Shown: positions 1 through 64,000 of the stretch, one piece after another
Layout: each line of letters opens with the position of its first letter
Numbering within the stretch: the stretch's first letter is position 1
Origin: Oscillospiraceae bacterium
GTDB taxonomy: Bacteria > Bacillota > Clostridia > Oscillospirales > Oscillospiraceae
DNA length: 64,000 nt
Assembly: GCA_017398725.1 (NCBI GenBank)
Contig: JAFQFA010000017.1
Span: 50,320 to 114,319 of the forward strand
Reading direction: 5' to 3'
Made by a program: the position numbers and the translations under genes
The notes under the pieces: model-generated
Databases searched by the model: none
What the model was told of the DNA's origin: nothing
Seen by the model: only the letters and a program-made list of their open reading frames with translations

Positions 1-81
1 CACAGTTGCCTGCTGAACCAGCGGCTCCATCTCCACCTTCTTGGACTCATCATTAAATACAAAACCAATAGGAAACTTCAT
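1..81 (-). CDS. Unidentified protein, N-terminus only (partial)
   Basis: Only the first 27 codons lie in the window; the gene runs off the left edge. The reading begins MKFPIGFVFNDESKKVEM. It has a strong Shine-Dalgarno (GGAGG 8 nt before the ATG), so it is a genuine start. The fragment is too short to name a family. It is transcribed away from the restriction cluster on its right. Confidence 0.6.
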   Translation of the reverse strand, partial: MKFPIGFVFNDESKKVEMEPLVQQATV

Positions 82-228
82 TTTGTTTCCCTCCTTTCCT
101 TTTGTGACGCTATTGTATCAAACTATTAGTCCAATAAAACGACACAATTAACGCACTTACTCTATTAGACTGCTATCCGCCATTTTTTCGTATAAATCAG
201 CAAAAATCGTGCGAATCTATAATTTTTC

Positions 229-257
229 TTGCCTTTGTCCGTAACTGCTGCTATAAT
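229..257 (+). promoter_or_regulatory. Sigma-A type promoter for the XRE regulator
   Basis: -35 TTGCCT and -10 TATAAT are separated by exactly 17 bp, about 105 bp before the regulator start codon. A hairpin lies between promoter and gene. Confidence 0.6.
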
Positions 258-312
258 AAATAACAACGCTGCCTGCGGCGCTGTAATAGTGCCGGCAGTT
301 GTATACCAACAC

Positions 313-340
313 AAAAAGCCCTGCCGAATGCAGGGCTTTT
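313..340 (+). terminator. Perfect hairpin in the leader of the XRE gene
   Basis: AAAAGCCCTGC and GCAGGGCTTTT form a perfect stem around a 4-5 nt loop, with A and T tracts on both sides. It could terminate in either direction. It sits between the TATAAT promoter and the regulator start codon, so it may attenuate that gene. Confidence 0.6.
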
Positions 341-363
341 ACTTATTTACCGGAGGAATAGAT

Positions 364-576
364 ATGGCAGTTAGTTATAAGAAACTCTGGAAACTTCTCA
401 TCGATAAGGATATCAAAAAGAAAGACCTCAGCGCAAAAGCGGGTGTCAGCCCTGCTACCATTACCAAAATGGGCAAAGGTGGGCATGTTACTACCGAAGT
501 GCTACTAAAGATTTGCACCGCTCTTGATTGCGGCGTCGACGACATTATGGAGATTATCCCTGAATCAGCCCTATAA
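364..576 (+). CDS. XRE-family helix-turn-helix regulator (controller-like)
   Basis: This 70-residue protein is almost wholly one Cro/C1-type helix-turn-helix; residues about 22-41 (KDLSAKAGVSPATITKMGKG) cover the DNA-contacting helices. The start is the ATG with GGAGGA six bases upstream; a longer in-frame reading to the left has no ribosome site and crosses the hairpin. It lies 85 bp before a C5 methyltransferase in the same direction. That position is typical of controller proteins that time expression of restriction-modification genes. Inferred role: transcriptional control of the downstream cluster. It may instead control a lysogeny-type decision of a mobile element. Confidence 0.85.
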   Translation: MAVSYKKLWKLLIDKDIKKKDLSAKAGVSPATITKMGKGGHVTTEVLLKICTALDCGVDDIMEIIPESAL

Positions 577-592
577 TTATCCAATTTATCGG

Positions 593-622
593 ACCATATT
601 ATTTATATTCTTACAGTATGGT
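593..622. promoter_or_regulatory. Inverted repeat before the methyltransferase, possible operator
   Basis: ACCATA and TATGGT form a dyad with an 18-bp AT-rich centre, 40 bp before the methyltransferase start. It could be the binding site of the XRE regulator just upstream; no footprint or second copy supports this. Confidence 0.3.
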
Positions 623-661
623 GCAACAGTTTACAAAATATAGAAAACGGAGCAGATAGAC

Positions 662-2098
662 ATGCTTTTATCAACAAACGAAATCGCGCAAAAATGGGGA
701 GTTTCCGTCACATGGGTCACTATTTTGTGCAAACAAGGACGCATCCCTGGTGTAGTCAGGAAAGGAAATCGTTGGCTGATTCCGGAAGATGCCATCAAAC
801 CCGATGACAAAAGAAAGAACAAAACCGCTATTTCAACCGCTCGCTTTAAGTTTATCGATCTTTTTGCCGGTGTTGGTGGTTTCCATCAGGCTATGCGTTA
901 TCTTGGTGGCGAGTGCGTAATGGCAGCTGAGATTAATCAGGAATGCGTCAAAACATATAAATTGAATTTCAAAACTTCTGAAAAGGAAATCCGTGGCGAT
1001 GTCAAAAAGATTGATCCCACAACCATCGCCCCCTTTGATGTCCTTTGCGCCGGATTCCCTTGCCAGCCTTTCAGTAAAGCTGGTGCGCAGCAAGGTTTTC
1101 AGGATAAAACCCGAGGCAATCTTTTCTATACCATCATGGACATTCTTGATGCACATCCAGAGGTAAAATTCGTCATTCTTGAGAATGTAAGAAACCTGGC
1201 AGATAAGTCCGAGAACTGGGATATTATAACATCGGAGTTGATGAAACGTAATTTTTACATTACCAAAGAACCTGTTATTCTCTCCCCTTCAGACTTTGGA
1301 ATCCCTCAAATCCGCGAGCGTGTTTACATTCTTGGCATTCGGAAAGACATCCGTAATGAAACAATTCTTTCAAATGGTTTCATCCATTTCGATGATCTAG
1401 ATTTAGAAAAGCATATGCGCCCTTGTAAAATGGGTGATGCATGGACTATTCTTGAGGATAATGTGGATGATTCCTATATTATTACACCCGAACAAGAAAG
1501 AATGATTTTTGCTTGGGATGAATTCCGCAGGGGAACCGATATTAAAGTGATAGGCTTCCCACTCTGGCTAGATAGTTTTGGCTTGGGTGTCGATGATGAC
1601 AAGACTGTTTTCGATGCACAGGGATATGATGATATGCCAAAGTGGAAAAAGCGATTCCTCGAAAACAATCGCAAGTTCTATTTAGAACACAGAGAGTTTA
1701 TTGATCCGTGGGTCGAAAAGTACGACATGACCAACAAGATTAAACTTTTCAAAAAATTTGAATGGAACTGTGGAACAGACGTTGACAATATCAAGAACTG
1801 CCTTATTCAGATTCGGCAATCCGGTATTCGAGCAAAGAGACCTACATATTATCCCTCACTTGTCGCTATTGTCAACACCCCAATTATTTGGGACGAAAAG
1901 AAGGGGCACTTCCGGAAAATTACGCCCAGAGAAGCAGCTAACTTACAGAGTTTCCATGCCAGCTACAAGTTCCAAGGAACCGATGCAATCATCTATAAAC
2001 AATTGGGTAACTCTGTTAATGTACGTATTTTAAAAATCCTTGGGGAAAGCCTTTTCTCCTTAGCAAACGAAGGATGGGATGGTGAATTAGATGGCTAA
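662..2098 (+). CDS. DNA (cytosine-5) methyltransferase with N-terminal excisionase-type HTH
   Basis: Transfers a methyl group from SAM to C5 of cytosine in DNA. Residues 1-48 form a MerR/excisionase-like HTH (STNEIAQKWGVS, then WLIPEDAIKP). The methylase follows: motif I FIDLFAGVGGF at about 64, motif IV GFPCQPF with catalytic Cys134, motif VI ENV, motif VIII QIRERVYIL, motif IX REAANLQSF and motif X QLGNSVNV. All core motifs are present, so activity is expected. The last codons overlap the next gene by 8 bp, implying translational coupling. In this context it is the modification arm of the Z1/MutL-type system that follows. The HTH fusion is unusual for a Dcm-like enzyme and recurs in two other genes of the island. 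Confidence 0.95.
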   Translation: MLLSTNEIAQKWGVSVTWVTILCKQGRIPGVVRKGNRWLIPEDAIKPDDKRKNKTAISTARFKFIDLFAGVGGFHQAMRYLGGECVMAAEINQECVKTYKLNFKTSEKEIRGDVKKIDPTTIAPFDVLCAGFPCQPFSKAGAQQGFQDKTRGNLFYTIMDILDAHPEVKFVILENVRNLADKSENWDIITSELMKRNFYITKEPVILSPSDFGIPQIRERVYILGIRKDIRNETILSNGFIHFDDLDLEKHMRPCKMGDAWTILEDNVDDSYIITPEQERMIFAWDEFRRGTDIKVIGFPLWLDSFGLGVDDDKTVFDAQGYDDMPKWKKRFLENNRKFYLEHREFIDPWVEKYDMTNKIKLFKKFEWNCGTDVDNIKNCLIQIRQSGIRAKRPTYYPSLVAIVNTPIIWDEKKGHFRKITPREAANLQSFHASYKFQGTDAIIYKQLGNSVNVRILKILGESLFSLANEGWDGELDG

Positions 2099-3647
2099 AA
2101 GCATCAACATTCGACCGACAACAAGTGTGTATGCGACATACAAAAATATTCGATATGATCCCTGGACAGCTATCGCTGAATTTGTTGATAACTCTACGCA
2201 AAGCTATTATGACAATGTCGCCAAATTGGAAGCTACAAAATATTGGTCCGGTCTTCAAATTGATATCGAATACAAGCGCGACAAAGTAAACGGCGATTAT
2301 CTGATTATTCGAGATAATGCGTATGGTATGGATTTCAATGATTTTCAGCGTGCAATCATGCTCGATAGCCCTCCTAAAAAAACATCCCGTAGCGAATTTG
2401 GCATGGGCTTAAAAACTGCAGCATGTTGGTTTGGTAAGCGCTGGAGTGTAGAATCTGCAGCATTGGGTTCTGGTATCAAATATAGAACTACTGTGGATGT
2501 GGAAGCACTTAGCAAATACAAAAATGAAGAGATCACAGTAGAAGAAATTCCATGCAGCAAAAAGGAACACGGCACCACTATTACTATCAGAGATTTGAAC
2601 CGCACACTCTCCGGAACACAAATCGGCAAAACTAAGGATCAGTTGCGTGGAATGTATCGTTCTGATATTCGTTCAAGTAAAATCCAGATTCTTTATAACG
2701 GAGTTGCACTCGTATACGAAACACCGAAAGTCCTTACCGAAATGCTCCCTGACGGTTCTGAGAAGGTCTGGAAGAAAGACATCGACTTCACATTTGACTT
2801 TAACGGTCAAACCAAGCGTGTTTACGGCTTTATCGGCCTTCTTGAAGAAGGTAGCACATCTGGCGCTGGTTTTACATTGATGCGGTATGGTCGCGTAATT
2901 GTTGGTGGATATGAAAATGGTTATAGACCAGAAGAAATCTTCGAAAAATCCAACTCTTATGTTTATCAGCGGCTATTTGGCGAACTCAATCTCGATGACT
3001 GGAAGGTAACACAAACAAAAGATGCTTTTGACCTGTACGGCGGTCTTGAAGATATTCTCATTGAGAAACTGAAAGAAGTTTGTGAAGACTATCGCAAAAA
3101 GGCGAAGGAATATCGTAAACGCCCGAAAGTTACAATCAAAACTGGCATCGACACCTTGGTAAACACTTTCACCAACGCAGGAGTTATCGATGAAGTTGAA
3201 GTCACCTCCATCCCAAGTAATATTAATACTGACAGTAGTAATACTTCTCTATTTGATGATGAACCGGAAGCCGAAACTGAAGTACCAGCAGAACTTGATC
3301 CTACCGATATTGAAATCGAAGGAGAAAACGGCAAACGCCTTGTTTTCAAATGCAATGGAGAAAAATATGTCTTTAATTTCATCCTGAAGAAAAACGACCC
3401 TAATAGTCGCTGGCTAAATATTGGCATGAAGGATGACGAGTACATAATCGAATGGAATATTCGGCATATGTTCTTTAAGCCCTATATCAATGACGAGCAT
3501 TTTCTCACTATTATGGAGCAATTCACCTTTGCCTTAGCTCTTTCAGAAATTGAAGCTTTGCGGTTAAGCACCGATGGAAAAATCGATCCCAGCAGTATTC
3601 GAATGAAGATGAACGATACCCTGAAAGCTGTTATAACGGAGGAATAA
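2091..3647 (+). CDS. GHKL ATPase, MORC/MutL-like, of a restriction system
   Basis: Predicted HSP90/MutL-type ATPase. The N box (AIAEFVDNSTQS, Asn34), DNAYGM near residue 76 and a glycine loop EFGMGLKTAACW form the Bergerat fold; an S5-like segment follows to about residue 340. An acidic linker near residues 385-410 joins a C-terminal domain of about 110 residues that I do not recognise. Prokaryotic MORC/paraMORC proteins of this kind are known from restriction-modification neighbourhoods, where they are thought to act as ATP-driven clamps with nucleases. It overlaps the methyltransferase by 8 bp and precedes the Z1 gene by 2 bp, so it is part of one operon. Confidence 0.85.
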   Translation: MAKSINIRPTTSVYATYKNIRYDPWTAIAEFVDNSTQSYYDNVAKLEATKYWSGLQIDIEYKRDKVNGDYLIIRDNAYGMDFNDFQRAIMLDSPPKKTSRSEFGMGLKTAACWFGKRWSVESAALGSGIKYRTTVDVEALSKYKNEEITVEEIPCSKKEHGTTITIRDLNRTLSGTQIGKTKDQLRGMYRSDIRSSKIQILYNGVALVYETPKVLTEMLPDGSEKVWKKDIDFTFDFNGQTKRVYGFIGLLEEGSTSGAGFTLMRYGRVIVGGYENGYRPEEIFEKSNSYVYQRLFGELNLDDWKVTQTKDAFDLYGGLEDILIEKLKEVCEDYRKKAKEYRKRPKVTIKTGIDTLVNTFTNAGVIDEVEVTSIPSNINTDSSNTSLFDDEPEAETEVPAELDPTDIEIEGENGKRLVFKCNGEKYVFNFILKKNDPNSRWLNIGMKDDEYIIEWNIRHMFFKPYINDEHFLTIMEQFTFALALSEIEALRLSTDGKIDPSSIRMKMNDTLKAVITEE

Positions 3648-3649
3648 TC

Positions 3650-5782
3650 ATGAGTGAAAATATCGATATGAGTTATTACACTCCCGATAATGAAACTTGG
3701 GCAGTTTCTTTGGATGGTCGCTATATGACCGCTATACAAAACTATCTGGAAGCAGATGGAATCCCTTCTATTGGTGTTGCCAAGATTGTAGAAAATGCAG
3801 CTAAGACCCTTTCGTACTGCCCAGATCCAGAAGGAACAGACCAATGCCAAAAAACTGGTATTGTAATTGGCAAGGTTCAGAGCGGTAAGACCTCTAACTT
3901 TATTTCCATTACTGCTCTTGCCTTTGATAATGGCTACGACATCGTCGTTGTACTGGGCGGAACTAAGAAGCCTCTTGTTACTCAGAACAGAGATCGCATC
4001 AAAGAATACTTTGACGCAACGAAAGAGGTTCTGGTCCTTGATACTACAGATTTCAAGGATCAACTCACGGCTCAAAAGATGCATCAGTTTAAAAAGATGG
4101 GCAAAAAGGTTGTAATTGTCGCATTGAAAAGTCCTGCTCAAATTAACTATATCGCAGAGAGCATTTTTGATGATCCTATTTTGGCCGAGAAACCCACCCT
4201 CATTATCGATGACGAAGGTGATGAGGCATCTTTGAACACCCTTGTAAAGAAAGGCAAAAAGAGTTCCACCTATTTGGCCATTGAAGGACTAAAGTCCCGC
4301 CTCAATCGTCATTGCTTCCTTTCTATCACCGCAACCCCTCAGGCCAACCTTCTGATTGATACCTTGGATGTCTTATCCCCAGACTTCGGCGTGCTTGTAG
4401 ACCCCGGAAAAGGTTATTGCGGCCTGGATGTGTATCACAGTGATAATACTTATACAAGAAAGATTTCAGACAGCGAAACCTCTTTGCTTGATGATGGCAT
4501 TCCCCAATCATTCATCGAGGCCATTTCTATGTTCTTCGTAGCATGCGCTATTTTCAAGAATCGCGGCAAAAAACCTGGTGACAAGCTTTCTATGCTTGTT
4601 CATCCCAGCCAGTTAAAAGCTGATCATGAAAAAGTCTTCCAAAAGGTAGAGACACTGATCAATGACTGGTGCCAGCGTTCTGAGAATAAAAACGACATTG
4701 CTTATGCATCGCTGAAGAAGACGCTGTTGGCTGCCTACAAAGAATATGAGTCCGCTGGCGTAGAAGGTATGCTTCCTTTTGACATATTGGAAGATGACAT
4801 TATCGAAGCAATTAATGTGTGTGGACGGCACAAAGTAAATGGTGACAGCGTTCCAAAAGGTGCCGATGATATATACGACTACAATTTGTATGTCGGTGGC
4901 ACAATGCTTGGACGAGGACTGACACTCAAAGGACTGGCTATCACCTATATCATTAGAACCGCTAAAGGCGCATCTACGGTAGATACTGTGCAGCAGAGAG
5001 CTCGTTGGTTTGGATACAAGATGAAATACCTTGACCTTTGCCGAATCTTTGCAGTAGGTAAGATTATCAAGGAGTTCCGTGAAATCCGAGATCATGAAGA
5101 AGATCTTTGGGAGACAGTTCGTCAAGCCAATTGTCAAGGTACTCACTTCAAAGATATGGCTCGCATCTTTGCACTTAGCGACGATCTGAAAATGACTCGC
5201 AGCGCTGTTGCAAAAACCGATCATTACTCATTTAAATTCTGGAACAAACAAAGAGAGTTCCAAAATATTCAAGAGTATATTGATAGCAACAAAAGGATTC
5301 TTGAAGCATTTAGAACAAAGTACTCTGCTACTCTGGACATTAGGCAATTTGGCGAAGGCTCACCATATGCTGTTATTCCTGGGATAGATTTTTCCGAAGT
5401 CAAACAAGAAATATTTGATAAATTTTGTTTTGTTTCTGGTGAAAAATTCAATCGTTCCGTCGTGGATAAACTCGAAATTTTGCTTAATCGTAAGAACCTA
5501 AACCCCAAGGTCGACATTATTTGGATGCGAGATGGCGCATTTTCGCGCCATGCTATTGACTGCGGACATATCCCCAATTATAGTGTTGGTCGTCGTCCCA
5601 AGGACCTCAAAAAACCTGCAACATATCTTGGCGACGACTATCAGTTCGTGACGCCTGATACTATGCAACTGCAGATCCATGCAATTTATGACACCAACAC
5701 ACAGGTGGCCAGTCCCACATTGGCTTTTTACATTCCCAAAAATGTTATTGAGCAATTAACTAACCTTGTCATTCGCGCTTAA
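3650..5782 (+). CDS. Z1-domain superfamily II-like ATPase/helicase
   Basis: 710-residue P-loop protein of the Z1 family. Walker A is GKVQSGKTSNF with Lys80; Walker B is IIDDEGDEAS near residue 187; motif III-like SITATPQANL follows near 224; the C-terminal core shows LGRGLT and QQRARWFGY near 420-455, the arginine-finger motif of SF2 enzymes. Z1 proteins occur with MutL-like ATPases and PD-(D/E)XK nucleases in bacterial defence loci and are presumed to translocate on or remodel DNA. Clear ribosome site GGAGG before the ATG. It sits 2 bp after the GHKL gene and 14 bp before the nuclease, so these four genes are probably co-expressed. Confidence 0.9.
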   Translation: MSENIDMSYYTPDNETWAVSLDGRYMTAIQNYLEADGIPSIGVAKIVENAAKTLSYCPDPEGTDQCQKTGIVIGKVQSGKTSNFISITALAFDNGYDIVVVLGGTKKPLVTQNRDRIKEYFDATKEVLVLDTTDFKDQLTAQKMHQFKKMGKKVVIVALKSPAQINYIAESIFDDPILAEKPTLIIDDEGDEASLNTLVKKGKKSSTYLAIEGLKSRLNRHCFLSITATPQANLLIDTLDVLSPDFGVLVDPGKGYCGLDVYHSDNTYTRKISDSETSLLDDGIPQSFIEAISMFFVACAIFKNRGKKPGDKLSMLVHPSQLKADHEKVFQKVETLINDWCQRSENKNDIAYASLKKTLLAAYKEYESAGVEGMLPFDILEDDIIEAINVCGRHKVNGDSVPKGADDIYDYNLYVGGTMLGRGLTLKGLAITYIIRTAKGASTVDTVQQRARWFGYKMKYLDLCRIFAVGKIIKEFREIRDHEEDLWETVRQANCQGTHFKDMARIFALSDDLKMTRSAVAKTDHYSFKFWNKQREFQNIQEYIDSNKRILEAFRTKYSATLDIRQFGEGSPYAVIPGIDFSEVKQEIFDKFCFVSGEKFNRSVVDKLEILLNRKNLNPKVDIIWMRDGAFSRHAIDCGHIPNYSVGRRPKDLKKPATYLGDDYQFVTPDTMQLQIHAIYDTNTQVASPTLAFYIPKNVIEQLTNLVIRA

Positions 5783-5796
5783 GAAGGAGGGATCCT

Positions 5797-6762
5797 ATGA
5801 ACATCGTTGATTTGTTCCGGCTGCATTTTGGGACAAACACCCCCGCCACCAACGATTTTTCGTTAATTGAATATGGTTCCAGAATTCTTATCGGTGTGGA
5901 TAAAGCTTCTTATGTTTGTGTCGTTGTAAAATCTGCAAATCCTAACAGATTTCCATTAAAACATAAAACGCAGAACATGAGCATTGAATGCAATGTCAAA
6001 GTCCATTATAGTCTTCATGGCAATGCATTTAACGATGTGGTTCATATTATTCGTTGCTTGTCGGAAAAACAGCGGGAAAAAGAATTGTTTCTTGAACTTG
6101 CGGCCGTATTAATCCAAGAGAGCGATGGATCTGAAGAAGCAATTATGGATACCTTCAACACGCTTCGTACATTTTTTAACGACAAGAAGGAAGTTTCGGA
6201 CAACGAACTTATAGGTTTATACGCAGAATTGTACACAATCTGTCGATACGAAGCATGTATTGGGCTAGGCAAATATTGGCAGTCACGCGATCGCATGAAG
6301 TTTGACTTCTCAATTTCTGATAAAATCAAGCTTGAAGTTAAAGCAACAACCAAAAACTCTCGGACACATCACTTCCGTCATGAGCAATTGATGACCGAAC
6401 TATACGACATCTATGTTCTATCCTATATGCTTAGGTACGATGACGAAGGTCTTTCCCTATACGACGTCTTAATCGCAAGCAAGCGTATTCTCGAAGTTGA
6501 TTCGCGAAAACTTATTAAAATCAATTATATTCTCAAAAATGTGAGCGAAGATCGACTGAAAGGAATGCGATTCAACAAGGAGTTCACCGAATCCCATAGA
6601 CATTTTTATCAAGCTGCGGATATTCCCAAATTCAACCAAGTTGCTCCTATGGGTGTGGCTAATGCTGAATATGATTGTGTCCTAGACACCGTCTCGTATA
6701 TTGACGATCAGATGTTTATTGAAATTGTTGAATCCATAAAACGGGAGGTTCCCTATGTTTAA
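5797..6762 (+). CDS. PD-(D/E)XK nuclease-like protein, DUF4420 type
   Basis: 321 residues. The nuclease core is visible: GLYAEL with Glu144, a strand ending FDFS with Asp170, then LEVKATTK giving the E-x-K pair Glu180/Lys182, followed by a His/Arg-rich helix (RTHHFRHEQL). This matches the DUF4420 family found beside Z1 and MutL-like ATPases. It is the likely DNA-cleaving arm of the cluster. Strong AAGGAGG ribosome site. The 3' end overlaps the next small gene by 8 bp. Confidence 0.85.
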   Translation: MNIVDLFRLHFGTNTPATNDFSLIEYGSRILIGVDKASYVCVVVKSANPNRFPLKHKTQNMSIECNVKVHYSLHGNAFNDVVHIIRCLSEKQREKELFLELAAVLIQESDGSEEAIMDTFNTLRTFFNDKKEVSDNELIGLYAELYTICRYEACIGLGKYWQSRDRMKFDFSISDKIKLEVKATTKNSRTHHFRHEQLMTELYDIYVLSYMLRYDDEGLSLYDVLIASKRILEVDSRKLIKINYILKNVSEDRLKGMRFNKEFTESHRHFYQAADIPKFNQVAPMGVANAEYDCVLDTVSYIDDQMFIEIVESIKREVPYV

Positions 6763-7057
6763 AACGTACGACTTGTTCGATCACAGAAGTATTGACGATT
6801 TGGTTCCTGAGATCGTTTACTACTACCTATTTCAGGGATTGAGTCTAACGGCAATTGAGGAAAAACTCTTCAAAACAGATGCATATCACGGCTGGCTCAC
6901 CAAAGCTTTCTTAAACTATTATGGTATTGACACTGAAAAGGAAAATAAGGGTATTTACTTCAACAAGACTATGCCAGAAGTCGTTGACGTTTTGTATAAG
7001 AGTTCTAACATCGCACACGTCCGTGTTGCCAAGTTATTAAAGGAAAAGTATCTATAA
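6755..7057 (+). CDS. Small accessory protein of the Z1 cluster, unknown
   Basis: 100 residues, translationally coupled to the nuclease by an 8-bp overlap; GGGAGG lies inside the nuclease 3' end. The sequence is mostly helical, with IVYYYLFQGLSLTAIEEKLF resembling a small helical or winged-helix module, and a basic C-terminus. I do not recognise the family. Coupling suggests it works with the nuclease, for example as a specificity or inhibitor subunit, but this is inference only. Confidence 0.7.
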   Translation: MFKTYDLFDHRSIDDLVPEIVYYYLFQGLSLTAIEEKLFKTDAYHGWLTKAFLNYYGIDTEKENKGIYFNKTMPEVVDVLYKSSNIAHVRVAKLLKEKYL

Positions 7058-7089
7058 ATCTTATCTAAACGAAAAGAAAGGTGAGTTTC

Positions 7090-7395
7090 ATGGCAACACT
7101 CGAACAGTTATTTAATAACGATATGAAGAATATCTACATTACCGCCAAAAAGGACCTCGGCTATAACGCAACGCGATTCTTGCAACTTCTTTCCCAAAAG
7201 GGCGGTGTTGAAACAGCTCGTCAGCTTATTGCTAAAGACGGTGGAACTTATGGGTTTGAAGTGTTATGGGAGGCTGGTCGGCTAGATTTATCCGTAGAAG
7301 CACTTGTTCTAGATCCTAAATATCTTCCCCTTTTTAGTGAAGCAGAACACGAAATATGTCGAGAACGGCTATTGCTGCATGGGTATTCTAAATAA
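7090..7395 (+). CDS. Small helical protein at the end of the Z1 cluster
   Basis: 101 residues from the ATG; AAAGGTG six bases upstream decides this start over a GTG nine bases earlier. The helical sequence ends in LPLFSEAEHEICRERLLLHG, similar to a C-terminal tail that, as I recall, recurs in proteins near bacterial defence genes. No catalytic motif is visible. It is the last gene before a strong terminator, so it closes the operon. Function unknown. Confidence 0.75.
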   Translation: MATLEQLFNNDMKNIYITAKKDLGYNATRFLQLLSQKGGVETARQLIAKDGGTYGFEVLWEAGRLDLSVEALVLDPKYLPLFSEAEHEICRERLLLHGYSK

Positions 7396-7404
7396 TCTAT
7401 ATCA

Positions 7405-7444
7405 AAAAGAGGTTTCGTACAAAAGCATGTACGAAACCTCTTTT
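7405..7444 (+). terminator. Rho-independent terminator of the Z1 cluster
   Basis: AAAGAGGTTTCGTAC pairs with GTACGAAACCTCTTT around an 8-nt loop, followed by TTTT. The same stem core (GAGGTTTCG) is used by the terminator of the TOPRIM gene about 1 kb away. Confidence 0.9.
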
Positions 7445-7534
7445 AATTATTTCCTCGCATATCAATTCTGTCAGGCTGTGGATTTTTGCATTACCCCAAT
7501 AGAATTGAGAGTACCCACCGCATTGGGCAGATAA

Positions 7535-7708
7535 TTATTTTTCCTTTCTGACACCTTTAAATGGTGTGCCGTCTTGCTTGACATCCATAAAGCGACCAGT
7601 ATTCGAATCGCGCTTTACCCATTGCTCTGTTTTAGGATTATAAGTTTGAGCGCGCTGTCTAACTGCACCGTTTCTGTGGCCGTCACCTTTAGGGGGATTT
7701 GTAGCCAT
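7535..7708 (-). CDS. 57-residue conserved hypothetical protein
   Basis: Starts at ATG after AGGAGG and reads MATNPPKGDGHRNGAVRQRA before a Trp/Lys-rich centre and a GTPFKGVRKEK tail. Very basic, glycine-rich and probably unstructured. Sequences like this are, from memory, widespread as tiny hypothetical proteins beside phage-related or defence genes. Downstream of and co-directional with the ribbon-helix-helix gene (33 bp gap), so probably in the same transcript. Function unknown. Confidence 0.75.
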   Translation of the reverse strand: MATNPPKGDGHRNGAVRQRAQTYNPKTEQWVKRDSNTGRFMDVKQDGTPFKGVRKEK

Positions 7709-7741
7709 AACAATTACCTCCTACATGCTATTGACAATTAT

Positions 7742-8302
7742 TTAATAAGAAATACTTTTAATATGGTACGGAGCAAAACTAACTTTGCTTCGACCGTCCG
7801 TGTACGTAGCATCATTATAAGCGATTTGTAAATCGATCTTCTCCTCATTATCAGATCTAGAAACCAAAGCAGATGCTTTAATCGCCTGTGCAGGAATCTT
7901 AAAGAGGTGGATTTCTTTCTTCATCCAGTCATTCAAGATTAAGTACCAGTCCTGTTTTAATGCATCAAATAAAGGGTTGGCCCAATAATAGTTTCCCGCC
8001 TTATTTTTTGATGCAAACGTCACATTGTTATTAGTATAAATACCATCTCGCCGGAACAAATTTACTGCAGCACTTTTCGTAATGCGTCCATTTTCAACGC
8101 CCACAGGAACAGGTACCACCGGTTCGACCGGTGTCTGGACCTCAATCTTAGGTACATCCGCCACCAAGAAAGAAATGCTACCATCACGTACAACTCTTTT
8201 CAGCGCCATCTTTGTTACTACGCTTGCATCCAGACCGATTGTTTCAAGGATTTGTTCCGCCTCATGAAGTAACTGCTCGTCAACATAAATTGCATTTGCC
8301 AT
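7742..8302 (-). CDS. RelB/DinJ-like ribbon-helix-helix protein with unknown C-terminal domain
   Basis: 186 residues. Residues 1-48 look like a RelB/DinJ ribbon-helix-helix: a short strand, AEQILETIGLDASVVTKMAL and a VVRDGSISF tail. A Pro/Val-rich linker (about 52-68) leads to a roughly 115-residue domain containing NVTFASKNKAGNYYWANPLF and WYLILNDWMKKEIHLFKIPA that I cannot name. No toxin of RelE/YafQ type is adjacent; the only co-directional partner is the 57-residue gene. It could be an antitoxin fused to its effector or a DNA-binding single-protein system. Ribosome site GGAGAG precedes the ATG. Confidence 0.8.
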   Translation of the reverse strand: MANAIYVDEQLLHEAEQILETIGLDASVVTKMALKRVVRDGSISFLVADVPKIEVQTPVEPVVPVPVGVENGRITKSAAVNLFRRDGIYTNNNVTFASKNKAGNYYWANPLFDALKQDWYLILNDWMKKEIHLFKIPAQAIKASALVSRSDNEEKIDLQIAYNDATYTDGRSKVSFAPYHIKSISY

Positions 8303-8336
8303 GTAAATCTCTCCTTTGTTTTTTGTTTGTGCGTTA

Positions 8337-8365
8337 ACAATACCATAATCTTACCCGTTTGTCAA
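8337..8365 (-). promoter_or_regulatory. Promoter of the ribbon-helix-helix gene flanked by A/C repeats
   Basis: Reading on the minus strand, TTGACA, 17 bp, TATTGT. Copies of an ACAAACAAAAA-type repeat lie upstream of the -35 (about 8370-8394) and downstream of the -10 (about 8315-8333). That layout suits autoregulation by a ribbon-helix-helix protein. Confidence 0.6.
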
Positions 8366-8446
8366 TATGTTTTTATTTGTTTTTGTTTGTTTTTCTGGAC
8401 AAGCAAAAACATCATCCAACTTGGTAGTACAAACTGGTTCTAATGC

Positions 8447-8482
8447 AAAAGAGGTTTCGCACATTTGATGCGAAACCTCTTT
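8447..8482 (-). terminator. Terminator of the ATPase/TOPRIM operon
   Basis: Stem AAAGAGGTTTCGC with GCGAAACCTCTTT, loop of about 9 nt, directly after the TOPRIM stop codon on the minus strand and followed there by a T-run. Core sequence shared with the terminator of the Z1 cluster. Confidence 0.9.
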
Positions 8483-8483
8483 C

Positions 8484-9212
8484 TCAAATTTCAACAACTT
8501 CTTTAAAGCACTCTGCAAGCATAGATGATGTTTCCCAAGGTACTTGGCGAATTTGCTGATCAATAAAATCAAACACTTTTTGTGGGGACTGGATCGCCCA
8601 TGTAACACCTAAATAAGCTTTAGACACTAGACGCGGCTTACCGATATACCGCGCTGCTTCAGGAGCAATCTCGTCAACAAACGCTCTGCTTTTATCCACT
8701 ATGTTCTTATCATACGGATCTTCAGAAATTGCAGCAAGCATTAATGCCTCCAAGGCCCCCTGCTGGTTGTGGGGAATGACCTTCAAAAGAACAGATAGCT
8801 GCTTTTCCTCTGTATAACGGTTAACGTACCCTTGATCTACCCAAGCTCCATCTTTTATATTACCTGAAATTATTGGTAAGTCTGTACGAAAACTCTCTTC
8901 GATATCTGAGACCGTTTCGTCATCACGATCTACAATAATAGCAATTTTTGAAAAAGCATCGGCATCTACAAGAGGTCTTAGAATCTTTGTTTCAAAGAAC
9001 GCCTTAAATCGACTTTTTGATCCTACCGCACAAATGAGCAAGCGTTCGTCATCTCGCTTATACCAAGAAACAGCTTCTTGGGCTTTCTCGTCTGCTATAA
9101 TCCGTGCACCTTTTGGTGCAGCCTTAGTAAAGGTCCAACCACGAATCCTCTCCAAATAGTAACTTAACAGAATTGCGTCTGTCTTTCCTTCACATAGAAT
9201 CAATTTATTCAT
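8484..9212 (-). CDS. TOPRIM-domain nuclease-like protein (OLD/DUF3226-like)
   Basis: 242 residues. The TOPRIM signature is at the N-terminus: ILCEGKTDAILL with Glu8, then AIIVDRDDET with Asp95/Asp97 as the metal-binding DxD. The remainder is helical with no named domain. TOPRIM partners of OLD-type ATPases nick or cleave nucleic acid (Gabija GajA, PARIS AriB). Here the TOPRIM is a separate polypeptide whose start overlaps the ATPase stop by 4 bp (ATGA), implying a fixed subunit ratio. Predicted role: toxic or degradative effector of the operon. The closest named class is uncertain. Confidence 0.85.
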   Translation of the reverse strand: MNKLILCEGKTDAILLSYYLERIRGWTFTKAAPKGARIIADEKAQEAVSWYKRDDERLLICAVGSKSRFKAFFETKILRPLVDADAFSKIAIIVDRDDETVSDIEESFRTDLPIISGNIKDGAWVDQGYVNRYTEEKQLSVLLKVIPHNQQGALEALMLAAISEDPYDKNIVDKSRAFVDEIAPEAARYIGKPRLVSKAYLGVTWAIQSPQKVFDFIDQQIRQVPWETSSMLAECFKEVVEI

Positions 9213-10312
9213 ACGCGCACCTCAAAGCCAAAGGCTTCACGGTTTTCAAAAACCTCTCGACCGGTTAACGTGCGTGTATAGGTTCTATCCCAACCTTTTT
9301 TCATTGTCATAACAGAAACATAATCTTCGCTATTTGGTTCGCTATAATCTTGTGTAGCTAATATTGCATCAACAGCTTCAATATTATGTGTTGTAATAAA
9401 TAACTGCACATCATATCTGCTGCATGCTGTAACAAGGAATTGGAAGATATCGTTAAAATACTTTGCATGGATTGCTGTATCAATTTCATCAATTAGAAGC
9501 ACTCCACCAGCAGCAGAAACGATCGCGTTGGCAAGAAGCAAAACTTTCTTTATGCCATCGCCATATGTGGAAACAGGCATATTCCCCAACACGCTATGTC
9601 GAATATACTCTACAGGACGATTGGTTTGTTCATTTTTTAAAATGAGCAAGTCTTCAATATCTGGGTCAAACATGCGAATGACATGGAGGCAAATTTCCTT
9701 ATATCCATCGTTTCGCACAATGTTATTCAGCACATTGCTTTTGACGTGATCAATAGGAGATAAATACGTCATATCAATCAAAGATCCACGTACAACTTCT
9801 AGCCCATTAATCTTAGAATACTCATGGATACTAACCGGCTCATAGTAATATTCCCCGTCAACGCCCCATTTGATCTCTCCATTAAAGGCGGCAGCTTCAC
9901 CTTCATAATATTTACGCCCTGAAGGGAACGAAAAATGTCTGTAATCACGTTCATCGAGCAATACTCTGGTTTGTTCACCATACATGCGATAATCAACCGG
10001 TCTTCCGTGATAAATTGCGTGAATCTCTATGCCTCGTTCTGAGTACCCTTCCTTGTACTGTGGGAATAACGCAAGGAAGTTATCAAATACAGATACTCGG
10101 TTGTATGCGTATGCACTTTCTCTTTGACGAGCTACACGTAAAGCATTCACTACACTTGCAGGAGATCGCAGCATAAGTAACGCCTCAAGTAACGATGTCT
10201 TGCCGCAGTTATTGTCTCCAACAATCAGATTAACATGGTTTAAATATGAAGCATCAAACGATTTGATACCACGGAAGGAATCGATATAAAATTTTTCCAC
10301 ATGTATCGCCAT
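9209..10312 (-). CDS. AAA/ABC-type ATPase, OLD-like (partner of TOPRIM protein)
   Basis: 367 residues. Walker A is VGDNNCGKTSLLEAL (Lys38) after an FRGIKSFD strand typical of RecF/OLD/AAA_15-21 ATPases. STYGDGIKKVLLLANAI is the signature region, GGVLLIDEIDTAIH near 270 is Walker B, and FITTHNIEA is the H-loop. The coiled-coil insert is short, so this is a compact OLD/AriA-like ATPase. It overlaps the XRE gene by 1 bp (TAATG) and the TOPRIM gene by 4 bp. Predicted to sense phage or DNA structure and license the TOPRIM partner, as in split OLD systems. Confidence 0.85.
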   Translation of the reverse strand: MAIHVEKFYIDSFRGIKSFDASYLNHVNLIVGDNNCGKTSLLEALLMLRSPASVVNALRVARQRESAYAYNRVSVFDNFLALFPQYKEGYSERGIEIHAIYHGRPVDYRMYGEQTRVLLDERDYRHFSFPSGRKYYEGEAAAFNGEIKWGVDGEYYYEPVSIHEYSKINGLEVVRGSLIDMTYLSPIDHVKSNVLNNIVRNDGYKEICLHVIRMFDPDIEDLLILKNEQTNRPVEYIRHSVLGNMPVSTYGDGIKKVLLLANAIVSAAGGVLLIDEIDTAIHAKYFNDIFQFLVTACSRYDVQLFITTHNIEAVDAILATQDYSEPNSEDYVSVMTMKKGWDRTYTRTLTGREVFENREAFGFEVRV

Positions 10313-10617
10313 TACTCCTCCTCCTCTCCATTTGCAAAAGCAATCACAAGTCGCTTATTTAACCCGTCAGCAATTTTTTTGAGCGTCAAAATATTGGGCT
10401 TGCTATTTCCGGTTTCAAACTTACTAATGTTCGCCTGTGAAACCCCCGTAAGTTCCGCCAATTGTCCTTGCGTAATTCCTTGCTCATTTCTAGCTTCAAT
10501 TATCATCTCTGCAATTTCCGCGAAGATATCATAATCTTCTATCCGGTCGTCTTTGCTTTCTTTTGTTATCTCTACTTTTTTTAGTGCTTGCTGCAGATAT
10601 GCTTGAAACTCAGACAT
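10312..10617 (-). CDS. XRE-family regulator of the ATPase/TOPRIM operon
   Basis: 101 residues: an N-terminal helical tail of about 38 residues, then a Cro/C1 HTH (ARNEQGITQGQLAELTGVSQ, then NISKFETGNSKPNILTL) and a C-terminus rich in Glu. Excellent AGGAGGTG ribosome site. First gene of the operon; its stop codon overlaps the ATPase start. Likely autorepressor. The arrangement also resembles HigA-like antitoxins, so it might neutralise the ATPase/TOPRIM pair directly. Confidence 0.85.
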   Translation of the reverse strand: MSEFQAYLQQALKKVEITKESKDDRIEDYDIFAEIAEMIIEARNEQGITQGQLAELTGVSQANISKFETGNSKPNILTLKKIADGLNKRLVIAFANGEEEE

Positions 10618-10637
10618 GATAACACCTCCTTGTAGCT

Positions 10638-10667
10638 ATAATATATCGTTTCAAACATAAAAGTCAA
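10638..10667 (-). promoter_or_regulatory. Promoter/operator of the XRE-ATPase-TOPRIM operon
   Basis: Minus-strand -35 TTGACT and -10 TATTAT with an 18-bp spacer. The spacer contains the palindrome GTTTGAAAC (10648-10656), a plausible operator for the first gene product. Confidence 0.55.
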
Positions 10668-10751
10668 GATAAAAATGTCGAATTTAACATAATATTTACT
10701 AAAAAATATCTAACAAACAATATTTCACCGTTTTATCTTCTATTAGAGTCT

Positions 10752-11648
10752 TTACTTTTCCCTAAAAACAATCTCTGCATACAAGAAGTCGTGAATAACC
10801 ATCCTGACATGCATTGTTTCATCTTTTTCTATCCATGCAACGTATTTGTATTCGCCGTCTTGAACATCTGTCCAATTCATAACTACAAATTGTTGCTTAA
10901 TTTGATTGTCACCACGAAACTCCTGCAAAACCGCTTCCAGAACATAGAGTTTGTTGTACACTCTAGAACCAATGATTGGAAGTTTTTTATCCATCATGGG
11001 AATAAAGTAATCAAACGCATCTCTTTCTAGTTTAGGCATATCGAAAGCAAAGGTGTATTTTACACTTACCGGTGTAGCCTCCCATATATCTGTTGAATAT
11101 CCTTCACTTAACTCATACACACAGTGGCAAACTGCTAACTTTGTAAGCACTTTGCTTATTTTAATATTTGTAGGAAGCTCCTTACCATCGCAGTAAGCCA
11201 CGAAATCTCTTTGTGCATCCAAAAACGCCTTGTTTTTATAAATGCGTTCCTTGTTCTCATCATTGATTGCATTGCTTCGCCCAGAGATATATTTCATGGC
11301 ATCAATATACACTTCTGTATACAGTTCATCATCAGAAAAGCCATTATTGCATTTTTTACACGCAGGGAGAACCCGTAAATCTTCAGGATATGGCCTGCGA
11401 AGAAAAACTCTGGATGGAGCATGTTCCCTCGTATCAGACCGCCCACCGCAATAGATGCAAAAATGTGTACCTTTCCTCGTGAAGGAAACATGAGGTAGCA
11501 ATTCTGGTGGCCCCATATACTCTTTGAAACTAAATTCGCGCACAACATTGTTTTCGTCCATACCATTTCGCCCTGCTTTATCAAGAATTGAATCATTAAA
11601 CATTATATCTGCTGAGCAAATAGATTTCAATAGCCCGCTAAATTCCAT
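10752..11648 (-). CDS. HNH endonuclease-like protein
   Basis: 298 residues. A zinc-bound HNH fold is indicated by FCIYCGG, then TREHAPSRVF with the catalytic-type His, and PACKKCNNGFSDDE (C-x2-C, C-x2-CN) at about residues 64-110. The C-terminal half has no recognised domain and may recognise DNA. It follows the second C5 methyltransferase in the same direction, but a hairpin terminator and a 135-bp gap separate them, so it probably has its own promoter. It is the natural candidate for the restriction partner of that methyltransferase. The start is uncertain: no strong ribosome site is seen. Confidence 0.75.
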   Translation of the reverse strand: MEFSGLLKSICSADIMFNDSILDKAGRNGMDENNVVREFSFKEYMGPPELLPHVSFTRKGTHFCIYCGGRSDTREHAPSRVFLRRPYPEDLRVLPACKKCNNGFSDDELYTEVYIDAMKYISGRSNAINDENKERIYKNKAFLDAQRDFVAYCDGKELPTNIKISKVLTKLAVCHCVYELSEGYSTDIWEATPVSVKYTFAFDMPKLERDAFDYFIPMMDKKLPIIGSRVYNKLYVLEAVLQEFRGDNQIKQQFVVMNWTDVQDGEYKYVAWIEKDETMHVRMVIHDFLYAEIVFREK

Positions 11649-11718
11649 AGGATAAGAGATTCATTTTCAGTTCTTACAATTTATAATCCCCATATTAGAA
11701 CTGAGTGAGCATAAAGAA

Positions 11719-11749
11719 AGTACAGATTAGGAATAACCCAATCTGTACT
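11719..11749 (-). terminator. Terminator between the second methyltransferase and the HNH gene
   Basis: AGTACAGATT and AATCTGTACT form a perfect 10-bp stem with an 11-nt loop, followed on the minus strand by TTCTTT. A further dyad AGTTCT...AGAACT (about 11669-11703) lies around a TATAAA box before the HNH gene. Confidence 0.7.
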
Positions 11750-11783
11750 ATTTATTTCTAACGGCCTGCCCCTATTAGATTCT

Positions 11784-12830
11784 TTATTCAGCATGTTGTT
11801 CCAAGTACGCCTCATGTTGCGCTAAAATTTGCTCACCCACACGCTGTGCTAACAGAACAGGAACTGCGTTTCCAATCTGCTTTCCAATTTCTTGCAGCGT
11901 ACCCTCAAAAACATAATCATCGGGGAATGATTGCAATGTAGCAGCTTCCCGCAGGGAAATCGCACGATTCTGTTCTGGATGTCCAAATCTTCCGTTGGAA
12001 ATACTAAAACACTTCGATGTTAGTGTTGGAGAAACTTGGTTCCATGCCATTCGCCCATAAACATCCGTATGGCCTACATGACCATTGATATGGCACGCTA
12101 ATCGAAGCCTATCTGGCCAATCCGTACGGCTACCACCATCGTGCGGCGTTGCTTCGATACGTTGTGTATTCAGAGGGGATAGGTTTGCTGCACGATGATT
12201 TGCCACCTCTTCGTGTTCTTCTCCTGCTTCGAGCTGTGGATAATCATGTATTGCATCGTGAACAGTCACATAAGGAAGTAAGTCCCCACCGTGAGTCGCC
12301 TCTGGAAGCTCAGGAATAATCACTCTTGACGCTATCAGGATCAGTCTTTTTCGATTCTGGGGTACACCAAAGTCCTTGGCATTCAGCACATCGTAAACAT
12401 ATGCATAATGATTTTGTTGTAAAGTTGTAAGGAAGCGATTAAAAACCGCCTCTCCGCGTTTCTCAATTCCTGGAACATTTTCAACAAGTACATGCGCCGG
12501 TAGAATCTCCTCAACTAAGCGGCCAAATTCATCCAGCAAATTTACTGCTTCGTGTTCCTCGGTCGAATGCCGTTGGCTGCTGAAAGGTTGACAAGGTGCA
12601 CATCCTACAAGGAGCAACTCATCCGTGTCATTAAGAATCGGATACTCTTCTAGAAGTTGGACTCCTGTAACCTGTGTGATATCCCTATTGAGATATGGAA
12701 TACCATTATTATTCTGGTATGTATTTTGGCATGCGGGATTATAATCCAGTCCGAAAACAACGTTGATCCCAGCATCGATCAGACCCTTTGTCATTCCCCC
12801 GCCGCCGCAGAAAAAGTCAACTGCATTCAT
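11784..12830 (-). CDS. DNA (cytosine-5) methyltransferase, second copy
   Basis: 348 residues from the ATG that overlaps the receiver-gene stop (ATGA). An upstream TTG is possible, but the coupled ATG has AAAGGA nearby. Motif I is VDFFCGGGGMTKGL, motif IV is GCAPCQPFSSQ with catalytic Cys80, followed by VENVPGI, DFGVPQNRKRL, SLREAATLQSFPDDY and KQIGNAVPVLLA. The family is complete, with a compact target-recognition region. It is unrelated in detail to the first methyltransferase of the window. Being coupled to a receiver/kinase pair is the odd point: modification here appears to be under phosphorelay control or part of a signalling complex. Confidence 0.92.
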   Translation of the reverse strand: MNAVDFFCGGGGMTKGLIDAGINVVFGLDYNPACQNTYQNNNGIPYLNRDITQVTGVQLLEEYPILNDTDELLLVGCAPCQPFSSQRHSTEEHEAVNLLDEFGRLVEEILPAHVLVENVPGIEKRGEAVFNRFLTTLQQNHYAYVYDVLNAKDFGVPQNRKRLILIASRVIIPELPEATHGGDLLPYVTVHDAIHDYPQLEAGEEHEEVANHRAANLSPLNTQRIEATPHDGGSRTDWPDRLRLACHINGHVGHTDVYGRMAWNQVSPTLTSKCFSISNGRFGHPEQNRAISLREAATLQSFPDDYVFEGTLQEIGKQIGNAVPVLLAQRVGEQILAQHEAYLEQHAE

Positions 12831-13930
12831 TCTACCAAAATTCCTTTCGCCCAACTTTCCGTATCTCTATTTGGCATTCCTGGACGACATGAGTTGATCA
12901 TATGAGCCCATACGAGTTGTTCTCTAAACGGACTTGCTACCGATGCCACTCTATAATGCGAGTGGGCTTCCTTTGAGAAAGAATCAAAGGAAGGTGCGAT
13001 TTTACTATACAGGACAAACTCCAAATTCTTCAAATCTGCGGTCATATACGGGAGAACATTAGGAAGCTGAGGTAGTGCAACAAATGCCTTGTTATAGCCG
13101 TATTGCAACTCCTTAACAACTCGATCAACTTTCTCTTTTCCTTTTGCACTGGTTACGTTCTGTCCACTACTTAATCTTTGTTCTGTTACTTTTCCTTTGG
13201 CACAACAGTGGGCAACAAGAACCCTAAAATCCTCATCCCCATGATTTACCATATCGCAACTCGGAGTAAGTATGACACAGTACTCTTCAGGTAGGCCTGG
13301 TACTTGTTCTGCAGTATCGTCGCTATGAATCCGGATGACATCTGCAACCAACAAAGAATTGTTCATCGGAGGATATACATACTGAATCCATGCCGGAGGA
13401 GTGGTTCCTATCTCACATTGCTCAAAATACTGAATAGCTCGCCTGGACAGCATAAATGTAACAATTGATGCATCTGGAAATTCGTCCATCTTCGTAAAAG
13501 AATCTAATGTTCTTGAAGACTCTACCAATGCCTGATTCATAGAATGACGCAATCCCGAAATAGCTGTCGCTGCATCTTTCCATTCTTCAATTTTGACAAT
13601 AAGTTCGGAATCATCATCGCCCTTGCGAGTAAAATCAACATATGGATATCTCTTCTGCACATCTGCTAAAGTATCTTTTAGGTCATGTGCAGAGAACACT
13701 ATCACAGGGCGGAATTCTTTAGCCACAATCCGCTCAAGAATTGGTTTTCCTAAGTCGGCATCTTCTTCGTCATACATCCAGTCCATTACCACAACATCTG
13801 GATCAAATGTGTAAAGTAATGTTTCTGCACCCGCAAAGGAAGACACCTCTTTTTCCCAACCACGATCTTCAATTTCATTAATAAGCCCGTGAATTGTAGC
13901 CTCATTATCCTCAATCATTAGAACTTTCAC
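12827..13930 (-). CDS. Response-regulator receiver protein with unknown C-terminal domain
   Basis: 367 residues from a GTG start with GGAGG seven bases upstream. Residues 1-120 are a complete receiver: acidic pair Glu7/Asp8, phospho-acceptor Asp50 (VVVMDW), Ser80 and Lys103. The C-terminal 240 residues are not an HTH or a known output domain. They include YCVILTPSCDMVN and a conserved-looking tail with VASPFREQLVWAHM. I do not recognise this domain; the CD pair and SPFRE box may be functional. It overlaps the kinase gene by 20 bp and the methyltransferase by 4 bp. Probably phosphorylated by the upstream kinase. Confidence 0.85.
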   Translation of the reverse strand: MKVLMIEDNEATIHGLINEIEDRGWEKEVSSFAGAETLLYTFDPDVVVMDWMYDEEDADLGKPILERIVAKEFRPVIVFSAHDLKDTLADVQKRYPYVDFTRKGDDDSELIVKIEEWKDAATAISGLRHSMNQALVESSRTLDSFTKMDEFPDASIVTFMLSRRAIQYFEQCEIGTTPPAWIQYVYPPMNNSLLVADVIRIHSDDTAEQVPGLPEEYCVILTPSCDMVNHGDEDFRVLVAHCCAKGKVTEQRLSSGQNVTSAKGKEKVDRVVKELQYGYNKAFVALPQLPNVLPYMTADLKNLEFVLYSKIAPSFDSFSKEAHSHYRVASVASPFREQLVWAHMINSCRPGMPNRDTESWAKGILVE

Positions 13931-16079
13931 ATTCGGCCCTCCTCTTTATGGGAACATCAAATACAAATGTTGCTCCCTGTAAATTACCAGGGTATCTCAC
14001 ACCAGCTTTGCCATTGTACGCGCTAACAAGTTCTGTAACAATAACGAGACCCATACCAATACCCTTGGGTTTGCCTGTGATACCCGGTGTGAAAATCTTT
14101 TCAGCATTTTCTGGAGCAACGCCCGTGCCGGTATCACTCACAACAATAGTAATCCGTCCGTCATCTCGCAACTCTGTTTCGATAACAATTCGCTTATCTT
14201 GAACTTTCGCCTCTCTAATCCAATAACACGCATTGTCAAAGAAATTAATCAGAATTGTCTGAAGTTCACCTTCGCTCATTTGAACCACAATGTGTTTATC
14301 AACATTGCATACAAAGTCAACATCAGCACTCAGTTTTTTTGCTTTAATCAATCTCACGCTATTTTCAACACATTCATAAAGACTACATTGATTCTCCTTT
14401 TTTCGCAAATCTCGTCTATATAAAGGAGTGAAACTTTCAGTTACATCCAGCAACCGTTTATGGCTTCTGTGTGCATCTTCAAGATAGCTAACCGTTCTTT
14501 CGTCAAAAGATGTTTGATGCTTATCTGCTCTGTTTAAAAACCTCTTAATTGCCGTCATACCTGTCAGTAGTTCGTGCATAATGACACCAGCAACAGATCC
14601 CAAGGAGGCTGTTTGTCCATAATAAACCAACCGTTCATTCAACTTACGCAGCTGCACTTCATTCTTCTCATTATACGCATGCACCTGTTTTAGAATAGTT
14701 TCTGCAGACTTGCCTTGTTTAACTGCTTGCTCAATATCATCAACCAAATCTTGGGACGATAGCGGAGCGATAATATCGGACAATGTAGCCTTGGGGCTTT
14801 CATCAATTTTATCCTTTGTACGTTGGCTTTGCAATATATTAACAACGCCGTTAACAATACTGGTAAACTGTTTGTACTCAATGGTGTCTGCAAGTTTTTC
14901 TCTATCTGTTGTATCCTTAATACCAGGATTGTTGTCGTTTGAAATATTAATAATACCGACTATCTGACTCGTACTCAGTCTATCACCAACTCGGCTAATA
15001 CGCCTAGCGTCTAGTCCAAGCCAATCTTTTGAAGACTCTGATTTAGGGAGAACCAATACATTGTCTCGATAGACCGATAATCCTTTGTATTGTGCTATAT
15101 TAGCTCGAATGGCTCGCTTATCAATTTGAAAACGACCTCTTAAAGCCTCAGTACTTACTGAATCCAAATCCCATGCTCTAATTTCAAAAGAAAACGGACC
15201 ACATGTAAATATTTCATTTGCAAGGATACCATGATTTTCGTAGTCCCATAAAAAGCATCCCTTTTCTTGACGCTTTTTTTCCCCATTATCATGGTAATAT
15301 ATCCAAGAAACCGAGCCCTCACCATCTACCGATCCAACAACTTTATATAGGGGCTGGTTAATAAACTCGTTTGGTTTAATCTCAACTGCATCAACGCTAT
15401 ACTTCGATTTAACCGCAATAGCAAAATCGTTAACCTTTTCAAAAGGATTAATCAATCGTGCTAACTCTGTCATAAGAGTTTCAATTGATTCCTGAGTCCA
15501 TTCAGTTCTAAGCTTTTTGATAATAATCGTTGTTCCTGTTTTATTGCTGTTTCCTTCATACGGATTATTATCCACATAAGACAGCGATATTGCGCAATCG
15601 CTTACAGATGCTGCCTGTTCAAAGGAACGCCAATCGAAAAAGGCATTAATACATTTGTCGTCCTTGTGCTTGGTTATAATGTGCATTTCGTGACCCAGTC
15701 TTGCTGCAGAGAATCTGCCCAATCCCTTATTGCCAGATACAGCACGTGAACGAAGTTCTTTTTTTGTATTTCCTTTATCATCCTTAAGTTCAAACTCACG
15801 AGAAATATATGGCTGATTCTTTTTGTAAGATGTCGCAATTGTTGCCCAAGCATTCTCAATGGTTTCCTGCGTCATTCCACAACCATCATCAGCAATACTA
15901 ATATAGGGCTCCCCCTGCTCATCTACGCCAAAATCAATGTATACTTTCAAAGCAAAAGCATCATAGCAATTCTTAACGAGCTCAATCATTGCCACATTTT
16001 CGTTTGTTATAAGGTCCTCACCAAATGCAGAAAATGCACGGGGATGTATTTTAATTGGTATAGCGATAGGTTTTAACAT
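13911..16079 (-). CDS. Double-GHKL sensor kinase (HSP90-like N-terminus plus histidine-kinase C-terminus)
   Basis: 722 residues from the ATG with GGAG at correct spacing; an ATG 6 bp upstream has none. The N-terminal ATPase shows MIELVKNCYDA (Asn37), ADDGCGM (64-69) and GNKGLGRF (116-123), as in HSP90/paraMORC proteins, then an S5-like region to about 390. A coiled coil leads to an H-box VIMHELLTGMTAI with His502 and a second ATPase: FFDNACYW (Asn616), DTGTGV (649) and GIGMGLVIV. There is no transmembrane segment, so it is cytosolic. It heads an operon with a receiver protein and a C5 methyltransferase. Having two ATPase modules suggests that DNA or complex remodelling drives phosphorylation. 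Confidence 0.9.
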   Translation of the reverse strand: MLKPIAIPIKIHPRAFSAFGEDLITNENVAMIELVKNCYDAFALKVYIDFGVDEQGEPYISIADDGCGMTQETIENAWATIATSYKKNQPYISREFELKDDKGNTKKELRSRAVSGNKGLGRFSAARLGHEMHIITKHKDDKCINAFFDWRSFEQAASVSDCAISLSYVDNNPYEGNSNKTGTTIIIKKLRTEWTQESIETLMTELARLINPFEKVNDFAIAVKSKYSVDAVEIKPNEFINQPLYKVVGSVDGEGSVSWIYYHDNGEKKRQEKGCFLWDYENHGILANEIFTCGPFSFEIRAWDLDSVSTEALRGRFQIDKRAIRANIAQYKGLSVYRDNVLVLPKSESSKDWLGLDARRISRVGDRLSTSQIVGIINISNDNNPGIKDTTDREKLADTIEYKQFTSIVNGVVNILQSQRTKDKIDESPKATLSDIIAPLSSQDLVDDIEQAVKQGKSAETILKQVHAYNEKNEVQLRKLNERLVYYGQTASLGSVAGVIMHELLTGMTAIKRFLNRADKHQTSFDERTVSYLEDAHRSHKRLLDVTESFTPLYRRDLRKKENQCSLYECVENSVRLIKAKKLSADVDFVCNVDKHIVVQMSEGELQTILINFFDNACYWIREAKVQDKRIVIETELRDDGRITIVVSDTGTGVAPENAEKIFTPGITGKPKGIGMGLVIVTELVSAYNGKAGVRYPGNLQGATFVFDVPIKRRAECESSND

Positions 16080-16118
16080 AGCCATTCTCCTTTTAACATT
16101 TTTTAGCGAGGAATTAAT

Positions 16119-16577
16119 ATGATAACAGTTGCAACGCTTGTCTCTGCCTTTGACTTAGAAACAAACTTTTCCCAAAAAATCTCAGTAGAAAACATCCACG
16201 AATATCTGTCATTTATGTATCGCCCATATATGCAACTCGGTGTCTTTTCGTTTTGTGAGTTCCGCGGCACAAAGTCTCCTATAATAGGTCAAACCAACTG
16301 GAAAGAATTAACAGAAAGTTGCCAAACACTATACAATCTGCAAGTTAATAGGATTCACATATTAGAGCAAGCCTGCTCTCCGTTATTATCTGTATTGGAT
16401 TTGTGTAACACTCAAGCAGGCAAAGAATTGTTAGATATACTATCGGGACAATTAAGCACCAACTCAATCTATTACAACACTATCTCTAACTCATCGCGTA
16501 TCGATGAGACAACATTAAGCCAAATTGCAGAAAACCCACAAAAATATATCCTCGCGGAAATTAACTTGCACCACTAA
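16119..16577 (+). CDS. Hypothetical protein divergent from the kinase operon
   Basis: 152 residues, GAGGAA ribosome site before the ATG. Begins MITVATLVSAFDLETNFSQK. Mostly alpha-helical, four cysteines, no signal or membrane segment and no domain I can name. Its start lies only 39 bp from the kinase start on the other strand, so the two promoters must overlap each other or coding sequence. Shared control with the kinase operon is plausible. Its end overlaps the next, convergent gene by 4 bp. Confidence 0.6.
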   Translation: MITVATLVSAFDLETNFSQKISVENIHEYLSFMYRPYMQLGVFSFCEFRGTKSPIIGQTNWKELTESCQTLYNLQVNRIHILEQACSPLLSVLDLCNTQAGKELLDILSGQLSTNSIYYNTISNSSRIDETTLSQIAENPQKYILAEINLHH

Positions 16578-16759
16578 ACGCAATCTTTCTTGGCGGTTTT
16601 CTTATCACCGGTTGGTTTTGCAGCACTCTCTGGGATAATCCAAATTCTACTCATTCGTATCGCACCGACTATCCGACCTTCTTTGCATAAAATCTGTACT
16701 TGTCTAGGAGTTACTCCCCATTTCTGAGCTGCCTCCTGCACTGTTATAAATCCATTCAC
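16574..16759 (-). CDS. Stand-alone excisionase-type HTH protein
   Basis: 61 residues, GTG start after GGGTG. The sequence FITVQEAAQKWGVTPRQVQI, then CKEGRIVGAIR and WIIPESAAKPTG is the same small MerR/excisionase-like DNA-binding fold found at the N-termini of the first C5 methyltransferase and of the Fic protein in this window. As a free-standing protein it may be an excisionase-like factor or regulator of the island. Confidence 0.75.
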   Translation of the reverse strand: MNGFITVQEAAQKWGVTPRQVQILCKEGRIVGAIRMSRIWIIPESAAKPTGDKKTAKKDCV

Positions 16760-16885
16760 AGTAACACCCCATTATCCAACTGGAAATATAGTCACCCACT
16801 GTTATTATATTCGTTTAAACGAAATTGTCAAGAAACACGAACCTGTGACTTAATTACACTTAATTTGCCACAATTTGCTCTCACG

Positions 16886-16914
16886 TTGATTAACAGCCAG
16901 TAAAGTGTTAGAAT
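16886..16914 (+). promoter_or_regulatory. Promoter of the SAM methyltransferase gene
   Basis: TTGATT, 17 bp, TAGAAT, with the start codon 26 bp after the -10. The rest of the 180-bp gap holds only a short palindrome CGTTTAAACG. Confidence 0.6.
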
Positions 16915-16939
16915 AAACCCAACTACAGAAAGGAGTAAC

Positions 16940-17671
16940 ATGCAAATGAGTGACAATTACAAATATGCTCAGGAATGGAAGGAAAGCGCACAACACTTTT
17001 TTATTCAAGGCGACTATGATTGGCTAGCAATGCAGTTAAATGGATACAGTACCATCTTGGAACTCGGTTGCGGGACAGGGCAAAGCACGATAGCGCTTTT
17101 AAAACAAAATCATAAAGTGATTGCTGTCGACAAAAATCCAGATTGTCTAGATATCGCGGAAACGCTACTATATTCCTCTTCGATCTCACCTGCACAAAAA
17201 ACTAACTTGCTCGAATTTGTTGAGGTCGACTACGCCGACGACAATTTTGTTTCTTCATTCCTGCCAAATCACAACTTTGATATAATTACTTGTTGGAATG
17301 TTGGAACCGCTGGCAATGCAAATGTTGTCGCTGAATACCCTGAGATATTTGCTCATTTTGGTTTTACAAATGAAGATATTCAAGCCAACCCATCAAAAGC
17401 GTATGGCGATGCAATGTGCTTATTGGCATGCCTTATGGGGAAGAGAACCAATGTACCCGTGAATATCGTCTTTAGATCACCAACTGATATTACACCTGAA
17501 ATAGAGGAATACTACAGCAATTTAGGAGACGAAATGGGTTTTAGTACCTTCATTATCAATAGCAGGAAAACCACATCTCTTTCTGAAGGTGGAAAACTAT
17601 TATCGGTCAACAACCAAGTATCGTATAATGAACTAATAGATTTGTTCCTTATTTCTGTGACATTAAAATAA
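16940..17671 (+). CDS. Class I SAM-dependent methyltransferase
   Basis: 243 residues (an ATG two codons later is also possible); AGGAG ribosome site. The SAM-binding motif is ILELGCGTGQSTIALL near residue 41, followed by an acidic residue at the end of strand 2 (VIAVDKNPD) and FDIITCWNVG as motif II. No DNA-binding or target domain is visible, so the substrate is unknown; small molecule or protein are both possible. Monocistronic with its own promoter and terminator, located at the distal part of the defence island. Confidence 0.8.
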   Translation: MQMSDNYKYAQEWKESAQHFFIQGDYDWLAMQLNGYSTILELGCGTGQSTIALLKQNHKVIAVDKNPDCLDIAETLLYSSSISPAQKTNLLEFVEVDYADDNFVSSFLPNHNFDIITCWNVGTAGNANVVAEYPEIFAHFGFTNEDIQANPSKAYGDAMCLLACLMGKRTNVPVNIVFRSPTDITPEIEEYYSNLGDEMGFSTFIINSRKTTSLSEGGKLLSVNNQVSYNELIDLFLISVTLK

Positions 17672-17722
17672 ACAAGGCCAATACTAAATTCACTAGTTTA
17701 TAGCATTAGCTGGCATGCATGT

Positions 17723-17747
17723 GGGCAGCCCTTTATGGGGGCTGCCC
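17723..17747. terminator. Hairpin between convergent genes
   Basis: GGGCAGCCC and GGGCTGCCC form a perfect 9-bp stem between the plus-strand methyltransferase and the minus-strand DUF6809-like gene. Flanking T-runs are weak. Confidence 0.6.
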
Positions 17748-17760
17748 TTGGTTGTTGTAC

Positions 17761-18069
17761 TCAATTATTCAATTCTTGTGACAGATATAGACCAAGTTTG
17801 ATTCCATCAATAAAGCCGGTCTGCTGGTGGCCGCGGCAGAGACAGCAAACGGCATATATCACCTCATCTTTCTCTCGTAATGTTTTGCCATTCATGGCTT
17901 CATACAGGTCTTCAAACGCTCGCTTGATCTCCTCTGTGTCGCTATTGCAGTTCTGATCGTAATAAGCGCCGCAAAGGAAACCCAGCACGCTATCAGCATC
18001 ATCGCCAAAACTCGGTTGTGTGGCAGTAAGTTTTGACTTTAATGTATGTACAAAATCATTCAGTCTCAT
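17761..18069 (-). CDS. DUF6809-like small protein
   Basis: 102 residues; the ATG overlaps the end of the Fic gene by 14 bp, implying coupling. The helical protein ends FIDGIKLGLYLSQELNN, the FxDGFxLG-type tail typical of the DUF6809 family of Clostridia mobile elements. No enzyme motif. Possibly a partner or antitoxin-like companion of the Fic protein, judged only from the overlap. Confidence 0.7.
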   Translation of the reverse strand: MRLNDFVHTLKSKLTATQPSFGDDADSVLGFLCGAYYDQNCNSDTEEIKRAFEDLYEAMNGKTLREKDEVIYAVCCLCRGHQQTGFIDGIKLGLYLSQELNN

Positions 18070-19033
18070 TATCGAATCCCTCCTCAACAATTTCTTCGTC
18101 CTCGCTATCGCCATACTTTCTAAACTTGGACATAGGCAGTTCTCTAAGTGATTGCAGCTTCAACTGTCGTTCAAACCGTTCCTGAGCATCGGCAACCACC
18201 TGCATCAGTGTGAAGCGGTAGGTGCCCCATTCCGCAAGACCAGCAAGGTATTGGCTTCGGCGCTTATCGTCGATGATAAAGGGCGTGACACCGTTACGGA
18301 CACATTCCTTAAACATGATCAATCGACCGATCCGTCCATTTCCATCTTCAAAAGGAACAATCTGCTCAAACTGAACATGGAAATCAAGAATCTCCGGCAG
18401 ACCTTTCTTTCTTCTGCCTTCATATGACTGAACAAGTTTCTTCAGCATACTACCGATCTTTTCAGCCGGTGGCATTGGCCGGTCACGTCTAACTGTGCCT
18501 ACTTGACGATACACTCCAGGCGTGACCCGTTGCTTTCTGTGATCCACCGTTCCAAACATTAACCAGTAGTGGAGCTCTATGATCATCTGATGGGATAACG
18601 GTTCGTTCACATGGTCAATGATATAATCAATGCATACACAGTGGTTCATCGCTTCTACCATATCTGATACTTTTGTTTGTTCGAACAACTCACGAATCTT
18701 ACCCTTTCTAAAAATATCTTCAACTTGGTTTCGGGTAAGACGATTACTGGCCAAGCGAGATGAGGAATACGTGAAATTGATTTGTATGTAGTCATATAGA
18801 CCGTGATTGTTCTTTTTCGTTTTTTGTCCAATCAACTTCTTGGACAGTGGAGAGATCGTTTTTGCGGGTTGCTTGCTCACCATTGGTTTTGGTTTTTTTG
18901 CGTGTTCCGGAATTAACCAAGCTCCGTTTTGATACTTGGCTCCGGGGATGCGTTTTTGTCGGCAATATTTACGGGCAATAACATCAGAGACACCCCACTT
19001 GTTTGCCGCCTCTTTTGCGGATATGTAATCCAT
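18056..19033 (-). CDS. Fic-family protein with N-terminal HTH and altered active-site motif
   Basis: 325 residues. Residues 1-50 are an excisionase-type HTH (ISAKEAANKWGVSDVIARKY, WLIPEHAKKP). The Fic domain follows with Fic_N-like helices and the core VPFEDGNGRIGRLI near residue 230. The Fic consensus is HPFx[D/E]GNGRxxR; the codon here is GTT, so the catalytic His is Val while the anion-binding loop is intact. Fic enzymes normally AMPylate proteins. Without the His this one may be inactive, use another chemistry (as phosphocholinating or kinase-like Fic/Doc do) or act mainly as a DNA-binding protein. Confidence 0.85.
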   Translation of the reverse strand: MDYISAKEAANKWGVSDVIARKYCRQKRIPGAKYQNGAWLIPEHAKKPKPMVSKQPAKTISPLSKKLIGQKTKKNNHGLYDYIQINFTYSSSRLASNRLTRNQVEDIFRKGKIRELFEQTKVSDMVEAMNHCVCIDYIIDHVNEPLSHQMIIELHYWLMFGTVDHRKQRVTPGVYRQVGTVRRDRPMPPAEKIGSMLKKLVQSYEGRRKKGLPEILDFHVQFEQIVPFEDGNGRIGRLIMFKECVRNGVTPFIIDDKRRSQYLAGLAEWGTYRFTLMQVVADAQERFERQLKLQSLRELPMSKFRKYGDSEDEEIVEEGFDNETE

Positions 19034-19250
19034 ACATCATCCATCCTTTCTCTTGGAGACGCGAAACCCCTCGAAACACTAGGGCGTTTGCGAAACACTT
19101 TCGACACGAGTTTAACACGAAACAGGACGGACTAGACGTGCCAGACGGACAAATGATTAATTTTTTATGGTAATAAACGGGCTGCACGGGCAGAAAAAGC
19201 CTAAAAAGCAGAACAATTTGAACTCGATTTCCCATGGCATTTAAGAGGTT

Positions 19251-19278
19251 GGCGGTTCGGTTCTGCTTATCTCCACTG
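19251..19278 (+). repeat. tRNA/tmRNA 3'-end remnant, probable attachment site at the island edge
   Basis: GGCGG-TTCGGTT-CTGCT folds as a T-arm (two G-T pairs), followed by TATCTCC and A, as in the acceptor strand plus discriminator of a tRNA or tmRNA. No 5' half exists nearby. A 3' fragment like this is what integration into a tRNA or tmRNA gene leaves at the far end. It sits where gene content switches from defence genes to housekeeping genes. Confidence 0.5.
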
Positions 19279-19284
19279 TCGACA

Positions 19285-19315
19285 AACCCCGCAAGGCATA
19301 TTGCCTTGCGGGGTT
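19285..19315 (-). terminator. Terminator after galK
   Basis: AACCCCGCAAGGC and GCCTTGCGGGGTT form a perfect 13-bp stem with a 5-nt loop just after the galK stop codon. The 19034-19284 gap before it holds no gene apart from the tRNA-like fragment. Confidence 0.8.
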
Positions 19316-19333
19316 ATATGGCATTCGGTTTGG

Positions 19334-20467
19334 CTATGGGGTCAGCCGGGGGCCTTCGGTGGGGTGGATGCGCAACAAGTGACAACAGCCAAAGCCAAGA
19401 GTAGACTCTATACCGGTGACAAAAGCTTCTGTTTGCGTTAAAGGTATATAGGCTTGTATGGTGCCGGCAAAGCCGCCGCCATGTACGCGGTATGCACCGC
19501 AACCGTTGAGCAGCGTGTCGCATAATGCCAGAGCCAGTGCCATTGGTTGCTGCTTGGTTGCTCCTGTGGGATAAATATTTTGTAAATACATCCATGAACT
19601 TTGTCCGGACGCATTGACCAACGCCAAATAATCTTGGATTTTTCCGGCTTTTAAGGCGTCCCGTTGGGCGATGACGCGTTTGTTTTCCTGATACACATGG
19701 ATGGCACGCAGAATTGCCCGGTGGGAAACGGACTTTTTAAGCTGCGGCAGGGTGGAGAAGAAGACATCTTCTGGAATTTGCCGGAGATATTCTTTACCAA
19801 AAAAACGGCAAATATCAGAAAGTTCCTTGGTAATGGCTGCGTATTCATCCGTAAGATCAATGTGGTCTGCGCCGGTGTCGATGATACATAGGTTGTAACC
19901 GGCCTGTTCAAAATCAAAATCCAGCCGTTCCACATGGGGCGAGTCCTTCTCAAAATCAATAAATACTAAGCCGCCCATGGCACATGCAATCTGATCCATT
20001 AATCCGCAGGGTTTGCCGAAATACGCATTTTCCGCATATTGTCCGATCCGGGCAATCTCGGTGGGCGCCATTTTATTTTCAAAGAACAGCGCATTAAGAA
20101 CTGTTCCAACCAAAACCTCAAAAGCAGCGGAAGAGCTCAAACCGCTTCCGGGCAGCACATTAGACTGCACATCCATATCAAAGCCGTGCAGCCGGGCACC
20201 GTGGTTGGAAAAAGCGGCGGCAACACCCCGAACCAGCGCAGCGGTGGTGCCTTTCTCACTTTCCCGGTAGGCAAGATCCAAAAGATCGATTTCAAAAGGA
20301 GAATACCCCGCAGAACGGACGCGGATCGAGTTGATTCCGTTCAATGTAACCTGTGCGGTCATTTCCATATCGATGGCAGCAGCCAGCACACAACCATGTT
20401 GATGGTCGGTGTGATTGCCCCCAAGCTCCGTTCGCCCGGGGACAGAGAAGTGATAGATTTTGTTCAT
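19334..20467 (-). CDS. galK: Galactokinase
   Basis: 377 residues, usual length. GHMP-kinase motifs: VPGRTELGGNHTDHQHG at the N-terminus (galactokinase signature), NVLPGSGLSSSAAFEVLVG near 108 (phosphate-binding loop), GLMDQIACAMGG and C-terminal GGGFAGTIQAYIP. Phosphorylates galactose at C1 in the Leloir pathway, in the cytosol. The other gal genes are not in the window. It follows the FliB-like gene by 4 bp on the same strand, so the two are probably co-transcribed although functionally unrelated. Confidence 0.92.
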   Translation of the reverse strand: MNKIYHFSVPGRTELGGNHTDHQHGCVLAAAIDMEMTAQVTLNGINSIRVRSAGYSPFEIDLLDLAYRESEKGTTAALVRGVAAAFSNHGARLHGFDMDVQSNVLPGSGLSSSAAFEVLVGTVLNALFFENKMAPTEIARIGQYAENAYFGKPCGLMDQIACAMGGLVFIDFEKDSPHVERLDFDFEQAGYNLCIIDTGADHIDLTDEYAAITKELSDICRFFGKEYLRQIPEDVFFSTLPQLKKSVSHRAILRAIHVYQENKRVIAQRDALKAGKIQDYLALVNASGQSSWMYLQNIYPTGATKQQPMALALALCDTLLNGCGAYRVHGGGFAGTIQAYIPLTQTEAFVTGIESTLGFGCCHLLRIHPTEGPRLTP

Positions 20468-20471
20468 ATTT

Positions 20472-21458
20472 TTACCTCAAAAGGAGTCCCAGTAGATTGC
20501 TGTCAGTCAGCGCGGGGATGCTGTAACAGCCGTCCAGAATGGCTTCTACATTGTCCGGATCATTTTCAATTTCCTTGGAAAACAGTTGGGCGTTTCTCAT
20601 AAAGTCACCGGGCAAACTGCCGATCAGGATACATGCAGCCAGACTGAATTTCACCCGGCTGATCAAATCATAATCCGCAACAGCCTGAAGCCAGTACCGG
20701 CAGATGAAATAGTGCAGGAGTTTTTTGTTGTATATACAGGCTTGCTTGGGACCACTGAGCATGTTGGCCCAATCCGGAGTAAGGATCTCCAAGCCTGCAA
20801 AAAATGTAGTCAAACCATCCAAATTGCCGGCATCGGAAAACCTCCGGGCATCTGCAAGGCATTGCATGGGTTCGAACGCTATTTCATCGCCGCCGTCGAT
20901 TTGACCTTGAACACCGTGGGCGTAAAGTAATACTACGGCAAAAGCCTCCGGATCGGGTAGGGAAGAGGTGTCCAGAAAGGATAGGATCATTTTCCGGCTT
21001 CGGAGCAAGATATCCATGACATCCTTGTCGTAATCTCCATCCCCCTCACCGTCAGCAATCGTAAAGCTTTGCTGATGGCTTCCGGCAAGGATCAGCCGTG
21101 CAGCCTCCGGGCAGGAAAGCTCAAGGCCCAGTTCTGCGAAGCTGCCGTAGTCGTGCTTGATGCGGGGGAAATCCCGACATGTCTGGCACAGAGCTTCGTG
21201 GCCAAGCTCTGCGTGAATGCGGCAAAGACCATCGGTCTGCCACATTGGGCATCGACCGTTTTCAATAACCATCACCGTACCGCCTTGGGTATCTTCCAGC
21301 ACGCTGCGCAGACGGTCACCCAGCGGTCCGGGCAGCCCCCGGTAATAGGTGGCGGCTTCCGGATCTACATCCACAGCCCATTCTTTGCAACAGCTGTCCG
21401 GACAAGCACCGGCAATGCATAAGAACTCCTTATAGTAATCAGGTGTAAAGATTTTCAT
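20472..21458 (-). CDS. FliB-like protein (flagellin lysine N-methylase family)
   Basis: 328 residues from the ATG after GGAG; a TTG four codons upstream is less likely. The N-terminal third is rich in cysteines in the FliB pattern: CIAGACPDSCCKEWAVDVD, then CPMWQTDGLCRIHAELG and ALCQTCRDFPR, consistent with a metal-cluster-bound domain. Named after the flagellin lysine methylase, but the family is widespread in Clostridia lacking flagella and no flagellar gene lies here, so the substrate is unknown. Confidence 0.8.
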   Translation of the reverse strand: MKIFTPDYYKEFLCIAGACPDSCCKEWAVDVDPEAATYYRGLPGPLGDRLRSVLEDTQGGTVMVIENGRCPMWQTDGLCRIHAELGHEALCQTCRDFPRIKHDYGSFAELGLELSCPEAARLILAGSHQQSFTIADGEGDGDYDKDVMDILLRSRKMILSFLDTSSLPDPEAFAVVLLYAHGVQGQIDGGDEIAFEPMQCLADARRFSDAGNLDGLTTFFAGLEILTPDWANMLSGPKQACIYNKKLLHYFICRYWLQAVADYDLISRVKFSLAACILIGSLPGDFMRNAQLFSKEIENDPDNVEAILDGCYSIPALTDSNLLGLLLR

Positions 21459-21476
21459 GGCGTTCTCCAATAAAAA

Positions 21477-21498
21477 AGGAAAGCCCGAAGGCTTTCCT
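21477..21498 (-). terminator. Terminator of the DivIVA-like gene
   Basis: AGGAAAGCC and GGCTTTCCT stem, then a T-run on the minus strand, directly upstream of the FliB-like gene ribosome site. Confidence 0.8.
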
Positions 21499-21503
21499 GT
21501 GGT

Positions 21504-22001
21504 TTAGTCTTCCTGCGGACGAATGGCGTACAGCGCATCCACGGCGCTGCGCAGTTCTTGCTTAGAGGTTGCCAGTTTGGCGGAAAGATTATCTACCGCA
21601 TCGGTCAGTTCATCGGAAACGGATTCCATCCGGGTGGTAGCTTCTGCTAATACACCGTTGATTTGGGCGGTCAGCTGTTCGGCCCGCTCTTTGGCAAGGC
21701 GTTCTGCCCGTTCGGCACGGCGGTAAGCTTCCAATTCGTCATTGGTTTTCACGGGGGCAGATGCCAGCTGCGCTTCCAGTTCTTCGATGCGTGCAAGGGC
21801 AGCATCCAGTTGTGCCTGCAATCCGTTATCCTGTGCAGGAGCAGCAGTAAATTGCGCCAGTTCTTCCCGGGCGGTTTGCAATTGGGTGTTCAGTTGTGCC
21901 ACCTGAGCGTTGTGACGGTTATTGATCATTTCAATATATTGGACCACATCCTGCCGGTGAAAACCCCGGAAAGCGGTGCGGAAATTCTGGGTGTCGGCCA
22001 T
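21504..22001 (-). CDS. DivIVA-like coiled-coil protein
   Basis: 165 residues, AAGGAGG ribosome site. The first 25 residues (FRTAFRGFHRQDVVQYIEMI) match the DivIVA N-terminal membrane-curvature module FxxxxxGYxxxxVxxYI. Long coiled coils follow, rich in Ala, Glu and Gln (about 30-155). Such proteins mark septa or poles and recruit division or envelope factors. Shorter than typical DivIVA; no partner gene adjacent. Monocistronic, with its own terminator. Confidence 0.8.
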   Translation of the reverse strand: MADTQNFRTAFRGFHRQDVVQYIEMINNRHNAQVAQLNTQLQTAREELAQFTAAPAQDNGLQAQLDAALARIEELEAQLASAPVKTNDELEAYRRAERAERLAKERAEQLTAQINGVLAEATTRMESVSDELTDAVDNLSAKLATSKQELRSAVDALYAIRPQED

Positions 22002-22100
22002 GTTGCTGCCTCCTTGTCGTTTTTCTTATAATATCATAAGGATTTGCGGAAAACAACCTCTTGTTTTCGAAAAAGGGGGCAAAATTTTGAAAATGCCCTC

Positions 22101-22129
22101 TTTACAAACGGTCAAAACCTTGCTATAAT
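22101..22129 (+). promoter_or_regulatory. Promoter of tRNA-Arg
   Basis: TTTACA, 17 bp, TATAAT, 18 bp before the mature 5' end of the tRNA. Confidence 0.7.
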
Positions 22130-22147
22130 AGCGGGGCTGTAAGGCAT

Positions 22148-22223
22148 GCACCGGTGGCTCAATGGATAGAGCATCGGATTCCGGTTCCGAGGGTTGGGGG
22201 TTCGAGTCCCTTCCGGTGTACCA
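22148..22223 (+). tRNA. tRNA-Arg (anticodon CCG)
   Basis: 76 nt cloverleaf: acceptor GCACCGG with CCGGTGT, D-arm GCTC/GAGC, anticodon stem TCGGA/TCCGA with loop TTCCGGT giving anticodon CCG, a T-loop TTCGAGT and an encoded CCA. Reads CGG codons. Confidence 0.95.
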
Positions 22224-22257
22224 AAAAAAGAGGAGGCTGTGGCCTCCTCTTTTTTTG
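22223..22257 (+). terminator. Terminator of tRNA-Arg
   Basis: GAGGAGGC and GCCTCCTC stem with a short loop, flanked by A7 and T7. Confidence 0.9.
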
Positions 22258-22475
22258 GTATACCGGATGAAAAGGACTCGAACCATCTAAATGCAATATG
22301 CCGGTGGGGAGCGATGCGAGCGCTGCCGGTGGCAGATAAAGCGAGCTGAGCGAGTGGCAACGGTCAAAATTTCGTGAGCAAATAGCGAACAAGAAATTTT
22401 GGGAACCGCAACAGGAATATTGCTGTCACCAGTTTTTGAACTGGTGGCTACTATGATTTAAGAGTCCTTCCGGTG
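22258..22475. repeat. Structured non-coding block with tRNA-Arg-like ends
   Basis: No gene fits here. The block begins with an inverted, degenerate tRNA 3' end (reverse complement of GGTTCGAGTCC...ACCA) and ends with GAGTCCTTCCGGTG, nearly a direct repeat of GAGTCCCTTCCGGTG inside tRNA-Arg (22204-22218). Inside are hairpins such as CACCAGTT/AACTGGTG and AAAATTTC/GAAATTTT. It looks like a decayed small insertion at the tRNA or a MITE-type element. Confidence 0.4.
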
Positions 22476-22483
22476 AGCTTATA

Positions 22484-22942
22484 TTATGTACTGATGATTT
22501 TATGAAGCTTTTCCCACATATCTTTGGAGAGGAAGGCGTGTCCCTCTTTGCCAAAAAGTACCCAATGAGTAATATCTGCTTCATAGGCGAATGCTTCGTG
22601 GTTTGCAATATAGCGCATACGGCGCAGCAGGCGCTCGCCCCGATAGATTTCAACCCAGCCTTCGTTTAGGTTGGAACAACAATATTCGTGGAAGGTCCCG
22701 GCAAGGGTTTCTTGGGAAAATGCCCTGATAAACTCAGAATCCGTTACTGTATATGTCTCCCCCTGAAAACCGATGACGATTTTGTCTGCACGCATCATAT
22801 CCCACTTATCAAAGCTGATACACACAGCTCCTCCCGCCATCCACGGTTTACCGGAAATACTCACATTTAGAGATAGAGTAATCAATAAAAGCAGGCACAA
22901 ACATGCCAAAACGATCACGATTTTCTTTTTCTTCTGAGACAT
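22484..22942 (-). CDS. Membrane-anchored hypothetical protein
   Basis: 152 residues from the ATG after AGGAGGG; a longer in-frame extension has no ribosome site. MSQKKKK followed by a hydrophobic stretch IVIVLACLCLLLLITLSLNV is an N-terminal membrane anchor or uncleaved signal; the remainder (about 125 residues) would be outside the cell. No family recognised. Located between the tRNA-Arg repeat block and a gene-free 320-bp gap. Confidence 0.7.
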   Translation of the reverse strand: MSQKKKKIVIVLACLCLLLLITLSLNVSISGKPWMAGGAVCISFDKWDMMRADKIVIGFQGETYTVTDSEFIRAFSQETLAGTFHEYCCSNLNEGWVEIYRGERLLRRMRYIANHEAFAYEADITHWVLFGKEGHAFLSKDMWEKLHKIIST

Positions 22943-23112
22943 GTATACCCTCCTTATCTCTTCCCATGAATTTAGGTTCAGTATTACTCTAACATACACT
23001 CAGAATAAATTCAATTGCTTTCAGTTCGAGAAGAGAATTGGTTCCTAATGTTTTTAAGCAAATAACCATTTCTTATTTCCAGTGTATACTACCCATGGGG
23101 CGGCAGGAGAAC

Positions 23113-23147
23113 GGATTGCCACGGGCGCAAGCGCCCTCGCAATGACA
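23113..23147. repeat. Short palindromic intergenic repeat, copy 1
   Basis: GGATTGCCACGGGCGC and GCGCCCTCGCAATGACAT are two halves around AA, with GGGCGC/GCGCCC at the centre. A related copy in opposite orientation lies at 49286-49320. Probably a dispersed REP-like element. Confidence 0.5.
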
Positions 23148-23191
23148 TCGAGAGACGAACCTGTTCGAGAAACCAAAATTTGCAAAACAGC

Positions 23192-23223
23192 AACCGGGAC
23201 TGCACAAGGCAGTCCCGGTTTTT
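23192..23223 (-). terminator. Terminator after the M20 gene pair
   Basis: AACCGGGACTGC and GCAGTCCCGGTT form a perfect 12-bp stem with a 5-nt loop, 42 bp past the last stop codon. Confidence 0.8.
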
Positions 23224-23264
23224 ACATGATGTTTCTATGAGGGTAAACCTGCAGAGGGTGCGCG

Positions 23265-23609
23265 TTACTCCCCTAAAAAGGTCACTTCCGCGGTGCAGAG
23301 CCACCGTGCTGCCAGCGCCTGCGCCATTTGGGGCAGCCGGTCTCGAAAGAGATTGACATCCTCTTGGGTAAAACCCCGGAAACAGCCTCGGAAGGAAAGT
23401 GTATCGCCAATCACATTCGGCCGGATGCCGTAGTTAATCCCTGTAACATCGCACACGCAAGGCAGGTTGGGATCAATGCCCCGGTATTGCTTCAGGGCTT
23501 CGTGAATTGCAAGGAAGCCGTCCAAGGGATTGACAGAAAGATGGGGTGTAGAGCCGTGTCCGCCCTGTCCAAAAACAGCAATCTCAAATTGTGCAGTCAT
23601 TTGTTTCAT
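23265..23609 (-). CDS. Isolated M20 peptidase dimerisation (lid) domain
   Basis: 114 residues with a good GGAGA ribosome site 11 bp after the M20 stop. It contains only the lid domain of M20D amidohydrolases: FGQGGHGSTPHLSVNPLDGF, then NVIGDTLSFRGCFRGF, without zinc ligands. The full M20 protein next to it lacks the usual GGHGSxP loop in its own lid. This is either the remnant of a second M20 gene after deletion or a separately made lid subunit. The reading frame is intact with a normal start, which argues for expression. Confidence 0.65.
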   Translation of the reverse strand: MKQMTAQFEIAVFGQGGHGSTPHLSVNPLDGFLAIHEALKQYRGIDPNLPCVCDVTGINYGIRPNVIGDTLSFRGCFRGFTQEDVNLFRDRLPQMAQALAARWLCTAEVTFLGE

Positions 23610-23620
23610 AGTGTTCTCCT

Positions 23621-24850
23621 TTAGTCTACTTGCCGTGCTTGCAGGAACGCGTCAAAATCGCCTACAAAGGGCTCAAAGGGGATGGAATCTTTGTGCTGCA
23701 GAAATGCCAAAGCATAACTTACATGGGCGGCAACGCCATATTTCAGCGCTTCTTCATTGGCTTCAAACTTGGGACTATGGAGCTCCGCAGTAAAGCCTTT
23801 GGCTTCATCCTGCATACCCAAAAGAGCCATCACAGAGGGATAGTAGGAAGAAAGCACAGTAAAGCTTTCGCCACCCATCGTAGGCTCCGTATCGCACACA
23901 TATGCTGCGCCGAGGCTTTTTGTGATGGCTTCCTTCGCAATCTGATAGCAGGTAGGATCGTTGAGCAGACCCTCTTTCGGACCGGTCAGTTCAAATTCGG
24001 CGATATCGCAGCCATAGGCGGTGCAGGTGTTTTCTACGATCCGGCGGACAGCCCGTTTCATAGGCAGACCTGCCTTATCCCGATGGTGGAACCGGCAGAT
24101 ACCGCCGATGCGGCAGGTTGCGTTTTCCTGATCTGCTTGGAAAATGCAGCAGGTGATCGTCAGACCCTCAAAGGGCGTCACGCTATTCATCCGTCCGCTG
24201 TGGAAAGCCCGGAGTATGGATGCACAGCAATCAATGGCGGTGACAGCCCGTCCGTCTTTTGCCTTGACGGTGAAGTCCCATGCAAGGTCGCCGGCAAAGA
24301 TACCGCCAAGGCGCAGGCCCAGCTGACCGGTGGCCGGCGTAGGGAAGCAGTGGAGCGCCCAGCAACCGTCGATATGGATGTTGTTGGACTGAATGTAGTG
24401 CATCATATGAATATCGCCGTGACCGCTTTCCTCACCCTGTTCAAAGAACAGGATCACCCGGCCTTCAATCTGCTCTTTGTGTGCTTGCAGCACCTTTGCT
24501 GCGCCTAGGAGCATAGCGGTATGGGCATCATGACCGCACAGATGTGCCACCCCGGGGATCTTGCTCAAACAGGCTTTTGCTTGTGCGTTGTTGCAGGTAT
24601 CCTCCGCAATGGGCAGGGCATCAATATCCGCCCGAAGAAACACGGTCTTGCCGGGAACAGGCCCATCAATAAAAGCCATAATGCCGCCGCCGGGCACATC
24701 CACATAGGTAACACCGGACTGTGTCAGTACCTGACGGATCAGTGCCAATGTTTCAAATTCACAGTCAGAAAGCTCCGGATGTTCGTAGATCTTCCGCCGC
24801 CACGCAATGACTTCTTCTTCAATTTCTGTTGCCCACTTCAAAATATCCAT
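23621..24850 (-). CDS. M20-family amidohydrolase/carboxypeptidase
   Basis: 409 residues; the second of two ATGs has GGAGG at the right distance. M20D features: RRKIYEHPELS, LRADIDALPI, CGHDAHTAMLLGAAKVL, FFEQGEESGHG and C-terminal PTMGGESFTVLSSYYP provide metal ligands and the catalytic Glu. Family members hydrolyse N-acyl amino acids, aminobenzoyl-glutamate or small peptides. The dimerisation region reads VKAKDGRAVTAIDCCASILR instead of the family GGHGxxPH loop, so its lid is atypical. An isolated canonical lid domain is encoded immediately downstream. Confidence 0.85.
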   Translation of the reverse strand: MDILKWATEIEEEVIAWRRKIYEHPELSDCEFETLALIRQVLTQSGVTYVDVPGGGIMAFIDGPVPGKTVFLRADIDALPIAEDTCNNAQAKACLSKIPGVAHLCGHDAHTAMLLGAAKVLQAHKEQIEGRVILFFEQGEESGHGDIHMMHYIQSNNIHIDGCWALHCFPTPATGQLGLRLGGIFAGDLAWDFTVKAKDGRAVTAIDCCASILRAFHSGRMNSVTPFEGLTITCCIFQADQENATCRIGGICRFHHRDKAGLPMKRAVRRIVENTCTAYGCDIAEFELTGPKEGLLNDPTCYQIAKEAITKSLGAAYVCDTEPTMGGESFTVLSSYYPSVMALLGMQDEAKGFTAELHSPKFEANEEALKYGVAAHVSYALAFLQHKDSIPFEPFVGDFDAFLQARQVD

Positions 24851-24935
24851 AAGCATCCTCCATGAAGTTTCATAAATGCATTATAGCAGATGGGTCTTCT
24901 TTTGCAATAGCGGTCGCTGCATTGGTTGCGTATAC

Positions 24936-24964
24936 TTGACAAAAAGTTAAAATTACTATATAAT
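24936..24964 (+). promoter_or_regulatory. Consensus promoter of the CNNM leader/transporter transcript
   Basis: Perfect TTGACA, 17 bp, TATAAT. Transcription would start near 24971, 30 bp before a short leader reading frame. Confidence 0.85.
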
Positions 24965-25000
24965 TCATTGCAATATATAATCCAGAAAGGAATCCGTTTC

Positions 25001-25084
25001 ATGGACGCCGGCGACAGTAGCCCTTACCAAAATGATCATATTGTAGTTGTAAACACAACCTGTGCAGAGCTGCGTTCTGCTTAG
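25001..25084 (+). CDS. 27-residue leader peptide upstream of the CNNM transporter
   Basis: ATG with AGAAAGG ribosome site, 27 codons, TAG stop. Begins MDAGDSSPYQND, acidic with a Pro, followed by VVVN and a Cys-containing tail. The last third is inside the left arm and loop of a terminator-like hairpin, and the stop codon abuts the right arm. Position of translating ribosomes would therefore decide whether the hairpin forms. Acidic/Pro-rich leaders destabilise ribosomes at low magnesium in the mgtA system; the analogy is inference. Confidence 0.6.
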   Translation: MDAGDSSPYQNDHIVVVNTTCAELRSA

Positions 25085-25100
25085 GCTGTGTTTTTGTTGT
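25051..25100 (+). terminator. Attenuator hairpin before the CNNM gene
   Basis: AAACACAACC pairs with GGCTGTGTTT (one A-C mismatch), with an inner GCAGA/TCTGC stem, followed by TTTGTTGTTTTT. It lies between the promoter and the transporter start. Confidence 0.65.
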
Positions 25101-25134
25101 TTTTCCCCATGAAGAAAGGAACGAAAAAAGAAAA

Positions 25135-26466
25135 ATGTTAGGAATTATTATTTTGCAAGTGGTACTGATCGGACTCAACGCTGTCTTTGCGTGTGCGGAG
25201 ATCGCCGTTTTGTCGGTTAGTGATACAAAACTGGAAAAGCTGGCAGAGGAAGGCAATAAAAAAGCCAAGCGCCTGTTCCGGCTGACCCGGGAACCTGCCA
25301 AGTTTTTGGCTACGATTCAGGTAGCCATCACCCTGTCCGGTTTTTTGGGATCTGCCTTTGCTGCGGACAATTTCTCTGAGCCTTTGGTGGAATGGATTTT
25401 GCACATGGGCGTTAAAATCCCCAAGGGAACATTGGATGCCATCGCAGTTGTGATCATCACTTTGATTTTGTCCTATTTTACTTTGGTGTTTGGCGAACTG
25501 GTTCCAAAGCGGATGGCAATGAAGCGCTCTGAGCAGTTGGCACTGGGTATTTCCGGTCTGGTGAGTGGTATTTCCACCGTATTCAAGCCCATTGTGTGGT
25601 TGCTGACGGTTTCCACCAACGGCGTATTGCGGATCATGGGTATCGATCCTAACGAGATCGAAGAAGAGGTCAGCGAGGAAGAGATCCGCATGCTGGTAGA
25701 TGCGGGCAGTGAAAAGGGAACCATCGACGAGCAGGAAAAAGAGTTTATTCAGAATGTGTTTGAGTTTGATGATCTGACTGCCAAGGATATTGCCACCCAC
25801 CGCACCGAGGTGGTGATCCTGTGGATGGAAGATCCTGTGGAGCAATGGGACGAGACGATCCACACCAGCCGTCATACGCTGTATCCTGTGTGTAAGGACT
25901 CTCCCGACAATGTGGTGGGCATCCTCAATGCCAAGGACTATTTCCGTCTGGCTGAAAAGACAAAGGAAGCGGTTGTAGAATTGGTCAAGCCTGCTTTCTT
26001 TGTGCCTGACACGGTGGCAGCGGATGTGCTGTTCCGGAAAATGCGCCAGACCCGCAACTCCATGTCTGTGGTGCTGGACGAGTACGGCGGCATGGTGGGC
26101 ATCGTAACCATTACCGATTTGCTGGAGGAACTGGTGGGAGAGATTACCGATGAGGATACCAAAGCGGAGGAAGCATCTGATGAGCCCCATATGGAGCAGA
26201 TCGGTGAGAATACTTGGGCGATCATTGGCAGTGTGGAATTGCAGCAGATCGAGCAGATGCTGAATGTGGATATTGCGCAGGAGGACGTGGATACCCTTAC
26301 CGGTTTGGTGTTCGGTGAATTGGATATGATTCCCGATGACGGTGAGCAGGATATCGAACTGGAATGGAAGGGCCTGCATATCCGCATTACGCAGGTGGAA
26401 GATCACCGGATCGCTTACGCTGTGATCACCAAGCTTCCCGAATCACAGCAAGAAGATGAAGATTGA
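25135..26466 (+). CDS. CNNM/CorC (hemolysin-family) transporter
   Basis: 443 residues. Residues 1-190 are a DUF21/CNNM membrane domain with about four hydrophobic segments (IIILQVVLIGLNAVFACAEI; FGELVPKRMAM is the family signature). Two CBS motifs follow (about 200-325, with RHTLYPVCKDSPDNVVGILN and MSVVLDEYGGMVGIVTITDLLEELVGEI), then a CorC_HlyC transporter-associated domain ending in an acidic tail. Family members export or balance magnesium and cobalt at the plasma membrane. Monocistronic behind a leader peptide and attenuator, so expression is probably ion- or translation-dependent. Confidence 0.92.
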   Translation: MLGIIILQVVLIGLNAVFACAEIAVLSVSDTKLEKLAEEGNKKAKRLFRLTREPAKFLATIQVAITLSGFLGSAFAADNFSEPLVEWILHMGVKIPKGTLDAIAVVIITLILSYFTLVFGELVPKRMAMKRSEQLALGISGLVSGISTVFKPIVWLLTVSTNGVLRIMGIDPNEIEEEVSEEEIRMLVDAGSEKGTIDEQEKEFIQNVFEFDDLTAKDIATHRTEVVILWMEDPVEQWDETIHTSRHTLYPVCKDSPDNVVGILNAKDYFRLAEKTKEAVVELVKPAFFVPDTVAADVLFRKMRQTRNSMSVVLDEYGGMVGIVTITDLLEELVGEITDEDTKAEEASDEPHMEQIGENTWAIIGSVELQQIEQMLNVDIAQEDVDTLTGLVFGELDMIPDDGEQDIELEWKGLHIRITQVEDHRIAYAVITKLPESQQEDED

Positions 26467-26470
26467 AACC

Positions 26471-26505
26471 AAAGGCCCGGCGCAACATTTGTGCCCGGGC
26501 CTTTT
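26471..26505 (+). terminator. Terminator of the CNNM gene
   Basis: AAAGGCCCGG with CCGGGCCTTT, 14-nt loop, then a short T-run. Confidence 0.85.
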
Positions 26506-26518
26506 CTGGAAACTCTGA

Positions 26519-26645
26519 TTTATCGAACTGTTTGTCGTATAACGCTGTAGGGCGGGGCCTTGGTCCCGCCGTCAAAATCCGTTGCAACAGAGCGGCGGGA
26601 GCAGAGCCCCTGCCCTACAATATGGATTGGAAACTGTTCGATAAA
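26519..26645. repeat. 127-bp MITE-like element with terminal inverted repeats
   Basis: Ends TTTATCGAACTGTTT and AAACTGTTCGATAAA are inverted repeats with one mismatch in 15. Inside, GTAGGGCGGGGCC and the complementary CAGAGCCCCTGCCCTAC arms make the whole element a near-complete fold-back. No reading frame. Non-autonomous mobile or REP-like element, placed between the CNNM terminator and the sigma-factor gene. Confidence 0.6.
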
Positions 26646-26729
26646 TTGGAATTTGAAGTAATTTTTATATTTCGATCGTATAATCAGTGAAAGGGTTCTG
26701 CCCGGGCACTCTACAAAGGAGGGATCCAT

Positions 26730-27278
26730 ATGGATCACGGCGAAAGTAGCTACCGCCGGTATCTTTGTGGTGACGAAGAAGCCTTTGCCGAAATCGTAAA
26801 AGAATATTTTGACCACCTGACCTTTTTCATCCGGCGTTATGTAGGGGATTGTGCAGCGGCGGAGGACCTTGCGATGGATGTCTTTGCGTGGCTGATCGTC
26901 CATAAAAAACGGTATAACTTTTCGGTTTCTTTGAAGACCTATCTGTTTATGCTGGGGCGCAGCCGTGCGTTGGACTATATCCGGCGGCGGGATAAGCTTC
27001 CAATGATGGAACTGTCTGAAATCGCAGATATTTCCGACCAAAGTCCGTATCCGGAGGAAATGCTTTTGCTGGACGAAAGAAAGCAGGCAATCCACAGCGC
27101 ATTGGCAGGACTTAGCGAGGAAATGCGCCTTGTGGTGCATATGACCTACTTTGAGGATATGTCAGCCGATGAGGTCGCCAAGGTCCTGAAAAAGAACCGC
27201 AAGCAGGTCTATAATCTTTTATATCGTGCAAAGAACGCCCTTCGCATCGCGTTAGAAAAGGAAGGGGAGCTGATATGA
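26730..27278 (+). CDS. ECF-type RNA polymerase sigma factor
   Basis: 182 residues, GGAGGG ribosome site. Region 2: DEEAFAEIVKEYFDHLTFFI, then AAAEDLAMDVFAWLIVHK and SLKTYLFMLGRSRALDYIRR. Region 4: AIHSALAGLSEEMRLVVHMT, DMSADEVAKVLKKNRKQVYN with the HTH. No region 1 or 3, as in ECF factors. The stop overlaps the start of a membrane protein gene by 4 bp, the classic sigma/anti-sigma layout. Confidence 0.92.
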   Translation: MDHGESSYRRYLCGDEEAFAEIVKEYFDHLTFFIRRYVGDCAAAEDLAMDVFAWLIVHKKRYNFSVSLKTYLFMLGRSRALDYIRRRDKLPMMELSEIADISDQSPYPEEMLLLDERKQAIHSALAGLSEEMRLVVHMTYFEDMSADEVAKVLKKNRKQVYNLLYRAKNALRIALEKEGELI

Positions 27279-27919
27279 GAAATTTTGAAGAGCGGATGAA
27301 CGAGATCCGCCGCAGAAGTGAAGAAATGCTCCAAAAGCGCCGCCGCAGAAAAAAGCTACTTTTTTCAGCCGTTCCGGCTGTTTTGTGCGCAGTGGTCTGT
27401 TTCGGAGCTGTTTGGTCTCACGCGGAATTTGATAATAAAAATGGGCAAGCTGTACCGGAAATGTACAACGAAATGGTATCCGGTTCTCTGAAAGATCCGG
27501 CTGCCGGCGCATTGGAAGCCGATGGCAATGCACCCGGAGGAGCAGACAACGGATCCGGTGTGAAATTTGGAGACCATACCCACCAGACATCATTGCGGGG
27601 GCAGGTTGAGGAAGCGCCTTTTGAGGGGGACTACGGTAATGCTGTGGTAACCGTGGATATGGGAGATCAGAGGTATACGTTCTCTGCCGGACATGCGGAA
27701 ACACTTACGCAAATTCTTCACAATCTGGATTACGATCCTCAAAAAACATGCCGCTGCATGGGAAAATACCGGATTGATACCCAGTTTGGCAGTTATAGTG
27801 TGAATCCGGAGCGGGGGTTTGCTCGGTGCAAATCCGGGCAGGCAGACCTGACGGTGGAACAGATCAAGGCCATTGAGCAGGCGGTGCTTTGGGCGGAGAC
27901 TACCCATGCTGCCGATTAA
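27275..27919 (+). CDS. Probable anti-sigma factor or sigma-coupled membrane protein
   Basis: 214 residues. N-terminal cytosolic segment of about 28 residues, very basic (RRRSEEMLQKRRRRKK), then one membrane segment LLFSAVPAVLCAVVCFGAVW and an external domain. No zinc HxxxCxxC anti-sigma motif is visible. Overlap with the ECF gene (ATGA) is the reason for the role. The external part (about 110-205) has paired cysteines (KTCRCMGKY) and could sense an envelope signal. Confidence 0.7.
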   Translation: MRNFEERMNEIRRRSEEMLQKRRRRKKLLFSAVPAVLCAVVCFGAVWSHAEFDNKNGQAVPEMYNEMVSGSLKDPAAGALEADGNAPGGADNGSGVKFGDHTHQTSLRGQVEEAPFEGDYGNAVVTVDMGDQRYTFSAGHAETLTQILHNLDYDPQKTCRCMGKYRIDTQFGSYSVNPERGFARCKSGQADLTVEQIKAIEQAVLWAETTHAAD

Positions 27920-27932
27920 GGAGGAATGATTT

Positions 27933-29090
27933 ATGGGGAAGAAGGTTTTGTCGGCTATTTTGGCTGTCATTGTCTGTGTGGCAGCATGGGGCTGCACCGG
28001 GCCTGTGTCCGAGCCGGTACAGGAAAACTTTGTGGCAACGGTTTTGGAAATCAACGGGGATACCGTTTTGGTAGAGCCGGTGGAGGGGGAACCGGAGCGG
28101 CGCAGCGCAGATAAAATCACCTTCTGCGTTGCTGGTTTTGAAGATATCGGCGCGTCCGTTGGGGATGCGGTGCAGATCACCTATACAGGCCAGATCATGG
28201 AGTCTTATCCGGCGCAGATTCATGCAACCAAATGGGAGATGGCAAAAAACAAGCGCCATCTGGAATACACAGAAATCTGGCTGGATAAACAGACAGCGCA
28301 AAAGCAGGATAACGATCTATTTGACCACATTATTATTACCGAGATCTATTCCAACTGTTTCTTTGCGGTGACAGCCATCCCATTGCCTTGGCAGATCAAA
28401 CTCAACGGGCAACTACCGGAGCAGTGGTGTGTGGGGGATCAAGTGCAGGCTACCTATGAAAATGTTTACCGGGACAGTGAAAAGAACAGAATAGAGGCGG
28501 ACTTTTCCAATATCATTGCCAGCGATTGGCAGCCGGACCCCATGGCTTGTTATAAGCCGGTGATCTACCTGTATCCGGAAGAAGAAATGCAGGTTTCGGT
28601 AAAGCTGGCGCTTTCCGGCGGATTGACCTGCACTTATCCAGCATATGAAAACGGCTGGCAGGTAACGGCAAAGCCCGACGGAACACTGACCGATGCCAAG
28701 GGCCAGACCTTCCATTACCTTTATTGGGAAGGGGTTACCGATGCCCGCTGGGATTTGACGGAGGGCTTTTGCGTCCGGGGTGCGGATACGGCGCAGTTTT
28801 TGGAGAAGGCACTGGAAAAGCTGGGACTTAATCGGCGGGAAGCCAATGAAATGATCGTGTATTGGCTGCCGCAGATGCAGGAAAATCCTTATAATATCGT
28901 TTCGTTCCAGAGGGAGGTTTACACCGAGGCGGCAAAGCTGGATGTTATACCTGCACCGGATACCCTCATCCGGGTGTTTATGACCTTCAAAGCCAGTGAA
29001 ACGCCGGTCCGGTTGCCTGCGCAGGAATTGACAGCGCCGGAAAGAAAGGGCTTTACGGTCATTGAATGGGGCGGCACAGAAATTTCTTGA
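27933..29090 (+). CDS. Secreted lipoprotein, third gene of the ECF operon
   Basis: 385 residues, GGAGG ribosome site 13 bp after the previous stop. Signal peptide with lipobox-like WGC at Cys21. Residues about 30-190 include two beta-rich segments (FVATVLEINGDTVLVEP and a second VGDQVQATY block) of OB-like character. Residues 205-385 begin with CYKPVIYLYPEEEMQVSVKL, a module I recall from Clostridia cell-surface proteins but cannot name. Probably a target or sensor of the sigma factor. Function unknown. Confidence 0.75.
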   Translation: MGKKVLSAILAVIVCVAAWGCTGPVSEPVQENFVATVLEINGDTVLVEPVEGEPERRSADKITFCVAGFEDIGASVGDAVQITYTGQIMESYPAQIHATKWEMAKNKRHLEYTEIWLDKQTAQKQDNDLFDHIIITEIYSNCFFAVTAIPLPWQIKLNGQLPEQWCVGDQVQATYENVYRDSEKNRIEADFSNIIASDWQPDPMACYKPVIYLYPEEEMQVSVKLALSGGLTCTYPAYENGWQVTAKPDGTLTDAKGQTFHYLYWEGVTDARWDLTEGFCVRGADTAQFLEKALEKLGLNRREANEMIVYWLPQMQENPYNIVSFQREVYTEAAKLDVIPAPDTLIRVFMTFKASETPVRLPAQELTAPERKGFTVIEWGGTEIS

Positions 29091-29106
29091 TACCATATGC
29101 ATCCTT

Positions 29107-29131
29107 AGGGGTGGGGCACTGCCTCACCCCT
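29107..29131. terminator. Hairpin after the ECF operon
   Basis: AGGGGTG and CACCCCT with inner GGC/GCC around ACT. T-tract is poor, so termination is uncertain. Confidence 0.45.
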
Positions 29132-29207
29132 ATAAAATGCGGTCATTGAGCATTTACAGGGTTTTCATTTTCGGAAAACTGTGGTATAATATTTCACGGT
29201 GATACAT

Positions 29208-29909
29208 ATGAAGAACATAATGATTAAAAACATTCTGATTTTGCCGGTGGCAGCACTGTGCTTCAGCTTGGCATCTTGCGGCAATGAAAACATCCCCCAG
29301 ACTACACCGGGGGTAGAAACAACGCAAACCACGGTCTATACCCAGCCGGAGGAAACGGTGCCTACCGACCCTGTGGAAACCACCGCCGCCACCCAGCCGG
29401 AGGAAACCCAGCCGCCGGTACAAAGTGGTCCGGATATGGTTTTTACGCCGGTAAATGAAAAGGTCACTGCGAAAATCGAGGTCAATCTGCGGGATCTTCC
29501 CAGCCAAGGGACGGATAGCAAGATCCTCCACACCTTGGGAAACGGAGAAACAGTGAAGCGCACCGGCATCAGCGATACCGGCTGGTCGGAGCTGACATGG
29601 AAGGGAAAGACCTGCTACGCAGTTTCCAGTTACTTGACCACGGACCTTGATTATAAGCCGCCGGTGCAGATCCAAACGCCCTTCATCCCGGTGGCGGAAC
29701 AGGTTACGGCAAAGGAAGCGGTGAACCTGCGCACACTGCCCAGCACCACCCATCCGGATGTAGAGGTGGTGGTGAAGCTGGAAAACGGACAGGTAGTAAC
29801 GCGTACCGGCGTGAATGAGGATGTAGGCTGGTCCAGAGTAGAATGGGAAGGACAGACTCTGTATTGCATCAGCAGCTACCTGCAGCTTGCTGAAGAAGAT
29901 ACGCAATAA
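29208..29909 (+). CDS. Lipoprotein with two SH3b domains
   Basis: 233 residues from the ATG (a GTG three codons earlier is possible). Signal peptide with lipobox LASC (Cys24), a Thr/Pro/Glu-rich low-complexity linker (about 30-78), then two bacterial SH3 domains: VNLRDLPSQGTDSKILHTLG near 95 and VNLRTLPSTTHPDVEVVVKL near 170, each ending in a YAVSSYL/YCISSYL strand. Such domains bind cell-wall peptides. No catalytic domain is attached, so it is probably a wall-binding or adaptor lipoprotein. TATAAT lies 20 bp upstream. Confidence 0.85.
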   Translation: MKNIMIKNILILPVAALCFSLASCGNENIPQTTPGVETTQTTVYTQPEETVPTDPVETTAATQPEETQPPVQSGPDMVFTPVNEKVTAKIEVNLRDLPSQGTDSKILHTLGNGETVKRTGISDTGWSELTWKGKTCYAVSSYLTTDLDYKPPVQIQTPFIPVAEQVTAKEAVNLRTLPSTTHPDVEVVVKLENGQVVTRTGVNEDVGWSRVEWEGQTLYCISSYLQLAEEDTQ

Positions 29910-29960
29910 ACCCGCAAAATCATGTCCGTTTTTTCAAGATTCCCTGCAATAGGAATATGG

Positions 29961-30001
29961 AAAAAAGCACATCTATGGTGCACCGCCCATAGATGTGCTT
30001 C
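29961..30001. terminator. Bidirectional terminator between SH3 and esterase genes
   Basis: AAGCACATCTATGG and CCATAGATGTGCTT form a perfect 14-bp stem with an 8-nt loop; A6 on the left supplies a T-run for the minus-strand esterase. Confidence 0.85.
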
Positions 30002-30010
30002 TTTGCAATA

Positions 30011-31357
30011 TTACATACCCGGGAAGGGCTTGCCTTTTGCCTCGGTGGCGGCCAGCCGATCTGCCGGCACATCCATCATAGCGCAGGGTTCATCACCGAA
30101 ATGCATAAATTTCATCTGGTCCTTGCGCAAAGGCAGCCATGTAGGCAGGTGATCTGTCTGGGGAACACCGGTTTTTACAAAGGCGGTAAAATAGTCGATC
30201 ATATTTTGGCTGATCCGATTGTCGATCTCGTTATAAGGACGCCATGATTGGTCCAGAGAGTCAAAGCTGTATTTTACATCGCAGCCGTGGTATGCACCAT
30301 GGTTGGAGCCGGGTACTTGCCGATCGAAATACATGCCGTACACAGGCGCAAATCCGTTTGCATCCATCATCAGACCCCAATCCCGGATGGCTTCGTACAG
30401 GCTGTGGGGCCACATATCTTCACTGAGCACACTCATAATGACAGGTACATTATTGGTCTTGCCGGCTTGTGCCAATGCCCGGGGTGCTTCGGGAATAAAC
30501 TTGCCGTCGATCACCGGGGTGGCAGGGAAGCTGTACCGGGAGTTGGAGGTATACACCTGCTTAAAACCAAAATACAGATCCTTTGCGGGGATGGTTTTCA
30601 GTTCGTCAATGGTATTGACACCGAGATGCTTTTTGATATCTGCCCACATATCGGCTACCACTTGGCGCTCCTTGATGCTGAAGGCCCGGGGGAGCACACC
30701 GCCGCCGCTGAGCATGATCGCACCCCGGAACAAGCCCTTGGACAGGGGGCAGAAAATCTGGTTCTGCACGCTCATCGCACCGGCGCTTTCGCCCATGATG
30801 GTCACCTTTTCCGGGTCACCGCCAAAGCCGGCAATGTTGCGCTGTACCCACTGCAATGCACACAGTTGATCCTGCACGCCGTAGTTGCCCTCGTGGCCGT
30901 CACCAATGGCGCCGGAGAAGGCATTGAGCCGGTAGTTGATGGTCACCACAATAATGCCCCGGGCGCAGTAGGGCGCACCCTTGAAGCCGGGGGCACTGCA
31001 GTTACCGGTTTCATAGGAACCACCGTGGATATACACCAGCACAGGGGCGTTTTTTGCATCCTTGGGAGCCCACACATTCAAACACAGGCAGTCCTCATCA
31101 TAGCGGATCACATGCTTTTCCACCGTTTCGTCCCGGTAGAAATGGGCGGTGGGGGTTACGGGCTTTTCATAAGCATACCGTTGGGGGCAGGCAGTACCTT
31201 GCACAGTGGCATCGTAAGTGCCCTCCCAGCTTGTCACCGGTACCGGAGGCTCAAAACGCTCCGCGGTGGCATAAAAAATGCCTTTAAAAAGGTCATATTC
31301 CTTTTTGCCAATGCCCCGGATGTTACCGCAGGCACAGGTTCTGTAAACATATTCCAT
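30011..31357 (-). CDS. Carboxylesterase type B
   Basis: 448 residues, alpha/beta hydrolase of the carboxylesterase/cholinesterase class. Oxyanion loop HGGSYETG at 111, nucleophile elbow GESAGAM with Ser191, EDCLCLNVWAP near 88 is the family signature. The C-terminal catalytic His region is around GSNHGAYHGCD. No signal peptide, so cytosolic. Hydrolyses short-chain or aromatic esters; substrate unknown. Monocistronic with its own promoter and terminator. Confidence 0.9.
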   Translation of the reverse strand: MEYVYRTCACGNIRGIGKKEYDLFKGIFYATAERFEPPVPVTSWEGTYDATVQGTACPQRYAYEKPVTPTAHFYRDETVEKHVIRYDEDCLCLNVWAPKDAKNAPVLVYIHGGSYETGNCSAPGFKGAPYCARGIIVVTINYRLNAFSGAIGDGHEGNYGVQDQLCALQWVQRNIAGFGGDPEKVTIMGESAGAMSVQNQIFCPLSKGLFRGAIMLSGGGVLPRAFSIKERQVVADMWADIKKHLGVNTIDELKTIPAKDLYFGFKQVYTSNSRYSFPATPVIDGKFIPEAPRALAQAGKTNNVPVIMSVLSEDMWPHSLYEAIRDWGLMMDANGFAPVYGMYFDRQVPGSNHGAYHGCDVKYSFDSLDQSWRPYNEIDNRISQNMIDYFTAFVKTGVPQTDHLPTWLPLRKDQMKFMHFGDEPCAMMDVPADRLAATEAKGKPFPGM

Positions 31358-31386
31358 AATAAGTACTCCCTATTTGTTTTTTTTTA

Positions 31387-31415
31387 ACTGTATCACACGC
31401 AGTGCTTAAATTCAA
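31387..31415 (-). promoter_or_regulatory. Promoter of the carboxylesterase
   Basis: Minus strand TTGAAT, 17 bp, TACAGT. Its upstream edge is 10 bp from the -35 of the divergent permease promoter. Confidence 0.6.
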
Positions 31416-31424
31416 GCAAAACCA

Positions 31425-31453
31425 TTGACAAAAATCCTTTGTTTTTGCATAAT
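31425..31453 (+). promoter_or_regulatory. Promoter of the permease gene
   Basis: TTGACA, 17 bp, CATAAT. It lies inside a long open frame, which is why the permease start must be placed downstream. Confidence 0.7.
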
Positions 31454-31481
31454 AGTGCTGTTTGAAAAGGGGGTGCGCTGC

Positions 31482-32603
31482 TTGCATAGAATTCATATTC
31501 CCATGGGCATAACCGGCTTTGTAAAAAAGAATACCGTAATGCTGGTGGCTTTTGTGGCGGCAGTGGTGACCTGTTTCATCGTACCGCCGGATGAGGCGTA
31601 TCTGGATTACTTTGATTTTAAGACGCTGACTTGCCTGTTCTGCGTGCTGGCGGTGGTCTGCGCACTGAAAAACATCCAGTTCTTTTACATGCTGGCAAAA
31701 AAGATCGTTCGGGTGTTTAAAAATACCCGGCTTTGCGTGCTGGCACTGGTGTATATCACTTTTTTAGGGTCTATGCTGATCGCCAACGATATGGCGCTTC
31801 TGACCTTTCTGCCTTTGGGCTACTTTGTGCTGACTACCACCCAAAAGACAAAGCACATGGCGTTTACCTTCATTATGCAAAATATTGCCGCCAACTTAGG
31901 TGGCATGCTGACCCCGTTCGGCAATCCCCAAAATCTGTATCTGTACACCAAATTCCAAATTCCCAATCTGGAATTTATGGCGATCATGGCACCGCCCTTT
32001 GTTCTTTCGGTACTGCTGATCACGTTGTGCTGCATTCTCTTTGTGAAACCGGAGCCTATGGAAATTAAAGATGAGCAGCTTTCCCTGCCGGTGGGCAGAA
32101 CGGTTGTGTATCTGGCGTTGTTTTTACTGGCCATCGTCATCGTGTTCCGGGGGATCCCTTATTGGATCGGCTTGGTGGTGATTCCCGGGGTGCTGCTGTT
32201 CATGGATCGTAAGAGCCTGAAAATGGTGGATTACCCCTTGCTGCTAACGTTTGTTTTCTTTTTTGTGTTTTCCGGGAATATGGCACGGATCGATGCTGTT
32301 CGGCAGCTTTTTTCCATGCTGTTGGAAAAAAGCACCTTGCTTTTCAGTGTGCTTTCCTGTCAGGTTATCAGCAACGTGCCTTCTGCAATTCTGCTTTCCC
32401 AGTTTACGGGAAATTACAGGGAATTACTGCTGGGCGTGAATATTGGCGGCGTGGGCACATTGATCGCTTCCTTGGCAAGCCTGATCACATTCCGGGAATA
32501 TACCAAGCATAATAAGGGAAAAACCATCTATTATGTACTTTTGTTTTCTGCCTTCAATTTCGGCTTTTTGATCGTTTTAGCGCTGTTTGTTATGCTGTTC
32601 TGA
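31482..32603 (+). CDS. ArsB/SLC13-type anion permease
   Basis: 373 residues from a TTG with GGGGGTG six bases upstream; ATG seven codons later is the alternative. About ten membrane segments. The signature LGGMLTPFGNPQNLYLYTKF and MLIANDMALLTFLPLG match the citrate/Na+:H+/ArsB ion-transporter superfamily (two-fold repeat with N-P helix hairpins; the second is QVISNVPSAILLSQFTGN). Substrate not predictable from sequence alone. Followed by a terminator shared with the MATE gene on the other strand. Confidence 0.85.
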   Translation: MHRIHIPMGITGFVKKNTVMLVAFVAAVVTCFIVPPDEAYLDYFDFKTLTCLFCVLAVVCALKNIQFFYMLAKKIVRVFKNTRLCVLALVYITFLGSMLIANDMALLTFLPLGYFVLTTTQKTKHMAFTFIMQNIAANLGGMLTPFGNPQNLYLYTKFQIPNLEFMAIMAPPFVLSVLLITLCCILFVKPEPMEIKDEQLSLPVGRTVVYLALFLLAIVIVFRGIPYWIGLVVIPGVLLFMDRKSLKMVDYPLLLTFVFFFVFSGNMARIDAVRQLFSMLLEKSTLLFSVLSCQVISNVPSAILLSQFTGNYRELLLGVNIGGVGTLIASLASLITFREYTKHNKGKTIYYVLLFSAFNFGFLIVLALFVMLF

Positions 32604-32608
32604 ATATT

Positions 32609-32639
32609 AAAATGCGGCACATTTTGTGCCGCATTTTTT
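32609..32639. terminator. Terminator between permease and MATE genes
   Basis: AAATGCGGCAC and GTGCCGCATTT stem, 4-5 nt loop, T6. Shared by two convergent genes. Confidence 0.85.
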
Positions 32640-33975
32640 AATAGTGATATTTCTGTTTTTTAAGAGCCAGAAACAAAGCGGAAAAAACTACCGCCATGCC
32701 CTCTGCCACCACAATGGACCACCAGATACCGTCGATGCCCCAAATAAAGGGGAGGATCAGCACCGCAGCCACTTGGAATACCAAGGTCCGCAAAAAGGAG
32801 ATAATGGCAGAACTGACGCCGTCGCCCAAAGCGGTGAAGAATCCGGAGCCGAAAATAGCATAGCCCATAAACAGGAAAGATAAGGCAAAGATTTGAAAAC
32901 CGGAAACAGTCATCTCCATCAGGGCCCGATCATAACCCACAAAAACAGCAGCCAAGGGCTGTGCCAGCAAAATTCCGGATCCGATCATGCCTACACCGAA
33001 CAGACCGATCATGATCAGACTCTTTTTCAAAAGGTTGCGCAGCTCCAGATGGTTTTGTGCACCTACATTGTAGCCGAAAATGGGGGCAGTGCCGATGGAG
33101 TAGCCGATAAAGGCAGCGGCAAAAATAAAGCTGACATACATCATTACACCGTAGGCTGCCACGCCGTCTTCTCCGGCATAGGCGAGCAGTTGGATGTTAT
33201 AGAGCATACCCACCACATTCATGGAGATGTTGCTCATAAATTCCGATGAGCCGTTGATGCAGGCTTTCAACACTGCCTTTCCGTCAAAACGGGTCTTGCC
33301 CAGACGCAAAATAGAAGTGTTCTTCTTGCCGAAATACAGCAGTGGCGCGCCGCCGCCGACTACCTGACTCATGGCGGTTGCAACGGCCGCGCCGGCCAGC
33401 TTGTAGGGCTGGGGAAGCAGGATCACCAACACGGCATCCAGAACCATGTTGGTAATGCCGGAGGAAAGGGTGATCCAAAGCCCCATTTTTGGCTTTTCCG
33501 CGGTCACGAAAAAGGATTGGAACAGAAACTGCAATATGTTGAAAGGCAGCGCAAGTAGAATGATCCGTCCGTAGAGAACACAGTCTTCCAGCATTTGCCC
33601 GCTGGCTCCCAGCAGCCGGGAGATCGGGCGAATAAAGGTAATGCTCAGGATCGACAGCAGGATGCCCAAGCCTAAGGCAATGTAAACAAACAGGGAAAAA
33701 TACCGGTTTGCCTGCTCCTTTTTCCGCTCGCCCAGCGCAATGGCGACAATGGCAGAGCCGCCGGTACCGAACATGAAGCCTACGGTGGAGAGCATCATCA
33801 GCAAAGGGAATATAATATTCACTGCGGCAAAGGGGGTCTTACCCGCAAAATTGGAAACAAAGAATCCGTCTACTACACTGTAGATCGAGGTGAAGATCAT
33901 CATACCGATGGAAGGCAGAGTAAAGCGCAACAGCCGCCTATAGGAAAAATGATCGGAAAGTTGAATTTGCTTCAT
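32638..33975 (-). CDS. MATE-family efflux transporter (first copy)
   Basis: 445 residues from the ATG with GGAG upstream; an in-frame extension is unlikely. Twelve hydrophobic segments in two repeats; MATE hallmarks IYSVVDGFFVSNFAG near 30, GFMFGTGGSAIVAIALGERK near 70-90 and GYSIGTAPIFGYNVGAQNH near 268. Exports cationic compounds or drugs using Na+ or H+ gradients. A second MATE protein lies 1.5 kb away but is clearly a different subfamily. Confidence 0.92.
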   Translation of the reverse strand: MKQIQLSDHFSYRRLLRFTLPSIGMMIFTSIYSVVDGFFVSNFAGKTPFAAVNIIFPLLMMLSTVGFMFGTGGSAIVAIALGERKKEQANRYFSLFVYIALGLGILLSILSITFIRPISRLLGASGQMLEDCVLYGRIILLALPFNILQFLFQSFFVTAEKPKMGLWITLSSGITNMVLDAVLVILLPQPYKLAGAAVATAMSQVVGGGAPLLYFGKKNTSILRLGKTRFDGKAVLKACINGSSEFMSNISMNVVGMLYNIQLLAYAGEDGVAAYGVMMYVSFIFAAAFIGYSIGTAPIFGYNVGAQNHLELRNLLKKSLIMIGLFGVGMIGSGILLAQPLAAVFVGYDRALMEMTVSGFQIFALSFLFMGYAIFGSGFFTALGDGVSSAIISFLRTLVFQVAAVLILPFIWGIDGIWWSIVVAEGMAVVFSALFLALKKQKYHY

Positions 33976-34071
33976 AAACACTCCAAAGGAAATTGATATA
34001 TAAAGTATATCTAACAAGCCCCAAAAGGGCAATACCCATTTGTAAATTCCAATTTATGAATTGGGAATGGA

Positions 34072-34100
34072 TTGCATTTTTTCTGTATCCGTGATACACT
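34072..34100 (+). promoter_or_regulatory. Promoter of the acyltransferase gene
   Basis: TTGCAT, 17 bp, TACACT, 28 bp before the ATG. Confidence 0.55.
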
Positions 34101-34128
34101 CAAAAGAAAAACCACAGGATGTGATTTT

Positions 34129-35397
34129 ATGAAGATCAACACCCGCAAAATGTCCTATGAAGAGGTTACCAAGCTTCCCAAGCTGAAGCATAAGAAACCC
34201 TTAAAGCCCAGCCGCTTTTTGGCAACGGTGGTACGCATCGTTTCTGATGTTACGCTGAAGCAGACTAAATTCTCCTATACCACTGAGCGGATGGAACTGG
34301 TGGGCAAAAACGAGCCTTGCCTGATCCTCATGAACCATTGCAGCTTTACGGATATGAAGCTGGCTTACGGTATTTTCTATCCCCGTCGGTTCGGCATCGT
34401 TACCTCGGTGGATGCTATGAGCGGTATTTTGGGCAAGCTGATGCGGATCCTCGGCTGCACCCCCACCCATAAGTATATTACGGATATTTCCCTGATCCGG
34501 GATCTGGAGTATATGCTCAAAAAGAATAAGACCAGTGTGTTGATGTACCCGGAGGCCGGCTATTCCTTTGACGGCCGGGCTACCGCATTGCCCCGGAAGA
34601 TGGGCGTGCTGATGAAGAAACTGGGTGTACCGGTGGTAACGGTAATCACCAAGGGGGCATTTGCCCGGGATCCTCTTTACAACATGCTGCAGATCCGCAA
34701 TGTGCAGGTCAGTGCCCATGTGAAATGCATTGCCACCGCACAGGAGCTGAAAGAAAAGTCTGTTGCGGAGCTGGATGCGTTGCTGGCAGAATCCTTCTCC
34801 TTTGATAACTTTGCCACCCAACGGGATGAGAAGATCTCTATCGATGTGCCTTTCCGGGCAGATGGTCTGCACCGGATCCTATATAAATGTCCCCATTGCG
34901 GCGCAGAAAATCAAATGGAGGGCAAAGGGATCCATCTGACCTGCCACGCCTGCCAAAAAACTTGGGAAATGGACGAGTACGGCCAGCTTGCCGCTTTGGA
35001 GGGGGAAACGGAATATCCCCATATCCCGGATTGGTACACATGGCAAAGAGCATGTGTCCGTAAGGAGATCGAGGAGGGTACTTACCGCATTGATACCGAT
35101 GTGGATATTGCTGTGCAGGTGAATCTGGACGGCGTTTGCATGATCGGCCCCGGTCACCTGACCCATGACGAGAATGGCTTCCATCTCACCGGCGGTGACG
35201 GAAAGCTGGATTACAAGCAGTCTGCGCTAGCATCCCATACCCTGTATTCAGACTACTATTGGTACGAGATGGGGGATGTGATCGGTATCGGCGATACGGA
35301 GTATTCCTACTTCTGTTTCCCCGAAGCCCATGTTTCTGTCACGAAGGCCCGCCTTGCTACAGAAGAGCTTTATAAGCTCAAAAAGTACAAGAAGTAA
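34129..35397 (+). CDS. PlsC-like 1-acylglycerol-3-phosphate acyltransferase with zinc-ribbon C-terminus
   Basis: 422 residues. PlsC core: MNHCSFTDMK (H-x4-D motif I) near 63, YPEAGYSFDG (motif III) near 140 and VPVVTV (motif IV). After residue 240 a treble-clef/zinc ribbon follows (YKCPHCGAENQMEGK, then CHACQKTWEMDEYG), then a beta-rich tail of about 130 residues. The acyltransferase makes phosphatidic acid precursors at the inner membrane face; the added ribbon is not standard for PlsC and is of unknown purpose. It precedes a MATE gene by 56 bp in the same direction. Confidence 0.85.
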   Translation: MKINTRKMSYEEVTKLPKLKHKKPLKPSRFLATVVRIVSDVTLKQTKFSYTTERMELVGKNEPCLILMNHCSFTDMKLAYGIFYPRRFGIVTSVDAMSGILGKLMRILGCTPTHKYITDISLIRDLEYMLKKNKTSVLMYPEAGYSFDGRATALPRKMGVLMKKLGVPVVTVITKGAFARDPLYNMLQIRNVQVSAHVKCIATAQELKEKSVAELDALLAESFSFDNFATQRDEKISIDVPFRADGLHRILYKCPHCGAENQMEGKGIHLTCHACQKTWEMDEYGQLAALEGETEYPHIPDWYTWQRACVRKEIEEGTYRIDTDVDIAVQVNLDGVCMIGPGHLTHDENGFHLTGGDGKLDYKQSALASHTLYSDYYWYEMGDVIGIGDTEYSYFCFPEAHVSVTKARLATEELYKLKKYKK

Positions 35398-35453
35398 AAA
35401 TACCCATGGAAGGGGAAAAACCTTCGGAGCATTAAGAGGAAAGGAAAATTCCA

Positions 35454-36860
35454 ATGGGTAGATTATCTTCCGGCCGTCTGCGGAGCCTGTTTCCGGAAAA
35501 GGCCTTTTGGGCAAATGTCCTGCGGTTTTCTGTGCCGGTTGCCATACAGAACATGTCCTCTGCTATTTTGGGCATCATCGATGTTTCTGTTATCAGCAAT
35601 ATGGGAGAAACAGCGGTGGCGGCAGTGTCCCTTGCCAACCAGCTTTTCTATGTGGTGAGTCTTGTCACCTTTGGTATTACCAGCGGCGCATCCGTATATC
35701 TGGCAAGAAGCTATGGAGAACAAAATCCTCAGGGGATGCGAAAAAACTTCAGCCTGACCGCATGTTTCTCTATGGCAGTGAATTTTCTCATAATGCTGCT
35801 GTGTCTGGCATTTCCCCGACAAGCCTTGGCGATTTTTACAGAGGAAACCCAGACCATTGCCGATGGCGCGGTGTACCTGCTGATCATCACCCCCGCGTTT
35901 CTTCTTTACAGCATCTCCAGTTCCTGCGTTGCCTTCTTCCGGTCGGTTAACCGCACCAAGGTTCCAATGGTGGCAACCATGGTTTCGCTGGGCTTGAAAA
36001 CAATCCTGAATTTCCTGCTGATCTACGGTTTCTGGATCGTTCCCGGATTGGGTGTTGCCGGTGCTGCATTGGCAACATTGGTTTCCAAAGTTGTGGAGAT
36101 GGTCATCTATTTGATCTATATGGGAAAATATCCGGAAAAGGAGTATGTGTTCCGTTTTCGGGATATCCGGTTTTTCCGCCCCCGGGCCATCGGTGATTTT
36201 GTGGGAAAAACCTATCCTGTGATCCTCAATGAAAGCCTGTGGGGCATGGGTATCTCTGCTTTTAATGCCATCTTTGGCAGAATGGGCAATGTAGAAAGTA
36301 CCGTCAGTGCAGTCAGTATTGCCCGGCAGTTGGAGAATCTGGGCAACGGCTTTTTCTACGGTATCGCCATCGGTGCCTGCGTGGCCATCAGTCAGACCAT
36401 TGGGCAGAAAAAGCTGGAGGAGGCCAAAGCGCTTTCCAGAAAATATTCTTTGGCCGGCTTCTATGTAGGTGTTGGCGTGATGATTTTGATGCTGGCGGTG
36501 GATATTCCCTATGTCCGGCTGTGCTTTACAAAGCTGACGCCTGAGACCCAGAACCTTGCGATCATCCTTATTGCGGTATACGCGATGTATATGCCGTTTC
36601 GCAGTTTGGCAAGTACGCTGATCATGGGTGTCATGCGAGCCGGCGGCGACAGCAAAATGGCAATGCTTTACGATGTAGTGCCGGTGTATTTGTGGTCGCT
36701 GCTGCTGGGCTGGGTGTTTGGCATTGGGCTGCAATGGCCGGTAGGAATCGTCTTGGCGGTGATGATGTTCAAGCGGTTCATTAAATGTGCCTTTGCTCTG
36801 CGTCGGGTAGCTTCCGGTAAATGGCTGGAGATTGCAGCCAAAGAAATGCAAATACAATAA
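35454..36860 (+). CDS. MATE-family efflux transporter (second copy)
   Basis: 468 residues; GAGGAAAGG ribosome site. Twelve membrane segments: SVPVAIQNMSSAILGIIDVS near 24, GITSGASVYLARSYGEQNPQ near 75 and MGISAFNAIFGRMGNVESTV near 262, matching the NorM/DinF-like MATE class. Probably in one transcript with the acyltransferase upstream, since no terminator separates them. Ends in a terminator shared with the kinase gene on the other strand. Confidence 0.92.
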   Translation: MGRLSSGRLRSLFPEKAFWANVLRFSVPVAIQNMSSAILGIIDVSVISNMGETAVAAVSLANQLFYVVSLVTFGITSGASVYLARSYGEQNPQGMRKNFSLTACFSMAVNFLIMLLCLAFPRQALAIFTEETQTIADGAVYLLIITPAFLLYSISSSCVAFFRSVNRTKVPMVATMVSLGLKTILNFLLIYGFWIVPGLGVAGAALATLVSKVVEMVIYLIYMGKYPEKEYVFRFRDIRFFRPRAIGDFVGKTYPVILNESLWGMGISAFNAIFGRMGNVESTVSAVSIARQLENLGNGFFYGIAIGACVAISQTIGQKKLEEAKALSRKYSLAGFYVGVGVMILMLAVDIPYVRLCFTKLTPETQNLAIILIAVYAMYMPFRSLASTLIMGVMRAGGDSKMAMLYDVVPVYLWSLLLGWVFGIGLQWPVGIVLAVMMFKRFIKCAFALRRVASGKWLEIAAKEMQIQ

Positions 36861-36863
36861 ATA

Positions 36864-36898
36864 TTAGGGGTTGATCATCACAACCCCTAAATTTTTTG
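36864..36898. terminator. Bidirectional terminator
   Basis: TTAGGGGTTG and CAACCCCTAA stem, 7-nt loop, then T6 on the plus strand. Overlaps the last codons of the minus-strand kinase gene. Confidence 0.85.
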
Positions 36899-37396
36899 CA
36901 AAAAATGCGATATCTGCTTACGGCTTCGAAATACAATCACCGTTGCATGATCTGCTTTTTTCAGCATTTCATAATATTTTTTTCGATGCTGCCGGTTGAA
37001 AGCGAACACATTGCGGTACAGTAAAAGCTTCTGCTGATCAAACCGCTCTTCGCAGTTTCCACCCATATCTAATCGGGTTTTTCCGTAATTTTCGAAGACG
37101 CGCTTGGTAATCCCCCAAAGGCATACCGTAGCGGGCAAGTCCAAATAGAAGACGGTATCGCAGTGCTGCAGTCGGTGGGGGAGGGTGCGGTTATAATTTC
37201 CGTCTATGATCCAATGCTCTTTTTTCAGTTCTGTATGCAGCTTTGTGTCAAATTCTTCCCGGGAGATGTGTTTCCAATTGTCCTGCCAGAAAAGTTTATC
37301 CAAATGAACCAAAGGAAGCTGCAGCTTTTGCGCCAGCTGCTTTGCAAAGGTAGATTTGCCGGAGCCGGCGTTGCCGATGATCAAGATTCTCTGCAT
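36887..37396 (-). CDS. P-loop NMP-kinase-like protein (FlaR/topology-modulation type)
   Basis: 169 residues from the ATG after AAAGGAGG. Walker A IIGNAGSGKSTFAKQLAQ at 5-22, LVHLDKLFWQDNWK near 34, WIIDGNYNRTLPHRL near 64 and a LID-like basic region are characteristic of the adenylate kinase-related family often labelled DNA topology modulation protein. The actual phosphate acceptor is unknown. Monocistronic; promoter TTGCAA-17-TATAAT. Confidence 0.85.
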   Translation of the reverse strand: MQRILIIGNAGSGKSTFAKQLAQKLQLPLVHLDKLFWQDNWKHISREEFDTKLHTELKKEHWIIDGNYNRTLPHRLQHCDTVFYLDLPATVCLWGITKRVFENYGKTRLDMGGNCEERFDQQKLLLYRNVFAFNRQHRKKYYEMLKKADHATVIVFRSRKQISHFLQKI

Positions 37397-37424
37397 GCAA
37401 GACCTCCTTTGTGTTAATATATCC

Positions 37425-37453
37425 ATTATACATCGGATCGCGGCACATTGCAA
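37425..37453 (-). promoter_or_regulatory. Promoter of the P-loop kinase gene
   Basis: Minus strand TTGCAA, 17 bp, TATAAT; 28 bp before the start codon. Confidence 0.75.
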
Positions 37454-37468
37454 CGAAAGAACAGCACC

Positions 37469-37497
37469 TTGCAAGGCGGGGTTTTCCGTGATAAAAT
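37469..37497 (+). promoter_or_regulatory. Promoter of the Crp/Fnr regulator
   Basis: TTGCAA, 17 bp, TAAAAT; 31 bp before the ATG. Confidence 0.7.
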
Positions 37498-37528
37498 AAA
37501 CGAAAGGTTTTAAAGGCAGGTGCTTTAT

Positions 37529-38194
37529 ATGGAAATGCAGTCGGTTTATGAAACCCATTTTCCTTTTTGGAAGGATCTTTGTGATGCGGACCGCCAGCTG
37601 ATGGTGGAGAACACCACCCGGGTGTTCTTTGAACGGGAACAATCTGTCCACGATAATACCCGCTGTACCGGCCTGTTCATCGTAAAATCCGGCAGATTGC
37701 GGATTTATATGCTGTCAGAAGAGGGGAAAGAGATTACCCTTTACCGGCTTATGCCCGGGGATGTTTGTATGCTCTCCGCCTCTTGTGTGCTGAGTGCCAT
37801 CACCTTTGATGTCTATGTGGATGCGGAAGAGCCCAGTGAGTGCTATCAGATCAACCCGCAGGCATTTCACAGTTTGAGTGAGCGGATCCCGGCAGTGAAG
37901 ATCTTTGCGTTGGAAACGGCGGTCACCCGGTTTTCGGATGTTATGTGGATCATGCAGCAGATCGTGTTTATGAGCATGGATAAGCGGCTGGCGATTTTTC
38001 TGCTGGATGAGCTTAGCACCACCGGCGGCGATACGGTGACCATGACCCATGAGCAGATCGCCCGCCACTTGGGTACTGCCCGTGAGGTGGTCAGCCGGAT
38101 ACTGAAGATCATGGCTGCTGACGGCGTGCTGGAAGTGGCAAGAAAAGGTATTCGCATTACCGACAAAAAGAAACTGCAGCAGATTGCCCACTGA
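37529..38194 (+). CDS. Crp/Fnr-family transcriptional regulator
   Basis: 221 residues from the ATG; AGGCAGGTG is its ribosome site. N-terminal cyclic-nucleotide-type beta barrel (GLFIVKSGRLRIYMLSEEGK, ITLYRLMPGDVCMLSASC), long dimer helix, then a Crp-type winged HTH (MTHEQIARHLGTAREVVSRI) near 170. No FNR-type cysteine cluster at the N-terminus; the CxLS pair after MPGDV is seen in Clostridia members that respond to redox or nitrosative stress. Target genes cannot be seen; the Hsp20 gene follows. Confidence 0.88.
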   Translation: MEMQSVYETHFPFWKDLCDADRQLMVENTTRVFFEREQSVHDNTRCTGLFIVKSGRLRIYMLSEEGKEITLYRLMPGDVCMLSASCVLSAITFDVYVDAEEPSECYQINPQAFHSLSERIPAVKIFALETAVTRFSDVMWIMQQIVFMSMDKRLAIFLLDELSTTGGDTVTMTHEQIARHLGTAREVVSRILKIMAADGVLEVARKGIRITDKKKLQQIAH

Positions 38195-38197
38195 GGT

Positions 38198-38228
38198 AAA
38201 CAACCACCGCACAGCGGTGGTTGTTTTT
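38198..38228 (+). terminator. Terminator of the Crp/Fnr gene
   Basis: AACAACCACCGC and GCGGTGGTTGTT around ACA, then T-run. Confidence 0.9.
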
Positions 38229-38241
38229 ATACATCGTGATT

Positions 38242-38268
38242 TTAGCACTCTAATAATGAGAGTGCTAA
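38242..38268. promoter_or_regulatory. CIRCE operator (HrcA binding site)
   Basis: TTAGCACTC, 9 bp, GAGTGCTAA: a perfect match to the CIRCE consensus. It lies 40 bp before a TATAAT box and 113 bp before the Hsp20 start. HrcA repression with heat-shock release is expected; hrcA itself is not in the window. Confidence 0.95.
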
Positions 38269-38380
38269 AATTTACAAAACAGTCACACATTTACTGGTAG
38301 TTTGGCTTATAATACAGGTGACAGGCGAGAGTAAGAATCAGAAAAACACAAATACTATGATCAAGACAGGAGGTAACATT

Positions 38381-38827
38381 ATGTTTGGAATTACCAGAAG
38401 AAATCAGGACATCTACAATCCTTGGAGAGAAATGGAAGAATTAGAAAAAGCATTCTTCGGCGGGCCGATGGGGCGTATTTTTGATGCGCCGGCGTTTGCT
38501 CAGTTCCGCACGGATGTGACCGACGAAGGTGATCACTACCTGCTGGAAACAGACCTGCCCGGTTTTGAAAAAAAGGACATTACCTTGGACATCCGTGACG
38601 ACACCCTGATCGTCCGTGCCGAGCGGAAATCCAAGGTAGAGGAAAAGGATAAGAAGGATAAAGTCATCCGCATGGAGCGCACCTACGGCGCCTATCAGAG
38701 GAGCTTTGATATTTCCGGTGTAGATGCGGACAAGATCAGAGCAAAATATACAGATGGGGTTTTGCGCCTGACCCTGCCCAAACAGGAAAAACGCCTGCCC
38801 AAAGGCAGACGTCTGGAAATCGAATAA
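38381..38827 (+). CDS. Small heat-shock protein, Hsp20/alpha-crystallin family
   Basis: 148 residues from the ATG after AGGAGG. The alpha-crystallin domain occupies about 38-130: FRTDVTDEGDHYLLETDLPG, FEKKDITLDIRDDTLIVRAE, and the C-terminal strand YTDGVLRLTLPK, with a C-terminal I/L-x-I/L-like LEIE. ATP-independent holdase that keeps unfolding proteins soluble. CIRCE upstream makes it part of the HrcA regulon, which is usual for groE/dnaK but less so for hsp20. Confidence 0.95.
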   Translation: MFGITRRNQDIYNPWREMEELEKAFFGGPMGRIFDAPAFAQFRTDVTDEGDHYLLETDLPGFEKKDITLDIRDDTLIVRAERKSKVEEKDKKDKVIRMERTYGAYQRSFDISGVDADKIRAKYTDGVLRLTLPKQEKRLPKGRRLEIE

Positions 38828-38834
38828 TGTAAAA

Positions 38835-38859
38835 AGATGCCCCGGTTCACGGGGCATCT
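38835..38859. terminator. Terminator between Hsp20 and flavin-reductase-like genes
   Basis: AGATGCCCCG and CGGGGCATCT around GTTCA; serves two convergent genes. Confidence 0.8.
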
Positions 38860-38862
38860 AAC

Positions 38863-39423
38863 TTATTTCAAGGTCAATCCGTCGTGGAATGCCTGTCCTA
38901 CCGGTTTGCCCAGCACCAGATAGTGGTGATGGACCGGATCAAAGGTAATGGGCTGCAACTTGGCAACATCCACCTTGCCGTTGGTATCTAAAAATGCCTC
39001 ATCCACGCAGACATTGATCACCTTTCCCACCAAACGGCAGGATTCGGGATCGTAGGAGATCATTTCGCACTCCAATGCCATAGGCAGCTCGTCGATCAGG
39101 GGCGCATCCACAAACGCAGATTTGGTGGCATGGAAACCTGCTTTTGCAAACTTATCGGGTTCTTTGTTGCCGGAAACGATGCCCACATAATCACAGGCAT
39201 TTACATACTGGGCCGTGCCCATGGATACGGTAAATGCTTTACGGGATTGGATGTTTTTGGCAGTACGATGTTCCGCTTCCACACAAATGGTCAGCTGGGC
39301 TTCTTCCGTAACACCACCCCAAGCGGCGTTCATGGCATTTGGCGTGCCGTCTTCATTGTAAGTGCCGATAATAAACACCGGCATGGGATAGCACATTTCT
39401 TTTGCACCGAAATTTTTACGCAT
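38863..39423 (-). CDS. Flavin reductase-like FMN-binding protein
   Basis: 186 residues from the ATG after AGGAGG. Flavin-reductase/FMN-binding split-barrel fold: MPVFIIGTYNEDGTPNAMNA at 15, then NIQSRKAFTVSMGTAQYVNA, CDYVGIVSGNKEPDKFAKAG and EMISYDPESCRLVGKVINVC. Members reduce flavins or act on small aromatics with FMN, in the cytosol. Start choice is fixed by the ribosome site. Divergent from a GNAT gene with interlocked promoters. Confidence 0.88.
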   Translation of the reverse strand: MRKNFGAKEMCYPMPVFIIGTYNEDGTPNAMNAAWGGVTEEAQLTICVEAEHRTAKNIQSRKAFTVSMGTAQYVNACDYVGIVSGNKEPDKFAKAGFHATKSAFVDAPLIDELPMALECEMISYDPESCRLVGKVINVCVDEAFLDTNGKVDVAKLQPITFDPVHHHYLVLGKPVGQAFHDGLTLK

Positions 39424-39453
39424 AACAGATCCTCCTGCAGAAATTCTATGTAC

Positions 39454-39506
39454 ATTATACCCCACAAAGGGTAACCGTTGCAAGGTGCATTTTTGCGTGT
39501 TATAAT
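39454..39506. promoter_or_regulatory. Divergent promoters sharing one palindromic -35 box
   Basis: TTGCAA at 39478-39483 reads the same on both strands. To the right it is 17 bp from TATAAT (39501-39506) for the GNAT gene; to the left 18 bp from TATAAT on the minus strand (39454-39459) for the flavin-reductase gene. Confidence 0.7.
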
Positions 39507-39527
39507 GGCACAGAGGGGTGAGAGTAA

Positions 39528-40073
39528 ATGCTGGAAACCAAACGATTGATCCTCCGTCCGTGGCAGGAAAGCGATGCGCAAAGCCTTTATGAATACGCAA
39601 AGGATCCGGCTGTAGGGCCTCCCGCAGGCTGGCCGCCGCATACCGATATAGAAAACAGCCGTGAGATCATCCGGAAGGTGCTCTCAAGCCCGGAAACCTA
39701 TGCGGTGTGTCTTAAGAACGGCAAAGCCATCGGCAGTGTCGGCTTGAAATTGAAAGGCTACACGGATATGACCGACCGGGAAGACGAATGTGAGCTTGGC
39801 TATTGGATCGGTAAACCCTTTTGGGGTCAGGGGCTAATTCCGGAAGCATCCCGGGAATTGCTTCGTTATGCCTTTGAAGAACGAAATATGCGTGCAGTCT
39901 GGTGCGGCTATTACGAGGGGAATGAAAAGTCCCGCCGGGTGCAGGAAAAGCTGGGCTTTGAGTATCATCACACCACAGAAAATCTGGATGTGGCGTTACT
40001 GGGTGAAAAACGTACCGGCCATACAGCCTTACTTACCAGACAGCAGTGGGAAAAGGAGCAAGAAGATGGTTAA
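39528..40073 (+). CDS. GNAT N-acetyltransferase, RimJ/RimL type
   Basis: 181 residues. LETKRLILRPWQESDAQSLY at the start, ECELGYWIGKPFWGQGLIPE with the acetyl-CoA pyrophosphate loop near 88-105, and a C-terminal ENLDVALLG tail are the RimJ/RimL pattern. Acetylates protein N-termini or small amines. Overlaps the peptide deformylase-like gene by 8 bp. The pairing of a deformylase and an N-acetyltransferase in one unit suggests a common role in N-terminal processing, by inference. Confidence 0.9.
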   Translation: MLETKRLILRPWQESDAQSLYEYAKDPAVGPPAGWPPHTDIENSREIIRKVLSSPETYAVCLKNGKAIGSVGLKLKGYTDMTDREDECELGYWIGKPFWGQGLIPEASRELLRYAFEERNMRAVWCGYYEGNEKSRRVQEKLGFEYHHTTENLDVALLGEKRTGHTALLTRQQWEKEQEDG

Positions 40074-40479
40074 AGAAGTGGTACATGATCCGATTTTACT
40101 TGCGGGAAAGTCGGAGGCGGCAACCGTGGAAGATCTGCAGGTTGCCCGGGATCTTTTGGATACACTCGTTGCAAACAAGGAAGCCTGTGTGGGCATGGCG
40201 GCAAATATGATCGGTGTATACAAACAAATCATTGTCTTTGATCATGAAGGAACATATATGACCATGTTCAATCCGCAGATCCTTAAAATGTCAGACCCTT
40301 ATGATACGCAGGAGAGCTGTCTTTCTTTATTGGGTGGACCGCGACCCTGCAAGCGTTACCAAACCATCAAAGTTCAGTGGCAGAATGAAAAATTCCAAAC
40401 ACGCATCAAAACCTTCACCGGTTGGACAGCGCAGATTATTCAGCACGAGATCGACCATTGCAATGGTATATTGATATGA
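40066..40479 (+). CDS. Peptide deformylase-like protein with altered motif I
   Basis: 137 residues from an ATG inside the GNAT 3' end; AAGGAG nearby. Motif III HEIDH (His127, Glu128, His131) and motif II ESCLS (Cys85) keep the metal ligands. Motif I reads CVGMAANM where deformylases have GxGxAAxQ, so the oxyanion Gln is Met48. Similar sequences are common in Clostridia and are labelled peptide deformylase, but activity on formyl-Met is uncertain. Probably a secondary, specialised copy. Confidence 0.8.
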   Translation: MVKEVVHDPILLAGKSEAATVEDLQVARDLLDTLVANKEACVGMAANMIGVYKQIIVFDHEGTYMTMFNPQILKMSDPYDTQESCLSLLGGPRPCKRYQTIKVQWQNEKFQTRIKTFTGWTAQIIQHEIDHCNGILI

Positions 40480-40481
40480 AA

Positions 40482-40508
40482 AACCGCCCCGGCTCAGCCG
40501 GGGCGGTT
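40482..40508. terminator. Bidirectional terminator
   Basis: AACCGCCCCGGC and GCCGGGGCGGTT around TCA, between the deformylase-like gene and the minus-strand HTH-desulfoferrodoxin gene. Confidence 0.85.
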
Positions 40509-40511
40509 GCG

Positions 40512-41096
40512 CTATACTGCTTTCTTAAATAGTCCGTGTTGGTTACAGTAGTAATAGAGTATACCTTTGCCCCGGAGCTGAAGTCGGGTCTCGGCACCCG
40601 ATTCGGGATAGAACTTTACCATTTGCAATCGGTCAGAGGTTACAAACGCCACAAAGGAAATAAAATGCTGTTTTGTCATGGGGTGGGGGATGGAGATAAA
40701 ATGCTCGTCCTCCACTTTTTCAATGGTGATCCCGTGGGTGTCGTCTGCGTCTTCCGCTTCCAGAGCAGGCAAGGTGATGCCACAACAGCTGACCACCGTA
40801 TCACCGGTGGAGTGGATTGTGTTTCCACAGACGGGACAGACATAGAATTTACACCGTAGCATGTTGGCGGAAATGTTCTTGTTGGTGATGTGCTGGCCGT
40901 TCATCAGTTCGATGACGCAGATGCCCAGCGCTTGCGCCAAGGGCTGTAATAAAGAAATATCAGGTAGGCCTTTGGCTGTTTCCCACTTGGATACAGTCTT
41001 ACTGCTGACACCGATCTTCTCCGCCAGCGCACCTTGGGTCATGTTTCGATGCTCCCGCAACTGCTTGATGGTCGTTCCGGTTACATAGGTGTTCAT
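40512..41096 (-). CDS. XRE regulator fused to a desulfoferrodoxin (superoxide reductase) module
   Basis: 194 residues from the ATG. Residues 5-65 are an XRE HTH (NMTQGALAEKIGVSSKTVSK). Residues 87-105 are a desulforedoxin centre: C87-x2-C90-G and C104-C105-G. Residues 121-187 carry the superoxide-reductase ligands: His121, His138 (HPM), His144 and the CNQHG pair Cys184/His187. So both iron centres of desulfoferrodoxin appear complete and fused to DNA binding. Inference: a redox- or superoxide-sensing repressor, possibly also detoxifying. No target site was identified. Confidence 0.85.
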   Translation of the reverse strand: MNTYVTGTTIKQLREHRNMTQGALAEKIGVSSKTVSKWETAKGLPDISLLQPLAQALGICVIELMNGQHITNKNISANMLRCKFYVCPVCGNTIHSTGDTVVSCCGITLPALEAEDADDTHGITIEKVEDEHFISIPHPMTKQHFISFVAFVTSDRLQMVKFYPESGAETRLQLRGKGILYYYCNQHGLFKKAV

Positions 41097-41183
41097 AAAT
41101 ACCACGCCCTTTCTGCGAAATCATACCACGAAACACCGGACAAGACAACCTATGCTGCGTAGACTTGTGTCGGCTTAATAAAT

Positions 41184-41224
41184 AAGACCTGCTGCAAATA
41201 AAAGCTTTGCAACAGGTCTTTTTT
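41184..41224. terminator. Hairpin downstream of the 75-residue gene
   Basis: AAGACCTG and CAGGTCTT with inner GCAAA/TTTGC arms. The T-run is on the plus side, so termination of the minus-strand gene is less certain. Confidence 0.6.
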
Positions 41225-41450
41225 ATAGTTCCGTAAACTCGTAAGAGTATGACACACTGCCGTTATCATAGGTGTAGAGGATGCGGCCGTCGTCGAGAAT
41301 TTCTTTTTTGAATTTATCAAAATCCTTGCTATGCTTCATGCGAACAAAGTCATCGGTATTTGCGAGCTCTGCTTCCTCAAAGAAGGTCTCCGGCCTGCCA
41401 GAGCCGGCGCAGGCATTGCAAAATTTAGCTACAATTTCGTATTCTTTCAT
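41223..41450 (-). CDS. 75-residue hypothetical protein
   Basis: ATG after AAGGAA. Starts MKEYEIVAKFCNACAGSGRP with a C-x2-C pair, then acidic and basic helices and a C-terminal strand YDNGSVSYSYEFTEL. Family not recognised; the paired Cys may bind metal. Monocistronic. About 250 bp to the right hold no gene except the promoter and short leader frame of the methyltransferase unit. Confidence 0.6.
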   Translation of the reverse strand: MKEYEIVAKFCNACAGSGRPETFFEEAELANTDDFVRMKHSKDFDKFKKEILDDGRILYTYDNGSVSYSYEFTEL

Positions 41451-41579
41451 ATATAAATATTCCTTTTCCCATGTGTGTATTTCATGACGGATATGTGGTC
41501 ACGACATGTAAATGCAAGTTGTTTGTTCAGTATGTGTATAGTTTACAATATTCTTATGGTGATTTCAAGAAAAATGCTT

Positions 41580-41608
41580 TTGAAATTTTATAAAATTAAA
41601 GTTATAAT
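41580..41608 (+). promoter_or_regulatory. Promoter of the methyltransferase unit
   Basis: TTGAAA, 17 bp, TATAAT, 36 bp before a short leader frame. Confidence 0.75.
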
Positions 41609-41643
41609 ATAGATGCAGACAATCGGTAAAAGGGGGACGCACA

Positions 41644-41718
41644 ATGAAGATCGTGCGGGATAACTACTCGGTGCGGCCCAAAAACCAAAATAGGAGTAGT
41701 TGCTATGAAGGAAAATAA
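41644..41718 (+). CDS. 24-residue upstream reading frame with RBS-sequestering hairpin
   Basis: ATG after AAGGGGGAC; 24 codons ending inside the methyltransferase gene (TAA at 41716). Within it AACTACTC (41662-41669) is exactly complementary to GAGTAGTT (41694-41701), which contains part of the Shine-Dalgarno for the methyltransferase. The layout resembles translational attenuators where leader translation opens the main ribosome site. The peptide itself is not recognised. Confidence 0.45.
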   Translation: MKIVRDNYSVRPKNQNRSSCYEGK

Positions 41719-42463
41719 ATGGATCCAAGCGTGGAGAGCGGAAGAAGAGATCGCGCATATTCACGGCTGGGATTTTTCCCATATTGACGGCCGGCATACA
41801 GAGGATACAGATTTTCCGTGGGATTACCGGCAGGTGATCGAAAAGCATTTAACGCCCGAAATGAAACTGCTGGATATTGATACCGGCGGCGGGGAATTTC
41901 TGCTGTCACTGGGACATCCTTATGGAAACACAGCCGCTACGGAAAATTATCCTCCCAATGTACAGCTGTGCAAGGAAACATTATTGCCCGTGGGTATTGA
42001 TTTTCGGCCTGCTGACGGCAAAGGAAAACTGCCCTTTGAAGATGGCAGTTTTGATGTTGTGATTAACCGGCATGGCGACAAGAACCCGGCGGAAATTTAC
42101 CGGGTCCTGAAGCCCGGCGGTTTGTTCATTTCGCAGCAGGTGGGCGCTGAAAACGACCGGGAACTGGTGGAGCTTCTCTGCGGAAATGTACCCATGCCCT
42201 TCCCGGAGCAGTATGCAGATCAGGCAGCAGCGCAGCTTCGCAACGCAGGCTTTTCCATCCTGCGTCAGGAAGAGTGTTTCCGCCCGATCCGGTTTTATGA
42301 TGTAGGGGCGCTGACTTGGTTTGCCCGTATTATTTCGTGGGAGTTTCCTGATTTCTCGGTGGACACCCATTTGGAGAAGCTTTTGAATGCCCAGCGTATT
42401 TTGGATGAAACCGGCTGCGTGGAAGGCAGGACCCATCGCTTTTTGTTGGTGGCACAAAAATAG
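41705..42463 (+). CDS. Class I SAM-dependent methyltransferase (small-molecule type)
   Basis: 252 residues. SAM motif LLDIDTGGGEFLLSLG near 57 (DxGGGxF variant), strand-4 motif LPFEDGSFDVVINRHGDKNP and post-motif EIYRVLKPGGLFISQQVG. Similar to UbiE/BioC-like methyltransferases of Firmicutes. Substrate unknown. GGAG ribosome site lies in a hairpin with the upstream frame. The next gene (isoprenylcysteine methyltransferase-like) follows by 15 bp, so they are one operon. Confidence 0.85.
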   Translation: MKENKWIQAWRAEEEIAHIHGWDFSHIDGRHTEDTDFPWDYRQVIEKHLTPEMKLLDIDTGGGEFLLSLGHPYGNTAATENYPPNVQLCKETLLPVGIDFRPADGKGKLPFEDGSFDVVINRHGDKNPAEIYRVLKPGGLFISQQVGAENDRELVELLCGNVPMPFPEQYADQAAAQLRNAGFSILRQEECFRPIRFYDVGALTWFARIISWEFPDFSVDTHLEKLLNAQRILDETGCVEGRTHRFLLVAQK

Positions 42464-42478
42464 AGGTGTTGGAATGAT

Positions 42479-43144
42479 ATGAAATTACTTTTGGAAGCGT
42501 TGATAAAATTCACTTGTGGTATGCTGCTGGTTGGACTGCTTCTATTTCTGCCGGCCGGTACTTTTGGTTATACATACGGCTGGCTTCTTGTGGGTCTGCT
42601 CTTTGGGCCGATGCTGATTGCCGGTTTTGTGATGCTTTTTAAGTCACCCGAACTTCTGAAAAAACGGCTGGATGCCAAAGAAAAGCAGGGGACACAAAAG
42701 GGCGTTGTTGCCATTTCCGGACTGATGTTTATTGTCGGCTTTGTGGTGGCGGGGCTGGACTTCCGCTTCGGCTGGTCGGCGATGCCTGCTTGGGTAGTGG
42801 TTGCCGCATCGGTGGTGTTTTTGGTTGCTTATGCCCTGTATGCCGAGGTCATGCGTGAGAATGCATACCTCAGTCGTACCATCAAGGTAGAAAAGGGGCA
42901 GACTGTGGTGGATACCGGGATGTATGGCGTTATTCGTCATCCTATGTATGCGGTGACGATTTTGCTGTTTCTCATGATCCCGCTGGTGCTTGGATCAATG
43001 TACGCGCTGATTGCCTTTGGCTTTTATCCGGCGATGATCGTTGTTCGCCTGAAAGATGAGGAAAACCTGCTGATCAGAGAACTCCCCGGCTATGCTGCGT
43101 ACATGCAGAAAGTGAAGTACAGAATCATTCCCTATATTTGGTGA
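42479..43144 (+). CDS. Isoprenylcysteine/phospholipid methyltransferase-like membrane protein
   Basis: 221 residues. Five to six membrane segments; C-terminal signature YGVIRHPMYAVTILLFLMIP near 143, then RLKDEENLLIRELPGYAAYM, which is the SAM-binding RHPxY...E-E...F/Y module of ICMT/PEMT proteins. Likely methylates a membrane-associated lipid or thiol; bacterial substrates of this family are mostly unknown. Operon with the preceding methyltransferase and the following zinc-ribbon gene. Confidence 0.85.
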   Translation: MKLLLEALIKFTCGMLLVGLLLFLPAGTFGYTYGWLLVGLLFGPMLIAGFVMLFKSPELLKKRLDAKEKQGTQKGVVAISGLMFIVGFVVAGLDFRFGWSAMPAWVVVAASVVFLVAYALYAEVMRENAYLSRTIKVEKGQTVVDTGMYGVIRHPMYAVTILLFLMIPLVLGSMYALIAFGFYPAMIVVRLKDEENLLIRELPGYAAYMQKVKYRIIPYIW

Positions 43145-43153
43145 GGTAAAATT

Positions 43154-43354
43154 ATGCTGATAAATGGTTGTCAAGAAGGGAAAGGAACGCCCCGGTTGAC
43201 GGAAGTAAAATGCCCCAAGTGTGGGGAATGGGTTGAGGTTTTTGTGAAAATGGGCGGTGCCATCGGGGAGACCGGCACCCTTGCCAGTGACGAAATCTGC
43301 GCCTGCGGTCATATCCTGCCTGCGGGCAGTTACGAATCAAATTACGAACAATAA
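43154..43354 (+). CDS. Small zinc-ribbon protein
   Basis: 66 residues, GAGGT ribosome site nine bases after the preceding stop. VKCPKCGEWVEVFVKMGGAI and ICACGHILPAG give two C-x-C / C-x2-C metal pairs. Otherwise featureless. Last gene of the three-gene operon; perhaps binds one of the methyltransferases or nucleic acid. Confidence 0.7.
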   Translation: MLINGCQEGKGTPRLTEVKCPKCGEWVEVFVKMGGAIGETGTLASDEICACGHILPAGSYESNYEQ

Positions 43355-43359
43355 AGAAA

Positions 43360-43391
43360 GTGCGTTGCAGATGATGCAACGCACATTTTTT
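43360..43391. terminator. Terminator of the methyltransferase operon
   Basis: GTGCGTTGCA and TGCAACGCAC stem, 5-nt loop, T6. Confidence 0.85.
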
Positions 43392-43809
43392 AGCCTTTGA
43401 GCAGTTTGTTTATTTTTTTTGCTTTGGCTTTTTCCACGCAGTAAATGATGAGCCAGACGAAAGCAAAGCCGGTCACGAAAATGCAGGAGAACACGAAAAT
43501 GGGAATCAGGGAATTTTGCAGCCAGCCGTTGATCAGATAAGTGAGAATATAGGCGATATACAGCGCGCCGCCGTGGAGCAAAATCATCATGGGCAGGGGG
43601 AGCTGTTCCATTTGGTAGATAGCGGTCATACCCGCGGCGATAAAGGCAAGCAGTGTGATGGTCACGATGCCAAGACATACCTCCATGGGAGAGAAAGACT
43701 CCACTGCGCTGGTAGCGCCTAAAATGCCGTAGATAATGGCCAGAATGATCGGCCCTCCGCCGGCACAGATCAAACCCCGAAATAAAAATTCTTTGAGAAA
43801 CTTTTTCAT
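43390..43809 (-). CDS. DUF3021 membrane protein
   Basis: 139 residues from the ATG; GGAGG upstream. Four hydrophobic segments (for example GPIILAIIYGILGATSAV, LGIVTITLLAFIAAGMTAIY) and a basic tail. DUF3021 proteins occur next to LytTR regulators, as here, and are thought to inhibit or sense for them. The ATG overlaps the regulator stop by 4 bp, so the two are coupled. Confidence 0.85.
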   Translation of the reverse strand: MKKFLKEFLFRGLICAGGGPIILAIIYGILGATSAVESFSPMEVCLGIVTITLLAFIAAGMTAIYQMEQLPLPMMILLHGGALYIAYILTYLINGWLQNSLIPIFVFSCIFVTGFAFVWLIIYCVEKAKAKKINKLLKG

Positions 43810-44243
43810 TTCCCATCCAACCTCCTTTTGATTTCTGAGAAGCATCGCCGGGATACGTATTCGGTATAACCGCATTTGAAAACCGCATCCACACTGCCGG
43901 CAATAGTAACGGTGAACCGATCCAAAGCTTTTTCGTTGGCAAGGGTGCTTTTGTTGATGCGAATAAAAGAAGAAGGAAGCACAGCTTCTAATTCATATAG
44001 TCTCTGTTTCAGCCGGTAACGGCGGTTTTGGGAGTCAATGGCGTAAGTCTTGCCGTCTAAAACGGTCACGCATTCAATTTCGGAAACGGACAGCATTTTG
44101 ATATCGTCCTCGGTGTAGCCGGGGATGCGATCTGTATGTTTGGAAATGAGTGCTTCGATCTCGTCGATCAAGGCGCTGCGCTGATGGACGGTGGCAACCA
44201 CCTCCTCGTCCTTCTCTTTGTCGATAATAAGGGTAAATTTCAT
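43806..44243 (-). CDS. LytTR-family DNA-binding regulator without receiver
   Basis: 145 residues. The C-terminal LytTR domain (about 50-143) shows IKMLSVSEIECVTVLDGKTY, YRLKQRLYELEAVLPSSFIR and NKSTLANEKALDRF, which is the family pattern. No receiver domain; the N-terminal 45 residues are short helices. Controls genes through direct-repeat sites, usually including its own operon with DUF3021. TATAAT is visible about 20 bp before GGAGGTGG. Confidence 0.9.
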   Translation of the reverse strand: MKFTLIIDKEKDEEVVATVHQRSALIDEIEALISKHTDRIPGYTEDDIKMLSVSEIECVTVLDGKTYAIDSQNRRYRLKQRLYELEAVLPSSFIRINKSTLANEKALDRFTVTIAGSVDAVFKCGYTEYVSRRCFSEIKRRLDGK

Positions 44244-44339
44244 GGATCCACCTCCAATAATATGATTATATCATATCCGGAATAAAAATGTTATTTCATG
44301 CAGCAATCGGTATTCTGCGCGCCTTCAACGGCATCAAGA

Positions 44340-44365
44340 ATGCCCCCTTTTTTGGAAGGGGGCAT
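44340..44365 (-). terminator. Terminator after the MerR gene
   Basis: ATGCCCCCTT and AAGGGGGCAT stem with a 6-nt loop, directly after the MerR stop. Confidence 0.8.
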
Positions 44366-44372
44366 GAAATGT

Positions 44373-45107
44373 TTATTTGATTTTTTGAATGTAAATATCG
44401 ATGACCTCTTTTGCAAAGGCACCGGTGCCTGTGCCGCCGACCTTGTCGATATTTTCCGTCATACTGCCGCCGCCTGCGTAGCTTTCTGCAAGACTGCTCA
44501 GGATCTGGGGCGTACAGGTGTAGTAATTGGCGGTAAAGAATGCCTGCAATTCCTTTGCCCAAGCCTGCGCTTCTTCGCAACCGGGATCGCAAGGACGCAT
44601 CTTGCCCAGTTTCGCAAAGAAATCCATTACTTGCGCGCCTAAGTCCTTTTCCTGCTCTTTGGTGCGCCCGGCAGACTTCTGTGAGAACTCTTTATATGCA
44701 TCGGTTTTGCCGTACAGCGCCTTTGCCTGCGCACTGTAATCATCCACTTTTTTGGGATCAAAGCCTTCAAAATCCATATAGTTCACTCCTACTGTTAACA
44801 TTCCTTTGGCAAGGGCGATCCGGTCCTGCAGTTTCTGGGCTCGCTCCTGCATGAGGTTGATTTGTTTTTCCAAACAGCTGTTTCGGTCGTAGTCAGGGGC
44901 GTGGAGAATGTCTGCGATCTGCTGAAGTTGGAGGCCTAACTCTTTGAACAAAAGGATCATATAAAGCTTTTCTACGGCAGTGTCATCATAGAGCCGGTAG
45001 CCGGCTTCTGTGACCTGCGTAGGCTTTAGTAAACCAATGGTGTCGTAGTGATGCAGCGCCCGGACGCTGACACCGGTAAGCTTCGATACTTCCTTAACCG
45101 TTTTCAT
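44373..45107 (-). CDS. MerR-family regulator with TipAS-like ligand domain
   Basis: 244 residues. N-terminal MerR HTH: MKTVKEVSKLTGVSVRALHH, YDTIGLLKPTQVTEAGYRLY, then the dimerisation coil near 75-110. The C-terminal 130 residues (MDFEGFDPKKVDDYSAQAKA through FTANYYTCTPQILSSLAESY) match the TipAS antibiotic-binding domain. Such activators respond to thiopeptides or other drugs and often act on their own promoter, which here has the required 19-bp spacer. Confidence 0.92.
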   Translation of the reverse strand: MKTVKEVSKLTGVSVRALHHYDTIGLLKPTQVTEAGYRLYDDTAVEKLYMILLFKELGLQLQQIADILHAPDYDRNSCLEKQINLMQERAQKLQDRIALAKGMLTVGVNYMDFEGFDPKKVDDYSAQAKALYGKTDAYKEFSQKSAGRTKEQEKDLGAQVMDFFAKLGKMRPCDPGCEEAQAWAKELQAFFTANYYTCTPQILSSLAESYAGGGSMTENIDKVGGTGTGAFAKEVIDIYIQKIK

Positions 45108-45130
45108 TCTGCTACCCCCTTGACAAGCTT

Positions 45131-45161
45131 ATTATAAACTATGACGTAACGTAAGAGTCAA
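45131..45161 (-). promoter_or_regulatory. MerR-type promoter with 19-bp spacer and dyad
   Basis: Minus strand TTGACT, 19 bp, TATAAT. The spacer contains an ACGTTACGT dyad. Overlong spacing is what MerR proteins correct by DNA distortion, so this is the expected autoregulatory site. Confidence 0.8.
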
Positions 45162-45184
45162 GAGCTTTTTGGAAAATTTATTGG

Positions 45185-45478
45185 TTATGATTCAAATTGG
45201 GGCGATACGGCAGGCAGGTTGCCCAGATTGTTGTTTTCGCTGCCGTCGGGGATGGATTTCAGGTATTCGGTATCTCCCCGGTGAGCGATGCCCACGCCGG
45301 CGATTTGTCCTTGCTTTGCCATGTCTACCGCCTGTTGCTTTTTTACAAAGGTGTTGTCAGAAAGCTGATAACCGGTGATTCTGCCACTTTCCTTAACCAG
45401 ACCGACGACGCGTTTCGCGTTGGCGTTTGCTTGCGGAATCTGATCCAATGTCTGTTTTACAAGTTCTTGTCCGTCCAT
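45185..45478 (-). CDS. DUF3892 protein
   Basis: 97 residues, AAAAGGAG ribosome site. Contains two conserved blocks of the family: GRITGYQLSDNTFVKKQQAV and QIAGVGIAHRGDTEYLKSIP followed by DGSENNNLGNLP. Small cytosolic protein, widespread in Clostridia, function unknown. Monocistronic, between the MerR gene and tRNA-Pro. Confidence 0.85.
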   Translation of the reverse strand: MDGQELVKQTLDQIPQANANAKRVVGLVKESGRITGYQLSDNTFVKKQQAVDMAKQGQIAGVGIAHRGDTEYLKSIPDGSENNNLGNLPAVSPQFES

Positions 45479-45565
45479 AAAACCACTCCTTTTGGCTTAG
45501 TTTTTACAGGCGGTAAAAGAATATTCAAAAGAACCAGCCGCAGAATTGATCCTACTACAGAAAAA

Positions 45566-45600
45566 CAAAGAGAACCGCCCACGAGGGGCAGTTCTCTTTG
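45566..45600 (-). terminator. Terminator of tRNA-Pro
   Basis: AAAGAGAAC and GTTCTCTTT with inner GCCC/GGGC, on the minus strand immediately after the tRNA 3' end. Confidence 0.85.
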
Positions 45601-45602
45601 TG

Positions 45603-45679
45603 TGGTCCGGATGACAGGATTCGAACCTGCGGCATCTTGCTCCCAAAGCAAGCGCTCTACCAAACTGAGCCACATCCGG
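45603..45679 (-). tRNA. tRNA-Pro (anticodon TGG)
   Basis: 77 nt on the minus strand: acceptor CCGGATG with CATCCGG, anticodon stem CTTGC/GCAAG with loop TTTGGGA giving TGG, T-loop TTCGAAT, encoded CCA. Reads CCN codons. Confidence 0.95.
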
Positions 45680-45690
45680 ATACCGTTGGT

Positions 45691-45719
45691 ATTATACATG
45701 ACCTTAGCGAAAAAAGCAA
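45691..45719 (-). promoter_or_regulatory. Promoter of tRNA-Pro
   Basis: Minus strand TTGCTT, 17 bp, TATAAT; 11 bp before the mature 5' end. Confidence 0.75.
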
Positions 45720-45764
45720 TCACAAATTCGGGTTTCCTTTGCCTATATCCTTGCGGGAATTCTG

Positions 45765-45793
45765 TTGAAAAAGTCATGAAAATTTGTTATAAT
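45765..45793 (+). promoter_or_regulatory. Promoter of the MoxR/VWA operon
   Basis: TTGAAA, 17 bp, TATAAT; 22 bp before the MoxR start codon. Confidence 0.8.
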
Positions 45794-45815
45794 AAAAAAA
45801 GAAAGGAGTGATCCC

Positions 45816-46712
45816 ATGAAACTGGAAGAACTGAAACAGAAAATGGACGAAGCCCATTATATATATGACGATACTTTGGCAACGGTATTGTCCGTGGCGC
45901 TGGAATTGGGGCGGCCTTTGCTGATCGAAGGCGCTGCCGGTGTTGGCAAAACGGAGATTGCCAAGGTGATGGCAAAAGCATTGGATCGGGATTTGGTGCG
46001 TTTGCAGTGCTACGAAGGTCTGGATGAGAGCAAGGCACTCTATGAATGGAATTACCAGAAGCAGCTTTTGGCCATTCAGGTGAATATGGGTAATCAAGAT
46101 GCAGATAAGTTGACCCGCAGCCTCTTCAGCGACGAATACCTGTTGGAGCGGCCTTTGTTGCAATCCATCCGGTCTGAAAAGCCGGTGGTGCTGCTGATCG
46201 ACGAGATCGACAAGGCAGACGAGGAGTTTGAGGCCTTTTTGCTGGAGCTTCTGTCGGATATGCAGGTTTCCATTCCTGAGGTGGGTACCATCGGTGCTAA
46301 GACGGTGCCCTTTGTGGTGCTGACCTCTAACCGCGCCCGGCCTTTGTCTGAGGCGCTGCGTCGCCGCTGTGCCTATTTGTACATTCAGTATCCGGATGTG
46401 GAGAAAGAACTGGCGATTCTGCGGGCAAAGTTGCCCCATGTGGACGACCAACTGTGCGCACAGGTAGCAGTGGCGGTGCATAAACTGCGAAGCAACGAAG
46501 CAATTTTGAAAAAGCCGTCTATTGCGGAAACATTGGATTGGGCAGCTGCACTGGATGCACTGGGTGTAAAGGAACTGACTCCTGATGCGCTGCGCCATAC
46601 GGCTGGTTTTGTGCTGAAAAACAGCGAAGATCTGGAAGCAGTGCAGCAGCTGGATGCCGGGGAGCATGCCTGCCACTGTGGCGGCCATTGCGGAGGCCAT
46701 CACCATGACTGA
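45816..46712 (+). CDS. MoxR-type AAA+ ATPase with His/Cys-rich tail
   Basis: 298 residues, AAAGGAG ribosome site. Walker A EGAAGVGKTEIAKV at 38-51, Walker B VVLLIDEIDKADEEFEAFLL near 122, sensor 1 VVLTSNRARPL and arginine finger region EALRRRCAYLYIQYP: the CoxD/MoxR class that works with a VWA partner as a maturation chaperone. The C-terminus ends in HACHCGGHCGGHHHD, a probable metal-binding tail not usual for MoxR. Overlaps the VWA gene by 8 bp. Confidence 0.9.
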   Translation: MKLEELKQKMDEAHYIYDDTLATVLSVALELGRPLLIEGAAGVGKTEIAKVMAKALDRDLVRLQCYEGLDESKALYEWNYQKQLLAIQVNMGNQDADKLTRSLFSDEYLLERPLLQSIRSEKPVVLLIDEIDKADEEFEAFLLELLSDMQVSIPEVGTIGAKTVPFVVLTSNRARPLSEALRRRCAYLYIQYPDVEKELAILRAKLPHVDDQLCAQVAVAVHKLRSNEAILKKPSIAETLDWAAALDALGVKELTPDALRHTAGFVLKNSEDLEAVQQLDAGEHACHCGGHCGGHHHD

Positions 46713-47988
46713 CCCCAGTGTCTACACCCGAAAAATCGCAGCTTTTTGCCGGATGCTCCGGTTGGAAGGACTCACCGCCGGTCCGCAGGAAACGGCGGAC
46801 GCCTGCCGGATTTTGACGGTTGTTGGCATGGAAGATCGCAGTAGGGTTAAAACAGCGCTGCGGACGGTATTTGCCAAGACCCGGGAGGAGCAGGAAACCT
46901 TTGAACGGGTGTTTGACGGCTTTTTTGTATCGGAGGAAGCCATGCGCCGTCAGGCGGAAGAGTATGCCAAACGGGAGCGGGAAATGGAGCAGGCCCGACG
47001 GCAGACGGAGGAAGAACTCCTTTTGAACGGTCAGCCTATGGACTTTGACGACCGGCAACGGGAGGCATATGCCACGATGCCGCCGGAGGAACGGCAGAAG
47101 CTGCGCAGTTTTATGGATCGGTATAAAGAAAGCGCCGCCCGAAATCCGGACCTTTACAGTAATTTTATCCATTCTGTGTTCGCCAAATCCATTTTGGAGC
47201 AACAGATGCTCATGGAGGATGCCGCGTTAGGTTGCGGCAGCGCAGATCCGGAATTGGGTCTTATGTATCGGGATATTTCCGAGTTCAAAGATACCGAGAT
47301 CCCCAAAGCGATTGCAGCCATCCAAACCGTAGCCCAGCAGATCAACGGCGAGCTGTCTGCAAAACGCAGCCGCGGCGGCCGTGGTGGCAAGCTGGACTTC
47401 CGCCGTACCATCCGTAAGGGCTTGGAGACCGGCGGCAGCTTCTACCGGCTGTCCTTCCGGAAGAAACGCCACCGGAAAAAGCGGCTGGTGATCCTATGCG
47501 ATGTGTCCGGCTCTATGGTGCAGTTTTCAGAATTTGCTCTGCGGTTTATTCAATCCCTGAACCATGCATCGGAAAGCTCCCGGATCTTCTTGTTCTCTGA
47601 GGAATTGGTGGAAGCGGATGTGTTCAGTTTGGAAAATATGGACAAGTTCCGCAGCTATGTGAAAGAATCCGGCACTTACGGCCGAGGTACGGATGTGGGT
47701 AAAGCACTGCAGAAGCTGTGCACGGCATCTCCACCGGTTTTGAACGATGCGACTACCTTGTTGGTTCTGTCGGATACCAAGACAGTGGACCTTCCCAAGG
47801 CCCTGCAGGCACTGACGGAAGCGAAACGGCTATCCGGAAGGGTGCTTTGGCTTAACCCCATTCCTGCCCATAAATGGCAGTATCTGCGCAGTGCGCAGGC
47901 TGTGGCATCTATGTGTCATATGGCAGCCTGTAACGATCTGCGGTCTCTGAGTCAGGCGTGTCGCCGATTGGCGCAGCTGCAGGATTAA
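46705..47988 (+). CDS. VWA-domain protein, CoxE-like
   Basis: 427 residues from the ATG overlapping the ATPase stop. N-terminal helical half with a charged coiled segment (about 75-125); C-terminal VWA domain with MIDAS motif CDVSGSMVQF near 265, Thr in GTYGRGTDVGKAL and LSDTKTVDL. MoxR/CoxE pairs insert metals or assemble cofactor enzymes, as in CO dehydrogenase. No client enzyme is adjacent, so the target is unknown. Ends before a terminator. Confidence 0.88.
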   Translation: MTDPSVYTRKIAAFCRMLRLEGLTAGPQETADACRILTVVGMEDRSRVKTALRTVFAKTREEQETFERVFDGFFVSEEAMRRQAEEYAKREREMEQARRQTEEELLLNGQPMDFDDRQREAYATMPPEERQKLRSFMDRYKESAARNPDLYSNFIHSVFAKSILEQQMLMEDAALGCGSADPELGLMYRDISEFKDTEIPKAIAAIQTVAQQINGELSAKRSRGGRGGKLDFRRTIRKGLETGGSFYRLSFRKKRHRKKRLVILCDVSGSMVQFSEFALRFIQSLNHASESSRIFLFSEELVEADVFSLENMDKFRSYVKESGTYGRGTDVGKALQKLCTASPPVLNDATTLLVLSDTKTVDLPKALQALTEAKRLSGRVLWLNPIPAHKWQYLRSAQAVASMCHMAACNDLRSLSQACRRLAQLQD

Positions 47989-48012
47989 AAAAGTGCATAT
48001 TTGGCAAAAATT

Positions 48013-48045
48013 ATTCCGGGTCAAAATGACCCGGAATCGTTTTTT
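48013..48045 (+). terminator. Terminator of the MoxR/VWA operon
   Basis: ATTCCGGGTCA and TGACCCGGAAT around AAA, then CG and T6; ends just before the symporter ribosome site. Confidence 0.9.
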
Positions 48046-48058
48046 GCGAGGGAATGGC

Positions 48059-49261
48059 ATGAGGAAACCAAAAATGTCTTTAACGGCACAAATCGCTTTG
48101 GGATTGGGGCTTGGCGTCGCGGTTGGTTTGTTTTTGCAGGCAAACCCCACTGTCGCCACAGATTATATCCGCCCTATCGGCACCATCTACCTGAACCTGA
48201 TCAAAACCGTGGTGGTGCCGGTGGTGGTGCTGTCCATCGTGCAAGGGGTCGTTTCTTTACAGGATATCAAAAAAGTTGGAAGCATCGGACTGGGAACGCT
48301 CCTGTTTTACCTGTGCACCACGGCCCTTGCGGTAACGGCGGGATTGGTGCTTGCCAACATTTTGAAAGTGGGGGCAGGATTCCAACTGTCTGCGGAGCAG
48401 CTTTCTTACCAAGCTGCGGATGCGCCGCCTTTTATGCAGACCCTTGTCAATATTTTTCCCTCTAATTTTCTGGAACCTATGACCGAGGGGGCGATGCTGC
48501 CGACCATTGTAATCGCCCTGTTGACCGGCTTTGGGATTATTTTAGCAGGGGAGAAGGGACAAGCCTTTTTCTGTGTAGTGGAAAGCGCAGCACAGGTGGT
48601 CTTCCGGATTATGAGCTTGATATTAGGCTTGTCCGGCATCGGCGTTTTTGCCCTGATCTGTCCGGTGGTGGCTGAAAACGGAATCCAAGTCCTGTTGCCC
48701 CTGTTAAAACTGGTTTTGGTAGCCTATATCGGATATGGGATCCACATGGCTGTGGTATATTCTGCATCTGTGGGCTTATTGGCACGGGTGCGCCCGATTG
48801 CGTTTTTTAAAGCCATGCTTCGTCCCGGCTTGGTGGCCTTTTCCAGCGCCAGCAGTGTGGCGGCACTGCCGTTTACCTTGGAGGCAGTGGAGAAGCTGGG
48901 CGGCAAAAAGGAGATTACCGGCTTTGTGCTCCCCTTGGGTGCCACGGTGAATATGGATGGCACGGCGATCTACCAAGGCGTCTGCGCCATCTTTATTGCC
49001 CAGATTTTCGGGATCTCGCTGGACTTTACCCAACAGCTGACGATTGTTCTGACGGCAACCTTGGCATCCATCGGTACAGCCGGTGTTCCCGGCGCAGGCA
49101 TGATCATGCTGGCGATGGTGCTGCAAAGTGTGGGGCTGCCGGTGGAGGGGATCGCATTGGTAGCCGGTATCGACCGGATTTTGGATATGGGCCGCACGGT
49201 GGTCAATATCACCGGCGATGCTGCCTGCGCCCTATCTATCAGCGCCCGTTATTCATCGTAG
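48059..49261 (+). CDS. Dicarboxylate/amino acid:cation symporter (DAACS family)
   Basis: 400 residues from the ATG after GAGGGA. Eight membrane helices plus two hairpins; family signatures NLIKTVVVPVVVLSIVQGVV near 45, SSASSVAALPFTLEAVEKLG near 262, PLGATVNMDGTAIYQGVCAI near 292 and GTAGVPGAGMIMLAMVLQ near 341 (the substrate/Na+ binding loops of GltP/GltPh). Imports glutamate, aspartate or C4-dicarboxylates, or Ser/Thr, with Na+ or H+. Confidence 0.92.
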   Translation: MRKPKMSLTAQIALGLGLGVAVGLFLQANPTVATDYIRPIGTIYLNLIKTVVVPVVVLSIVQGVVSLQDIKKVGSIGLGTLLFYLCTTALAVTAGLVLANILKVGAGFQLSAEQLSYQAADAPPFMQTLVNIFPSNFLEPMTEGAMLPTIVIALLTGFGIILAGEKGQAFFCVVESAAQVVFRIMSLILGLSGIGVFALICPVVAENGIQVLLPLLKLVLVAYIGYGIHMAVVYSASVGLLARVRPIAFFKAMLRPGLVAFSSASSVAALPFTLEAVEKLGGKKEITGFVLPLGATVNMDGTAIYQGVCAIFIAQIFGISLDFTQQLTIVLTATLASIGTAGVPGAGMIMLAMVLQSVGLPVEGIALVAGIDRILDMGRTVVNITGDAACALSISARYSS

Positions 49262-49285
49262 GGGAGGGGTGCAACTCCTTCTGCT

Positions 49286-49320
49286 GTCATCGCGAGGGTT
49301 CTTCGCAGCCGTGGCAATTT
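49286..49320. repeat. Short palindromic intergenic repeat, copy 2
   Basis: GTCATCGCGAGGG then CCGTGGCAATTTT: the reverse-oriented relative of the element at 23113-23147, with a diverged centre. Confidence 0.5.
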
Positions 49321-49372
49321 TGCGGAAGCCTTGACATTCCCTTTATAATAGAAGGGAAAGGAAGTGACCGGT

Positions 49373-49567
49373 ATGGCAGTTCGACTCAACGAGGACAAAG
49401 AAATGGTCCAAAGAATCAAAGAAGGCTTAAAGCGCACCGGCGGCTATTGCCCCTGCCGGCTGCAGCGGACCGAAGAGAATAAGTGCATTTGCAAGGAGTT
49501 CCGGGAGCAGATTGCCGACCCGGATTTCAAGGGTTATTGCCATTGTTTGCTCTACTACAAGGATTGA
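49373..49567 (+). CDS. Ferredoxin-thioredoxin reductase catalytic-chain-like small protein
   Basis: 64 residues from the ATG; AGGAAG upstream. Three cysteine pairs CPC, CIC and CHC (YCPCRLQRT, NKCICKEF, GYCHCLLYY) are the 4Fe-4S plus redox disulfide pattern of the FTR catalytic chain, here compact as in strict anaerobes. Would reduce thioredoxins or other disulfides with electrons from ferredoxin. No thioredoxin gene is adjacent. Confidence 0.85.
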   Translation: MAVRLNEDKEMVQRIKEGLKRTGGYCPCRLQRTEENKCICKEFREQIADPDFKGYCHCLLYYKD

Positions 49568-49599
49568 CAGATTTATTTTGAAAAAGGCGAAAAAAGTGG

Positions 49600-49628
49600 T
49601 TGACAAACGAAGTCCTCTGTGATACTAT
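49600..49628 (+). promoter_or_regulatory. Promoter of tRNA-Leu
   Basis: TTGACA, 17 bp, TACTAT; 30 bp before the mature tRNA 5' end. Confidence 0.75.
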
Positions 49629-49658
49629 GTTGTGGCGTTGAACGACGTAGCAATATAT

Positions 49659-49746
49659 GCGCGAGTGGTGGAATTGGTAGACTCGCTAGATTCAGGTTCT
49701 AGTGTTCACTGCGGACGTGCGGGTTCAAGTCCCGCCTCGCGCACCA
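49659..49746 (+). tRNA. tRNA-Leu (anticodon CAG)
   Basis: 88 nt with the long variable arm of leucine tRNAs: acceptor GCGCGAG with CTCGCGC, anticodon stem CTAGA/TCTAG with loop TTCAGGT giving CAG, T-loop TTCAAGT, encoded CCA. Reads CTG codons, the major Leu codon of the chromosome genes here. Confidence 0.95.
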
Positions 49747-49748
49747 AA
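49724..49748 (+). repeat. Direct repeat at the tRNA-Leu 3' end (attL-like)
   Basis: 25 bp spanning the T-loop to just past CCA (TTCAAGTCCCGC...GCACCAAA), identical to 54197-54221. Such duplications are made when an element integrates into a tRNA 3' end. Confidence 0.7.
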
Positions 49749-49777
49749 GAGACAGCTGAAAGGCTGTCTCTTTTTTT
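49747..49777 (+). terminator. Terminator of tRNA-Leu
   Basis: GAGACAGC and GCTGTCTC stem, then T7. Confidence 0.9.
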
Positions 49778-49807
49778 GTCAGTCGATCCTGCCCAAAACG
49801 GCTAAAG

Positions 49808-49849
49808 CCCCTGGATTCCCATCAAAACGGGAACCCAGGGGTATTTTTT
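49808..49849. terminator. Second hairpin after tRNA-Leu
   Basis: CCCCTGG and CCAGGGG (or close) with inner TTCCC/GGGAA, then a T-run on the plus strand. Confidence 0.7.
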
Positions 49850-49935
49850 GTTTCTTTCAGCACAGACAGATCCATTTGCAACCATTTCCATCCATTTCCG
49901 TCGACCTCGCCGCCCAGCTGCCGCCCAGCCGACAA

Positions 49936-49993
49936 AATCAAGGTTGTTTTATTATAAATTAACCTTGATTCTGATGTGATTGAGTGATACAAT
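49936..49993 (+). promoter_or_regulatory. Promoter of the BspA/Fn3 gene overlapped by an inverted repeat
   Basis: TTGATT (49965-49970), 17 bp, TACAAT (49988-49993). The -35 is inside the right arm of a perfect inverted repeat AATCAAGGTT / AACCTTGATT (49936-49970, 15-bp centre), a likely operator. Confidence 0.6.
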
Positions 49994-49999
49994 GATTGT

Positions 50000-50142
50000 G
50001 CGACACAGTTTAATATTTCTCCTGGCAGGCATACTTTTGGTAAAAATGTATGCCTGGTCGTCATACCCTGCTGGGAGTGAACTGTGTCGCAACAGGACCG
50101 GACTGCGTTTTTCAGTGCGTAGTCTCGGCTACGCACTTTTTT
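50000..50142 (+). ncRNA. Structured leader RNA with internal terminator before the BspA/Fn3 gene
   Basis: Starts where transcription should begin. GCGACACAGTT (50000-50010) pairs with AACTGTGTCGC (50080-50090). Inside, CTCCTGGCAGG (50019-50029) can pair with CCTGCTGGGAG (50067-50077), and CATAC with GTATG. A terminator hairpin GTGCGTAG/CTACGCAC plus T6 ends at 50142, before the ribosome site. That architecture suits a riboswitch or attenuator; it matches no class I can recall. Confidence 0.55.
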
Positions 50143-50160
50143 ATTAAGGAGGGACTCTTT

Positions 50161-53100
50161 ATGAAGCAAAATAAGCGCGTTTCTACCTGCGTGCTGATTT
50201 GGGTACTGGTGGCAGCGGCACTGTTTGTGCTGCCTGCACAGGTCCGTGCAGAGACTGTTACCGAATCCCAAACCCAGATGGAAACCTTCGTAGAAGGGGA
50301 TTACACCTATACGGTGGACAAGGAAGAGGCAACGATCATTTCCTGCGCAACTTCCGTTGCGGGTGAAGTTGTTGTTCCTGAAAGGCTGGGCGGTTTTCCG
50401 GTGGTTGAGATTGCTGAAAAGGCCTTTGCCGGTTGCAGCGGCATTACGCAGCTTACCGTGCCGGATTGTGTCCGGCATATTGGTCTGGCTGCCTTTACCG
50501 GTTGCGGTAATATCACATCCATGACGATTCCCTTTGTGGGCGAAAGTCGCAAGACCTCTAACGATACATATCAATATCCCTTCGGTTACATTTTCGGCAC
50601 AGAAGGATATACTGGCGGTGTTCAGACCATGCAGTATTACATCGCTGACAGGCTTGGTAGCGCGACATTTGCTTATTATAGGATCCCCAGAGCACTGAAA
50701 GAGGTCACTGTCACCGGCGGACATCTTTTATACAGTGCTTTTGACAGCTGTGCAAATATCACCACGATCACATTGGGGGACGGTGTGGCGAGCATCGGCG
50801 CAGGGGCCTTTGATGGTTGCTCCAAGCTGGCAGAGATCAATATTGGCCGCGGAGTCAAAGGTATTGCCGGCCGTGCCTTCAGTAATTGTGATAAATTGAC
50901 ATCCATTGTGATTCCGGAGAATGTGACCGACATCTCCTCTGATGCTTTTTTCAATTGCAGCAACCTGAACGGCATTTGGGTCAGCGACAATAATCCGACC
51001 TATTCCAGCGACCAATACGGTGTGCTGTTTAATAAGGATCAAACTCGTTTGATTGCAGCGCCAAAAACTTTGGCCAGTTACACCATTGAGGATCATGTGC
51101 AGGTTATTGGAAAGCAGGCGTTCCGGTCTTGCTATGATCTGAAAGAACTGACCATGGGTACCGGTGTTCAAACCATTGAAGAAGATGCGTTCATGCAGTG
51201 CTATCTGGACGAACTGCGCATTAAAGATATTTACGCATGGTGGAAGGTGTGCCCACTGGACGGTTTTGGAGATCCTGTGGTCAGCGCGTCATGGGTACAT
51301 CTCGTGGATCAGAACGGTACGGAAATTACCGAATTTACGGTGGATCCTTCTGTGAAAGAGATCCCTGAAAGCGGATTCTGGAACTGTAAAGGACTAACGG
51401 AGATCACAATTTCCAATGGCGTGGAGAAAATCGGCTACAATGCGTTTTATAACTGCGAAGGACTTGTGGAAATAATAATCCCGGACAGTGTGCAGCATAT
51501 CGGCAGCTATGCTTTTGAAAATTGCACAGCCCTGACAACTGTGACCTTCGGTAAAGGCCTGCGCAGCTCGGATGGCAGTATGTTTGAGGGCTGTACGTCG
51601 CTGATGGACCTGCATATTTCCGATCTGGCAAGCTGGTGTCAGGCGGAACTGTATACAGATTTTGAATATTCCGGCCATCTGTACCTGAATGGCAAAATCC
51701 TGACGAAGCTGGTCATTCCCGACGGGATCACAAAAATCGGTGCCTGCGCATTTTCAAACTGCACCCAGTTGACCAGTATTTCGATTCCCAAAGGTGCCAA
51801 AATTATCGGTGAAAGCGCATTTCGTGGATGTACCGGCGTTAGCAGCGTTATCATTCCCAGCGGCGTCACTGAAATTGGAGATTTCGCCTTTGCAAACTGC
51901 ACAGCAATGACGAAGCTGACCTTGCCGGCAGGTTTAAAGGATGTTGGCTTGGGCGCGTTTCGTGAGTGTACTTCCTTGCGGGAAGTAGTGATCCCCTCCG
52001 GTATGAAAGCCGTGGAAACAGACATGTTTGACGGATGCACGTCTTTGAAGGCGGTGTATATTCCCAAGTCTGTAACTTCCATTCGAAACGGTGCGTTTAG
52101 GGGCTGTTCTGCCATTACCGATGTGTACTACGCAGATTCAAGAGCAAACTGGACGGGTGTGGACATTGATTACGGAAATAATTTCCTGAAAGAAGCAACC
52201 ATCCATTATAACCACAAAAGTTCCACAAATGTATCCAAACTTGTGGCACCGGTGGTAGAACTTACCTATGATGCACAGGAAGATATCACGCTCCTAACTT
52301 GGGAGATCGTGCCGGGAGCGGACCGGTATGATGTATACCGTGCTACCAGTAAGTCTGGCTCCTATAAGAAAGTTGCGGCGGCGGAAACGGAAAGCTGGCA
52401 GGATACAACGGCCGCAGCCGGCAATATCTATTATTATAAAGTCAAAGCAGTCTGCGTTGCGGATAGCGGCCTGAACAGTGGCTATAGCAATATTGCTTCT
52501 GTGGTCCGCAAATGCGCTGTTCCGGAACTTGGCGTTGCTAACAATACTTCCGGCAAGCCGATGCTGACATGGGAGAAGATCAGCGGCGCTAAGAAGTATA
52601 CGATCTACCGGGCAACCTCTGAAACCGGCAAGTACAGCAAGCTGACAACCACAACAAAGGCAACTTACACCGATTCCAAGGCCAAGGCTGGTACGACTTA
52701 TTTCTACAAGATCGTTGCCAACGCATCCAAGAGTACTTATAACTCTGGCTATAGCAACATCGTGTCCTGCGGTGTGATCTGCGGCACACCTTCTGTCACC
52801 GTCAAGATCGACACCAACACCGGCAAACCCAGCCTGTCTTGGGGCAAGGTGGACGGCGCTGCCAAGTATGCCATTTACCGTGACGGGGAACTGCTGACTA
52901 CTGTGACTGGGACGACCTATGCGGATACCTCCGCAGCCATCGATACCCGCTACAGCTATGCTGTGCAAGCACTGGGCAAAACCGAGGCATTAAACGGCAA
53001 CCTCTCCAAGGAAGTTTCCACAACCTCCGGCATTGCAAAGCCTGCCGTGAAGGGCAGTATTGACGCTGCTTCCGGTAAGCCTGTGCTGACATGGAGCGCG

Positions 53101-54090
53101 GTGGAGGGCGCGGTCAAGTACGAAATCTACCGCTCCACCAAGTCCAGTAAGTCTTATAAGCTGGTTGATACAGAAGAAACCCTCAGCTATGAGGATGTTT
53201 CCGTTTCCGCAGGCAAGACCTATTACTACAAGGTCAAGGCTATCGGCGCTGTCAGCAAGAGTGCGGACAGTAGCTATGTGAAGCTCACCGGCAAATGTGC
53301 AACACCGGCAATCGAGGTAACAGCCAGCGAAAGCAGCGGCAAACCGGTGCTTAGCTGGGAGAAGATCAGCGGAGCCAAGAAGTACACCGTTTATCGTGCA
53401 ACCTCCGAAACCGGTAAGTATACTAAGCTGGGTACTACCACCAAGCTGACCTATACCGACAGTAAGGCATCTGCCGGAACTGTGTACTTCTATAAGATCT
53501 TTGCCAACGCATCTTCCAGCAAGTATAATTCCGGCTACAGCAACATTCTTTCCTGCGGTGTCAACTGCGGCGCGCCTGCAGTAAAGGTGAGCCTGAATGC
53601 ATCCGGCAAGCCGGTTCTGTCCTGGAGCAAGATCAACGGCGCGGTCAAGTATGAGATCTACCTGCTGGGCGGCGAGGACTATGTGGTATTGGGTACGATC
53701 ACCGGAACCACATGGACGGACGATTCCTGCGCCCCCGGTGAAGGTCGCTACTACGGTGTCCGCGCCATTGCCTCCAAGGAAGCCTATAACAGTGAGGTTA
53801 GTGAGCCTGTCTTTGGCAGAGGTACTTGCGCTACCCCCAAGATCACCGGCAAGGTAGGCGCAAACAAGAAGCCTGTGATCGCATGGGGCGAGGTAGAGAG
53901 CGCAACCAAGTACATCATCTATCGGTCTACCAGCAAGTCCAAGGGCTATAAGGTCATCGATGAGACGGAAACCCTCGGCTTCGAAGACCTGACCGCCAAG
54001 AAGGGCAAGACCTATTACTATAAGGTGGTTGCGGTGGGCAACGGTTTTGAAAGCGCCCAGAGCAGCTATGCGAAAGTAAAGAGCAAGTAA
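50161..54090 (+). CDS. Large secreted protein with BspA-type leucine-rich repeats and Fn3 domains
   Basis: 1309 residues from the ATG after AAGGAGGG. Signal peptide with cleavage after VRA (residue 30). Residues about 60-690 are BspA-type LRR_5 repeats (for example AFAGCSGITQLTVPDCVRHI), many with C/N ladder positions. Residues about 705-1309 are roughly seven fibronectin type III-like units recurring as GKPVLSWEKISGAKKYTIYR. No LPxTG motif or wall-anchoring domain; it ends KVKSK, so it may be released or held non-covalently. LRR/Fn3 proteins bind host or fibre surfaces. Flanked by a duplicated tRNA-Leu end, hence possibly acquired. Confidence 0.92.
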   Translation: MKQNKRVSTCVLIWVLVAAALFVLPAQVRAETVTESQTQMETFVEGDYTYTVDKEEATIISCATSVAGEVVVPERLGGFPVVEIAEKAFAGCSGITQLTVPDCVRHIGLAAFTGCGNITSMTIPFVGESRKTSNDTYQYPFGYIFGTEGYTGGVQTMQYYIADRLGSATFAYYRIPRALKEVTVTGGHLLYSAFDSCANITTITLGDGVASIGAGAFDGCSKLAEINIGRGVKGIAGRAFSNCDKLTSIVIPENVTDISSDAFFNCSNLNGIWVSDNNPTYSSDQYGVLFNKDQTRLIAAPKTLASYTIEDHVQVIGKQAFRSCYDLKELTMGTGVQTIEEDAFMQCYLDELRIKDIYAWWKVCPLDGFGDPVVSASWVHLVDQNGTEITEFTVDPSVKEIPESGFWNCKGLTEITISNGVEKIGYNAFYNCEGLVEIIIPDSVQHIGSYAFENCTALTTVTFGKGLRSSDGSMFEGCTSLMDLHISDLASWCQAELYTDFEYSGHLYLNGKILTKLVIPDGITKIGACAFSNCTQLTSISIPKGAKIIGESAFRGCTGVSSVIIPSGVTEIGDFAFANCTAMTKLTLPAGLKDVGLGAFRECTSLREVVIPSGMKAVETDMFDGCTSLKAVYIPKSVTSIRNGAFRGCSAITDVYYADSRANWTGVDIDYGNNFLKEATIHYNHKSSTNVSKLVAPVVELTYDAQEDITLLTWEIVPGADRYDVYRATSKSGSYKKVAAAETESWQDTTAAAGNIYYYKVKAVCVADSGLNSGYSNIASVVRKCAVPELGVANNTSGKPMLTWEKISGAKKYTIYRATSETGKYSKLTTTTKATYTDSKAKAGTTYFYKIVANASKSTYNSGYSNIVSCGVICGTPSVTVKIDTNTGKPSLSWGKVDGAAKYAIYRDGELLTTVTGTTYADTSAAIDTRYSYAVQALGKTEALNGNLSKEVSTTSGIAKPAVKGSIDAASGKPVLTWSAVEGAVKYEIYRSTKSSKSYKLVDTEETLSYEDVSVSAGKTYYYKVKAIGAVSKSADSSYVKLTGKCATPAIEVTASESSGKPVLSWEKISGAKKYTVYRATSETGKYTKLGTTTKLTYTDSKASAGTVYFYKIFANASSSKYNSGYSNILSCGVNCGAPAVKVSLNASGKPVLSWSKINGAVKYEIYLLGGEDYVVLGTITGTTWTDDSCAPGEGRYYGVRAIASKEAYNSEVSEPVFGRGTCATPKITGKVGANKKPVIAWGEVESATKYIIYRSTSKSKGYKVIDETETLGFEDLTAKKGKTYYYKVVAVGNGFESAQSSYAKVKSK

Positions 54091-54196
54091 TCGCAAATCT
54101 TACCCTGAAACCCCGTCGTCCACTGGTCGGCGGTTGGTGAGAGGATCACCGTTTCTGCAGACGATGTGGACTTTATCACCGGTTTCGACCGAAAGC

Positions 54197-54221
54197 TTCA
54201 AGTCCCGCCTCGCGCACCAAA
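54197..54221 (+). repeat. Direct repeat of the tRNA-Leu 3' end (attR-like)
   Basis: Identical over 25 bp to 49724-49748. No tRNA body precedes it: the bases before the T-loop cannot form the T-stem. It therefore looks like the far boundary of an insertion at tRNA-Leu. The 100 bp before it (after the BspA stop) hold no gene. Confidence 0.7.
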
Positions 54222-54223
54222 AG

Positions 54224-54255
54224 AAAGCAGACCTTCGGGTCTGCTTTTTCTTTTT
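54224..54255 (+). terminator. Terminator next to the attR-like repeat
   Basis: AAAGCAGACC and GGGTCTGCTTT around TTC, then T-run. May be the original tRNA-Leu terminator displaced by the insertion. Confidence 0.8.
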
Positions 54256-54364
54256 GGTTGAGAATAACGATACCGGGCAAACCTTAAACAAACCTTAATG
54301 CCTGCATAATGGGGAATGTGGTATAATTTGTCACATAACGGCGTAAAAGCCAAAAGAAAGGCAG

Positions 54365-55123
54365 ATGGCTATGAAAGCGTTTTTCGCATGGCTGTTCAGC
54401 GAGCATAATTCCAATCTGCAGATCGGCCTGTTTGACCGGTGGCATTTTTTCTATCTATTTATCGTCTTTGGCGGCACATTGCTGCTGTCGGTTTTAGGCA
54501 GAAAAAAGCCGGCTTTGAAAAAGAAATTCCTACCACTGATGGCTTATCTGACAGTCGGTCTGTACGCTATCGACTTTTTTATCATGCCCCTGTCCGATAG
54601 CTACGGAGGTAGCATCAGCGCCTATAAGCTGCCGTTTAACATCTGTACCATTATGGCGGTGCTTGTGCCCTTTGTGCAGTTCAATTCAAAATTTAACCGG
54701 ATTAAACAACCGGTGGCGGTGCTTTCCATCGCATCGAGCCTAATGTGGATGTGCTACCCCGGTACGGCATTAGGCGGTCAGCCGCCCTTTTGCTACATTA
54801 TTTTCCAGACCTTTATGTACCATGGCTTCTTGTTTTGCTGGGGCGTGCTGAATCTGGCGTACGGCGAGGTGGCGCTGCATTTTAAAAAGATCTGGAAAGA
54901 GCTTGTTGGGATTTTGATGATCTTTGTGTGGGCGTCCTTTGGTAACGCGGTGTATGACCGGGGATACAACTGGTTCTTTATTGAATCCAGTATTTTTCCG
55001 TTCCTGTCGGATGCGGTCATGCCCATTGCGGTGGTGGTCAGTGTATTCGGTGTCTGCGTCGTGATCTATTGCGCCTATTACGGATTGCAGGCGCTGTTGC
55101 GCAAGAAAACAGCTGTAAAATAA
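54365..55123 (+). CDS. YwaF/TMEM164-like membrane protein
   Basis: 252 residues (an ATG two codons later is also possible). About seven hydrophobic segments, beginning after FDRWHFFYLFIVFGGTLLLS; the pattern with short loops and PFNICTIMAVLVPFVQF matches the YwaF (TIGR02206) family of integral membrane proteins of unknown role. Terminator follows immediately and is shared with the DUF975 gene on the other strand. Confidence 0.75.
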   Translation: MAMKAFFAWLFSEHNSNLQIGLFDRWHFFYLFIVFGGTLLLSVLGRKKPALKKKFLPLMAYLTVGLYAIDFFIMPLSDSYGGSISAYKLPFNICTIMAVLVPFVQFNSKFNRIKQPVAVLSIASSLMWMCYPGTALGGQPPFCYIIFQTFMYHGFLFCWGVLNLAYGEVALHFKKIWKELVGILMIFVWASFGNAVYDRGYNWFFIESSIFPFLSDAVMPIAVVVSVFGVCVVIYCAYYGLQALLRKKTAVK

Positions 55124-55157
55124 AAAGTAGCGGTATCCCGAAGGATACCGCTACTTT
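55124..55157. terminator. Bidirectional terminator
   Basis: AAAGTAGCGGTATCC and GGATACCGCTACTTT, perfect 15-bp stem with a tetraloop, between convergent genes. Confidence 0.9.
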
Positions 55158-55170
55158 ATTTGTTTAGAAA

Positions 55171-55779
55171 TCAGCCTTCCACAATGGGAGCTTCTGCAGC
55201 AGCTTCCACAGGCTTAATGCTGTTGTAGAAGTTGGTCAAAGTAGCCTGTACATAGGGCAGAATGTAGATGTAGGCAATGCCAAAGGTGATGGCACCCAGC
55301 AGATACCAGCCAATGAAGGACAGATACAGTACGAACAGCTCCATCTTGTGGCCTTCCATCATGGCCTTGGAACGGTCAATGGCTTCCCTTGCGCCGATGC
55401 CGGGATTCTCAGCCAGAATGTACATAGCCTGAGAGTAGGACATAGCCTTGATAATACCGGGAATGTACAGCAGCAGGCTCCACAGGAAAACAAACAGACC
55501 GGTCAGGAAAGTGACCTTGAAAGAAGCCCAGAAATTGGAAAACTCAGTGAACAGATCACCCAGCTCGGGCTTTTTGCCCTCGGTCAGCCGCAGGAAGATT
55601 TTCGTGGATGCCAGCGCAAAGGCAGGGGTAATCACGATTACCACAGCCAGCTGACCCACAACAGGAATTACGTTGCCCAAACCGCCGACTGCAGCCATGA
55701 TCAGCATGATCAAAAACAGGATGCCGATGTTGCCCTTGATCTGGGATTTTGCTTGGCTCTTTAATTGTGCTCTATCCAT
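55171..55779 (-). CDS. DUF975 membrane protein
   Basis: 202 residues from the ATG after AAAGGAG. Membrane segments near 20-45, 50-75, 105-130 and 165-185; amphipathic N-terminus MDRAQLKSQAKSQIKGN and the motif AREAIDRSKAMMEGHKMELF are typical of DUF975, a family of integral membrane proteins of Firmicutes with unknown function. Monocistronic. The 270 bp to the next gene hold only its promoter region and that of the GH3 gene. Confidence 0.88.
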   Translation of the reverse strand: MDRAQLKSQAKSQIKGNIGILFLIMLIMAAVGGLGNVIPVVGQLAVVIVITPAFALASTKIFLRLTEGKKPELGDLFTEFSNFWASFKVTFLTGLFVFLWSLLLYIPGIIKAMSYSQAMYILAENPGIGAREAIDRSKAMMEGHKMELFVLYLSFIGWYLLGAITFGIAYIYILPYVQATLTNFYNSIKPVEAAAEAPIVEG

Positions 55780-56047
55780 AGTAAAACTCCTTTCTTTTTG
55801 ACGGGGTCCGTCTGTTTTTAGATTACAATATTTAAGGGGCAATGTCAAGAAAAAACATAGGCGCAGTAAGACAAATCCTTGCCCGCCGGGGTGCGGATCA
55901 ACCTGCAAATTTGCAATATTCTTTACAACTTTTACAGTTTTTTGTACTTTTTCTTCTTTTCTTATTGCAATAGCGGAAGAATATGATATTGTTATGCTAT
56001 GGCATTATGTGATGCCGCTCAAAAGTTATAATTCAGGAGGAATTGCT

Positions 56048-57610
56048 ATGACCCCGTTGAAGCTGGAAGAAATGACAACGGAACAGAAGCTGGGCATGCT
56101 GTACTGCGCCCGTCTGTTCAATGAAACATCTCTGGAGTTTGCCCTGAAGCTCATCAAGAAGCGTGCACTTGGTAGCGTTCAGATCTCCCCCAAGAAGAAG
56201 GACTTTGTTCGGAGAGTTTTGGAAGCGGCTGATTATCCCATCATCATCGTCTGCGATACCGAGACTCGTTTCCCCACCTCTGAGAAGCAGCCCATCCCGC
56301 TGGTGACGCTGGCTGCCTGCGATAAGCCCGAGTACTACGAGGTCTTCGGTAAGGCTGTTGCTACCGAGGCAAAGGCTGCCGGCTTCAACGCAACTTGGAA
56401 CCCTGTTGTGGACGTGCTGCACTGCAACGGCCCCATCAAGGTCTATCGTCTGTTCTCCGATGATCCCGCCCGTGTGTGCCGCGCTGCTGAAGAGATCTGC
56501 AAGGTCTATAAGCGTAATGGCTACATGTCCTGTGGTAAGCACTATCCCGGCGGCAGCGATGCTCCCTACGATAACCACATGACCTCCGTGCCCAGCCAGT
56601 GCACCGAAGAGGAACTCATGAACTTCGACTTGGTCCCCTACAAGTACCTGATGGAGCGGGATCTGCTGCCCTCCATCATGACCCGCCATGCTGTGTATCA
56701 GAACATCGATCCTGAGCATGCCGGCACCATGTCTCCCAAGGTGCAGGGTATGATCCGTGAGATGGGCTGGGATGGCGTTTGCTGGACTGACTCTTTCGGC
56801 ATGATGGCCGTTCTGCAGAAGTACGGCGAAGAGAACATTCTGGGTCTGGCTATTGCTGCCGGTAACGATATCGTGCTGCCCAACTATCGTACGCCCACTG
56901 AGGTGACCTATGGCCACCTGCTGGAGAACTGGGAGCGCGGTATGTTCTCTGAGGAGCGCCTGAACGAGAGCGCCCGCCGCGTGATCGATCTGCAGAACAA
57001 GCTGGCTGAGATCCCCGAGGCTGTGGACGTGTTCACCGAGGAAGATCAGAAGCTGTACGACAGCATTGCTGCCGCATCCATCACCGCCGTTTGCGACGAG
57101 GGCGTTTCTGTGAAGCTGCCTGAGAATACCAAGAAGATGTTTGTTATCACAACGCCCATGGACTTCAACCCCAATACCGAAGATCTGGAGACCGTTACCG
57201 ACCAGTGGTACTACCCCAACCGCGTTGCTGACCAGATCCGCAAGAACTTCCCCGATGCACACATCGAGTTTATCCCCGAGTTTGCTACCAAGCCCGATAA
57301 CGAGCGTGTTCTGGTTGCTTCCACTCAGTTTGATGAAGTTATTTTCGTTACCTTCTGTGACACCCAGCCCTATCTGGGCACTGACGGTCTGACCCGCCGA
57401 CTGGAGGTTCTGATTGACTCTCTGAACATGGCAAACCGCCTGACCACTGTGGTTCACTTCGGTAACCCCTTCGCACTGGAGACCATCCAGCATGTTGGCC
57501 GTAAGATCTTCGGCTACATTATGCCCGATGCACAGCCCTGTGCCATCGACGCACTGGCTGGCAAGCAGGGTGCTCCCGGCACCTTGCCCTTCAACTGCAA
57601 GTTCCAATAA
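56048..57610 (+). CDS. Glycoside hydrolase family 3 protein (NagZ-like)
   Basis: 520 residues from the ATG after AGGAGG. GH3 N-terminal TIM barrel: GSVQISPKKKDFVRR, GFNATWNPVVDV, SCGKHYPGGSDAPYDNHMTS (the KH-F/Y-PG...D-x-H loop of beta-N-acetylglucosaminidases), nucleophile Asp in GVCWTDSFGMM, then a C-terminal domain of about 165 residues. No signal peptide, so cytosolic; likely removes beta-linked GlcNAc-type sugars. Codon use is strongly biased to abundant codons (for example CTG, CGT, ACC), unlike its neighbours, which suggests high expression. Confidence 0.88.
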   Translation: MTPLKLEEMTTEQKLGMLYCARLFNETSLEFALKLIKKRALGSVQISPKKKDFVRRVLEAADYPIIIVCDTETRFPTSEKQPIPLVTLAACDKPEYYEVFGKAVATEAKAAGFNATWNPVVDVLHCNGPIKVYRLFSDDPARVCRAAEEICKVYKRNGYMSCGKHYPGGSDAPYDNHMTSVPSQCTEEELMNFDLVPYKYLMERDLLPSIMTRHAVYQNIDPEHAGTMSPKVQGMIREMGWDGVCWTDSFGMMAVLQKYGEENILGLAIAAGNDIVLPNYRTPTEVTYGHLLENWERGMFSEERLNESARRVIDLQNKLAEIPEAVDVFTEEDQKLYDSIAAASITAVCDEGVSVKLPENTKKMFVITTPMDFNPNTEDLETVTDQWYYPNRVADQIRKNFPDAHIEFIPEFATKPDNERVLVASTQFDEVIFVTFCDTQPYLGTDGLTRRLEVLIDSLNMANRLTTVVHFGNPFALETIQHVGRKIFGYIMPDAQPCAIDALAGKQGAPGTLPFNCKFQ

Positions 57611-57623
57611 TCAGTACATTAAG

Positions 57624-57655
57624 CAGGGACAGGCTTTGGCCTGTCCCTGTTTTTT
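57624..57655 (+). terminator. Terminator of the GH3 gene
   Basis: CAGGGACAGG and CCTGTCCCTG stem, then T6. Confidence 0.9.
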
Positions 57656-57695
57656 GCCGTAAAGCTTTCTTTACGCACTTTTTAGAAAAGACCTC

Positions 57696-57724
57696 TTGCA
57701 CATTGCCGGACCTTGGAGTATGAT
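57696..57724 (+). promoter_or_regulatory. Promoter of the CapA-like gene
   Basis: TTGCAC, 17 bp, TATGAT; 29 bp before the ATG. Confidence 0.65.
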
Positions 57725-57753
57725 GATATTATTAAGTGCTAGGAGGTAAGCAT

Positions 57754-58959
57754 ATGAAGAAAGTTACCATTTTGGGCGATATTATGGTGGAGCCCCCCTT
57801 TATGCAGCAGGTGGAAAAAGACGGTCAATATGATTTCAAGCCTTCTTTTGCGCCACTGAAAACAATTTTGGAAGCATCTGACTATGTGATCGGTAATTTG
57901 GAGACCCCCTTGGCAGGTCCGGAATCCGGTTATACCCATGAGCTTGTAAGTTTTAACTCCCCGGATGTGCTGGTGGAGGCGTTGGTGGATATCGGCATCG
58001 ATGCGGTTTCCACTGCCAATAACCACAGCTTGGACCGTGGCTATGAAGGCTTGGCGCGTACCGTTCAGGTGCTGGATCGCTACGGCATTGCCCATACCGG
58101 TACATATCCCGAGGATTTTGACGGAGAGCGGATCCACTACTTCACCGTAGGGGATACCAAGTTTGCCTTGATTGCCGGCACCTTTGCTACCAATTTCGGT
58201 ATCAACCGGGTGGATCTGGTGGGGAAGCGGGAGCGGTGCGTGAATATGCTCCATCCTGTTCACAGCGGAGGCGCCATCTACCTGCCGCTGCCGCCTGCCT
58301 ATGCCAAGACCTTGGCTTATGTGGAAGGGCTGATGGGTCGCAAGCTGGTGTGGGAGGAATCCACCAAACTAAAGCGGGTAATGGACATGCCCCGTTGCTC
58401 TATTGACGATATCATCCCCATGGAAGCCTTTGAACGGTGCTGGACATGGGTGGCGGAGGATTATGCCGAAGCCCGGAAGAACGCGGATGTGGTGCTGTTC
58501 TATCCTCACAGCGGCGGCCAATTCAATGTAGAACCGGGCAAATACACTCAGTATATGGTTCAGCGGGCAGTGGAGCTGGGCTTTGACGGCGTGTTTGCCG
58601 GCCATGCCCACACTACTCAGCGGGCAGAGTACTTGGAGGGCAAGCCCTGCTTCTACTCCTTGGGCAATGTGAGCATGTCTCCCGGAACCTTCTATTCGAT
58701 TCCCGAGTGCCTGCCGGAATACGGTTTGGCAGTCCACCTGTACACAGAGAATCAAAAGATCCAAAAGGTGACATTCTCTGTCTTTAAGATGGTGCAGGAA
58801 GAGGGAGTGCCTATGAAGGTAGTACCCGTGGACGACCTGTATGCGACACTGGAAGGGGAAGAGAAAGCGCTGCTTCTTAACCATGTGTCTGAGGTTTATC
58901 AGCGGGTCAGCGGCAAAACACATACTTGGACCGAACCTCAGAAAGAATACGAACTGTAA
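57754..58959 (+). CDS. CapA-family metallophosphatase-like protein
   Basis: 401 residues from the ATG after AGGAGG. Metallophosphatase-type fold: LGDIMVEPPF at 7, IGNLETPL near 49, TANNHSLDRG near 92, FYPHSGGQFNV and FAGHAHTTQRAE near 245-293 supply metal ligands. CapA proteins act in poly-gamma-glutamate and capsule synthesis; this copy has no signal peptide or membrane anchor and no capB/capC nearby, so it is a cytosolic relative with unknown substrate. Confidence 0.88.
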   Translation: MKKVTILGDIMVEPPFMQQVEKDGQYDFKPSFAPLKTILEASDYVIGNLETPLAGPESGYTHELVSFNSPDVLVEALVDIGIDAVSTANNHSLDRGYEGLARTVQVLDRYGIAHTGTYPEDFDGERIHYFTVGDTKFALIAGTFATNFGINRVDLVGKRERCVNMLHPVHSGGAIYLPLPPAYAKTLAYVEGLMGRKLVWEESTKLKRVMDMPRCSIDDIIPMEAFERCWTWVAEDYAEARKNADVVLFYPHSGGQFNVEPGKYTQYMVQRAVELGFDGVFAGHAHTTQRAEYLEGKPCFYSLGNVSMSPGTFYSIPECLPEYGLAVHLYTENQKIQKVTFSVFKMVQEEGVPMKVVPVDDLYATLEGEEKALLLNHVSEVYQRVSGKTHTWTEPQKEYEL

Positions 58960-58961
58960 TA

Positions 58962-58993
58962 AAAGGCCGGTGCGCATCAGCGCACCGGCCTTT
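58962..58993 (+). terminator. Terminator of the CapA-like gene
   Basis: AAAGGCCGGTGCG and CGCACCGGCCTTT, perfect 13-bp stem, 6-nt loop. Confidence 0.9.
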
Positions 58994-59031
58994 GCACCGC
59001 ACGATAAAATGAAATTTACCCGCGTTGTGCA

Positions 59032-59060
59032 TTGCCTTTTTTTCTGTGCCGTGCTATACT
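59032..59060 (+). promoter_or_regulatory. Promoter of the Nudix gene
   Basis: TTGCCT, 17 bp, TATACT; 31 bp before the ATG. Confidence 0.65.
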
Positions 59061-59091
59061 ATAAAAACTTTATATAAAAGGCTTGTTAATT

Positions 59092-59601
59092 ATGGAATGG
59101 AATGATATTTACGATAAAGACAGAAAGCCCACAGGCCGCTTGCACCGCCGGGGAACCCCTTGGCGAAAAGGGGAGTATGGCTTGGTGGTTTGCGTATGGG
59201 TGTATAACGGAAAAGGGGAATTGCTACTGACCCGCCGGGCGCCGGAAAAAAGCTTTGCCGGCACATGGGAAAATTCCGGCGGTGCCGCCAAAGCAGGGGA
59301 GAGCAGCCTGCAGGCCATTTGCCGGGAGCTGAGGGAGGAAACCGGCATCCGGGCAGAGCAGGAAGAATTTTCTCTTTTGGAATCTGCCTGCGACAAATGC
59401 TGCCATTATGATTTTTATACCTTGCACCGGGATATTCCCGTTGAACAGGTGGTGTTGCAACCCGGTGAAACAGACGGAGCCCAGTGGGCGACCTTTGCGC
59501 AGATTCATGATATGATCCGGCAAGGACAGATCTGCAAAATTATTGCCAAACAGTTTATGAAGCACGAGCCGTTTTTAAAGACACTGGCAAAAACAGAATA
59601 A
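59092..59601 (+). CDS. Nudix hydrolase
   Basis: 169 residues from the ATG. The first 45 residues (WNDIYDKDRKPTGRLHRRGT) resemble the isopentenyl-diphosphate isomerase/Nudix subfamily. The Nudix box GGAAKAGESSLQAICRELRE-ETGI is complete near 63-86 with all Glu ligands. Hydrolyses nucleoside-diphosphate-linked compounds; the substrate is unknown. Monocistronic with its own terminator. Confidence 0.9.
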   Translation: MEWNDIYDKDRKPTGRLHRRGTPWRKGEYGLVVCVWVYNGKGELLLTRRAPEKSFAGTWENSGGAAKAGESSLQAICRELREETGIRAEQEEFSLLESACDKCCHYDFYTLHRDIPVEQVVLQPGETDGAQWATFAQIHDMIRQGQICKIIAKQFMKHEPFLKTLAKTE

Positions 59602-59606
59602 CAGCT

Positions 59607-59644
59607 GCCCGCCGGGATGTGGATTCCCGGCGGGCGCGTTGTTT
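59607..59644 (+). terminator. Terminator of the Nudix gene
   Basis: GCCCGCCGGGA and TCCCGGCGGGC stem with a 7-nt loop, weak T-run (GTTGTTTC). Confidence 0.8.
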
Positions 59645-59668
59645 CAAAGGATGAATGGTTAAATTTTC

Positions 59669-59697
59669 TTGCTTTTCCATATTTTAGGTGATAAAAT
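59669..59697 (+). promoter_or_regulatory. Promoter of the M23/Fn3 gene
   Basis: TTGCTT, 17 bp, TAAAAT; 74 bp before the start codon. Confidence 0.6.
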
Positions 59698-59770
59698 AAA
59701 AATGTTAGGCCTGTAAGGAAAAACGTTTTGCAAGTAAACGAATGCACATAACCGAAGAGGAGTAATGAGC

Positions 59771-62700
59771 ATGATGAAACGGATCGTAAGTTTTGCGCTG
59801 GCACTTTTGATGCTGTGTGCCATGTTGCCGAATTTTGCTATGGCGGCAAATACCATTCCGGACGGCAAGGGTCCCAAGGAGATCGAAGGCGGTATGCGGG
59901 ACTTTTTGTGGCCGGTTCCCGGTAATTATGGCCTGTCCGGCTGCTTTTTCGATGGCCGGACGCCGCCCCACCATGCCATCGATATTCCTGCCGTAGGCGG
60001 AACACCTGTGGTGGCAGCCTATGACGGAAAGGTGATCCAAGCTTACAATAGCGGAAATGGCTACGGAAAACTGGTTCTCATTGAACATGACTACCAGCTG
60101 GCTACCGGCGAAGTCATTAAGCTCTACAGTAAATACAATCACTTAAAGTCCTATACCGTATCTTCCGGCAAAAAAGTAAAAGCCGGCGATAAGGTGGGAA
60201 CGGTAGGTAATACCGGCGGTAAGTATGGTTACCATCTGGATTTTCAGATTCTTACCAGCCCTGATTGGCGGCATCTGAATTACCACAATATTTCCATCGA
60301 TCCTTATGTCAATGAATTGCTGGAACTGCCGGAAAAGATATTTTGCGATTCCACGCCTGCTTGCTGCGGCGTTGGCCCCACAGGCTGCTGCTGTTATTAC
60401 TATCTGGAAGATGTCAAGAAGATCTATGAAAAGCCGATTAAAACCTACACACCGGATGTACCGGTGCTGAAGATCTCTTCTGACTATACCGAGCAGAGCC
60501 CTGTGACTTTTGCTTGGTCTTCCGACCCCAATGCGACCCATTATAATCTGTACATTGATAAAAAGAATCCGGAAGGTCAGTATGTAAACCATGAAACGGT
60601 GGAAACCCAAGGCATCACCGTGAGCAGGCAGTTGCCGGCGGGGGAGTACCGCCTGCAGCTGACAGCGTATAACATCAAGGCTTATGTCCCGGAGGGAAGT
60701 CAGCGGCAGTATGCCGTGGGCGAGCCGGTGTACATGACCATTCGGTGCGACCATCATTACGCAGAAACCGCAAAGCAGGCGGCAACCTGCGGAAAAGACG
60801 GCGCTATAACCTATACCTGCAGCCGCTGCGGTGACAGTTATACAGAAATTGTGGATGCCACCGGTGACCACGATTTCGGCGATTGGGAAACAGTGCGTAG
60901 CGGAGGCTGCACAGCGCCTGCTGTGGAGAGTCAAATCTGTGCCCGGTGTGGCGAAGTGCAGTATCGGGTACAGGAAGCTGCCGGCCATAATTTTGTAGAA
61001 GGCCGGTGCGATGTCTGCTTGGAAGAGGCCAAAGAACCGGTTGCTTCCGGAATTTGCGGCGATGACTTGACATGGCGTTTGGATGACAACGGGATTCTTA
61101 CCCTCTCCGGTGTAGGTACCATGGCGGAATATCCTGAAAACACTGCGCCTTGGCTGGGGGATGCCCTTCCTGCTGTCCGGGTAGTGGTGATCGGCAGCGG
61201 CGTTACAGGGATCAGCGGCGGAGCGTTTGGTGCTTGCAAGAAGCTGGAGCATGTGCTTTATGCCGGTACAGAAACGAAATGGAATGCCCTGACCATGGGG
61301 GCCGATAATGAACCGCTGATCAAAGCGCTCCGCCATTATGATGCGAGCCGCACAGATGTGTTTGAGCTGACTGTGTGTAACGGCGAGGGCCTGTACTGCA
61401 AGCTGTGCAATACATTCCTGAATAAAACGGAGACTACCGGCGATTGCAGCTTCGTGATCACCAAAAAAGTTGCACCCACCTGTACGGAACAGGGCTACAC
61501 TGCCTACCTGTGCCCCGGTTGCGAAGAGGGCTATGCAGATGTTGAAACCTGTGTGCCGGCGCTGGGTCACAATTTTGGCGCATGGGTAGTCCAGACACCG
61601 GCACAGTGTGACACAGACGGCGTCCGGCGCAAAGAGTGCAGCCGTTGCGGCGCGTTCGAAACCGAACCTGTTTGGGCCACCGGCCATCGCTATATTGCCC
61701 ATTCTGTTGCGCCCAGCTATACAGTGCCCGGCGGTGTCAGATATATTTGCGCTTGCGGTGACTATTATGAGGATGCGGATGTACCGGCAAAAGGCTTGCC
61801 TGTTCCGCAGGTGACCGTACAGGAAGATCTGGCTCTGGGTGCGCAGTTCCTGACGTGGGAACACGATGGAGAAGCGGATTATTACGAGATCCACCGGAGC
61901 ACCTCAAAGTCCGGAAATTACCTGAAGGTGGGTACGGCAAAAACAAACCGCTGGAGTGATGCCAAAGCTTCCGCCGGCAAGACCTACTATTACAAGGTCA
62001 AAGCGGTCTGTGAGGCCAAGTTCTCTTTGGATAGTACCTACAGTGATGTGGTGAGCATTACCCATAAATGTGCCATGATCGATTTGAAGGTTCAAAACGA
62101 TCTGTCCACCGGTAAGCCGAAGCTGACTTGGGATAAGATCTCCGGTGCTAAAAAATATGAGATCCGCTATTCCACCGACGGCGGCGAGACCTTTGCCGGC
62201 AAAACGATTACCACTACCAAAACAAGCTATGTCCATTCCGGTGCAAAGGGAGGCACGGCCTATACTTATCAGGTCCGTGCTTTAGGATCCAAGAGTGCCT
62301 ATCACGGCATGTACAGCCCCATCAGTCAGCCGTGCTTTGTGGTGTGTGCAGCACCTTCTGTTTCCGCAAAGCTGGATATGACCGCCGGTAAGGTCAGCCT
62401 GAGCTGGAAGGCGGTTGCCGGCGTGACCGAGTATGCGATCTTCCGCAGTGTCAATGACGGTGATCTCAAAGTACTCGGAACGGTAACCGAAACGGCGTTT
62501 TCCGATACGGATATTGCCGTTGACAACCGCTACAGTTATCAGGTGGTATCTTTGGGCGCTGAGCCGATTTTTAACAGTGAACCCAGCGCGGCAAAGACCG
62601 TTGCCTATGCCTGCGGAACGACTGTGCTGGATGGTACGGTCAACGACGAAGGAAAACCTGTACTTTCTTGGAGCGCGGTAGAGTATGCCGTCAGCTACGA

Positions 62701-64000
62701 GGTTTACCGCTCTACCAAGTCCGGCAGCGGGTATAAGCGGATTGACGGGGCAACGACAAAAGAGCTTACCTATGTGGATGAGGATGTTGCTGCCGGAAAG
62801 ACCTACTATTACAAGGTGATCGCGCTGGGCGAGAATACCGCCGGCGGCTACAGCAATTATAAGAAGCTTACCGGTAAGTGCGATATCCCGGAGCTGACAG
62901 TGCAAACCGATACCTCCGGCAAACCCAAGCTGACTTGGGATAAGATCCCCGGTGCCAAGAAATATGAGATCAAGTACTCTACCGACGGCGGTGTGACCTT
63001 TGCCAAGAAGACCATCACCACCACCAAGACTTCCTATGTGCATACCGGTGCCGTCAGCGGCAATGCTTATACTTATCAGGTTCGCGCCTTGGGCTCCAAG
63101 AGCGCCTATCACGGCTTGTACAGCGAAAGCAGCCAGCCTCCCTGCAGTGTGGTCTGCGCAGCACCTTCTCTGACCGTTAAGATCAATTCCACTACCGGTA
63201 ACCCGGAACTGACTTGGAAGAAGGTCTCCGGTGCAAGCTACTATGAACTTTACCGTGCTGTCAATGGCGGCAGCTTTGTGTCTTTGGATACGACGAAGGA
63301 CCTGAAATATACGGATGATTTTGCGGTTGCGGATCAGAAGTACAGCTACTATGCGGTCGCCTGCGGAGAAAAAGGCAAGTTCAGAAGTATTGACAGTGCT
63401 GTTAAGACGGTCACTGCCACCTGCGCACAACCCAATGTAACGGTTACTGTTGACGAAGTATCCGGCAAGCCGGTGCTGTCTTGGGATGCCGTAGAGGATG
63501 CGCAGGGCTATGCCATCTACCGTGCTACCGGCACCAGTGCCAGTAAGTTCAAAAAGCCGATTACCACCGTTACCGGGCTAACCTTTACAGATCCGGATGT
63601 TGCTGCCAGCAAGACCTATTACTATAAGGTGGCTGCCATCGGATCTGCCGGAAAAGAGGGCACAAAGAGCGCTTACGATAAGGCTACCGGCAAGTGTGCC
63701 AAGCCGGAAATCCAAGTGCAAATCAGTGAAACCAGCGGTAAGCCGGTGATCAGCTGGGATAAGATCCCCGGCGCCAAGAAGTATGAGATCCGGTATTCTA
63801 CCGACGGCGAGAACTTTAAGAAGCTGACTACTACCACCAAATGTTCTTATACCCATACCGGTGCCAAGGTAGGTACAACGTATACCTACAAGGTTCGGGG
63901 TCTGGGCTCTAGGTCGAGTTATGACGGCCAATACAGTGGGTGCGTCAGCGGCGGTGTAACGGTGTTTGCACAGCCTGCCGTTACGGTTCAGCTTAGCAGC
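59771..64000 (+). CDS. Very large secreted M23-like/LRR/Fn3 protein (partial, runs off right edge)
   Basis: Open for 1410 codons to the window end with no stop. ATG with GAGGAG nine bases upstream (an ATG two codons earlier is closer to it). Signal peptide cleaved after FAMA (residue 25). Residues 45-165 are an M23/LytM domain: HHAID (His67, Asp71), YNHLKSY, then H155-L-D157 where the family has HxH, so the third zinc ligand is Asp. Next come two CxxC-rich blocks (about 320-420 and 530-660) around a BspA-like unit, then about eight Fn3-like units like those of the 50-54 kb gene. Likely cell-wall or surface protein. Confidence 0.88.
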   Translation, partial: MMKRIVSFALALLMLCAMLPNFAMAANTIPDGKGPKEIEGGMRDFLWPVPGNYGLSGCFFDGRTPPHHAIDIPAVGGTPVVAAYDGKVIQAYNSGNGYGKLVLIEHDYQLATGEVIKLYSKYNHLKSYTVSSGKKVKAGDKVGTVGNTGGKYGYHLDFQILTSPDWRHLNYHNISIDPYVNELLELPEKIFCDSTPACCGVGPTGCCCYYYLEDVKKIYEKPIKTYTPDVPVLKISSDYTEQSPVTFAWSSDPNATHYNLYIDKKNPEGQYVNHETVETQGITVSRQLPAGEYRLQLTAYNIKAYVPEGSQRQYAVGEPVYMTIRCDHHYAETAKQAATCGKDGAITYTCSRCGDSYTEIVDATGDHDFGDWETVRSGGCTAPAVESQICARCGEVQYRVQEAAGHNFVEGRCDVCLEEAKEPVASGICGDDLTWRLDDNGILTLSGVGTMAEYPENTAPWLGDALPAVRVVVIGSGVTGISGGAFGACKKLEHVLYAGTETKWNALTMGADNEPLIKALRHYDASRTDVFELTVCNGEGLYCKLCNTFLNKTETTGDCSFVITKKVAPTCTEQGYTAYLCPGCEEGYADVETCVPALGHNFGAWVVQTPAQCDTDGVRRKECSRCGAFETEPVWATGHRYIAHSVAPSYTVPGGVRYICACGDYYEDADVPAKGLPVPQVTVQEDLALGAQFLTWEHDGEADYYEIHRSTSKSGNYLKVGTAKTNRWSDAKASAGKTYYYKVKAVCEAKFSLDSTYSDVVSITHKCAMIDLKVQNDLSTGKPKLTWDKISGAKKYEIRYSTDGGETFAGKTITTTKTSYVHSGAKGGTAYTYQVRALGSKSAYHGMYSPISQPCFVVCAAPSVSAKLDMTAGKVSLSWKAVAGVTEYAIFRSVNDGDLKVLGTVTETAFSDTDIAVDNRYSYQVVSLGAEPIFNSEPSAAKTVAYACGTTVLDGTVNDEGKPVLSWSAVEYAVSYEVYRSTKSGSGYKRIDGATTKELTYVDEDVAAGKTYYYKVIALGENTAGGYSNYKKLTGKCDIPELTVQTDTSGKPKLTWDKIPGAKKYEIKYSTDGGVTFAKKTITTTKTSYVHTGAVSGNAYTYQVRALGSKSAYHGLYSESSQPPCSVVCAAPSLTVKINSTTGNPELTWKKVSGASYYELYRAVNGGSFVSLDTTKDLKYTDDFAVADQKYSYYAVACGEKGKFRSIDSAVKTVTATCAQPNVTVTVDEVSGKPVLSWDAVEDAQGYAIYRATGTSASKFKKPITTVTGLTFTDPDVAASKTYYYKVAAIGSAGKEGTKSAYDKATGKCAKPEIQVQISETSGKPVISWDKIPGAKKYEIRYSTDGENFKKLTTTTKCSYTHTGAKVGTTYTYKVRGLGSRSSYDGQYSGCVSGGVTVFAQPAVTVQLSS

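Follow-up and report, generated by a model that had tools for sequence, protein, structure and literature searches.

A kinase–receiver pair found with DNA cytosine methyltransferases across distant bacteria: a probable, little-studied anti-phage system

A double-GHKL sensor kinase, a phospho-receiver, and a DNA cytosine-C5 methyltransferase lie together in the 64,000-nucleotide window (the whole stretch of DNA analysed), and the same trio recurs in distant bacteria. The setting in the window is a defence island, and the trio is probably a little-studied anti-phage system, a function that we infer. Gene order, gene overlap, conserved phospho-sites, and recurrence with DNA-modification genes were observed directly. 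That the three genes make up a modification-linked defence cassette driven by a phosphorelay is, in our judgement, nearly an even call. If it is true, two-component signalling would police DNA modification in bacteria, and a previously unrecognised partner would exist for some methyltransferases that look solitary and for some modification loci that lack a nuclease. New here are the receiver C-terminal domain, the counts of methyltransferase linkage, and the tree comparison.

All three genes, and an HNH-like ORF beyond them, are on the minus strand. The kinase (13911..16079, 722 aa) starts at an ATG at 16079 preceded by AAGGAG, with a second possible in-frame ATG at 16085. The receiver (12827..13930, 367 aa) has a GTG start preceded by AGGAGG, and the methyltransferase (11784..12830, 348 aa) has an ATG start, with a TTG at 12854 as an alternative that fits. 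The overlaps described in an earlier note on this DNA, 20 bp between kinase and receiver and 4 bp (ATGA) between receiver and methyltransferase, are real.

The kinase contained both GHKL modules that the earlier note had read in it. The MutL/MORC-like N-terminal module (15609..15998, minus strand) matched Pfam HATPase_c_3 (1.5e-19) and the C-terminal catalytic domain (13944..14270, minus strand) matched HATPase_c (3.5e-19), which is the layout of HEF_HK group 1. The Pfam model HEF_HK itself (PF19191) matched neither the window kinase nor the kinases of loci L031, L039, and L097 at E 0.1. A 16-kinase profile of the N-terminal module retrieved MutL (1.7e-6), HtpG (8.2e-6), and MORC3 (8e-4) from the PDB, and residues 17–227 matched the NCBIfam BbrUII/HgiDII restriction enzyme model (4e-19). 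Conservation of E33, N37, K118, and their neighbours in this module is in part a product of the scan pattern, which included these residues. The phospho-acceptor His502 (codon 14574..14576, minus strand; residue 504 if the upstream ATG is used) is at the position claimed for it, in an HE pair at 502–503. This histidine was kept in 94/96 aligned kinases, with E or D next in 92/96, and was invariant in the 25/25 kinases of a smaller alignment; N612, N616, D649–G653, and G673–L678 were also conserved (alignment A4). The window kinase appeared soluble and free of transmembrane segments by a crude test (top 19-residue Kyte-Doolittle mean 1.37), and 3/25 relatives exceeded 1.6 on the same measure. 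Identities to its relatives were 49% (L031), 41% (G338), and 34–39% (L032–L037 and L090).

The receiver carries Glu7/Asp8, Asp50, Ser80, and Lys103 where the earlier note placed them, the residues of a REC domain (13595..13930, minus strand). Its Response_reg match (3.3e-4) was under the Pfam cut-off, and the family profile matched solved response regulators in the PDB at 1.6e-10. D8 and D50, T/S80, and K/R103 were each present in 37/37 aligned receivers, the window's included. Response_reg_2 (PF19192) scored 18.1 bits against the window receiver, below its cut-off of 27; the gene context, with an adjoining GHKL kinase and a C5 methyltransferase close by, is that of Response_reg_2. The model matched nothing in 249 genomes, another 20 genomes, or 14 controls, so these supplied no reference member for comparison. 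The window lies on a branch outside both 2021 Pfam models, HEF_HK and Response_reg_2.

The receivers share a C-terminal domain (TPxCD...RxG) that, judged from sequence comparison, appears previously undescribed and is added here. In the window this putative output domain lies at 12830..13459 on the minus strand (TPxCD ... LP ... RxGxP). P223, C225, and G351 occurred in 37/37 aligned receivers, and one Cys and one Gly were invariant over 41 diverse members, which makes the domain a defined target for deciding whether it is an effector. No Pfam family was matched by more than one of the 41 members (best E 0.02), the PDB gave no supported match, and no known DNA-binding or enzymatic output domain was supported in the receiver C-terminal half in these searches. 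The lack of a known fold or catalytic signature in Pfam and the PDB speaks against the defence-cassette reading. A MazF/PemK-like fold was unsupported, at a profile comparison probability of 1.3%, which is weak evidence given the shallow PemK alignment (Neff 1.6). A family receiver with the C-terminal domain was found in 65/80 kinase loci, by a profile that was iterated over the same loci and whose E-values for them are not independent; the first round (34 members) picked up 54/93 downstream genes. The assignment of L011–L014 rests on profile iteration and, for L011, L012, and L013, also on a CD motif found by pattern among loci that did not include L014.

The methyltransferase, which according to the earlier note has all its motifs, contains the methyltransferase motifs FCGGG, PCQ, ENV, QNRKR, and GNAV in order, and it matched Pfam DNA_methylase (2e-55) and TIGR00675 (2.6e-45). 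The link between phosphorelay genes and DNA modification that the earlier note drew from this one locus held up across genomes. The opposite outcome that it had allowed for, a kinase–receiver pair found mostly without the methyltransferase, was not what the neighbourhoods contained: a C5 methyltransferase was within 7 kb in 55/65 loci with a family receiver. The same was true of 22/25 loci with the C-terminal domain in a set of viral contigs and of 7/8 kinase-bearing genomes in the window's class, window included. C5 methyltransferase genes in the 148 genomes of that class numbered ~67 when pieces were merged and 93 when every row was counted; if genomes average 2.4 Mb, as assumed here, 0.3–0.4% of 16-kb windows would contain one by chance. 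Chance co-location was ruled out by the 55/65 observed against this expectation, which derives from the window's class; the loci themselves are spread over many further groups whose background may differ, and they are related by descent. With kinases of at least 50% identity merged (single linkage, 45 clusters), 30/37 still had a C5 methyltransferase.

The C5 methyltransferase was less frequent beside receivers without the C-terminal domain, at 3/11 loci in genome contigs compared with the 55/65 above, and the contrast was smaller in viral contigs (10/19, a set that includes one locus without a downstream gene, compared with 22/25). The 11 comprise six short receivers, two cut by contig ends (L062 and L072), and three ambiguous cases (L043, L067, and L085); four more at contig ends with no downstream gene (L051, L053, L079, and L086) stand outside both groups and complete the 80. 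Because 13/30 domain-less loci had the enzyme, the link is not exclusive to the C-terminal domain. An exclusive link with C5 enzymes was weakened by the smaller contrast in viral contigs and by three loci that had N4/N6 enzymes instead (L073, L084, and L108). The latter are among the ten domain-bearing loci without a C5 gene, of which three more are at contig ends (L041, L057, and L064) and four yielded no methyltransferase (L054, L093, L102, and L106). N4/N6 methyltransferases or phosphorothioation-type genes can replace the C5 methyltransferase at some loci. The kinase and receiver trees agreed well with each other (0.80) and the methyltransferase followed weakly (0.19, a value matched by 0/199 permutations of the methyltransferase–kinase comparison). 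These sequence data suggest that the kinase–receiver pair combines in modular fashion with DNA-modification systems.

Gene arrangement bears on whether the pair is instead an ordinary two-component regulator that sits near, or transcriptionally regulates, a solitary methyltransferase, with a role in epigenetic control and not defence. Many C5 methyltransferases are solitary, and the translational coupling in the window would suit such a regulator. Among the 62 loci with all three genes (window included), however, 9 share the window's order and strand; in the remaining 53 the methyltransferase gene occupies another position inside 5 kb, and in 17 of the 62 it is on the opposite strand, so that co-transcription is not the constraint. 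The opposite-strand cases, the defence-island setting, and the substitution by N4/N6 and sulfur-modification genes all argue against epigenetic control, which we regard as improbable.

Repair genes also occur in these neighbourhoods. Vsr, detected with a profile built from three loci, was within 7 kb in 36/80 loci, and all but one of these 36 belong to the 55 that have both a domain-bearing receiver and a C5 methyltransferase (35/55); HhH-GPD proteins made up 7/109 scanned neighbours and 3/10 hand-picked ones. Together with an N-terminal profile nearest to MutL, this is compatible with maintenance of methylated cytosine, in which the MutL-like clamp and Vsr/HhH-GPD would handle T:G mismatches from deaminated 5-methylcytosine and the phosphorelay would serve as a damage alarm. 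Vsr was nevertheless absent within 7 kb from the window and 20/55 loci, and pairing with phosphorothioation-type genes has no deamination logic; we consider a repair role highly improbable.

The HNH-like ORF (10752..11648, minus strand) begins 135 bp past the methyltransferase stop, behind a hairpin that the earlier note had described and that is present (11749–11719, minus strand; 13 pairs and a T-rich tail). The stretch contained 5 terminator-like sites compared with 3.8 expected by chance, and this one has the longest stem. The protein is HNH-like by eye, with CIYC and CKKC flanking an EHAP stretch; at E 0.1 it matched nothing in Pfam (HNH_2 included), PADLOC, or NCBIfam. The suggestion that it belongs to the core set failed, since a further 97 loci and a further 290 genomes contained no relative. 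Among the 6109 ORFs of the 98 loci it matched itself alone; phages gave no relative, and neither did viral contigs when searched with exact short patterns. Of its 10 plasmid relatives, the two examined in context adjoin different genes, DUF6602/TIR and PIN/helicase. A four-gene system with the HNH protein as its dedicated nuclease would fit the shared strand and short distance, the report in 2021 (PMC8011034) that HNH_2 outnumbers other endonuclease domains close to such receivers, and the HNH genes that accompany some paraMORC operons (Iyer, Abhiman and Aravind 2008, PMC2292703). The intervening hairpin, the mismatch to HNH_2, and the missing relatives weigh against it, and we hold it to be the least probable of the readings. 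As a type II restriction-modification system, the locus offers the methyltransferase and, as its only candidate endonuclease, this non-conserved neighbour, which may be a locus-specific partner of the cassette.

Recognised nucleases near some relatives were EcoRII-C (2), MvaI_BcnI (2), HNH_2 (2), and HpaII (1) of 109 neighbours, a scan of 109/161 selected proteins (removal by hand affected chiefly short ORFs and the last entries on the list) with counts from the 25 of 79 families listed, the proteins behind them unnamed. Among ten hand-picked neighbours, HNH_2, NOV_C, AspBHI/Mrr_cat, and MrcB_N each occurred once, AspBHI/Mrr and McrB-like nucleases accounting for 2/10, and a Rhizobium locus had an annotated type II enzyme and an EcoRII N-terminal protein. 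At these loci the effector may be a protein other than the receiver. The pair may be an accessory switch of ordinary restriction-modification and not itself the effector, with either the methyltransferase or a distinct nuclease particular to the locus under its control; the window's HNH-like gene could encode such a nuclease. Direct or indirect control of restriction-modification was the speculation of Bellieny-Rabelo, Pretorius and Moleleki (2021, PMC8011034). No nuclease family exceeded 2 of the 109 neighbours among the families listed, though, L037 and L090 had no nuclease evident by eye, and the scanned receivers had no known DNA-binding domain. We rate the accessory switch as rather unlikely.

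For the defence cassette, the following sequence of events would account for the conserved parts. The methyltransferase would mark the cell's own DNA. The kinase appears to join a GHKL clamp of the MutL/MORC type to a soluble histidine-kinase core. It probably senses a cue on DNA, either unmodified or foreign DNA or a damaged mark, and would respond by autophosphorylation on His502. The phosphoryl group would then move to Asp50 of the dedicated receiver and activate its TPxCD domain, which is the best candidate for an effector or for what sets one off; at other loci the domain may control a separate nearby nuclease. The defence role, the cue, the phosphotransfer, and the effector activity in this scheme are what we infer. 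A wider and tentative proposal, which we think possible but less likely than not, is that clamp kinase and TPxCD receiver form an exchangeable "restriction arm" for 5-methylcytosine, N4/N6, and phosphorothioation systems that would tell self from non-self by phosphorelay and not by a sequence-specific endonuclease. If true, it would explain modification loci without a cognate nuclease. Among the papers listed by the literature searches, none offered a phage, methylation, or phosphotransfer assay of this cassette.

The earlier note knew of no named system with this gene set, but the set had already been described in 2021: Bellieny-Rabelo et al. (PMC8011034) reported the kinase architecture, the adjacent receiver, and the C5-methyltransferase linkage. 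Their HEF_HK/Response_reg_2 elements resemble the window in the soluble HATPase_c_3–DHp (with His)–HATPase_c kinase, the adjoining receiver with conserved D-D, D, T, and K, and the neighbouring C5 methyltransferase, Vsr, and HNH_2 genes, with N6/N4 methyltransferases in the network. Their query receiver is 600 aa compared with 367 aa here, and the accessible text of that paper does not include the C-terminal output domain, a tree comparison, or phosphorothioation-type partners. The paraMORC/MORC GHKL proteins (PMC2292703) share the GHKL and S5-like N-terminal half and the methyltransferase, Vsr, and HNH neighbours; unlike the window kinase, they have no histidine-kinase core described in the available part of that paper, where the terms "receiver" and "two-component" are absent from the main text.

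At the A. baumannii locus L012, a family kinase and receiver lie beside DUF4007 and PAPS reductase, which suggests sulfur modification in place of cytosine methylation, and the receiver is longer (646 aa) and more divergent than the window's. The locus can be likened to the Acinetobacter baumannii Ssp system without a cognate nuclease (PMC12421847), and may be a different island. Of the PADLOC candidate PDC-M60, PDC-M60B matched 3/37 receivers (best 1e-5) and PDC-M60C 2/37 (8e-5); neither matched the window receiver, and no PDC-M60 model matched the 25 kinases at 1e-5. PADLOC-DB 2.0.0 (2023), which may hold no Detocs models, gave no Detocs-named match to the window kinase or receiver. The effector of Detocs depletes nucleotides. 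Detocs, with its DtcA kinase, DtcB buffer, and DtcC response regulator, uses two-component signalling for phage defence, the role proposed for the trio, but it has three signalling proteins and, in the available text, no GHKL clamp or methyltransferase is named (PMC11728103). VcSduA, a GHKL-domain Shedu protein for which phage defence was shown by its authors, differs in having its nuclease effector fused in one protein, with no phosphorelay or methyltransferase in the text available, and resembles the window kinase in an N-terminal GHKL clamp that is proposed to gate a defence effector (PMC12137116).

The trio is real and widespread. In the window, the kinase (16079-13911), receiver (13930-12827) and C5 methyltransferase (12830-11784) genes lie on the minus strand with overlaps of 20 bp between kinase and receiver and 4 bp between receiver and methyltransferase, and ribosome-binding-like sequences precede the kinase and receiver starts. 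We scanned bacterial and archaeal genomes with the kinase alignment and compared the best 80 loci of 558 confirmed relatives. By record title, these spanned many phyla, among them planctomycetes, Chloroflexi, Acidobacteria, Bacteroidetes, Streptomyces relatives, spirochaetes, and archaeal assemblies. Since many of the records are metagenome bins, individual taxonomic assignments may be wrong. A long ORF lay directly behind the kinase in 76 of the best 80 loci, with 72 starting no more than 30 bp past the kinase stop, and in 65 the receiver carried the family C-terminal domain (TPxCD...RxG). Within these best loci, a C5 methyltransferase was found within 7 kb in 55/65 that had the domain. Restricting them to loci flanked by 3 kb or more of sequence on each side gave 44/49 with the domain vs 2/7 without it, and clustering at 50% identity gave 30/37. 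The chance expectation is 0.3-0.4% per 16-kb window, using the window's own class as background and an assumed genome size.

Other genome sets were also scanned. Within the window's class, 7/8 kinase-bearing genomes had a C5 methyltransferase nearby, the window counted. Viral contigs yielded 46 loci, including 44 full-length kinases and 25 loci with the domain; the C5 methyltransferase was present in 22/25 with the domain, but also in 10/19 without it. Two Campylobacter plasmid records and one Fusobacterium record contained the full set with a convergent methyltransferase, and on an Enterobacter plasmid the kinase and receiver had no C5 enzyme nearby. Two contigs assigned to viruses (L131 and L132) had the order vsr-kinase-receiver-dcm and belonged to the window's own subfamily (36% identity), and by eye a terminase-like ORF lies upstream in L131.

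In the window kinase, Pfam places HATPase_c_3 near the N-terminus and HATPase_c at the C-terminus. His502 and the other residues named in the earlier note are all in place, and a hydrophobicity check found no stretch sufficiently hydrophobic for a membrane segment. Of 96 aligned kinases, 94 retain the phospho-His, 95 have both N-box Asn residues, and all 96 have the N-terminal D64-G66-G68 motif. E33/N37 and K118/G121 are invariant, but were selected for by the scan pattern. The two kinases without the aligned His are those of L028 and L029; the receivers at both loci are also without the family C-terminal domain. Against solved structures, an N-terminal profile of 16 kinases matched MutL (1.7e-6), HtpG/Hsp90 (8.2e-6), and MORC3 (8e-4). 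The N-terminal region also matched a BbrUII/HgiDII restriction-enzyme model (4e-19), and a PADLOC type II restriction enzyme model matched it in 22/25 aligned kinases. In locus L030 (genome G223) the kinase is split into two ORFs, one for each half, and a receiver with the family C-terminal domain comes next. In L106, from a Cenarchaeum assembly, a second ORF (6314-8554) has kinase-like N-terminal residues and the receiver C-terminal domain is on a 923-aa ORF adjoining the kinase; a search of this locus for a methyltransferase found none.

Residues 1-112 of the receiver form the REC domain. Its Pfam Response_reg match (3.3e-4) is below the cut-off, and the family profile matched PDB response regulators at 1.6e-10. 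All 37 aligned receivers have D8 and D50 and either T or S at position 80; at position 103, K occurs in 33 and R in the other 4. A conserved domain makes up the C-terminal half, in which P223, C225, and G351 are present in 37/37. This domain had no supported match in PDB, and among 41 members searched against Pfam no family was matched by more than one (best E 0.02). It was found in 5/391 genomes of the window's class, all five among the eight that bear the kinase. PADLOC candidate PDC-M60B matched 3/37 receivers (best 1e-5), the window receiver not among them. The receiver domain of the window protein (12827-13930, minus strand) matched the N-terminal part of a PADLOC model for SduA (Shedu) with an E-value of 4.8e-8; a receiver-like N-terminus may therefore occur in some Shedu proteins. 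Loci L009, L083, and L098 are a different branch of the system: a short receiver without the C-terminal domain follows the kinase, then an MBL-fold hydrolase, with no C5 methyltransferase nearby.

METHYLTRANSFERASE is exchangeable. We compared trees for 62 loci that had all three genes, with the C5 enzyme within 5 kb, plasmid loci and the window included. Distances correlated at 0.80 for kinase-receiver, 0.19 for kinase-methyltransferase, and 0.14 for receiver-methyltransferase, the latter two being higher than in almost every one of 199 permutations (P 0.005 and 0.01). Four layouts occurred: the methyltransferase was upstream on the same strand in 36 loci, downstream convergent in 12, downstream on the same strand in 9, and upstream on the opposite strand in 5. 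By parsimony, the kinase tree needs 17 changes of layout, against a mean of 24 and a minimum of 20 after shuffling; in the window's clade, 7/9 other members shared its layout and two had the enzyme upstream. The chemistry also varied. Three loci without a C5 enzyme had an N6_N4_Mtase gene directly upstream, and the published neighbour network (PMC8011034) likewise includes N6/N4 methyltransferases. In plasmid loci L012 and L013, DUF4007 and PAPS-reductase genes, of a kind described for phosphorothioation-based Ssp and type-4 BREX systems (PMC12839542), adjoin the kinase and receiver; in both loci the receiver is long and divergent, and the call of its C-terminal domain depends on an iterated profile. 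L012 (6458-15782, an A. baumannii plasmid record) has the kinase and a 646-aa receiver facing convergent genes for PAPS reductase, a large ATPase, and DUF4007, and its kinase may be the histidine kinase that a 2025 paper on A. baumannii (PMC12421847) notes beside a nuclease-less Ssp. One main alternative is that the pair controls the methyltransferase itself.

Another main alternative is that the pair controls a separate nuclease. The earlier note had raised the HNH-like ORF, downstream of the methyltransferase on the minus strand across a 135 bp gap containing a 13-pair hairpin, as a possible member, and it is not conserved across relatives' loci and other genomes. We scanned 109 of 161 selected neighbour proteins and found HhH-GPD (7), HATPase_c_3 (3), EcoRII-C (2), MvaI_BcnI (2), HNH_2 (2), and HpaII (1). 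Ten hand-picked neighbours comprised three HhH-GPD, one each of HNH_2, NOV_C, AspBHI/Mrr, McrB-like, and MORC-like, and two unmatched. These mixed matches indicate that loci fill the flank differently, often with nucleases or base-excision enzymes, and the HNH-like gene may be one occupant of this variable slot. Vsr lay within 7 kb in 36 of the best 80 loci, 35 of these among the 55 with the receiver domain and C5 enzyme, and methyl-cytosine repair is a further main alternative. Most likely, the kinase-receiver pair does the sensing and switching for a modification-based defence. The kinase would take its input through its clamp-like N-terminal half, phosphotransfer from His502 to Asp50 would act as the switch, and the C-terminal domain of the receiver would provide the output. 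Conserved residues and genomic linkage are the observed parts of this mechanism, and we infer all remaining steps.

An independent candidate defence system adjoins the trio at 8484-10617 (minus strand), comprising an XRE regulator, an AAA ATPase, and a TOPRIM protein, the latter two matching PADLOC candidates PDC-M38A (5e-115) and PDC-M38B (8e-89), respectively. A Fic protein at 18056-19033 (minus) matched PADLOC candidate PDC-S04 (3e-70), and a 186-aa ORF at 7742-8302 (minus) has a RelB/DinJ-like N-terminus.

Discovery of the trio is already published. Bellieny-Rabelo et al. 2021 (PMC8011034) report 644 receiver-bearing regions, 91.6% with a linked GHKL kinase, in which restriction-modification domains were over-represented, C5 methyltransferases were prominent, and Vsr and HNH_2 were neighbours; they propose a two-component system tied to restriction-modification. 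Iyer et al. 2008 (PMC2292703) describe the GHKL proteins of such loci. Beyond PMC8011034, its domain names or accessions appeared, in the text searched, only in one paper on biosynthetic clusters, and our literature search, with subscription papers and preprints outside its scope, returned no assay of the kinase-receiver pair. What is new here is the output domain common to the receivers and the exchange of modification chemistry. The architecture of the window trio fits the published system, but the Pfam models of its kinase (HEF_HK, PF19191) and receiver (Response_reg_2, PF19192) do not. We therefore treat the window trio as a system of the same kind on a divergent branch, not as a member of HEF_HK/Response_reg_2.
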